Origin: Deltaproteobacteria bacterium
GTDB taxonomy: Bacteria > Desulfobacterota > DSM-4660 > Desulfatiglandales > HGW-15
DNA: 32,862 bases
Assembly: GCA_016931115.1 (NCBI GenBank)
Contig: JAFGFM010000117.1
Location: forward strand, 1 to 32,862
Direction of reading: 5' to 3'
The position numbers and the translations under genes were made by a program. The notes under the pieces were generated by a model that saw only the letters and a program-made list of their open reading frames with translations, did no database searches and was not told the DNA's origin. Numbering within the stretch: position 1 is the stretch's first letter; each line of letters begins with the position of its first letter. Shown here one piece after another: positions 1 to 32,862 of this stretch.

Positions 1-85
1 AATGCATGCCGAAGTATAAAACTGCTGGTGATACAGCAGGTTGGATCATTGTCCAACAATATTAAAAGGCGACTTCTTGTCGCAC
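1..85 (-). mobile_element. Putative 5' end of a group II intron (runs off the window)
   Basis: On the minus strand the response-regulator coding sequence meets GTGCG at 85-81, which fits the GUGYG 5' consensus of group II introns. The next 85 nt are densely structured. One hairpin is GCGAC/GTCGC at 69-83 (5 bp, 5-nt loop). A second is at 40-57 (6-6-6) and a third at 22-39 (6-6-6), the two abutting exactly. An early hairpin straight after GUGYG is also seen in characterised bacterial introns. The host reading frame stays open through the segment but stops resembling response regulators. The intron-encoded reverse transcriptase, domain V and the 3' splice site would lie beyond base 1, so the call is an inference. 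Confidence 0.45.
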
Positions 86-455
86 CGAGCTGATAAAAGT
101 TAAGGGCATTGTTGATGGCTAAAAGGAGCTCCTCCATTGAAAGGGGTTTTTCTATAAAATCATAGGCACCGAGCCTTGTGGCCTTGACCGCTGTTTCAAC
201 ATCAGCATGGCCTGACATCATTATAACCTGGATATAGGGGTAATCCTGCTTGAGCCTCATAAGGGCATCTATGCCGTTCATGTCAGGCATCCAGATATCA
301 AGGATCACAAGGTCCGGCATCATTTCATCAATCTTTTTAAGGGCGGTAACAGCGCTCAGTTCACAGTGCACCTCAAACCCCTCATCAATCAAGATCCCCT
401 CAAGGGTCTGAAGAATGCTCTGTTCATCATCTATTATCAAAATCGATCTGGCCAT
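86..455 (-). CDS. NtrC/NtrX-type response regulator, receiver domain (5' exon or partial gene)
   Basis: The N-terminal CheY-like receiver is complete: DD at residues 9-10, phosphoacceptor D53 in LDIWMPDMNG, S81, and K103 in EKP. It is followed by the helix ending NNALNFYQL, which in NtrX/NtrC proteins leads into the linker and sigma54-interacting AAA+ domain. A sigma54-dependent activator is therefore expected. After Q122-L123 the sequence no longer matches that family. The last exon base, G at 86, would begin the Glu codon usual at this point. The start is ATG at 455 with GAGGA upstream, 24 nt after the lpxB stop, so it is probably the tail of the envelope operon. If the intron is real, expression needs splicing. 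Confidence 0.82.
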
Positions 456-479
456 ATTACTGTCCTCAAAAGGCGCATT

Positions 480-1649
480 TTACAAGGTGCTGAATCCCCC
501 CTTCATCATCTCAATGGCAAGCTGTGCTGTTCTTTTTGAGGCACCTGGCCCTCCGAGGCTCTCCGTGACCCTGGCAAGTTTTTCTTTGATCTCCCTCTTC
601 CTGCCATCATCACAGAGTATGAGGGTGGCCTTTTCCGCGATGATATCAGGGCGTACATTCTCCTGAAGAAGCTCCGGCGCCACCTCTTCTCCTGCCACCA
701 GGTTAACAAGCCCCACATATGGGACCTTGACCACACGTTTGGCAATGCTGTATGAGATTGGAGACATGCGATAGGTGATAATCATGGGCACACCCATGAT
801 GGCTGTCTCAAGGGTGGCGGTCCCTGATGCCACGAGCGCAAGATCGCTCACCTTGAGTGCGCGGTACACCCCCTTGCCGGTTGTAACAATATTAAGCCGT
901 GATCCCTGTATTATCCTTTTAATATGATCCTGCGAAATGGTGGGTGCAACAGGTATTATACACTTAAGGTTTGGCACACGGGAGGATATAATCCTTGCTG
1001 CCTCCAGCATAACAGGCAGCAGTTTTGATACCTCTTCATCCCTGCTTCCCGGCATAAGGGTAATAACAGTATCCTCTTTTTTTAAACCGAATTCCTTCTC
1101 TATGGCCATCCTGTTCATGAATAAAGGCACCTGATCCATTAATGGATGACCCACATACTCAACCGGGATATCTGTACCAGTTTTAAGGTAAAAATCCTTC
1201 TCAAAGGGGAGGATTACTGCCATTTTGCCAACCCTTTTAGCAAGTTTTTTAACCCTGCCGCTTCTCCATGCCCAGAGCTGAGGGCTTATATAATAGAGCA
1301 CAGGCACACCAAATTTTTTCGCTGCGCCCGCAAGACTAATATTAAACCCGGGGTAATCAATAAGGATGAGGAGGTCAGGATGTTCCTTTTTCAGGATAGA
1401 GCGCATCCTGAAATATGAACTTAAGATAGCCCCTGACCTTGAAAAGACCTCTGTCAAACCTACTGCCGCCATCTGTGAGGCATGGGTGACAATATCCACC
1501 CCGGCAAGCACCATCTTATCGCCGCCAATGCCACCGAACATGATGTCCCGGTCAATATCCTTCATGGCCTTGACAAGATTTGCCCCGTGCAGGTCGCCCG
1601 ATGCCTCGCCTGCCGCTATAAGCACATATCTGGAACCATAGCTGTTCAT
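480..1649 (-). CDS. lpxB: Lipid-A-disaccharide synthase
   Basis: This 389-residue GT-B glycosyltransferase (family GT19) joins UDP-2,3-diacylglucosamine to lipid X, giving the lipid A disaccharide at the inner membrane. Family signatures are visible in order: GEASGDLHG near residue 14, LLILIDYPGFN near 95, MPGSRDEEVSKLLPVM in the C-terminal half, and SGTATLETAIMGVP at the UDP-binding end. Length is normal for LpxB. It starts 27 nt after the Gfo/Idh stop, with a purine-rich AAAAGAG ahead of the ATG. It is the last lipid A gene of the run; lpxK, msbA and kdtA are not in this window. Confidence 0.97.
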   Translation of the reverse strand: MNSYGSRYVLIAAGEASGDLHGANLVKAMKDIDRDIMFGGIGGDKMVLAGVDIVTHASQMAAVGLTEVFSRSGAILSSYFRMRSILKKEHPDLLILIDYPGFNISLAGAAKKFGVPVLYYISPQLWAWRSGRVKKLAKRVGKMAVILPFEKDFYLKTGTDIPVEYVGHPLMDQVPLFMNRMAIEKEFGLKKEDTVITLMPGSRDEEVSKLLPVMLEAARIISSRVPNLKCIIPVAPTISQDHIKRIIQGSRLNIVTTGKGVYRALKVSDLALVASGTATLETAIMGVPMIITYRMSPISYSIAKRVVKVPYVGLVNLVAGEEVAPELLQENVRPDIIAEKATLILCDDGRKREIKEKLARVTESLGGPGASKRTAQLAIEMMKGGFSTL

Positions 1650-1676
1650 TTCACTCTTTTATAAAAGGAAACAGGT

Positions 1677-2654
1677 TTACTTTGCAGGCATGAATGTCCT
1701 GCACCCTTTCTGTATCTGTTCAATAACCTGAAGGGCTATATTAAGCGCCTTTCTCTCATCCCTCCCGGCAGTACCAGACCTTTTTCCCTTTCGTACAGAT
1801 TCCAGAAAATAATTGATCTGGTCTGCGAGCGGGTCACTGTTTTCAAATATTACATTTTCTGTCTTGAGGTTTGCCAGGTTTACCCTGTCACTCGCTCCTT
1901 CATTAAGCCGTGTAATGCTGAACTCCTTTTTATAGCAGTTGGCATGGATATAGGCATCAGGCTGGAATACGCGTATCTTTCTCAGGGTCTTTTCAGCGAT
2001 CCTGCTTGCCGTGAGGTTTGCGACCGTGCCGTTTTCAAAGATGAGCCTTACATTTGCTATATCGGTCTTCTCTGTAATCACGCACATACCGATGGCATGT
2101 ATCTCCTTTACCTCACTAGGGACTAGGTTAAGCACAATATCAAGGTCATGTATCATGAGGTCCAGCACCACATCTACATCTGTTCCCCTTTCTGTAAACT
2201 TGTTCATTCTATGGGTCTCTATAAAGAGGGGATTATTCAGGTAATCAGAGATCCTTACAACCACAGGGTTAAACCGCTCAACCAGCCCCACATGCATGAC
2301 AAGATTTTTCTCTTCCGCAAGATTAAGAAGGGCATCAGCGCTTTCAAGGTCATAGGTAATAGGTTTTTCTATTAAAAGGTGCACCCCTGCATTTAAAATA
2401 TCCTTTGCCACATCAAAATGTTTTTCAGTAGTAACCGCAAGGCTTGCAGCATCAACAAGTTTAAGCAGATCCATATGGTTTTCAAATACCTTTACCCTGT
2501 ATTTGTCACCAATCTCCTTTGCCCTTTTGATATTCACATCCGATACCCCGACAAGTTCAACACCCGGGTTCCCGGAATATTTTGTTACATGTTTTTCACC
2601 CATCTGGCCCACGCCTATTACGCAGACCCTGATTTTTCTATTCTCTTTAATCAT
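1677..2654 (-). CDS. Gfo/Idh/MocA-family NAD(P)-dependent oxidoreductase
   Basis: This is a 325-residue protein with an N-terminal Rossmann fold (GVGQMGEKH near residue 14), the family EKP motif near 97, and MIHDLDI near 168 in the C-terminal alpha/beta domain. Those features fit a sugar or sugar-nucleotide dehydrogenase. It lies between lpxI and lpxB with 23- and 27-nt gaps, so a role in lipid A or surface sugar chemistry is likely. In Leptospira and Acidithiobacillus a member of this family (GnnA) oxidises UDP-GlcNAc at C3 before transamination by GnnB. No GnnB-like aminotransferase is seen here, so I do not assign that function. Family confidence is high; substrate unknown. Confidence 0.9.
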   Translation of the reverse strand: MIKENRKIRVCVIGVGQMGEKHVTKYSGNPGVELVGVSDVNIKRAKEIGDKYRVKVFENHMDLLKLVDAASLAVTTEKHFDVAKDILNAGVHLLIEKPITYDLESADALLNLAEEKNLVMHVGLVERFNPVVVRISDYLNNPLFIETHRMNKFTERGTDVDVVLDLMIHDLDIVLNLVPSEVKEIHAIGMCVITEKTDIANVRLIFENGTVANLTASRIAEKTLRKIRVFQPDAYIHANCYKKEFSITRLNEGASDRVNLANLKTENVIFENSDPLADQINYFLESVRKGKRSGTAGRDERKALNIALQVIEQIQKGCRTFMPAK

Positions 2655-2677
2655 TTTATTAATCCAAATTAAATATG

Positions 2678-3505
2678 TTATTCATCCTGCAGCTTGCAGG
2701 AGATAATAGATATTTTATTTCTATCAGCAAGGTCAACCATTTTTTCACGGTCAAAAACAAGGGTCTTCCCTGCCTCAATCACAAGCACGCTCGCCTTTAC
2801 CTCAACCATGGACTCTATTGTTTCAAGACCGACTGAGGGGACATCAAACCTGAGGTCCTGGTCAGGCTTACTTACCTTGACAACAACCGCCTTTTCCCCA
2901 GCCAGTTTACCACCCCTTAATATGGTGGCCTTTGTCCCATCTATTGCCTCAAGGGCAAGAACCGTCCTGTTCCTGATAATAACACACTGGCCTATATCAA
3001 ACCTGCCAAGTTCCTTGGCGATCCGCCACCCGATTTGTATATCCCTCTCCTCTTCAGCGGAGGGTTTCCGCTTTGTGAAACAGAGTTCAGGTGCAAGCAG
3101 TTCAGGAAGATATATAGTTGAGCTTACTATTTCTATCCCCTCGTTAAGGAGTTCATTGGCCAGTGCCCGTAGTATATTATCATCATGAAATATGGCAAAC
3201 TTCGATATAAAGGCAAGCCCTTTAAGGTCTGGCTTGATATTGCTGAACATCCTGCCCTTGCTGATAGTGCCTGCCATAAGGGCCTTATTCACATCTCTCT
3301 TTTTAAACGCCTTGATGAGTCTTCCCAGTTGCCCGAGGCCTATCCATTCCGTGTGATGCGCCATTTCACCGATTGCCGGGTCTGCCTCTCCCTCAAAGGC
3401 TACTGCCGTGACAATAAGCCCCCTTTTTCTGGCTGCCTCTGCGGCCAGCAGAGGGAACTGCCCTCCACCCGCAATAATACCAATAGTTCCGGCCTTATCC
3501 GCCAT
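2678..3505 (-). CDS. lpxI: UDP-2,3-diacylglucosamine pyrophosphatase, LpxI type
   Basis: LpxI hydrolyses UDP-2,3-diacylglucosamine to lipid X and UMP, replacing the unrelated LpxH. This 275-residue protein starts GIIAGGGQFPLLAAEAA, has the LMAGTISKG stretch near residue 98, and carries RFDVPSVGLETI near 219. That last stretch holds the conserved Asp which, by family knowledge of Caulobacter LpxI, is catalytic. It begins only 3 nt after the lpxA stop, indicating translational coupling. No lpxH is present in the window. The sequence and its place between lpxA and lpxB make the assignment firm. Confidence 0.95.
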   Translation of the reverse strand: MADKAGTIGIIAGGGQFPLLAAEAARKRGLIVTAVAFEGEADPAIGEMAHHTEWIGLGQLGRLIKAFKKRDVNKALMAGTISKGRMFSNIKPDLKGLAFISKFAIFHDDNILRALANELLNEGIEIVSSTIYLPELLAPELCFTKRKPSAEEERDIQIGWRIAKELGRFDIGQCVIIRNRTVLALEAIDGTKATILRGGKLAGEKAVVVKVSKPDQDLRFDVPSVGLETIESMVEVKASVLVIEAGKTLVFDREKMVDLADRNKISIISCKLQDE

Positions 3506-3508
3506 CAG

Positions 3509-4315
3509 TTACTCTTCTTCATCCTTTTCTGCTGATCCGCGTGTAATGCCCCGCTTTGAACCGGACGAGATAAAATCCAGAAGAAAATCCAGTTCAGGAA
3601 AAGGGGCCATCTCCTCTTTTACCCTTTTTATGCCTTGATTCAATGTGGTAGATTCACGCCATATGATCCGGTATGCCTTTCTTAACCCTGTAATGGCCTC
3701 GCGCTTAAAGCCATTACGTCTTAACCCTACAAGATTGAGGCCATAAAGAGAGGCCCTGGAGCCTGATGCCATCATATAGGGGGGGATATCCCTGGGAATA
3801 CCGACAACACCGCTTATCATGGCATATGCACCGATCCTCACAAACTGGTGCGATGCGGTAAAGGCACTAAGGGTTGCACGATCGCCTACTGTTGTATGCC
3901 CGCCAAGGGTTGCCCCGTTGACCATTATTATATTGTTTCCAACAACACAGTCATGGGCTATATGGGTGTAGGACATAAGGTAGTTATTATTTCCGATTTT
4001 TGTTACCCAGTCCTGCTTTGTTGTAGCCCTGTGGATAGTGGCATATTCCCTTATTGTGTTGTTGTCCCCTATCACAACACGTGTATCTTCGCCTTTGTAA
4101 CCTATATCCTGCGGCGGGGTTCCTATTGTAACAAGGTGCGAGATATTATTATTTTCTCCGATCTCTGTATTGCCCTCTATCACCGTATGGGCGCCGATCT
4201 TTGTATCCTTTCCGATCTTTACCCGCTTACCAATTATAGTATAGGGGCCTATCTCGCACCCTTCTCCTATAATAGCCCCTGAATCAATTACTGCTGTTGA
4301 ATGTATCTTTGTCAT
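3509..4315 (-). CDS. lpxA: UDP-N-acetylglucosamine O-acyltransferase
   Basis: LpxA moves an R-3-hydroxyacyl chain from ACP to the 3-OH of UDP-GlcNAc, the first step of lipid A synthesis. The 268 residues show the left-handed beta-helix hexapeptide repeats through about residue 190, then a helical C-terminal domain. THIAHDC places H118 and H121 at the positions of E. coli H122 and catalytic H125; H140 and H156 match E. coli H144 and H160. G169 aligns with E. coli G173, the residue linked to C14 acyl selectivity, so a long hydroxyacyl donor is plausible (inference). It lies 21 nt downstream of fabZ and 3 nt upstream of lpxI. Confidence 0.97.
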   Translation of the reverse strand: MTKIHSTAVIDSGAIIGEGCEIGPYTIIGKRVKIGKDTKIGAHTVIEGNTEIGENNNISHLVTIGTPPQDIGYKGEDTRVVIGDNNTIREYATIHRATTKQDWVTKIGNNNYLMSYTHIAHDCVVGNNIIMVNGATLGGHTTVGDRATLSAFTASHQFVRIGAYAMISGVVGIPRDIPPYMMASGSRASLYGLNLVGLRRNGFKREAITGLRKAYRIIWRESTTLNQGIKRVKEEMAPFPELDFLLDFISSGSKRGITRGSAEKDEEE

Positions 4316-4336
4316 TTATTAAATCTTTTATAATAA

Positions 4337-4786
4337 TCATAGCAGCTGTGCGGTCATTTCCGCCTCTGCTGCAAGCTCTTCATCCACAAATGCCTTTCCG
4401 GCCAGCTTCCATATCTTTGAGCCTGTTCTTATGGTCTCAATTACAAACTTCAGCTGATCCCCGGGCACTACCTGTCTTCTGAATTTTACATTATCCATAC
4501 CTAAAAAGATCATGAGCCTCGGTTCACAATCATCGCCTTCATCCTCCATCATGGAAAGTCGGGATAATATACCGCCGGTCTGGGCCATGGCCTCGATTAT
4601 CAGCACCCCTGGCATAATGGGGTTTCCCGGGAAATGTCCCTGAAAGAACTCCTCATTTGCCGTTACATTCTTATACCCTACTATTCTTTTCAGGGGCTCA
4701 TACTCTGTTACCCTGTCGACCAGCAGAAAAGGGTACCTGTGAGGGATCAGTTTGACTATATCCTGAAATTTTATTGGCAGTTCCAT
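4337..4786 (-). CDS. fabZ: 3-hydroxyacyl-ACP dehydratase FabZ
   Basis: FabZ dehydrates 3-hydroxyacyl-ACP to trans-2-enoyl-ACP in fatty acid elongation and competes with LpxA and LpxD for hydroxyacyl-ACP. The 149-residue hot-dog-fold protein has the signature HFPGNPIMPGVLIIEAMAQ, with catalytic H51 and E65, and an N-terminal LIPHRYPFLLVDRV stretch typical of the family. A small acidic insert (EDEGDDCEP, about residues 80-90) sits before the second half. The gene lies between lpxD and lpxA, the usual FabZ neighbourhood, with gaps of 28 and 21 nt. Confidence 0.97.
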   Translation of the reverse strand: MELPIKFQDIVKLIPHRYPFLLVDRVTEYEPLKRIVGYKNVTANEEFFQGHFPGNPIMPGVLIIEAMAQTGGILSRLSMMEDEGDDCEPRLMIFLGMDNVKFRRQVVPGDQLKFVIETIRTGSKIWKLAGKAFVDEELAAEAEMTAQLL

Positions 4787-4814
4787 ATTCTCTTTATTCC
4801 TGTTTAATTACCTG

Positions 4815-5849
4815 TTACTTTTCTTCGACTTCCTTAAGCCGTTTTTCAAGCTCCCTTACCTTTTTATTTAACTCGGGGAGTTTTCTGATAAATGCCCTGG
4901 TCTCCATCCAGAGTCTTGGGGGCATTTCAGGGTTGCCAAGTACCGCTTCACCCTCGGCTATGGATTTATGCACACCAGCAGCAGAACCAACAATGGCCCT
5001 GTCGCCTATGGAGATATGATCTTTAATCCCTACCTGACCGCCTATAATAACATTTTTACCAACGTTTACACTCCCTGATATGCCTGAAAGGGCCACAACA
5101 ATACTGTGCTCTCCTATTACTACATTATGGGCCACCTGCACCAGGTTATCTATCTTTACACCCCTTTTTATATGGGTTGTGCCGTTTGCCGCGCGGTCTA
5201 TGGTGCTGTTTGCCCCTATCTCAACATCGTCATCTATCATGACATTACCAAGCTGAGGCACCTTTACATTCCCTTCATCGCTCTGGACATAACCGAAACC
5301 GTCACTCCCGATCACACACCCTGCATGGATGATTACGTTTGCACCTATAATGCAATTCTCATACACGGCTACATTGGGGTGGAGCACACTGTTACTGCCG
5401 ACCTTTGCATTGTTGCCGATAAAGACCCCTGGAAAGAGTATTGCATTATCGCCAATAACCGCATTTTTACCAACAAAGGCAAAGGGGTAGATGGACACAC
5501 CACTACCCACCACGGCTGTTTCATCTATGCATGCATCTTTGCTGATGCCTTCGTAACGAGGGGCCTTAGGGGCAAACATGGCGGCAAGCCTTGCATAGGC
5601 AAGCTTCGGGTTTGCCACAAGTATCTGATCACCTGCGTAGCCCTCCAGTTTTTCCGCGACAATCAGGGCAGATGCCTTTGTTGCAAATGCCTGCTCCCTG
5701 TACCTGGAATCATTATAAAAGGCTATATCCCCCTCTTTTGCATTATCAAGGGAATTCATGCCTGAGATAATGCACCCGCCATTTCCGGCCACTGTGCCAT
5801 TGATGAGCCCGGCTATCTTTTCGAGTGTAAGTTCCAAATCATGCCCCAT
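4815..5849 (-). CDS. lpxD: UDP-3-O-(3-hydroxyacyl)glucosamine N-acyltransferase
   Basis: LpxD adds the second 3-hydroxyacyl chain, to the 2-amino group of UDP-3-O-acylglucosamine. Three parts are visible in the 344 residues: an N-terminal uridine-binding domain (about 1-100), a hexapeptide-repeat beta-helix (about 105-310), and a charged helical C-terminus ([16 protein letters not shown]). The catalytic His is H241 in [12 protein letters not shown]. Length is normal. It follows skp by 40 nt and precedes fabZ by 28 nt. Confidence 0.97.
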
Positions 5850-5889
5850 TAAGCGCCCGCCTCTGGAAACAAGCCATGTACAATCCTGA

Positions 5890-6414
5890 TTACGGTTTGA
5901 CCTTGTTAAATTCAGCTAAAACCTGATCAGTAATATCAAGCCCCTTGGAAAAATAGAGGATACCGCCGTTTGACCTTTCCGCTATCAGGTCAAACTTCTG
6001 TTGTTTGGCAATTGTTTCAACCACCCCTGAGAGGATATTCAGTATGCTGATTCGGGCCTCTGTCTCTGCCTTTTTCATCTCTTCACTAAGGTCCTGAACA
6101 AGATAATTGAGGTCACGTCTCTTTTTCTCAAACTCCTTTTCCCTCTCTGTCTTTGCATCCGGGCTCAGCATCAGGCTCTGTTTATCCATATCCTTCTGCA
6201 TATCAATTAGTTCCTGCTGTTTTTTATCCAGGTCTTTCTGCATCTCAGCCTGTTTATTCTTGAGTGATTCAGCTATCCTTTTGCCCTCATTTGATTCCTG
6301 TATGCACCTCTGGAGGTCAAGCACCCCTATTTTAACAGGTTCCGCAGCTGACAGGCCAAGTTGTATAAAAAGAACAGCGACTGCCAGTACAATGGTTTTG
6401 GTTAAATGTTTCAT
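5890..6414 (-). CDS. OmpH/Skp-family periplasmic chaperone
   Basis: Skp-type trimeric chaperones hold unfolded outer-membrane proteins in the periplasm for delivery to BamA. The product is about 174 residues: a signal peptide ([20 protein letters not shown], cleavage near SAAEP), the conserved [13 protein letters not shown] strand, a long charged coiled coil (about 35-115) forming the tentacles, and a C-terminal [22 protein letters not shown] strand. I chose the ATG at 6414 over the upstream one at 6432 because AAGGGGG lies about 8 nt before it and the signal peptide then begins properly. It sits between bamA and lpxD as usual. Confidence 0.92.
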
Positions 6415-6475
6415 TATCATATCCCCCTTCATTTTTTATGTTTAAAGTTGTTTATACTATTATCCAAACCTGATG

Positions 6476-9205
6476 CTAAAAAGAACCGCCAATCTTGAAT
6501 TCAAACTTGCCGGAATCAGTATCATTTGACCGGTCTTTAAGCTTAAAACCATACTCAAGCCTCATTGGCCCCATTGGCGAATACCACCTTATGCCAAACC
6601 CTACAGATGCACCTGCACCTCTTTTCCAGCTATCATTCTTTCTAAAGGCATTGCCTGCATCAAAGAATACAAGTCCGGTAACACCCTTACCCTTTGCAAA
6701 GGGTACACGGTATTCTATCTTATAGAGCCACATCTTATCACCACCCAGCTCATCGTATGTTGTAGGATCAAGAGGTGATATAGTGCCCCATTCATATCCC
6801 CTGACAGTGTCTATACCCCCAATCCTGAATTTTTCATAAACTGGCAGGTAAACACCAGACCGCCCCTCAATATAACCAAGCTCCCCGCTTGCAACCAGCA
6901 CAGTGCCCTTGAATAGAGGGAGATACCAGGTTGAATTCAGGACATATTTATTAAAGCCCACATCCCCGCCAAGAGGACCGCCTGCATACTCAAATGTAAA
7001 GGAGTTCAGTGACCCTTTTGTTGTATCCCACCATTTATCTTTGCTATTACGTTCAATGCCAAAAATCATGCTGCTTGTGAGGTATTTTTCTCCTGCCATC
7101 TCCTGGATGTCATTGGTACTCGAATAAACATCAGTTATTTCTGTCTTGTCATAGGTGTAGAATACGCTCCCCCTGGTATAGTCATCCAGCCCCAGCAGGA
7201 AGGAGAGGCCTGTATTGCCACCCATTTGTTCCCGCGTGTATATATCATAGTCTCTATCCCAGTTATAGGCCGATATTGAACCCCTTACAGGCCTGTCAAA
7301 CATCCAGGGTTCGGTGAATGTCGCATTGAACCTGGTTGTCCGGCTACCGGCCATAGCCTCAATACTGAAATTCTGCCCCCTGCCAAACAGGTTGTTGTTA
7401 TCAAACTGGAGCTGAAACATAAACTTTTCATAACCGCCATACCCGGCAGAAAAGGATATTGACCTCTGGAGCTGTTCTTCACCCTCTATGTCCAGTATCA
7501 TCAGGTCATCACTGCTCCCTCTCCTGGTCTTCACCTCATGCTTTTCAAAGATCTCAAGCCGGTCAAGATTCTCCCTGCTTCTTGCGAGCTTTTCACTGTC
7601 AAAATACTCCCCCTCTTTTATCTTAAGTTCCCTTCTTAAGACCTTGTCCTTTGTAATCTCATTACCAAAGATGTTAATCCTTTCTATACGCACCTTCTTC
7701 TTTTTTTCCACCATCAAGGGTATATCTACAAGGTTAGTGCCCTCAATAAACTTTTGTGAAGGGGTCACTTCCGCATATGCATAACCAAGGCTGCCATAAA
7801 GACCCTTGATTTTCTGGATCTCAGTATGAACGACCTGCCTGCTGAATGGATCCCCCTTTTTTATCTCTATAAGCCTCCTCAGTTCATCCGCAGGCCGCAG
7901 GAGGTCACCTTCAACAATAATATCATTTACAAAGTACTGTTCACCCTCAACAATATCTATTATCAGCCTGAGCTCCTCTTCCTCTTTGTCATATACCACC
8001 TCAGGTTCACCCACACGTGTCTTTATATATCCGTGACTGTCATAAAAGGCCCCCAGTTTCCCTACATCATACTCCAGCTTCTTTTTATCAAGCACCCCGG
8101 AATCAGTGAACCACGAGACCCAACTCTTTTTCTTGGTAAGCATCTCCTTTTTTAGTTTCTTACTCTTAAACACCTTGTTGCCCCTGAACTCTATATCTGA
8201 GATAAGCACCTTTTCCCCTTCCTTGATCACATAGGTCAGTGTTACCTCATTATCCGGGAGTTCCTTGATCTTTTCCTGTATCTCAACATTATAATATCCA
8301 TCATTTTTATAGAACTCTGTAAGCCTGTTTATGCTCTGCCTTACCTCATTATGGTTAAGGACCGAATAGGCCTTCATGCCAAGCTCTTCTGTCAGCTTTT
8401 CATCCTTTTTCTGTTTATTTCCCTGAAAGCTGATCTTGATGATGGTGGGTTTTTCTACCAGATTAAAGGTGATTAACTTTCCTTCAGAGCTATCGGATGT
8501 GACCAGGTTTACATCATCAAAAAAACCCATTTTATAGATGGTTCTAAGGTCCCTGTCGAGCTTCACCTGGTCAAACGGCTCACCCTTCCGGCTCTCCATG
8601 ATCATCAGTATGGCATCATCGTTTACCCTTTTATTCCCTTCAATTATGATATCTGATACTACGATTTTTTTATCCATCTGGGAGTTCAGGCTCTCAGCAA
8701 TCTTTTTTAAAGAGGCAGGGATGTTGTTTTTGTCATTCTCCACCATCATTACTGAAAATAGAGATTTACTGGTATCAGTATCAAGCACCCTGACATTAAG
8801 CTGGATATCCCCCTCTTTTTGATTATACTCACCAATGATAACCCACTTTGCAGCATTGGCCCTGGCAAGTGGGATTATCTGCTTTTCAGGCTCTGAATAG
8901 GAGATATCATCACCAAGGATATTGTTAACAAGTTCCGGTTTTGACACCTCATAACCAAGCGCGGACATTTCGGAAGAAAACCATTTCTGGAGTGTAGTAT
9001 TGAGATTTTCCTCAGACTCGGTGGATGTCACCATGAAGGGTATCACAACGATCTTGTCCATGCCTGATGCCAATGCAGGGGTAAAAATTGCCCCGCAAAA
9101 AAGCAGCAACATGAAGAGGGGGATATACTTTATCCTTTTAACAGGTTTAATGCGGGCCGGTCTGTTCAGAGATAATTCCTGCTCTGTTCTATTGTAATTT
9201 ACCAT
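6476..9205 (-). CDS. bamA: Outer-membrane protein assembly factor BamA with an extra N-terminal domain
   Basis: BamA is the Omp85 core of the complex that inserts beta-barrel proteins into the outer membrane. The ATG at 9205 is preferred over TTG at 9211 because GGAG lies 7 nt upstream; this gives 909 residues. Order: signal/anchor (about 25-48), an extra alpha/beta domain (about 50-178), five POTRA domains (about 180-585), and a 16-strand barrel (about 595-909) ending in Phe. The lid-loop motif VRGY is at 801-804. The extra domain (DKIVVIPFMV..., WVIIGEYNQKEGDIQLNVRVLD) resembles TolB-N/FlgO/CsgG-like folds and makes the protein about 100 residues longer than E. coli BamA. The start overlaps the lolD end by 17 nt, implying translational coupling. 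Confidence 0.95.
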   Translation of the reverse strand: MVNYNRTEQELSLNRPARIKPVKRIKYIPLFMLLLFCGAIFTPALASGMDKIVVIPFMVTSTESEENLNTTLQKWFSSEMSALGYEVSKPELVNNILGDDISYSEPEKQIIPLARANAAKWVIIGEYNQKEGDIQLNVRVLDTDTSKSLFSVMMVENDKNNIPASLKKIAESLNSQMDKKIVVSDIIIEGNKRVNDDAILMIMESRKGEPFDQVKLDRDLRTIYKMGFFDDVNLVTSDSSEGKLITFNLVEKPTIIKISFQGNKQKKDEKLTEELGMKAYSVLNHNEVRQSINRLTEFYKNDGYYNVEIQEKIKELPDNEVTLTYVIKEGEKVLISDIEFRGNKVFKSKKLKKEMLTKKKSWVSWFTDSGVLDKKKLEYDVGKLGAFYDSHGYIKTRVGEPEVVYDKEEEELRLIIDIVEGEQYFVNDIIVEGDLLRPADELRRLIEIKKGDPFSRQVVHTEIQKIKGLYGSLGYAYAEVTPSQKFIEGTNLVDIPLMVEKKKKVRIERINIFGNEITKDKVLRRELKIKEGEYFDSEKLARSRENLDRLEIFEKHEVKTRRGSSDDLMILDIEGEEQLQRSISFSAGYGGYEKFMFQLQFDNNNLFGRGQNFSIEAMAGSRTTRFNATFTEPWMFDRPVRGSISAYNWDRDYDIYTREQMGGNTGLSFLLGLDDYTRGSVFYTYDKTEITDVYSSTNDIQEMAGEKYLTSSMIFGIERNSKDKWWDTTKGSLNSFTFEYAGGPLGGDVGFNKYVLNSTWYLPLFKGTVLVASGELGYIEGRSGVYLPVYEKFRIGGIDTVRGYEWGTISPLDPTTYDELGGDKMWLYKIEYRVPFAKGKGVTGLVFFDAGNAFRKNDSWKRGAGASVGFGIRWYSPMGPMRLEYGFKLKDRSNDTDSGKFEFKIGGSF

Positions 9206-9851
9206 CGACAATCTCCATTACCTTTGTCATGTTATCTGCCAGTTGCTGATTATGAGTAACAATAACCATACTCAGACCCTCCTCTTCACGGATGCGGAGA
9301 AGAAGATCAACTATCTCTTTACCTGTATTTCTGTCAAGATTTCCTGTGGGTTCATCAGCAAGAAGTATCTTTGGATTCATCATGAGGGCCCTTGCTATGG
9401 CAACCCTCTGCTGCTCACCCCCGGAAAGCTCACCAACCCTGTGATTAAGGCGATTACCAAGCCCGACCTTGTTAAGCATGTTTCTTGCCATTTCCATTGC
9501 TTCCTTTTGCCCCATTCTCGATATAAGGGCCGGCATCAATGTATTTTCTATTGCATTAAATTCAGGGAGCAGGTGATGAAACTGGAAAACAAACCCTATC
9601 TCCCTGTTTCTCATGCGGCAGAGTGCCGTTTCATCAAGGCCAATAGTGGCCCGGCCATTGATCTTTACATTACCAGTGGAGGGAAGTTCAAGGGCGCCCA
9701 TAATATTCAGGAGTGTGGATTTACCTGCCCCTGATGCACCGATTATTGCCAGGGTGTCACCCTGATTAATTGTTATGCTGATCCCCTTGAGCACATCAAT
9801 GGTGTTCCCGTTATGTTTGTATGATTTATAGATATCTGTTAATTCAAGCAT
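9189..9851 (-). CDS. lolD: Lipoprotein-releasing system ATP-binding protein
   Basis: LolD is the ATPase of the inner-membrane ABC system that releases outer-membrane lipoproteins to LolA. The 220 residues contain Walker [10 protein letters not shown] (38-46), a Q-loop at Q90, the ABC signature [15 protein letters not shown] (from 142), Walker [13 protein letters not shown] (from 162), and the switch His in VTHN. It belongs to the MacB/LolD/FtsE subfamily, which could also fit other exporters, but the adjacent LolC-type permease settles the assignment. It starts 20 nt after the permease stop, and its end overlaps bamA. Confidence 0.95.
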
Positions 9852-9871
9852 TTATCAAATCCCAAAATCAT

Positions 9872-11095
9872 CTATTCATACCTCAGTGTCTCAACCGGGT
9901 TGAGCCGCGACGCGTGCCATGAGGGGTATATAGTTGTCAAAAATGATAATAGGAACCCTGCTATTGTCACAACCGCAACATCAGCATAATCAACCAGTAC
10001 AGGGAGGGTGGATACAGGATAGACATCAGAGGGTATCTCGATAAAAATATATTTTGAGATAAGGAAACAGATACCAAGCCCGGATATTACCCCTGCGAGG
10101 GTACCGGTTATGCCTACGATGAGACCCTGTATCATGAATATACTCATGATGCTCTTTTTTGAGGTGCCCATTGTCCGCAAAATAGCAATATCCTTTGCCT
10201 TTTCTAATACCGTCATAACAAGGACGCTGATGATATTAAGCGCCCCCACCATAACTATCATGATCTGTATGATGAACATGGCTGTTTTTTCCAGCTTGAG
10301 CGCCCCGAGCAGGCTGCGGTTGAACTCCTTCCAGTCTATGACCGAATAACCACTCCCGAGTATCTCCCTGATTTTTTTAGCTGAAATATCAGACTGTTCA
10401 GTATTATTCACCTTAACCTCAAGGTGTGTCGCCTTACCCTCCATACCAAAGAGCCTCTGTGCCTCGTCAAAGGATGAAAAGACAAGACGCTGGTCATACT
10501 CCATCAGCCCTGAAGAAAAAACACCAGAGACCCTGAAGTTTTGCTTTTTTGGGGTCCTGCCAAGGGGGGTAAGTTTTCCGTTTGGAGAATTGAGTTTAAT
10601 TATGTCCCCATCACCGATCCTGAGGCTTTTTGCCAGTTCAATGCCGATAATCACATTAGGGATATCTTCACCGGTACTTTTAAGGGATGAGATATCCCCG
10701 CTTTGCATCATATCCTTAATACCGATTATTGCATTTATTCTTTCAGGATCAACCCCTCGCAGAATTACCCCTGTGGCGTAGGAGGATTGGAGGATCAATT
10801 CTTTCATAACGGATGGAGATATATCTTTCACCCCATGAACAGATTTCAGGCTCTCTATGACCTTATCATAGTTGTTAATATTCCCTTCGTTGCTGCTTAC
10901 CCATATGTGGGGCATTATCCCTAAAGACCTTGACATGAGCTCTGACCTGAACCCGTTCATTACAGAAAGGACAACAATAAGGGACATCACACCAACCATT
11001 ACACCTAAAATGGAGATGACCGATATTATGGAGATAAAGGCCTGTTTTCGTTTTGCCTTCAGGTATCTCAGGCTTAAAAAAAGTTCAAGTATCAT
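9872..11095 (-). CDS. lolC: Lipoprotein-releasing system permease, LolC/LolE type
   Basis: This 407-residue permease has the FtsX/LolC architecture. TM1 is at about 20-46 (with the GVMVGVMSLIVVLSVMNGF signature), followed by a large periplasmic domain (47-270), then TM2 (271-298), TM3 (318-347) and TM4 (371-391), ending in the usual NPVETLRYE. It extracts mature lipoproteins from the inner membrane together with LolD. Only one permease gene is present; outside gammaproteobacteria a single protein often acts as a homodimer in place of LolC plus LolE. The ATG at 11095 starts one base after a terminator-like hairpin and T tract and has no good Shine-Dalgarno except the G run of that hairpin. Confidence 0.94.
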   Translation of the reverse strand: MILELFLSLRYLKAKRKQAFISIISVISILGVMVGVMSLIVVLSVMNGFRSELMSRSLGIMPHIWVSSNEGNINNYDKVIESLKSVHGVKDISPSVMKELILQSSYATGVILRGVDPERINAIIGIKDMMQSGDISSLKSTGEDIPNVIIGIELAKSLRIGDGDIIKLNSPNGKLTPLGRTPKKQNFRVSGVFSSGLMEYDQRLVFSSFDEAQRLFGMEGKATHLEVKVNNTEQSDISAKKIREILGSGYSVIDWKEFNRSLLGALKLEKTAMFIIQIMIVMVGALNIISVLVMTVLEKAKDIAILRTMGTSKKSIMSIFMIQGLIVGITGTLAGVISGLGICFLISKYIFIEIPSDVYPVSTLPVLVDYADVAVVTIAGFLLSFLTTIYPSWHASRLNPVETLRYE

Positions 11096-11096
11096 T

Positions 11097-11129
11097 AAAA
11101 AATGAAACCCCCGTGGAATTACACGGGGG
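11097..11129 (-). terminator. Rho-independent terminator or attenuator between lysS and lolC
   Basis: On the minus strand an 8-bp GC-rich stem, CCCCCGTG with CACGGGGG (6-nt loop), spans 11129-11108 and is followed by TTTCATTTTTT. It begins 13 nt after the lysS stop and ends directly at the lolC start codon. The 3' arm holds the only G run that could serve as a lolC ribosome-binding site, so the same hairpin could both stop lysS transcripts and mask lolC translation. Confidence 0.8.
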
Positions 11130-11142
11130 TATTCCTTTCATG

Positions 11143-12627
11143 TCATTGCTGTTTATGTCTCATATGAGGGAAGAGAATTACATCCCTGATTGATGGCGAA
11201 TCAGTCAGAAGCATGATCACCCTGTCTATACCTATACCCTCTCCTGCAGTAGGTGGCAGGCCATATTCAAGGGCAGTGACAAAATCTTCATCCATATACT
11301 GCGCCTCATCATCTCCGGCCTCTCTCAAGGCCACCTGCTTTTCAAACCTTCCACGCTGATCATCCGGGTCATTAAGCTCTGTAAATGCGTTAGCGATCTC
11401 TTTTCCGGTAATGTAGAGCTCAAATCTATCTACGATATCAGGGTCTTGATCATTCTTCCTTGATAAGGGGGATATCTCTGTGGGATATCCTGTAACAAAT
11501 GTGGGATTGATTAGCTTGTGCTCAACAAGCTCGTCAAAGATCTTTTCAAGCACCCTTACATGGCTGTCTGTCTTAAGGATGGGTATCTTTTTTGACTGGG
11601 CAAAATTAACTGCCGCCTCAAAATCCTTTAACACCTCATCGCCTGTGCCGCCTATATCCCTGATAGCATCATAGAGTGAGATCCTTTTCCAGGGGGGTGT
11701 AAAATCTATCTTTTCACCCTGATACTCTATTACAAGGCTCCCCTTTATCTCTGTAAGAAGCCTGCTGAACAGCTCTTCAGTAAGAAGCATCAGCTCTTCA
11801 TAGGTTGCATAGGCCATGTAGAACTCTATCATGGTAAACTCAGGGTTGTGTTTTACTGATATACCCTCATTCCTGAAATTCCTGTTTATCTCATATACCC
11901 TGTCAAAACCGCCCACAACAAGCCTCTTTAAAAAGAGCTCAGGCGCGATCCTCAGATAAAGGTCCATGCCCAGGGCATTGTGATAGGTTTTAAATGGCTT
12001 TGCTGTTGCACCGCCAGGAATGGTCTGCATCATGGGTGTTTCCACCTCAAGAAAGCCCTGTGAGTTGAAGTAGTCCCTGAAGAAACTGATTATCTTGCTT
12101 CTCGTTATAAAGACATCCCTTACGTCATCATTAACAATAAGATCTACATACCGCTGCCTGTATCGTGTTTCAACATCCGTGAGCCCGTGCCATTTTTCAG
12201 GGAGAGGCCTCAGGGATTTGGTAAGAAGCTTTATTTCTGTAGCAAGTATGGTCAGCTCATCGGTCTTTGTTTTGAAAAATGAGCCTGTTATGCCTATATA
12301 GTCGCCTATATCCATGAGTTTAAAGAGCTCATATCCCGCATCACCCACCTTGTCCTTTCTGATGTATGCCTGTATCTTTCCAGCGTTGTCTTTGATATGG
12401 ATAAATGCGGCCTTTCCGAATACCCTCATAGCCATTATCCTGCCGGCAAAGGTGTATGGGGTGGTATCTTTTTCGAGCTCTTCACCCGAAATCCCTCCGA
12501 ACTTTTCTATGGCCTTTTTTGAATCAAAGTTGAATTTGTACCCTGCAGGAAAGGGGTTAATGCCTAATTCTTTTAACCGATCAATTTTTTTTCTGCGATC
12601 TTCAGTTACTGTGCTTGTTTTTTCCAT
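11143..12627 (-). CDS. lysS: Lysyl-tRNA synthetase, class II
   Basis: LysS charges tRNA-Lys with lysine. The 494 residues have the N-terminal OB-fold anticodon-binding domain (about 55-150) and a class II catalytic core. Motif 2 is [20 protein letters not shown] and the C-terminal motif 3 is [19 protein letters not shown], ending in VILFPHMR. It is the promoter-proximal gene of the run, as in many deltaproteobacteria where lysS precedes lolCD. The ribosome-binding site is weak (a GCGG about 11 nt upstream). The protein looks complete. Confidence 0.97.
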
Positions 12628-13000
12628 AATTAATAAACCGCTATAAGTATTTAAAATAATAGTAAATGATTAATTTTTTTAGTTATTTTAATAATTTGAA
12701 CATTTTCTTTTAATCCATATACCTTTCTTAGTCAAGGTAAAAGATGGCAGAAATAGGCCCCATAACCCGGTTTAGACACGATATCAGGGGTTTTGTTCCT
12801 GCTTATTTTTACAGAAGAGAAAAAGAGTAAAAATCCAGCAGGACACAAATTATCACCAGATGAAAATTGTTTGATATTAGTCTTAATATGGTCTTAATTA
12901 GAGTTAAAAACTGTATCTCCCAATAAATGTTCCGGAACAACCGCTCATCCAGAAAGTAAATCAATTATTTAAAGGCCTTATGACTATAGCAGACAACTTT
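12628..13000. other. Intergenic region upstream of lysS
   Basis: This is a 373-bp AT-rich gap. It holds the candidate lysS promoter and a perfect 12-bp palindrome, TGTTCCGGAACA, at 12928-12939. It also holds a short plus-strand reading frame at 12744-12830 (28 codons, starting MAEIGPITRF, with AAGG about 6 nt ahead) for which I recognise no homologue. I see no tRNA, riboswitch or recognisable gene remnant. Confidence 0.5.
12707..12735 (-). promoter_or_regulatory. Candidate sigma70 promoter of the lysS operon
   Basis: The minus strand reads TTGACT (12735-12730), a 17-nt spacer, then TAAAAG (12712-12707). These match the consensus at 5 of 6 and 4 of 6 positions. The position gives a leader of roughly 75 nt before the lysS ATG. 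No other promoter-like pair stands out between 12628 and 12740. Confidence 0.45.
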
Positions 13001-13573
13001 TTAATTAACAGGACCCTGGGGCTGAGCAGATATACGTTCAACAGTAATCTTTTGTGTGTTAGGCATAGTTGACGGGCCGGCTCCGCCCATTCCTCCTCCA
13101 CCCATGCCCATACCGCCACCCATACCGCCGCTCATGCCCATACCACCGCCCCGTCTGCCTCCAAAACCTGGATTACGGTCTTTAAATTCCATTTTTATTA
13201 TTTCGCCCTTGATTTTTCCTTGATAATCAGATGTCATTTTCATCTGGCCGAATGTCGAGTTAACAGTAAAAGATATTTTATTCCCTTGAATTTTACCATC
13301 CTCAATAGGTGTCCATTGCCCAGGAGCTCTACTTATGCTTCCTTTGAGAAGATCACCTTCCCTTTTAAAGCTAAAAGTCATCTGTATTTTCGGGGCAGGC
13401 TGCATGGCCCCTCCTCCACCACCCGGCATACCATACATCCCCATCATGGCAGGTTGCTTGCGTTCAAACTCTCCTCTCCATGTACCGTCAATATTAATTG
13501 GTGTCTTATTTGAAGACATACCTGCACAACCGGCAACCAGTAAAAACAAAAAAATAATCGCAATTTTTTTCAT
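13001..13573 (-). CDS. Met/Gly-rich lipoprotein of unknown function
   Basis: This 190-residue protein has a lipoprotein signal (MKKIAIIFLFLLVAGC, lipobox LVAGC, lipidated Cys16). The core (about 28-135) reads as a small beta-barrel-like domain (GTWRGEF, PIEDGKIQGNKISF), a pattern seen in bacterial proteins without assigned function. It is interrupted by a Met/Gly/Pro stretch (about 42-60). The tail (about 135-170) is almost entirely Gly and Met. Met-rich sequences often bind Cu(I) or Ag(I), and the preceding gene is CopZ-like, so metal handling is a reasonable but unproven guess. AAAGGAG lies 11 nt before the ATG. It starts 40 nt downstream of the HMA gene, likely co-transcribed. Confidence 0.8.
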   Translation of the reverse strand: MKKIAIIFLFLLVAGCAGMSSNKTPINIDGTWRGEFERKQPAMMGMYGMPGGGGGAMQPAPKIQMTFSFKREGDLLKGSISRAPGQWTPIEDGKIQGNKISFTVNSTFGQMKMTSDYQGKIKGEIIKMEFKDRNPGFGGRRGGGMGMSGGMGGGMGMGGGGMGGAGPSTMPNTQKITVERISAQPQGPVN

Positions 13574-13613
13574 GACAGATTTACTCCTTTTGTTTTGTTA
13601 ATAAAATAGTACG

Positions 13614-13820
13614 TTAATCATCAGGTGGAAAATTCATATCAATAAGGGTTTCACAAATGGTTTTAAGCGTATCAGGGGTTTCATATTCTACTGTTATCAC
13701 CTTTTTTTCAGGGTCTCCATCCACCTTTAATACCCCGCTGACCTCTTGAAGCTCGTTTTTTATACTCTTTACGCAGTGACCGCAGGATATATTTGGGATA
13801 TGAAAGGTTTTTGTAGTCAT
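13614..13820 (-). CDS. Heavy-metal-associated (HMA) domain protein, CopZ-like
   Basis: This 68-residue single-domain HMA protein has the beta-alpha-beta-beta-alpha-beta pattern and the metal site CGHC (C13, C16) after FHIPNIS. Such proteins bind Cu(I) or other soft metals and pass them to P-type ATPases or regulators. The CGHC variant with His between the Cys is common in bacterial and mercury-type relatives, so the metal is not certain. The ATG has GAGG 8 nt upstream. The next gene encodes a Met-rich lipoprotein; no CopA or MerA is in the window. Confidence 0.9.
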   Translation of the reverse strand: MTTKTFHIPNISCGHCVKSIKNELQEVSGVLKVDGDPEKKVITVEYETPDTLKTICETLIDMNFPPDD

Positions 13821-13900
13821 ATTTGATCCTCAATTCATCTTATATTCAAGCCAGTGACATTAAACATCTATCAAAAATATGAACACTGTGCCTACGATAT

Positions 13901-13942
13901 GCATCCTCCTGATTTGATCAGTTGTTAAAATCAGGAGGATGC
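13901..13942. repeat. 15-bp perfect inverted repeat downstream of the SDR gene
   Basis: Arms GCATCCTCCTGATTT (13901-13915) and its exact complement (13928-13942) flank a 12-nt loop, starting 8 nt past the SDR stop. There is no T tract on either side, so it is not a classical terminator. It could protect the mRNA 3' end or act in Rho-linked ending. The stem contains AGGAGG and its complement. Confidence 0.75.
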
Positions 13943-13950
13943 ACCAATCT

Positions 13951-14712
13951 CTACATTACAGAGGCGCCTGATACGTGCAGCACCTGGCCGCTTATATCTA
14001 TGGATACATCAGAGGCAAAGAAGAGTGTTGCATTTGCAATATCCTGAGCTGATGTGGCTCTTCCAAGGGGGAGCTCTTTTTTCAGAAACTCAATAACCGC
14101 CTGTTTATCAGGGGCCTTGATAAAATTAGTGGGCGCAGGGCCGGGTGCAACGCAGTTTACCCTTATCCTGTTCTTTGCCTCAGCGGTTGCAAGCTGTTTT
14201 GTAAACACATCAAGGGCGCCCTTTGCCTGTGCATAAACGCCTACGCCGTGTATATACATGTGTGAGCTACCTGAACCAATATTGACAATGGCCCCCTTTC
14301 CCTTTTTTCTCATACAGGGAAGAACCGCTGCTGATACAAACATTGGTGAAAAGAGATTGAGTGCTACCTCCTTAGTCCAGACGGCAGGGTCCTGCTCCTC
14401 AAAGGGACCATTAGACATAATAGCGCCTGCCACATTACACAGGATATCAATGTCACCCAGATTGCTGATCATCTCCTTTACCATAGCCTCCACTTCAGCC
14501 TTGTTTGTAACATCGGCCTTTACAGCTATGCTCTTTACGCCAAGTGCCTTAACTGCCTCGCAGGTGAGCTTTGCATCATCAAGATTGATATCTGTTACAC
14601 CCACTGCTGCGCAACCTTCCCTTGCAAGTGAGAGGGCGATCTCCCTGCCAAAACCTATCTGGCTACCTGCCCCTGTTACCAGTGCTACCTGTCCTTTAAA
14701 CCCAAGATCCAT
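13951..14712 (-). CDS. Short-chain dehydrogenase/reductase (SDR)
   Basis: This 253-residue classical SDR has a cofactor loop TGAGSQIGFG (13-22; a slight variant of TGxxxGIG), NVAG (93-96), N119, catalytic Ser near 147, and the YxxxK pair Y160/K164. The acidic D41 after the second strand suggests preference for NAD over NADP. The sequence resembles FabG- and BadH-like enzymes that oxidise hydroxyacyl-CoA or hydroxyacyl-ACP substrates; the real substrate is unknown. AAGGAGGAG lies 5 nt before the ATG. It is not tightly linked to a neighbour: 146 bp separate it from the upstream kinase-like gene. Confidence 0.93.
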   Translation of the reverse strand: MDLGFKGQVALVTGAGSQIGFGREIALSLAREGCAAVGVTDINLDDAKLTCEAVKALGVKSIAVKADVTNKAEVEAMVKEMISNLGDIDILCNVAGAIMSNGPFEEQDPAVWTKEVALNLFSPMFVSAAVLPCMRKKGKGAIVNIGSGSSHMYIHGVGVYAQAKGALDVFTKQLATAEAKNRIRVNCVAPGPAPTNFIKAPDKQAVIEFLKKELPLGRATSAQDIANATLFFASDVSIDISGQVLHVSGASVM

Positions 14713-14858
14713 TTGCTCCTCCTTACCTTCTGTTGTAAAAACGTTATATGCGTGATCGATCCAATATATTGATTTTTTAAGCGAAACAGTGAGCTACCAC
14801 AAGTTATTTTATTTATCAAGCCCTCATTTATTTGAACATTCAAACAGGCTTTTATCTT

Positions 14859-15671
14859 TTACCACTGCCAGTCAGCCCCTATCCCTGCCTCATTTATCAC
14901 CTCTGTAACACCTTCAACCCCTCTTGTAACCTCATCGATTGCCATGAGGGCCTTTTTCGAACCAACGCTGCCTGATATGGTCACCTTCCCATTATCGCTA
15001 GCCACCTGAAGATTTGAATTGTTTGTCCTTTTATCCTTTGTAAGTGCGGCCCATACCAGACTGCTCAGCACCTGATTATCAAGTGCACGCATAGAGTTTT
15101 CATCAGGCTTAAACTGATCCATGCCAGCCATCTGTGCGATAATATCTACAGCTCCCTCCACGCTAATACGGTCAAGATTAATGACAATATCGTATAGTGC
15201 AGGGTCATTCCAGTCTACGCCGTATAAAAACCTTGTCCAGTTGAGACCCTGTTTATCAAGTTTTTTGATAAAGCTAATGGCCTTTTTGCGTGTCAGCTTT
15301 TTATCTTCTATTGCCGCCTTGATGCGGAATTCCATGTCTGCAATCACCCTTACACAGATCACATGGGAAATATTACCAAGGAGCAGGTGACCTGCATAAC
15401 CGTGATAGACAAGGTCATTTTCTTTGGCCCTTTTGAGCAGGGCATATCTGACATAATTAAGATGTGCGATCTTTTTTGATGGGGTCTCTATCCATGCCTT
15501 TGGAGGTGTCTCCATAGCAGCGGTGAGTTTACTCTCAGGCACACCGAACTCCTCGGCTGCATCAAGTATTATCTCCTTGCTGATGCATGGATAGTTTAGT
15601 TTACGGCCCAACTCCTCTGCTACTGCCTTACCCCCACTGTACGTGCCTCTTGAAATCGTGATAATAGCCAT
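14859..15671 (-). CDS. Cytidylate kinase-like protein fused to a BON domain
   Basis: In this 270-residue protein, residues 1-185 match the cytidylate-kinase-like family: ITISRGTYSGGKAVAEEL at the N-terminus is a P-loop variant, followed by LVYHGYAGHLLL and ICVRVIADMEFRI, typical of these proteins. Residues about 196-265 form a BON domain (VASDNGKVTISGSVGS, VTEVINEAGI), usually a phospholipid- or ligand-binding module of envelope or stress proteins. No signal peptide is visible, so it is cytoplasmic. True CMP kinase activity is doubtful because the NMP-binding segment is short. AAGGAGG lies 4 nt before the ATG. It is divergent from dapL across 229 bp. Confidence 0.85.
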   Translation of the reverse strand: MAIITISRGTYSGGKAVAEELGRKLNYPCISKEIILDAAEEFGVPESKLTAAMETPPKAWIETPSKKIAHLNYVRYALLKRAKENDLVYHGYAGHLLLGNISHVICVRVIADMEFRIKAAIEDKKLTRKKAISFIKKLDKQGLNWTRFLYGVDWNDPALYDIVINLDRISVEGAVDIIAQMAGMDQFKPDENSMRALDNQVLSSLVWAALTKDKRTNNSNLQVASDNGKVTISGSVGSKKALMAIDEVTRGVEGVTEVINEAGIGADWQW

Positions 15672-15900
15672 AAAACCTCCTTATATTATAGGTTTGGATT
15701 ATAAAAAACTTACAAATTCAACCCTGCATACAAACAAAGCCATGACTAAATTATTCTCTGTATTGTATATCACGACTAGCGCCTTTGCAAACGATGAGTT
15801 CATTATCTAAAAATAAAAACAGGTTTTAAAAAATCTTTCTTTTTAATGCATTTATGTCTATAACGCTTTTAAAAATAAGCTATTCTAGCCGGAGGAAATA

Positions 15901-17124
15901 ATGATAAGGATAAACGAGAACTACAAAAAACTTCAGTCATCTTACCTGTTTTCAGATATTGCAAAGAGGGTTAGCGCCTTTCAGAAGGAAAACCCTGAAA
16001 AAAAGATAATAAAGCTGGGGATCGGAGATGTTACAAGGCCGCTCCCTCAGGCGTGTATTGATGCCATGCACATGGCAGCGGATGAGATGAACGATATTAA
16101 AACCTTCAGGGGATACGGCCCCGAGCAGGGTTATGATTTTTTAAGGGAGGCCATTGCAAAGAACGATTACCAGCTTAATGGCATTGATGTTGCCCCTGAT
16201 GAGGTCTTTGTGAGCGATGGCGCAAAGTGTGACTGTGGAAACATACAGGAGATATTTGCATCAGATATTACTGTTGCCATACCTGACCCTGTTTACCCGG
16301 TCTACCTTGATACCAATGTGATGGCAGGCCGAACCGGTTTTTATAAAGAGGGGCGGTATGAGGGTATTGTTTATCTTGATGGCACTGCTGAAAACGGGTT
16401 TGTGCCTGAGCTCCCAAATAAGAAGGTTGACCTTATATATCTCTGCTTCCCGAACAACCCGACAGGCGCAACCATCTCAAGGGATGAACTAAAAAGATGG
16501 GTTGATTACGCGAGGGCGAACAGGGCAGTAATCCTCTATGATGCAGCATATGAGGCATTTATAAGGGACGATGCCCTGCCGAAATCCATATTTGAGATAG
16601 AAGGTGCAAGAGATGTTGCCATAGAGTTCAGGAGTTTTTCAAAAACCGCTGGCTTTACAGGCATAAGGTGTGCATTTACAGTCGTGCCCAAGAGCTGCTG
16701 CGCATATACATCAGATGGCGAAAAGGTGGCACTTAACGGCCTTTGGAACCGCAGACACACCACCAAGTTCAACAGTGTGTCATACCCTGTTCAGAGGGCA
16801 GCAGAGGCAGTATACAGCAGCGAGGGCAAGAAGCAGGTAAGGGCGTTATCCGATTATTACCTTAAAAACGCAGCGCTAATAAGGAAGGAGATGGCAGCCC
16901 TTGGATTTGACTGCATAGGAGGTGAAAACTCCCCCTACATCTGGGTAAATGGTAAGACCGATTCATGGGCATTTTTTGACAGGCTTCTTAAGGAGGCCGG
17001 TGTTGTTGTTACGCCTGGCGCAGGCTTTGGAAAATGCGGACAGGGCTATATAAGGATAAGCGCATTCAACAACTATGAGGATGTGCAGAAGGCAATGGAG
17101 CGTATAAAGGAAGCGCTCGAATAG
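15901..17124 (+). CDS. dapL: LL-diaminopimelate aminotransferase
   Basis: DapL converts tetrahydrodipicolinate directly to LL-diaminopimelate with glutamate as amino donor, feeding lysine and peptidoglycan synthesis. The 407 residues are close to the usual 410. PLP-site residues are visible: SDGAKCD (105-111), FPNNPTG (183-189), YDAAYEAF (from 213), and the Schiff-base Lys K249 in [15 protein letters not shown] lies 6 nt before the ATG. The 229-bp divergent region upstream shows no lysine riboswitch that I can recognise. rsmE follows by 31 nt. Confidence 0.96.
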
Positions 17125-17155
17125 TTAAAACCCATCATGGATATGCGGGTCGTTT

Positions 17156-17902
17156 ATGAGACGCTTTTTTATTGAGGAGATAATAGAGAAGGATGGCCTC
17201 TGCCTGATCCCTGAAAAGGAGGCAAGGCACATGATCAAGGTCCTGAGGATGAAGGCAAACGACCCCTTTATCCTCATAACAGGAAAGGGTGAGGGCTTTG
17301 AGGCGGTTATTGAAACCGCCTCACATAAGGTTGTTTATGCACGCATTATAAAGGCTCTGCCCACTGGCCCATCGTCACCGATCAATATAGAAATCTGCCA
17401 GGCAATTTTAAAACCGCGCATTATGGACTACATGATAGAAAAGACATCCGAACTGGGTGTTTCACGCATACAGCCCTTTTATTCGGAAAGGACCATAATC
17501 AAACCTGATAAAGATTCTGCCTCAAACAAAATAAGACACTGGCGGATGATAGCCCAGAGCGCCCTTAAACAGTGCGGAAGGCCGGCACCTGCGGTGATAG
17601 CTGAACCGTCCGGTTTTAAAGAGATGGTACAGGCGGTCGCTGATAAAGATGGGGTTAAAGTGGTGCTGTGGGAAGGGGAACAGCGTTCTGACCTCAAGAC
17701 ACTTCTAAGGGAAAAAGAGACGACAGAAGTCTTTACAGGGATAATCGGCCCGGAAGGGGGCTTTACTGGTCAGGAGGTTAACCTGATGATGGAGGCTGGG
17801 ATTACACCGGTATCTGTCGGGACAAGGATATTAAGGGCAGAGACCGCTGCCATTGCCCTTACTACCATTATCCAGTATGAGTGGGGTGACCTGGGGATAT
17901 AA
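17156..17902 (+). CDS. rsmE: 16S rRNA m3U1498 methyltransferase
   Basis: RsmE methylates N3 of U1498 in 16S rRNA using SAM. The 248-residue SPOUT protein has an N-terminal PUA-like domain (about 1-72) and the C-terminal trefoil knot: QSALKQCGR (134-142), GPEGGFTGQEV (198-208) and GTRILRAETA (222-231). Length is normal. It lies 31 nt downstream of dapL with only a weak GCGGG ribosome-binding site, so it is probably expressed from the dapL promoter. Its stop is 4 nt from the stop of the convergent acetyltransferase gene. Confidence 0.96.
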   Translation: MRRFFIEEIIEKDGLCLIPEKEARHMIKVLRMKANDPFILITGKGEGFEAVIETASHKVVYARIIKALPTGPSSPINIEICQAILKPRIMDYMIEKTSELGVSRIQPFYSERTIIKPDKDSASNKIRHWRMIAQSALKQCGRPAPAVIAEPSGFKEMVQAVADKDGVKVVLWEGEQRSDLKTLLREKETTEVFTGIIGPEGGFTGQEVNLMMEAGITPVSVGTRILRAETAAIALTTIIQYEWGDLGI

Positions 17903-17906
17903 CCTC

Positions 17907-18548
17907 TTATTCAATATAGGATCTTACAAGCATATTAAAAAGTACCTGGCTGGGCTTAACGCATTTTTCTTTTACAGGAAACTGCCTGTCATATTCCTCA
18001 AGATTTTCATGGCTGACATTATAAACATCGCTGTAAACAAACCTCCATTTGACACTGCCTGTGATTTTACTTTCATCAAGCAGATGTAAAAGCTGACCAA
18101 GCGGGTATTTTCCTTCTGAGTTGGAGATATTATAATCCCTGCTGTTTTTAAAACCATGCCTGCAATAGTTATGGGGATCACCCAAAATGATTATTGCCGG
18201 ATATCCCATCTCTTTTGCCGCGGCAATACCTTTTCTTATCAATTCACCACCTATCCCAAGGTGTTGATAATCAGGCAGCACACAGACCGGGCCAAAGGTT
18301 ACTATTTCGAGTTGGGCACTATTTTCATCTTCCAGATGTGAGGCAGTAAAGACAATACAGCCCACTATCTTATCTTCTGTAACCGCCACATAATATAGAT
18401 CAGGTATAAAGTCCTTATGTGTCCAGATATTGTGAATAGTCAGGTGCTCATCGCAGCCCGGCACATACAGGTTCCAGAATGCCTCGCGTGTTACATATTC
18501 TACCTCTCTGTTATCAGAGGGTTTACCCTTTCGTATTGTAAATTCCAT
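17907..18548 (-). CDS. GNAT-family N-acetyltransferase
   Basis: This 213-residue protein carries the GNAT acetyl-CoA motif A, QHLGIGGELIRKGI (95-108), preceded by the FGPVCVLPDY strand. It resembles YhbS-like predicted acetyltransferases; the substrate is unknown. An unusual feature is a C-terminal extension of about 70 residues beyond the core (KYPLGQLLHLLDESKITGSVKW...). It is single and convergent with rsmE. Upstream (18549-18571) the minus strand lacks a strong promoter and runs straight into hairpin repeats. Confidence 0.9.
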   Translation of the reverse strand: MEFTIRKGKPSDNREVEYVTREAFWNLYVPGCDEHLTIHNIWTHKDFIPDLYYVAVTEDKIVGCIVFTASHLEDENSAQLEIVTFGPVCVLPDYQHLGIGGELIRKGIAAAKEMGYPAIIILGDPHNYCRHGFKNSRDYNISNSEGKYPLGQLLHLLDESKITGSVKWRFVYSDVYNVSHENLEEYDRQFPVKEKCVKPSQVLFNMLVRSYIE

Positions 18549-18571
18549 ATTTTTCCTTTTTATAAAATTAT

Positions 18572-18640
18572 GTAGGTCGGGTTAAGCGAAGCAACCCGAC
18601 ATTATTCCTTTAAGGGTGTCGGGTTATTAACCCGACCTAC
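18572..18640. repeat. Paired GTAGGTCGGGTT-type hairpin repeats (outer 14-bp inverted repeat)
   Basis: GTAGGTCGGGTTAA at 18572-18585 is exactly complementary to 18627-18640. Each half also forms its own hairpin: GTCGGGTT/AACCCGAC around AAGCGAAGC, and GTCGGGTT/AACCCGAC at 18618-18636. A further copy of the first half is at 19704-19732. This is a dispersed hairpin family, like those known from many bacterial genomes. Confidence 0.9.
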
Positions 18641-18681
18641 CTGTCTTGTCCTGCCATAGCTTTAGCGACGTCGGATTACAC

Positions 18682-18838
18682 CCAATGTTGTTGAATTAAG
18701 GAAACCGCACAGGCATTTCGGCTAAATCGTCATCCCCGCGAAGGCGGGGATCCACTTGATGTATTTGAAAACAAAAAACAAATAGATTCCCGCCTTCGCG
18801 GGAATGACGTACTATGAACCTTGATTCAACAACATTGG
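18682..18838. repeat. MITE-like nested inverted-repeat element
   Basis: The outer arms of about 21 bp, CCAATGTTGTTGAATYAAGG at 18682-18702 and its complement at 18818-18838, differ at one position. They enclose an inverted pair of the common CGTCATYCCCGC repeat (18728-18751 and 18786-18809), each of which is itself a hairpin. TTACAC occurs just outside both ends (18676-18681 and 18842-18847), a possible but offset target duplication. There is no coding capacity. Confidence 0.7.
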
Positions 18839-18861
18839 ATTTTACACCCCACCGAAAAAGA

Positions 18862-18956
18862 GGTGGCATATAAAATGCCACCCTACATTTAAAAAGGAAC
18901 ACCAAATAATATGCTCAAATTAACCTTTTTAAAAGTGTGTCGGATTATAAATCCGA
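18862..18956. repeat. Two further short hairpins upstream of 18962
   Basis: GGTGGCAT (18862-18869) pairs with ATGCCACC (18875-18882). TCGGAT (18940-18945) pairs with ATCCGA (18951-18956). The second lies 5 nt past the DUF2239 stop on the minus strand and may act as its terminator, although the T run comes about 6 nt late. The 18549-18961 gap contains only such repeats and no gene I can support. Confidence 0.65.
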
Positions 18957-18961
18957 ACTAT

Positions 18962-19570
18962 CTATCTTTCCTCAAATGCCGCCCCTGCAAGCCTTTCCAC
19001 ATACGTCCTGATATCTGAAGGCCATGAAGTAATCAGGGTTTTAAACCGATCCGGGTCATTTGCATACAACGCCCTTGTTGCCTCTTCATAACCCGGCAGG
19101 TTACCTCCCATTACCGTCATAAACCTGTATGTTGCCTCCTGTGCCTGACGCACCCTGTCTTTACCGCTGTTCGCCTTTCTTGCCTCTTCAACAAGTTTGC
19201 GAAGCGCCACAGATGCACCCCCAGGCTGACTGTTAAGCCACTCCCAGTGCCGCGGGAGCAGTGTGACTTCACGGGCAACAACACCAAGCTTTGGACGGCC
19301 AGGCCGCTGCAAAGGTTTATCAGCCTCTTCAGGAGCTGATGAACCATCTAAAGAGACCACCCTTTTAAGCCTTTCCAGCACATCCGCCATTGTGCCCCTG
19401 AAATCCACCTCCACAGGCTCAGCAGTGTTATCGTCAAAAATGAGTATGGAAGCCAGATCTTCTTTCTCCATTAACTCTTTTACCTTTTTTGCAACATCAG
19501 TGATGCTGCCAGATGCAATCATTTGGTTTCCATTAAATGCAGTACAATTTTTCATATCCTGTTCACCCAT
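18962..19570 (-). CDS. DUF2239-family protein
   Basis: The product is about 202 residues from the ATG at 19570. I prefer this to a start at 19633 because AAGGGG lies 7 nt upstream, and because the longer frame would begin inside the promoter and palindrome. The protein has an N-terminal region with ILIFDDNTAEPVEVDFRG, a linker (RPGRPKLGVVAREVTLLPRHWEWL), and a helical C-terminus. The middle part (EVTLLPRHWEWLNSQPGGASVALRKL when read across) resembles a ribbon-helix-helix or HTH-like segment found in DUF2239. No experimentally known role. Expression is probably controlled through the palindrome at its promoter. Confidence 0.85.
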   Translation of the reverse strand: MGEQDMKNCTAFNGNQMIASGSITDVAKKVKELMEKEDLASILIFDDNTAEPVEVDFRGTMADVLERLKRVVSLDGSSAPEEADKPLQRPGRPKLGVVAREVTLLPRHWEWLNSQPGGASVALRKLVEEARKANSGKDRVRQAQEATYRFMTVMGGNLPGYEEATRALYANDPDRFKTLITSWPSDIRTYVERLAGAAFEER

Positions 19571-19601
19571 TTCAATCCCCTTTTGTTGAATTTTGAACAG
19601 A

Positions 19602-19649
19602 ATAATACCCGGGTAATATTGGACTGTCAACAATAATATTACCCGGATA
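19602..19649 (-). promoter_or_regulatory. Near-consensus sigma70 promoter inside a 12-bp inverted-repeat operator
   Basis: The minus strand reads TTGACA (19630-19625), a 17-nt spacer, then TATTAT (19607-19602). This is one of the best promoters possible, and it ends about 31 nt before the DUF2239 ATG. CCGGGTAATATT (19609-19620) and AATATTACCCGG (19635-19646) form a perfect inverted repeat with a 14-nt loop. The -35 box lies in the loop and the downstream arm fills the spacer. A dimeric repressor bound there would cover the promoter. Confidence 0.8.
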
Positions 19650-19703
19650 AAAAAACTATTTAGGTAAAGGATATTAACCTTAATATTATTTTATTTAATA
19701 ATA

Positions 19704-19732
19704 GTAGGTCGGGTTAAGCAAAGCAACCCGAC
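19704..19732. repeat. GTAGGTCGGGTT-type hairpin repeat, second copy
   Basis: GTCGGGTT and AACCCGAC arms flank AAGCAAAGC, one base different from the copy at 18572. The repeat overlaps the 3' end of the zinc-ribbon gene and provides its last residues and stop codon. Confidence 0.9.
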
Positions 19733-19917
19733 AAAAACCTATTCATTTCCAATTGAATCATCAAAATTTTTTTCCTGGTATCCTCATTGAAGTCGCTGAA
19801 ATCCAGTTTACCACACTTGGGACAGACATATTTCGGGAATGCTGCTTTACCAAGAAAACCCAACCAAAAACCGCTGGCTTTATTTTCGACATCTGATTCA
19901 CATTTTGGACATTCCAT
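19714..19917 (-). CDS. Small zinc-ribbon protein
   Basis: This 67-residue protein has two CxxC knuckles, CPKC (3-6) and CPKC (32-35), separated by a short hydrophobic segment (GFWLGFLGKAAF), as in small bacterial zinc ribbons of unknown function. The GAGAGAT ahead of the ATG is a modest ribosome-binding site. The C-terminal LSGCFA and the TAA stop are encoded by a dispersed hairpin repeat, so the original C-terminus may have been replaced. An overlapping frame on the same strand is a shadow. Role unknown; it could bind nucleic acid or protein. Confidence 0.7.
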   Translation of the reverse strand: MECPKCESDVENKASGFWLGFLGKAAFPKYVCPKCGKLDFSDFNEDTRKKILMIQLEMNRFLSGCFA

Positions 19918-19991
19918 TTTAATCTCTCAATTTGAGTTTTGCAGGTTGGGTTAAAACCCAGACAGACTGACTTCACCAAATTATTACGATT

Positions 19992-20774
19992 TTATTCTGC
20001 CCATTTTCCATTTATTTTTTTCAGTTTAACCTGACTTTCTTCCTCCTTTCCTTCATCAGAAAGTGTCTCTTTAGTAAATTCTATCTCAGAATTTGATATC
20101 CATTTCCCATTCTTTGCACCCCATGTTGGCCCAGATTCATTGTTACCCATTTTTTTATATTTAATTACCGGGACATTATTTTCTATTGAATATATTTCAA
20201 CACCTGAATCATTATACTGTGCATACAAATCGGATGATAACACCAGAAGTTGTTTTTTATCAGGTGAGATTATTGGTTCATCGAGAATTTGATATTTTTT
20301 GCCATCTATATCACTTACAAGAAATGTATAGTAACCTTCATAGAGATACTGTTTTACTACATAAAAACCTATATCTTTATTGTAGGACAACAATTCATAA
20401 ATCCGATAACTATCATTAGCATATGGTTCATTCTGTAATTTTACAGTGTCTCCATTAATTAATTTTAAAGTCAGATATAAAGGCGGTATTTCTTCAATTT
20501 TTGTCACCTCTCCAAGATATTTATATAGAATAAAACCTTCCATATTATTAATTTCTATTTTTATCCATTGGTCTATAAGTCCATCGCGAATTAGTATAGT
20601 TTCATAAGAATCAATAATTTGACCATATTCTAATTGAGAAATAATTTTAGAGGCTTCACTTGATTCTGAATACAGATTTACTTTGGGTCCAGCTACAAAA
20701 TTAATTAGCTCATTAGAATAAATACATTGCACAAATGAAAACAAAATAATTGCTGTTATTAATAATATTTTCAT
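19992..20774 (-). CDS. Secreted SH3b-domain protein of unknown function
   Basis: The product is 260 residues from the ATG at 20774 (GAAGG 6-7 nt upstream). An upstream in-frame ATG at 20828 would bury the signal peptide. Residues 1-20 are a signal peptide (MKILLITAIILFSFVQCIYS). An SH3b domain follows (about 24-88: VNLYSESSEASKIISQLEYG...WIKIEINNMEGFILYKYLG), then a beta-rich C-terminal domain with WGAKNGKWISNSEIEF. SH3b domains bind peptidoglycan or peptides in the periplasm. The gene is visibly more AT-rich, with more AAT, ATA and TTA codons than its neighbours, suggesting transfer from another source. Confidence 0.8.
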   Translation of the reverse strand: MKILLITAIILFSFVQCIYSNELINFVAGPKVNLYSESSEASKIISQLEYGQIIDSYETILIRDGLIDQWIKIEINNMEGFILYKYLGEVTKIEEIPPLYLTLKLINGDTVKLQNEPYANDSYRIYELLSYNKDIGFYVVKQYLYEGYYTFLVSDIDGKKYQILDEPIISPDKKQLLVLSSDLYAQYNDSGVEIYSIENNVPVIKYKKMGNNESGPTWGAKNGKWISNSEIEFTKETLSDEGKEEESQVKLKKINGKWAE

Positions 20775-20828
20775 AAGTTGCCTTCTCTTACAGGTGATTA
20801 TCAAGTGCTGAGCATCTTTACTTTTCAT

Positions 20829-21008
20829 AAAAAAAGATAATCCAAAAATTCGGTAATTCTTTTAATAATTTGTATAATTCTTTATCTGTGAAGCGGTTGC
20901 ATCATACCTGTCAGGGCAAAAATAATCAACTTTGAATATTTATTGACTTGCCATGACCGGGGGTTTTGGTATTGTAACCCTGTTTTATGAAGTTTTAAGG
21001 CGGTTTTT
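20829..21008 (+). promoter_or_regulatory. bioA upstream region
   Basis: Candidate elements are TTGCAT (20897-20902) with AATAAT 18 nt on (20921-20926), and TTGACT at 20943-20948 with only poor -10 partners. TTGTAACC at 20972-20979 looks like half of a BirA operator, but no matching GGTT half lies at the expected 14-16 nt, so I do not call a BirA box. AAGGCGG sits 5 nt before the bioA ATG. Confidence 0.3.
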
Positions 21009-22292
21009 ATGAATAATAATTCTATTGAACAGTTACTTTCTTTTGATAAAGAGCATGTCTGGCACCCATATGCCTCCATGACATCGCCCCTGCCTGTGTA
21101 CCCTGTTGCATCGGCCCGCGGTGTTAGGCTCAGGCTTATGGATGGAACCGAGCTGATTGACGGCACCTCATCATGGTGGTCTGCCATACACGGGTACAAC
21201 CACCCTGTACTTAACAGGGCTATCCAGAACCAGCTTAATAATATTGCCCACGTGATGTTCGGCGGGCTTACACATAAACCTGCCATTGAGCTTGCATCTC
21301 TCCTTGTCGAGATCACCCCCCATGGCCTTGAAAAGGTATTTTTCTGTGACTCCGGGTCTGTTGCCGTGGAGATCGCAATAAAGATGGCCATACAGTACTG
21401 GTACGCCAGCGGAAAACCTGAAAAGAACAGGCTGCTCACTGTAAAATCCGGTTATCATGGTGACACCTTTATGGCCATGTCTGTTTGTGACCCTGAGGGT
21501 CTGCACCAGATGTTCGGGAGGGTAATCCCAAAGCAGCTTTTTGCGAATGCCCCGGCTACAGGGTATAACGAGGAGTGGAATGAGGATGAGATAAAAGGTA
21601 TGGAACAGATCCTCCATGACCATCATCATGAGATAGCGGCCATTATCCTTGAGCCTGTTTTACAGGGGGCAGGCGGCATGCGTTTTTACTCCCCTCAATA
21701 TGTAAAAAGGGTGCACGAGCTATCCAGTAAATACAATGTGCTTTTTATCGCAGATGAGATAGCAACAGGCTTTGGCCGAACAGGAAGTCTCTTTGCCTGT
21801 GAAAAGGCGGGTATCAGCCCGGATATCATGTGTGTGGGTAAGGCCATTACTGGCGGATACATGAGCCTTGCGGCCACGATTGCAACTAAAGAGGTGGCAA
21901 AGACCATATCATCAGGCAAAGATGGGGCATTTATGCACGGGCCAACATTTATGGCAAACCCCCTTGCCTGTGCTGTTGCTGTTGCAAGTATAAAGCTCCT
22001 TTTATCCATGCCCTGGAAAAGAAGGGTAGCAGAGATAGAGGCACGGCTTAAAGAAGGTTTAAGTCATTATTCAGATATGCCTGAAGTGGCTGGTGTCAGG
22101 GCACTTGGCGCAATCGGTGTTATAGAGATGAAAGAGGCTGTTGATCTTAAATCGGTTCAGGAAAAGATTATAAAGTTGGGTGTATGGCTCAGGCCATTTG
22201 GTAAAGTGATCTACACCATGCCGCCCTATATAATCCAGGATCATGAGCTGGATATTATAATGGACGCAATGGGAAGGCTTGCAAAGGGGTAA
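21009..22292 (+). CDS. bioA: Adenosylmethionine-8-amino-7-oxononanoate aminotransferase
   Basis: BioA converts KAPA to DAPA, classically using SAM as amino donor, in biotin synthesis. This 427-residue class III aminotransferase has the BioA-specific HVWHPYASM (16-24), SGSVAVEIAIKMA (115-127), the PLP-binding D249 in FIADEIATGFGRTG, and the Schiff-base K278 in CVGKAITGGYMSLAA. Length is normal. It is the first gene of a bioA-bioF-bioD-bioB operon; bioF starts 10 nt after the stop. No bioC or bioH is in the window, so pimeloyl supply is encoded elsewhere. Confidence 0.97.
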   Translation: MNNNSIEQLLSFDKEHVWHPYASMTSPLPVYPVASARGVRLRLMDGTELIDGTSSWWSAIHGYNHPVLNRAIQNQLNNIAHVMFGGLTHKPAIELASLLVEITPHGLEKVFFCDSGSVAVEIAIKMAIQYWYASGKPEKNRLLTVKSGYHGDTFMAMSVCDPEGLHQMFGRVIPKQLFANAPATGYNEEWNEDEIKGMEQILHDHHHEIAAIILEPVLQGAGGMRFYSPQYVKRVHELSSKYNVLFIADEIATGFGRTGSLFACEKAGISPDIMCVGKAITGGYMSLAATIATKEVAKTISSGKDGAFMHGPTFMANPLACAVAVASIKLLLSMPWKRRVAEIEARLKEGLSHYSDMPEVAGVRALGAIGVIEMKEAVDLKSVQEKIIKLGVWLRPFGKVIYTMPPYIIQDHELDIIMDAMGRLAKG

Positions 22293-22302
22293 AGGCTTAA
22301 AG

Positions 22303-23460
22303 TTGAATAAATACAGTTTCATATCCGACGCACTTGAAGAGCGAAAAAACAGGCACCTCCTTCGCAGCCTCAAGAGTGTGGTTCCACTGACTGGTGGCGA
22401 GGTAGAGGTAAACGGCCGCCGAATGGTCAACTTCTGCTCAAATGACTACCTTGGTCTTTCAACCCATCCCCTTCTTAAACAGCGGATGATTGAATATACT
22501 GAAAGTTATGGAGCGGGTTCTACCGCCTCAAGGCTTGTGTGCGGGAACCTTAACTGCTTTGACGAGCTTGAGGCAAGGCTGGCCAAACTCACAGGTCAGG
22601 AAGGGGCCATTGTCTTTAACTCCGGGTTTCAGGCAAATGTATCCCTGCTGCCTGCCATTACCGATCCCAATACCCTTATCCTTTCGGATCTTTTAAATCA
22701 TAACAGCATTATTCAGGGGAGCAAACTCTCCCGCTGTCATGTAGCGCCATTTCAGCATAATGATCTTGACCACCTTGAAGGTATCCTTAAAAAAAGTGCA
22801 GCAAACTATTCAAGAAGGATTATTGTAACAGAGTCCATCTTCAGTATGGATGGCGACATGGCTGATATTGATTCGCTCATCACATTATCGCAAAGATACG
22901 ACGCACTGCTCGTGGTTGATGAGGCGCATGCAACAGGCGTTATGGGTAAAAACGGGATGGGCCTAAGCAGCAATAAAGATGTTGATATGGTAATGGGTAC
23001 CTTCTCAAAGGCTGTGGGCGCTTTCGGGGCATATGTCTCGTCAAACAGCATGATGAGGGATTACATAATCAACTTCTGTAATGGATTCATATACACTACT
23101 GCACTTCCACCAGGTGTAATAGGTGCAATAGATGCCGCCATTGAACTGATACCGCAGATGGATAAGGAGCGTGAAAAGCTCATGGCAAACTCTGCCAGGC
23201 TAAGAAAGGGGCTGGCAGAAATGGGATATAATACTGGGAAATCCGCAACACATATAATTCCTGTTATTATAGGGGATGAAGAAGAGGCATTAAGGCTATC
23301 TGCATGGCTTTTAGAAAACAGTGTGCTTGCAACCACCTTCCGTCCGCCCACTGTGCCTGAGGGACAATCAAGGATACGCATTGCCATAACCGCTGCCCAC
23401 AATGATGGGCATGTTGATCTGCTCCTTGCCCTTTTCAAAAGGTGGCAGGAGATTAATTGA
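22303..23460 (+). CDS. bioF: 8-amino-7-oxononanoate synthase (TTG start)
   Basis: BioF condenses pimeloyl-CoA or pimeloyl-ACP with L-alanine to give KAPA. I start it at TTG 22303, giving 385 residues. AAAGG lies about 8 nt upstream, and the numbering then matches E. coli BioF: H133 in LNHNS and the PLP Lys K236 in GTFSKAVGAFG. An earlier TTG at 22279 would overlap bioA and has no usable spacing. Other motifs are FCSNDYLGL (44-52), YGAGSTASRLVCG, and VVDEAHATGVMG. The stop overlaps a possible bioD TTG start by 3 nt. Confidence 0.95.
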   Translation: MNKYSFISDALEERKNRHLLRSLKSVVPLTGGEVEVNGRRMVNFCSNDYLGLSTHPLLKQRMIEYTESYGAGSTASRLVCGNLNCFDELEARLAKLTGQEGAIVFNSGFQANVSLLPAITDPNTLILSDLLNHNSIIQGSKLSRCHVAPFQHNDLDHLEGILKKSAANYSRRIIVTESIFSMDGDMADIDSLITLSQRYDALLVVDEAHATGVMGKNGMGLSSNKDVDMVMGTFSKAVGAFGAYVSSNSMMRDYIINFCNGFIYTTALPPGVIGAIDAAIELIPQMDKEREKLMANSARLRKGLAEMGYNTGKSATHIIPVIIGDEEEALRLSAWLLENSVLATTFRPPTVPEGQSRIRIAITAAHNDGHVDLLLALFKRWQEIN

Positions 23461-24110
23461 GTATGACAGCTTCAAAATTAAAATTTCCAGAGAGGTTATT
23501 CATTACAGGCACAGACACAGGTATAGGGAAAACCCTTGTATCTGCAATGCTCCTGTCAGGCCTTAATGCCAGGTACTGGAAGCCTGTCCAGAGCGGATTA
23601 GCTGATATCACAGATACAGAGTGGGTAAAAACACACACTGGCCTTGATGCATCCCGCTTTTTCCCGGAGGGCTACAGGCTTAAAGAGCCACTGTCGCCCC
23701 ATGAATCCGCAGCACTGGAGAATGTACATATTGATCTTGATATGTTTATCATCCCTCAAGTCCCTCCTGCTGAAACCCTCTTGATAGAGGGGGCTGGCGG
23801 CATCATGGTTCCTTTGAATGAAAAAGAGTTTATGATCGACCTTATGAAAAGATGTAATGCCCCTGTGCTTCTTGTAGCAAGGAGCGGCCTTGGAACGATC
23901 AACCACACATTATTATCAATCAACCAACTGAGACAGGAGCATATCGATATCTTCGGTGTTATCATGAACGGCCCGCTGAATAAGAGTAACCGTGATGCAA
24001 TAGAGCATTTCGGGGGCGTTAAGGTGATAGCAGAGATTGAACCTATGGAGCAAATAACCCCGAAAACACTCAGACAGAGTTTCAGCAAATATTTTGGAAA
24101 GAGCATATGA
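23457..24110 (+). CDS. bioD: Dethiobiotin synthetase
   Basis: BioD uses ATP and CO2 to close the ureido ring of dethiobiotin. This P-loop enzyme of about 217 residues has FITGTDTGIGKT as Walker A, the substrate segment YWKPVQSG, EGAGGIMVPL, and VARSGLGTINHTLL. The start is ambiguous. TTG at 23457 overlaps the bioF stop and has GGAG 5 nt away. ATG at 23463 is a better codon with poorer spacing (11 nt). The 3' end overlaps bioB as ATGA, a sign of translational coupling. Confidence 0.95.
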   Translation: MSMTASKLKFPERLFITGTDTGIGKTLVSAMLLSGLNARYWKPVQSGLADITDTEWVKTHTGLDASRFFPEGYRLKEPLSPHESAALENVHIDLDMFIIPQVPPAETLLIEGAGGIMVPLNEKEFMIDLMKRCNAPVLLVARSGLGTINHTLLSINQLRQEHIDIFGVIMNGPLNKSNRDAIEHFGGVKVIAEIEPMEQITPKTLRQSFSKYFGKSI

Positions 24111-25093
24111 AAGATAACAGATACTATATAGAACTGGCAGAAGATATCCTCAAAGGTAAGGCACAGGATAACTCGACATATTTGAAAATCCTTTCAGCCC
24201 CTGATGATGAGCTTTTATCCATCATGGGTGGAGCAGACATGCTCAGGCAAAAATCATTTGGCATGCGGATTCACCTCTGCACCATATGCAATGGTAAATC
24301 AGGTAAATGTTCTGAGGACTGTAAATTCTGTTCGCAGTCATCTTTTGCAAATACCTCTGCACCAGTCTACCCTGTTTTGCCAGGGGAGGAGCTTTTAAGG
24401 GGCGGCATCTATGCACAGGAGAGCCCAATAAACAGGTACTCCATAGTTACCACAGGCAGGGGGCTACCAAGGCGCGATGTGGAGGCAATCATTGATGCCA
24501 TGAAGGGGCTTGATGATAACAGGATAAAAAAGTGCGTATCCCTGGGCATACTCAAGGATGCGGAGCTGCATCTTATAAGGGAGTCTGGCATAACAAGGTA
24601 TCACCATAATCTTGAAACAAGCAGGAGCCTTTTTAATGATGTGTGCACAACCCACACCTATGATGAGAGGATAGAGACCATAAGGGCAGCAAAAAGGGCA
24701 GGCATGGAAACATGCGTTGGCGGTATACTGGGTGTAGGTGAAACAGATGAGCAGATCCTTGAGCTTGCATCTGATATAAAGGGGCTCGATGTTGACTCAA
24801 TCCCTATTAACTTTCTTGTACCCATACCGGGCACCCCATATGGCGGGCTGAACAGGCTTACACCCCTTAAATGCCTCAAGATAATCGCCTTTTTCAGGTA
24901 TTTTTTACCGGATAAGGAGATCATCATCTGCGGCGGCAGGGAGAAGAACCTTAAGGAGCTGCACCCGCTTATCTTTTATGCGGGAGCAAGCGGTATGATG
25001 ACAGGAAATTACCTTACCACAGAAGGGAGAACCCTTGAGCATGACCTTGGGCTGCTTGAGCAGATGGGTTTTAGTGTGAGAAATAAACAGTAG
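24107..25093 (+). CDS. bioB: Biotin synthase with atypical auxiliary-cluster ligands
   Basis: This 328-residue radical SAM enzyme inserts sulfur into dethiobiotin. The radical SAM cluster motif is C68, C72, C75 (CSEDCKFCSQS), offset by 15 from E. coli C53/57/60. With the same offset, the E. coli [2Fe-2S] ligands C128 and C188 are present as C143 and C203, and R260 corresponds to R278. The C97 position is Ser112. An extra CxxC (C58, C61 in HLCTICNGKSG) lies just before the radical SAM motif. The auxiliary cluster is therefore probably different. The stop codon TAG falls inside the GTAGGGG start of a downstream hairpin repeat. Confidence 0.95.
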   Translation: MKDNRYYIELAEDILKGKAQDNSTYLKILSAPDDELLSIMGGADMLRQKSFGMRIHLCTICNGKSGKCSEDCKFCSQSSFANTSAPVYPVLPGEELLRGGIYAQESPINRYSIVTTGRGLPRRDVEAIIDAMKGLDDNRIKKCVSLGILKDAELHLIRESGITRYHHNLETSRSLFNDVCTTHTYDERIETIRAAKRAGMETCVGGILGVGETDEQILELASDIKGLDVDSIPINFLVPIPGTPYGGLNRLTPLKCLKIIAFFRYFLPDKEIIICGGREKNLKELHPLIFYAGASGMMTGNYLTTEGRTLEHDLGLLEQMGFSVRNKQ

Positions 25094-25199
25094 GGGTGGA
25101 CCTGCGTGTCCGCCCGCTATTTGGTGATGCGAACCGCTATCACCGGGCAGGCAGCCGCCTTCGCCAGGGCTTTGTCGAGCCAGGCAACAGGCCTGCCCC
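25092..25199. repeat. Hairpin repeats between convergent bioB and the Wzz/kinase gene
   Basis: GGGTGGAC (25094-25101) pairs with GTCCGCCC (25108-25115) around CTGCGT. GGTGAT/ATCACC follow at 25123-25144. GGGCAGGC (25145-25152) pairs with GCCTGCCC (25191-25198). The first belongs to the GTAGGGGC family that recurs at 32008, 32415 and 32597. The block separates two convergent operons and may end transcription from both sides, although no T tract is present. Confidence 0.8.
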
Positions 25200-25236
25200 T
25201 GCATGGATAGAAACCTGTTTCTTCAACAAATTTAAA

Positions 25237-27882
25237 TTATCTTAACACCACCCTGTTACTGATCCCAAGGGCATTCAGCTCCGCACTCAGTTCATCTGCC
25301 CCTGCCTTTGTAATAAATGCACCAGTAAGGAGGCTGTCAAAATTTTCATCAGCAATGATATATGGTGCATAACAATTTTCTTTCAGGATATTGATCATGC
25401 CTTCAAGGGCCTCCCTGTCAGTAAAGCTCCCTGCATAAACAGCATAGGCGCTCTTTTTTATCTCACCATCCTTTATGGCCTTTTCATTAATATATGCTTC
25501 TGCATCCGCTTTATCAGCGAACTCACCTGAATATACCCTGTACCATATCCCCTTTTCACCAAGGTTTACCTTTACCCAGAATGAAGCAATCCCTGATTTT
25601 GCATAGTGATCAATCGCACGCCCTGCCTGCTCTGTGCTGTTAAATGAACCCAGGTAAACAGAATATGGGAACCTGCCCTCCTGATAAATCATTTCTGTCT
25701 CTGTCTCAGCAGGGGGTTCGGGAGTTATATCGGGTTGTTTCTCTGCAATCTTTTCAGGAGTAGCCTTCTTTTCAACAGGCGCTTTCACATCTGCCATTGA
25801 GTCAGGCACATCTAACTCATCGAGTTTTGCTTTGGGTCTTTCAGGCCCCTGCTGTTTTACCTCTACCGGTGTTTCAGGGGCCTTTTTGATCTCCTTTATC
25901 TCTGGCCTTTCCGGAAAGATCGCACCCCTCTGCCACCACAATACAGCCATAATAATGATAATAGCAACAAGGGGTAAGAGCACCTTTAACAGGCTCTTCT
26001 TTTTAACAGGCGCATGCACTTCAGTGTCGCGCATATCAGCCCCTGCATATTTTTCTCTGAGTGCGCGGGGGATAAGGCCGGGCCTGACACAGTTAAGGGT
26101 TATGCCTATGATATTGCTGCTTACCCGTGAAAGCTGGGCAATGGTGCGTTTAAGCGCCCGCATGGAGACCTGTGAAGGGTTATATACCACAATGGTTCCA
26201 TCCACCTTTGCTGCCAGTGTGGCAGCATCCGCGCTGGAAAGCACAGGGGATGAATCAAGGATTACGATGTCATAGGCACTCTTTACCTCATCGAGAAACC
26301 CTGAAAAACCTTTTGTCCCAAGGAGTTCAGCCTGTTTATCTGGAATGGCCCCCCTTGTAATGATATTGAGTTTATCCAGGCCCGGTGTGATTATAACCTG
26401 ATCAAGGGTCATTCCTCCTATGATCATCTCTGTAACTGTCTTTACAATCTCTTCCCATTGAGATGTGCCCAGGAGAATATTCGTTAGGCCGGGGGACTCA
26501 TCAAGGAAGAACCTTGCGGAAAGGTCAGGATTGGTTAAGTCAGAACCCACGAGAAGCGTCCTGAGCCCTGCCTGTGCAAGGCTTATGGAAAGGTTTGCTG
26601 CAACCGTGCTCCTGCCTTCGCCCGGATAGCTCCCTGCTACTGCAATGGTCTTAATTCTCCCCTCATGGAGTATGGCCTGTATATTTGCCCTTAACCCCCT
26701 GAAGCTCTCGGACATTAGTGTCCCCGGTGCAAAATGGGTCACAAGAGTAATAAACTGTTCAGGTGATAGGACAGCCCCTTCCCTTTTACCACTGTCAGGT
26801 ATGCCCTGGTATAAATCCTTTTGCTCAACCGTGGGTATGACCCCTATAACCCTTACCTTGAGCCCATTTTCAAGTTTTTCTATTAATGCGGCAGAGTGGT
26901 CTATAGCCTCAATAATTATGACAAGGATCAGCCCCAGGATAATACCTGCTATGAGCCCTGTTAACGGAATTTTCAAATAATCAGGTTCATTGATAGACCG
27001 GGAAGCCCGCTGTGCAGGGCTTACAACCCTGATATAATCGGGGTTTTCTGCCCTTCTTATCATGGCCTCCTGCCTCTTTTCCTCTAAAAAAGAGGCTATA
27101 TTCCTTAAGGATTCAACCTCCATTTTAAGCCGGTCAAATTCAATCTTTTTATCCATGTGGAGGTCAATGTTCTCATTTACCTTCTCTAATTCCGGCTCAA
27201 GTGCCCTGCTGCTTTTTTGGACCTTCTCCTCTATCTCATTTTTCTTTACAAGCAGGGCCTCCCCCTCAAGATCAATGGAGACCAGCCGGTTTTCCTTTAT
27301 AAACCTTTCATACTCCCCTTCCTTAACCCTGAGTTTATCGTCTGTGGTCCGCTGCTCCTCATTGATATGTGCGATAACCTCATCAATGCGTTTATCATGA
27401 GCCTCTCTGTAGGATGTAACAAATGTGGAGGAGAAGGTTTCTGCGAGTTTAAGGGCCAGATCAGGGTCTTTGTCCAGCACCCTGATGCAAAGGATATCTG
27501 TTTTACCCTCCCTCTCAATAGAAATTTTTGACCTTAAATCCTCAATAACCGGGTTTATACCAGGGTCTGCTTCCGGATTTTCAGGATCAATCAGAGAGAG
27601 TTTCGCAACAACCCCTTTAAGAAAATCATGGCTCAGCATGATTGCCTGCTGTGTCTCAATGTTATCAGAAGGGGTAGAAAGAAGCCTGTTAATAAAATCG
27701 TCTGAGCCACGGTCCGGCTCGAATCTTATACTGCACGAGGAGGTATATACAGGTCTAAGGGCCTTCCATGCTGCATAGATACCGCTTAATCCCAGGCAGG
27801 CCCCTATCACGAAGACAATTGTGACCCATCTTTTTACTGCAACCCTTAAAAATATTCCGGGATTGAAACTGTTACCGGTCAA
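25237..27882 (-). CDS. Wzz/BY-kinase-like polysaccharide co-polymerase with C-terminal SPOR region
   Basis: An 881-residue multidomain inner-membrane protein. Order: TM1 (about 18-38), periplasmic Wzz domain and coiled coil (about 45-300), TM2 (about 305-325), a cytoplasmic CpsD/BY-kinase-like ATPase (about 385-605), TM3 (631-650), a Pro/Glu/Lys-rich periplasmic linker (655-735), then two SPOR-like repeats (about 737-805 and 812-881). Walker A is GSYPGEGRST, with R424 where Lys is normal. Walker A' is LLVGSD (D448) and Walker B is DIVILD (D543). The usual C-terminal Tyr cluster is replaced by the TM and SPOR tail. A role in exopolysaccharide or peptidoglycan-linked control is likely. It overlaps the HD-GYP gene by 4 bp (ATGA). 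Confidence 0.88.
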   Translation of the reverse strand: MTGNSFNPGIFLRVAVKRWVTIVFVIGACLGLSGIYAAWKALRPVYTSSCSIRFEPDRGSDDFINRLLSTPSDNIETQQAIMLSHDFLKGVVAKLSLIDPENPEADPGINPVIEDLRSKISIEREGKTDILCIRVLDKDPDLALKLAETFSSTFVTSYREAHDKRIDEVIAHINEEQRTTDDKLRVKEGEYERFIKENRLVSIDLEGEALLVKKNEIEEKVQKSSRALEPELEKVNENIDLHMDKKIEFDRLKMEVESLRNIASFLEEKRQEAMIRRAENPDYIRVVSPAQRASRSINEPDYLKIPLTGLIAGIILGLILVIIIEAIDHSAALIEKLENGLKVRVIGVIPTVEQKDLYQGIPDSGKREGAVLSPEQFITLVTHFAPGTLMSESFRGLRANIQAILHEGRIKTIAVAGSYPGEGRSTVAANLSISLAQAGLRTLLVGSDLTNPDLSARFFLDESPGLTNILLGTSQWEEIVKTVTEMIIGGMTLDQVIITPGLDKLNIITRGAIPDKQAELLGTKGFSGFLDEVKSAYDIVILDSSPVLSSADAATLAAKVDGTIVVYNPSQVSMRALKRTIAQLSRVSSNIIGITLNCVRPGLIPRALREKYAGADMRDTEVHAPVKKKSLLKVLLPLVAIIIIMAVLWWQRGAIFPERPEIKEIKKAPETPVEVKQQGPERPKAKLDELDVPDSMADVKAPVEKKATPEKIAEKQPDITPEPPAETETEMIYQEGRFPYSVYLGSFNSTEQAGRAIDHYAKSGIASFWVKVNLGEKGIWYRVYSGEFADKADAEAYINEKAIKDGEIKKSAYAVYAGSFTDREALEGMINILKENCYAPYIIADENFDSLLTGAFITKAGADELSAELNALGISNRVVLR

Positions 27883-28949
27883 TTGGCCTCCTTAACTGCT
27901 GTTGTTTCAGGCTGAATGCATTCTTCTATATGCAGCAAGGGATTGAGCACAAGGTCTATCTGAAAACCCTCATCTGTTTTTCTGCCCTCAGTGTCATAGA
28001 GTATCTCAAGTACAGGGCTCAGGGGGTGCCTCCTGTTAACAGAGATGACCCGCCCTGTAAAACCATTATTGAGCCTCACATGGGAGTTGACCGGAAAAAT
28101 AGAGAGCTCATTTAGAAATGCCTTCAGTGGCTTAATGAGAAAAAGCTCTCTCCCTGTTTCAGCTATGTGCCTTACTGCCTCATGGGGTAAATAACTGTCT
28201 CTGTATGGCCTTTTAGCGATCATGGCGCAATAGGTGTCTGCAATAGAAAGGATAGATGCAAGTTCAGGAACCCTCTCTCCTTTGAGACCAAGCGGATAAC
28301 CTGAACCGTCAACCCTCTCATGGACGCACCTGGCGGCTTCAGCAAGCCAGGCGTATCTTTCACCGAGCGTAAGCAGGATGTGATAGCCTGATTCAGGATG
28401 CCTCCTGATTAAGGCCATATCCTTACCTGATAGTTCATCTGTGCTTTTAAGGATGTTTTCAGGGATCATATGCATGCCTGCGTTTTCAAGCATGGCGGCA
28501 AGGCCAAGCCTCATCATCATCTTCATGTCATAGTTCATGGCCTTACCTATCTTAAGTGCGGTAAAGGTAACATCAACTGCATGTGAGGCAGGGTCATATG
28601 CGTCCCTGGCCCTGGACATGGCATATTCATAGAGGCCATCAACAAGCCCCTTTTCCAGGAGTGTATGGATATCGGAAAGCAGAGGGGCAGGGGTTATGGG
28701 CATATTGCCCTTTATGGCATCAGCGGTTTCATGTGCCCTTTCCATAAAGGCCCTGAAATATCTCTCTGCCTCAGCACCCTCATTTTTTTTGTGAGGGGGC
28801 TCTTTTATGACCTGGGATACAATATTTGCAGGCGTAAAAAGGGGTGAATCGCTGAGCCTGAACCCCTCCTCCTGTTTTGGAGGTGCAGGCTGCCTGTTTT
28901 CAGCATCCTTTTTATCCCTAAGCCTGATTATATCAGAAAAGCGCACCAT
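27879..28949 (-). CDS. Degenerate HD-GYP-domain protein
   Basis: This 356-residue cytoplasmic protein has an N-terminal low-complexity/helical part (1-115), an HD-GYP-like domain (about 118-275), and a C-terminal beta domain (about 290-345: VNSHVRLNNGFTGRVISV) often found after HD-GYP. Active HD-GYP proteins hydrolyse cyclic di-GMP and carry HDIGK. Here the position reads LENAGMH, so the metal-binding HD is E155-N156. Retained features are H123, H184-P185, H210-E211 (VHE for HHE), GSGYP (215-219), and RPYR (247-250). It probably binds rather than cleaves a nucleotide or partner. It overlaps the ATPase gene by 17 bp and the Wzz/kinase gene by 4 bp. Confidence 0.88.
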   Translation of the reverse strand: MVRFSDIIRLRDKKDAENRQPAPPKQEEGFRLSDSPLFTPANIVSQVIKEPPHKKNEGAEAERYFRAFMERAHETADAIKGNMPITPAPLLSDIHTLLEKGLVDGLYEYAMSRARDAYDPASHAVDVTFTALKIGKAMNYDMKMMMRLGLAAMLENAGMHMIPENILKSTDELSGKDMALIRRHPESGYHILLTLGERYAWLAEAARCVHERVDGSGYPLGLKGERVPELASILSIADTYCAMIAKRPYRDSYLPHEAVRHIAETGRELFLIKPLKAFLNELSIFPVNSHVRLNNGFTGRVISVNRRHPLSPVLEILYDTEGRKTDEGFQIDLVLNPLLHIEECIQPETTAVKEAN

Positions 28950-29733
28950 CGCTGATCACATTCTCCACCAGTTTTTTACTGACATTCTCCTGTTTTGTGC
29001 CTGATCCTACAAGCAGGGAGAGATCACACAGGTTATTAATCCTTCTCGGTACCCCACCTGTATATTCATATATCCTCTCCACCGCATCATCAGAAAAGAG
29101 GTTGCCCCTGCCCCCCGCCTTTTCCTGCCTGAAGATAATATATCTGGCCGTCTCTTCAAGGTTAAAGGGTATAAGATGATATTTTATGGCGATCCGCTGG
29201 TCAAGCTGCTCGATCTCCTTTACCTTCTTTATCAACTCCGGCTGCCCGATAAGTATAATGGTCATCAGGAACCTGCTGTTAAGCTGGAAATTTAAAAGCA
29301 GCCTTATCTCTTCAAAGGATGCCTCATTAAGTATCTGTGCCTCGTCAACAATAAGGAGGGTCTCTTTTCCGGCCTCAAGGTTGGCAAGCATCCTTTCATT
29401 GAGCGCTCTAAGGCATTTCACCTTTGTGTCAGGGATATCCTTTATGCCGAACTGGTAGAGTATCTCCTGTAAAAACTCTAAAGATTCGAGCCTTGGGTTT
29501 ACGATTATACCTATGTCATATTTTTCTATGGGGAGTTCCCTTACAAATACCATTGAGAGTGTGGTTTTGCCGCAACCGATCTCGCCAGAGAGCATTGCGC
29601 TCCCCTTTCTCATCCTGGCTGCATAGATAAGGCGCGTGAGCCCCTCCTCATGTGAGGCGGAGAGGTAGTAAAACTCCGGGTCAGGGACGCTTTCAAATGG
29701 GAGCCGGTCAAATTTCCAGTAATCCAGGTACAT
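28933..29733 (-). CDS. ExeA/GspA-like AAA ATPase
   Basis: This 266-residue AAA ATPase is of the type found in ExeA and in exosortase/exopolysaccharide loci. The typical start MYLDYWKFDRLPFESVPDPEF (split here: MYLDYWKFDR, then LPFESVPDPE) leads to Walker A GEIGCGKTT (50-58), Walker B LLIVDEAQ (126-133), sensor-like IILIGQPEL (159-167), and a GGVPRRINNLCD segment near the C-terminus. Unlike Aeromonas ExeA it has no TM or peptidoglycan-binding part. It is the first gene of a tightly overlapping trio, and likely powers or senses assembly with the membrane Wzz/kinase protein. Confidence 0.92.
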   Translation of the reverse strand: MYLDYWKFDRLPFESVPDPEFYYLSASHEEGLTRLIYAARMRKGSAMLSGEIGCGKTTLSMVFVRELPIEKYDIGIIVNPRLESLEFLQEILYQFGIKDIPDTKVKCLRALNERMLANLEAGKETLLIVDEAQILNEASFEEIRLLLNFQLNSRFLMTIILIGQPELIKKVKEIEQLDQRIAIKYHLIPFNLEETARYIIFRQEKAGGRGNLFSDDAVERIYEYTGGVPRRINNLCDLSLLVGSGTKQENVSKKLVENVISDGALF

Positions 29734-29996
29734 CAGTCACCACAACAATATTATTTTTTACTACATGAAATACTATATTTTCCCAGTCTTTACAGGGTAA
29801 GGTAATTTATCCCTTTGGGATGCTTGTGTCACCTCAAAATAAAAACAATTATATCCTTTTTAAAACAATTTAAAAGCTGCTTGATCAGGGTTGATAAAGA
29901 AAAAAAAACAATATATGTATACTTCGGTAAAAAGATCAAAAATATTTAATAAAAACGGATACTCTTCCGGTATCCGCATTAGAAAAGAGGTAATTG
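29734..29996. other. Divergent intergenic region between the ATPase and formyltransferase-like genes
   Basis: On the minus strand a perfect TATAAT lies at 29853-29848 with only a weak -35 (17-nt spacing), about 115 nt upstream of the ATPase ATG. A small hairpin (ATCCC/GGGAT, 29809-29821) is in its leader. On the plus strand TTGATA at 29891-29896 is followed 17 nt later by TATGTA. A 7-bp hairpin, CGGATAC/GTATCCG, spans 29956-29976. Read on the minus strand it is followed by TTTTTATT, like a terminator, although no minus-strand gene lies upstream. Confidence 0.45.
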
Positions 29997-30794
29997 ATGA
30001 AACCTTGCCCATTTTATGACCCTGAAAGGAAAAAAGGGCCAATGAAGGTGGCAGCCTTTATGTCAGGCTCAGGAAGCAATATAAAGATGCTCTTAAAAAG
30101 AGAAAAGGAGCTTATCCAGACCAAGGGCAACTCCCCCTTTCATGTTGAGTTTATATTCAGTGACAGGTCAGATGGCGCATGCCAAGGGGAAAGGATCGCC
30201 CTTGAAAACGGGCTTCCATACTTTAGCTTTGATATACGCAGGTTTCACAGCTTGAGGGGTTTAGGCCGCACAGTGCACACAGCCTCCGGGCTTGAGGCGA
30301 GAAAAGAGTATGACAGGGTTTCGGCAAAACTTGTTGCCTCATTTGATATTGATCTTATTGCCCTGGGCGGCTACATGAGCGTTACAACCATTAAGGGCTG
30401 CGTAAATGTGCACCCGGCAGATCTCTCCATTTTGACCGCAGATGGAAAAAGAAGATTTACAGGCGATCATGCTGTGGCAGATGCCATCCTTGCAGGAGAA
30501 AGATATCTAAGGGCATCTACCTTCTGGACAGACCAGGGGGTGGATACAGGCCCACTGCTCATGGTCTCAGGGCCTGTTGAGGTAAAACAAACTTACCCGA
30601 TTGATGCACTTAAAAAAAATACAGCGCTCCTGAACCAGGTAGTTGACCAACATCAGGAAGAGCTAAAGCAAAAAGGGGACTGGATCATATTCCCCCGCAC
30701 AATAGAGATGATAGCAGAGGGGAGATTTGCCCTGGATGATATGAACAGGGTATATGTGGATGGAAAGCATATGCCTGATGGATACAGGGATTAA
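29997..30794 (+). CDS. Formyltransferase-fold (PurN-like) protein
   Basis: This 265-residue protein starts at ATG 29997 (GAGG 6 nt upstream; a TTG just before it is less likely). Its body resembles glycinamide ribonucleotide formyltransferase: FMSGSGSNI in the nucleotide-phosphate loop, NVHPADL carrying the Asn and His of the catalytic site, and GVDTGP carrying the catalytic Asp. It differs from true PurN. There is a 15-residue N-terminal leader (KPCPFYDPERKKGP), a longer middle region, and no LPKYPG-like loop after the NxHP motif. No purine gene is adjacent. It could be a distant GAR transformylase or a formyltransferase with another substrate. Confidence 0.8.
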   Translation: MKPCPFYDPERKKGPMKVAAFMSGSGSNIKMLLKREKELIQTKGNSPFHVEFIFSDRSDGACQGERIALENGLPYFSFDIRRFHSLRGLGRTVHTASGLEARKEYDRVSAKLVASFDIDLIALGGYMSVTTIKGCVNVHPADLSILTADGKRRFTGDHAVADAILAGERYLRASTFWTDQGVDTGPLLMVSGPVEVKQTYPIDALKKNTALLNQVVDQHQEELKQKGDWIIFPRTIEMIAEGRFALDDMNRVYVDGKHMPDGYRD

Positions 30795-30889
30795 GTAAAA
30801 CAGATGATTTCATATCAGCTGCTAATAAAATTTTCAGCAGAGCCCCCCTTGTTTTAAAGGTTTTTGCTGAAAGCTGAAAGCTTCAAAGA

Positions 30890-31795
30890 ATGGATACAGA
30901 AAAAAGGATCATAAGTATTATTAATGAAAAAGGGCCTCTAACAGGCTCTGAACTTGTCTCATATTTTAAAAAAGAGCCTCTAATGGTTTTAAGGGCATGC
31001 AAACTTGCACCTGCCCTGAAGGTGCAGACCATAGGGACAAGATACCTCCGCCTTGACAGGAGGATAGAGGGCTATGCGCGGTTATCACCCTCTATCATGA
31101 GAGAGTTTCTGACCTACTCTGTAATAGGGCTCGTTGACGATCCCGCAAGGTTAAAAGAAAAGGCCGGGCTTCTCACTGAAAGAATAGAAAAAATAAGCAG
31201 GGGCAAACGTGACCTGGCCTATAATATAGTCTCATCACTTATGAGCAGGCTGGAATATGGCACAAAGGAAAAGGCCTGTTTTATAATTACAGGGGATATC
31301 GTCTTTAACATGGCACACGATGTTCCAAGACCTGAAAGGAGCACCAAAAAACTTGTCCAGGGTTCGGACATGGACATAGTTGTAATTATAAGGGATGAGC
31401 ATGCAGACAGTATTATGGAGAGGCTTGACCAGGAGATATACAAAGAAAAGTGCAACCTTCTTATCAGCCCCTATACAAAAGAAGAGATAGACTATATTGT
31501 TAAAACAGTTTCAACCGTGAAGGAACAGCTCAAATTTGACACCTTTAAACATATGGTTGCGTGCAAGATACTTGATGAAGGCAGATTCCTTTTTGGTAAT
31601 AAGGAGCTGTTCAACCAGATAAAACAGCTGCTTATTGAAAAGGGTATAGGGGAAAAGATCAGGGAGATGGAGAAAAAGGCCCTTGAGTTCAGACAAAGGG
31701 CAGAGGAAAAGCTCCTTGGCGATAACCCTGAACAGGCCCTGCATGATGATGAATTTCTCTTTTACCCGGTAGAGGAGTCAGAGGAGTTTGAGTAG
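30890..31795 (+). CDS. Winged-helix plus nucleotidyltransferase-like protein
   Basis: In this 301-residue protein, the N-terminal 60 residues read as a winged helix (RIISIINEKGPLTGSELVSYF...). A helical linker follows, then a nucleotidyltransferase-like core with ITGDIVFN (133-140) and the metal-binding motif GSDMDIVVI (158-166). The C-terminus (about 215-285) is helical and highly charged and ends in an acidic tail (VEESEEFE). The set suggests nucleotide transfer controlled by, or directed to, DNA or RNA, but I do not recognise a characterised homologue. The ribosome-binding site is weak. It starts 95 nt after the formyltransferase-like gene, possibly the same transcript. Confidence 0.75.
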   Translation: MDTEKRIISIINEKGPLTGSELVSYFKKEPLMVLRACKLAPALKVQTIGTRYLRLDRRIEGYARLSPSIMREFLTYSVIGLVDDPARLKEKAGLLTERIEKISRGKRDLAYNIVSSLMSRLEYGTKEKACFIITGDIVFNMAHDVPRPERSTKKLVQGSDMDIVVIIRDEHADSIMERLDQEIYKEKCNLLISPYTKEEIDYIVKTVSTVKEQLKFDTFKHMVACKILDEGRFLFGNKELFNQIKQLLIEKGIGEKIREMEKKALEFRQRAEEKLLGDNPEQALHDDEFLFYPVEESEEFE

Positions 31796-31995
31796 GATAA
31801 TCAGCTCCGTCATTCTCTGCCTGCCAAGACATAGCTTTAGCGAAGGTTCAACCGCGGATAAATCTATATTTTTACCACGGAGAGCATCCGCCGTCGCCAA
31901 GGCTATGGCGGGACAGGCGGAGAACACGGGGTAAAGACCTTAATGAAAGAACCAGACCCAACACGCGTCATTCCCGACCTGATCGGGAATCCAGT

Positions 31996-32222
31996 TGCCT
32001 TTCGTAGGGGCAAACCTGTGTGTTTGCCCGCTTTTCCCTGCGCCTTGAGCCTTTCTCTCTTATTGCATTTCATTCAAAGTTGAAAGTTCAATGTTGAGTG
32101 TTCAAAGTTCATTCTTTTGCCTTTACGCTTTGAACTTTCAGCCTTGAGCTTTGAGCCCTTCTTCCTGTCTTTTTGCTTTTCATTCAACGTTCTGAGTTGG
32201 AAGTTCGATGTTGGACGTTCAT
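31996..32222. repeat. Imperfect duplication, copy 1
   Basis: It shares with copy 2 a 52-bp exact block (31996-32047), a 29-bp exact block (32047-32075) and a 38-bp exact block (32155-32192), the last extending at lower identity to 32222. Order and orientation are the same in both copies. Confidence 0.88.
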
Positions 32223-32402
32223 TCTTTTTTGACTTGCCCTGATTGGCCCGACGCAGGTAATCCACCCGCAATCCTTCATTCCCATGAAAGGCTGGTCATT
32301 GATCCCGGTACACCGGGAAACCCATTTGTTTTTCGTAGGGGCGGGATCTTGTCACGCCATAGTCTGAATGCTTTTTACGACGGCGGATTATTCCCGACCG
32401 TG

Positions 32403-32699
32403 TGCCTTTCGTAGGGGCAAACCTGTGTGTTTGCCCGCTTTTCCCTGCGCCTTGCGCCTCTTGTCCAGCCGTAGTTTGAAAGTTTTTAACGAAGGCGGAT
32501 GAGCCTTTCTCTCTTATTGCATTTCATTCGACGTTCAAAGTTCAGTGTTCGATGTTGGATGTTTATTCTTTTCCCTTTGCCCCTTATTTCTTGTAGGGGC
32601 AGACCTGCGTGTCTGCCCGGTTTTTTCTTTCGCCCTTCTTCCTGTCTTTTTGCTTTTCATTCAACGTTCAAAGTTGGAAGTTCGATGTTGGATGTTCAT
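32403..32699. repeat. Imperfect duplication, copy 2 with nested insertions
   Basis: The matching blocks are at 32403-32454, 32501-32529 and 32632-32669 (extending to 32699). Relative to copy 1 it has 47 extra bp between the first two blocks, consisting of a GTAGTTTGAA...GGCGGAT fragment. The second interval is 23 bp longer and includes a GTAGGGGC hairpin. Confidence 0.88.
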
Positions 32700-32797
32700 C
32701 TTTTTATCTTTAGCCTTGCGCTCTGCACCTCATAGTCCCGCCATAGTCTGAACGCTTTTGACGACGGCGGATGCGCCTTTCGCCTCTAAAAAACATG

Positions 32798-32826
32798 TTG
32801 ACATCATCATAATAATTATCCACAAT
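32798..32826 (+). promoter_or_regulatory. Candidate promoter overlapping a consensus DnaA box
   Basis: TTGACA at 32798-32803 is followed after 17 nt by CACAAT (32821-32826), a weak -10. TTATCCACA at 32816-32824 matches the DnaA-box consensus exactly. The surrounding 70 bp are AT-rich. Any gene served would lie beyond the window end. A single 9-mer can occur by chance. Confidence 0.3.
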
Positions 32827-32862
32827 CTTTCTAATTCTGTGAAACAACTCCAAAAGATAATT

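Follow-up and report, generated by a model that had tools for sequence, protein, structure and literature searches.

The question raised by this locus is what is done in the cell by three overlapping genes resembling parts of a polysaccharide export machinery, when no EPS genes adjoin them among the ORFs of the window, and whether they constitute a self-contained envelope control system, as had been proposed in the first-pass annotation. The window, meaning the whole stretch of 32,862 nucleotides that was analysed (contig JAFGFM010000117.1 of the Deltaproteobacteria bacterium assembly GCA_016931115.1), contains the following three intact genes, to which domains were assigned using Pfam and NCBIfam profiles:

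28933..29733, minus strand: AAA ATPase (ExeA/TIGR03015-like), 266 aa, with an AAA_22 match and a sub-cutoff TIGR03015 match
27879..28949, minus strand: HD-GYP-like pseudo-phosphodiesterase, 356 aa, with an HD_5 match
25237..27882, minus strand: polysaccharide co-polymerase (PCP)-like Wzz/kinase/SPOR protein, 881 aa, with Wzz, AAA_31/eps_fam kinase and SPOR matches

The overlaps are exactly those first reported, 17 bp between the AAA and HD genes and 4 bp between the HD and PCP genes. The same AAA–HD–PCP block is present in a sister species of the same genus (G001; the window's own genome is G000), in which the PCP-like gene likewise starts with TTG preceded by AAGGAG(G), and the 17-bp overlap is found not only in G001 but also in G010, G003, G008 and G045. 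As the block repeats in G001 and the overlap recurs in relatives, this arrangement goes beyond chance. On one side of the trio in the window lie biotin-type genes, and the genes on its other side are divergent and unrelated. A segment of ~110 bp upstream of the AAA gene (window 29825-29945) is near-identical to G001, and the next 70 bp are not; no promoter was assigned to this segment, and a riboswitch upstream of the trio was considered and rejected, there being no Rfam match.

The HD protein has a well-defined set of orthologs, delimited by an E-value gap between about 1e-60 and 1e-35, and these were found in 24 of the 85 genomes of the order and in 25 of the 395 genomes sampled from the phylum. 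Their neighbourhoods were read in detail at 50 loci: at 32 of these the AAA gene is a same-strand neighbour of the HD gene or is fused to it, and at 26 OPX follows HD. The full operon in relatives is AAA–HD–OPX–PCP–Wzy, and some of them have a Wzx flippase further along; in most relatives with a readable neighbourhood it is the AAA–HD pair that stands at the operon head, with no exosortase recognised in the locus. In one genome the AAA and HD-GYP-like parts are fused in a single 578-aa protein (L312:8698-10434, L168:8933-10669), followed by OPX–PCP–Wzy–Wzx, and the matches listed in a wider contig scan included this fusion as well as two loci of Nitrospira type. Adjacency this frequent, together with the fusion, makes it very probable that the products work together, as was initially suggested, presumably in a physical complex.

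Given this operon context, the trio is mainly an export-operon module, apparently not an exosortase module and not a generally self-contained one. The lack of Wzx and Wzy, taken at first as a general trait, proves to be a lineage-specific loss, since the same genes lie in the export operons of relatives. The proposed envelope control system therefore survives as a lineage-specific idea, holding for this genus, in which the trio stands alone under purifying selection, and not for the relatives, in which it heads an OPX–PCP–Wzy(–Wzx) operon. The first-pass annotation had itself set against its proposal the prospect that in other genomes the genes would always belong to a standard exosortase/EPS locus; as regards export this is mostly what the operons of relatives show, and as regards exosortase none was recognised in them. 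The operon type that emerges, AAA–pseudo-HD-GYP–OPX–PCP-SPOR–Wzy, is little known and is tied to a likely c-di-GMP receptor.

In G000 and G001 the block consists of AAA–HD–PCP only, OPX, Wzy and Wzx genes being absent from the locus, and operon-type OPX or Wzy orthologs were not found elsewhere in either genome. That the missing OPX and Wzy reflect an assembly or binning gap is hardly credible: G000 is an assembly of 240 contigs, but its completeness is 98.5%, the overlapping HD and PCP genes lie in one contig so that nothing is missing between them, and the same block occurs in G001. Four OPX genes are present elsewhere in G000 (contigs C55, C117, C128 and C148), the best of which scores 147 bits as against at least 496 for operon OPX, so that none is operon-type; the one on C55 belongs to an OPX–PCP–Wzy-like–Wzx locus. 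These genes could be taken to mean that the trio still serves ordinary export, supplying its AAA, HD and co-polymerase in trans to another OPX/Wzy locus of the same genome, which we regard as unlikely, since the C55 locus has a large PCP-like gene of its own, the other OPX proteins are not operon-type and the trio PCP is missing the docking tip described below. The PCP and HD proteins of the window sit on long branches in trees and, with the caution that this demands, the window PCP is nearer to the OPX-containing operons of G003, G010 and G004; an origin in the OPX-less HD–PCP paralogs of G007, G013, G006, G012 and G016 was rejected on the PCP tree, subject to the same long-branch caution.

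The PCP-like protein itself has been reshaped. Its layout comprises a first membrane helix, a short periplasmic helical arm, a second membrane helix, a BY-pseudokinase domain, a third membrane helix, a linker and SPOR, the three helices being placed by hydropathy at residues ~14–38, 301–335 and 626–657. Its predicted model is poor (pLDDT 60), with Wza–Wzc entries as the best fold matches, and for this reason only helix layout and fold class were taken from it. Three features of the protein matter here:

27213..27214, minus strand: site of the missing hairpin, between residues 223 and 224; the hairpin is 88–93 residues long in relatives
26053..26760, minus strand: BY-pseudokinase domain, residues 375–610, with Walker A PGEGRST (K to R), Walker A' GSDLTN and a retained Walker B ILDSSP
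25240..25677, minus strand: SPOR region, residues 736–881, two SPOR stretches (55.3 bits against a cutoff of 21), common to most relatives

Among the 34 PCPs compared, a tip length of 0 aa is found only in this genus, one contiguous hairpin of ~93 residues having been lost, while all others have 88–93 residues. Relatives' PCPs align continuously through residues 208–339 of E. coli K-12 Wzc, whereas in the window PCP the alignment breaks off after 321 and resumes at 340, skipping 322–339; the Wza-docking residues of Wzc are K332, Y334, T335 and H338 (PMC12881504). The missing hairpin is the part that in relatives aligns over the OPX/Wza-docking tip of Wzc; this alignment is weak (~22 bits per segment), but relatives and window agree on the place. 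In the kinase domain the K to R change in Walker A is confined to G000 and G001, the other 32 PCPs having K; Walker A' is without its first Asp and its Arg, and of the Tyr cluster after the domain only 1 Tyr is left, as compared with 5–8 in nearly all relatives. G002 (L054) looks like a second, partial case of export-part loss: its Tyr cluster and tip motif are lost, its tip length is kept and no operon-type OPX or Wzy was found among the genes examined.

The tail is, by contrast with these losses, retained, and the peptidoglycan-binding end noted at first pass is the SPOR region, for which periplasmic location is predicted because the third membrane helix precedes it and for which binding to peptidoglycan is likewise a prediction. 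Compared with known co-polymerases, the protein shares with PCP-1 chain-length regulators (WzzB), as judged by size only, a short periplasmic arm and the lack of an OPX partner; WzzB has no kinase domain and no SPOR. With Wzc, a PCP-2a tyrosine autokinase of the Wza–Wzc system, it has in common the Wzz domain, two membrane helices and a C-terminal kinase-fold domain, but it lacks the OPX partner gene, docking tip, Walker A K and Tyr cluster and has in addition the third membrane helix and SPOR. The literature searched contained no informative paper that linked SPOR to Wzc or to tyrosine-kinase co-polymerases. A precedent for the broken kinase is EcpK of Myxococcus, a BY pseudokinase that works with EpsV as a scaffold for the co-polymerase (PMC12004946). 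Both kinase-like domains are without catalytic and Tyr residues, and a scaffold role would be expected for both; EcpK is a separate protein within a full export pathway, whereas the window protein combines its pseudokinase, in which Walker B is retained, with the co-polymerase and SPOR in one chain, and its operon has no OPX.

The HD-GYP-like protein was considered inactive in the first-pass annotation and its motifs bear this out: HD has become EN, GK has become GM and HH has become VH, with GYP and the RPYR/M cyclic-nucleotide contacts kept. Relative to PmGH, whose metal-ligand identities we take from general knowledge together with the DvhD study cited below, ligands H221, D222 and H276 are replaced and four ligand positions (H189, H250, H277 and D305) are kept. 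In 18 of 18 aligned sequences the first H of HH is missing, and GM replaces the GK of HDxGK in all or nearly all of them; as one related family still has the HD dyad, decay of the metal site has been graded. The predicted model (pLDDT 83) has as its best fold match the c-di-GMP-bound form of DvhD, a metal-free, non-hydrolysing HD-GYP c-di-GMP receptor from the sulfate reducer Desulfovibrio (PMC13090378). Equivalents of the DvhD contacts L577, Y621, M646, R650, Y652 and R653 are kept in the window protein and are near-invariant in the family; 6 of the 7 mapped canonical-site or adjacent residues are kept, the exception being K582, and of the bridging residues P567 has a kept equivalent and R569 is not conserved. 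Since several of these contacts are generic HD-GYP residues, their retention supports c-di-GMP binding without proving it, and on residues and fold together the protein is likely to be a c-di-GMP receptor. It resembles DvhD in the loss of the HD and HH metal motifs, the largely kept nucleotide contacts and the top fold match, and differs in having no PAS domain, periplasmic domain or membrane helix, in being coupled to an AAA ATPase and in that binding is predicted only.

The AAA ATPase has intact Walker A (GEIGCGKT) and Walker B (LLIVDEAQ) motifs and neither a membrane helix nor a peptidoglycan-binding domain of its own. Like the XrtA/PEP-CTERM system ATPase, it has an AAA domain matching TIGR03015 over the whole model length, but its 229 bits fall below the curated cutoff of 324.5, and no exosortase gene was recognised by reading among the window ORFs or the relatives' neighbours scanned; membership of an exosortase/PEP-CTERM system was therefore rejected. 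ExeA/GspA unites an AAA domain, a membrane helix and a peptidoglycan-binding domain in one protein, whereas the trio protein is an AAA domain only. Elsewhere in G000 (L151:5041-6681, contig C235) a 546-aa protein carries an AAA domain and, in the same chain, a SPOR-like C-terminus, equivalent to the two ends of the trio fused.

Comparison of G000 with G001 yielded dN/dS values of 0.058 for AAA, 0.29 for HD and 0.28 for PCP, and within the PCP of 0.13 for the pseudokinase domain, 0.19 for SPOR and 0.69 for the linker; the neighbouring biotin-type genes have values of 0.10–0.22. With values of 0.06–0.29 the trio is being kept by purifying selection, and AAA, its most constrained gene, is more constrained than the biotin-type neighbours. 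The rates for HD and PCP exceed those of their neighbours, so that gradual decay is conceivable, and a decaying export-operon remnant with no present function would account for the lost export partners, the broken kinase motifs and the long PCP and HD branches. This we consider very unlikely in view of uninterrupted frames in both species (73–96% identity), the dN/dS values and the constraint on AAA. As selection preserves the remaining genes, a function of its own is probable for the regulatory core.

That function could be independent of polysaccharide altogether, the trio now acting as a c-di-GMP-controlled AAA motor for peptidoglycan-anchored envelope assembly (ExeA/ExeB- or DamX-like) with the PCP serving only as a membrane/peptidoglycan adaptor. 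The strong constraint on AAA, the AAA–SPOR fusion protein of G000 and the precedent of ExeA, in which an ATPase and the binding of peptidoglycan are coupled for secretin assembly (PMC4098917), are in line with such a motor, as are AAA–HD pairs without EPS genes, which occur in several genomes and mean that the polysaccharide link may be dispensable for AAA–HD function. Constraint nevertheless also extends to the N-terminal domain and the pseudokinase fold of the PCP, and nothing near the trio was recognised as a secretin or other assembly target, so that we hold this reading to be doubtful. The broader proposal of a c-di-GMP-gated, peptidoglycan-anchored AAA/pseudo-HD-GYP/pseudokinase complex lying fully outside polysaccharide export and running another envelope process is a possibility to be entertained tentatively; were it true, the regulatory core of an export machine could turn into a stand-alone device.

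The explanation that we prefer, with middling confidence, is that the trio is a reduced and re-purposed exopolysaccharide export operon of the Wzx/Wzy type, forming a c-di-GMP-responsive, peptidoglycan-anchored scaffold that works without an outer-membrane exporter. In the ancestor, AAA and the metal-free HD-GYP protein would have controlled, or helped to build, an OPX–PCP channel that spanned the envelope and was held to peptidoglycan by SPOR. Following loss in this genus of OPX and Wzy from the operon and of the docking hairpin, and breakage of the kinase motifs, what is left would be an inner-membrane scaffold or oligomer bound to peptidoglycan via SPOR, in which c-di-GMP on the HD-GYP domain may switch the contacts that this domain makes to the AAA motor and to the pseudokinase. 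The likeliest use of such a scaffold, itself no export channel, would be to influence, in trans, the polymerisation of envelope polysaccharide or the positioning of an envelope machine, with polymerisation in trans somewhat ahead of other outputs. The locus thereby constitutes a natural experiment, one genus having dropped exporter, docking tip and kinase motifs together with AAA, HD-GYP and SPOR kept under selection, and it becomes testable whether AAA–HD and the SPOR tail have a role apart from polymer export and whether, outside enterobacteria, OPX is indeed contacted through the coiled-coil tip.

Relatives also differ at the edges of the operon. Two EPS-free AAA–HD pairs (L301:8247-8537, L305:7593-8483), which adjoin a PqqD-family gene or have in their vicinity a gene weakly resembling HprK/PEPCK, possibly belong to a different system, and HD–PCP pairs without AAA or OPX occur in three other genomes (L053:9274-13448, L057:24-4863, L054:9715-14409). 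A gene for a low-molecular-weight tyrosine phosphatase, the usual partner of tyrosine-kinase co-polymerases, adjoins the AAA gene in three genomes (L294:7972-8436, L299:7833-8309, L302:12037-12522). At L045:3916-6951 an SH3-like repeat apparently replaces SPOR in the co-polymerase tail, and the tails of the PCP-SPOR co-polymerase family seem to be exchangeable.
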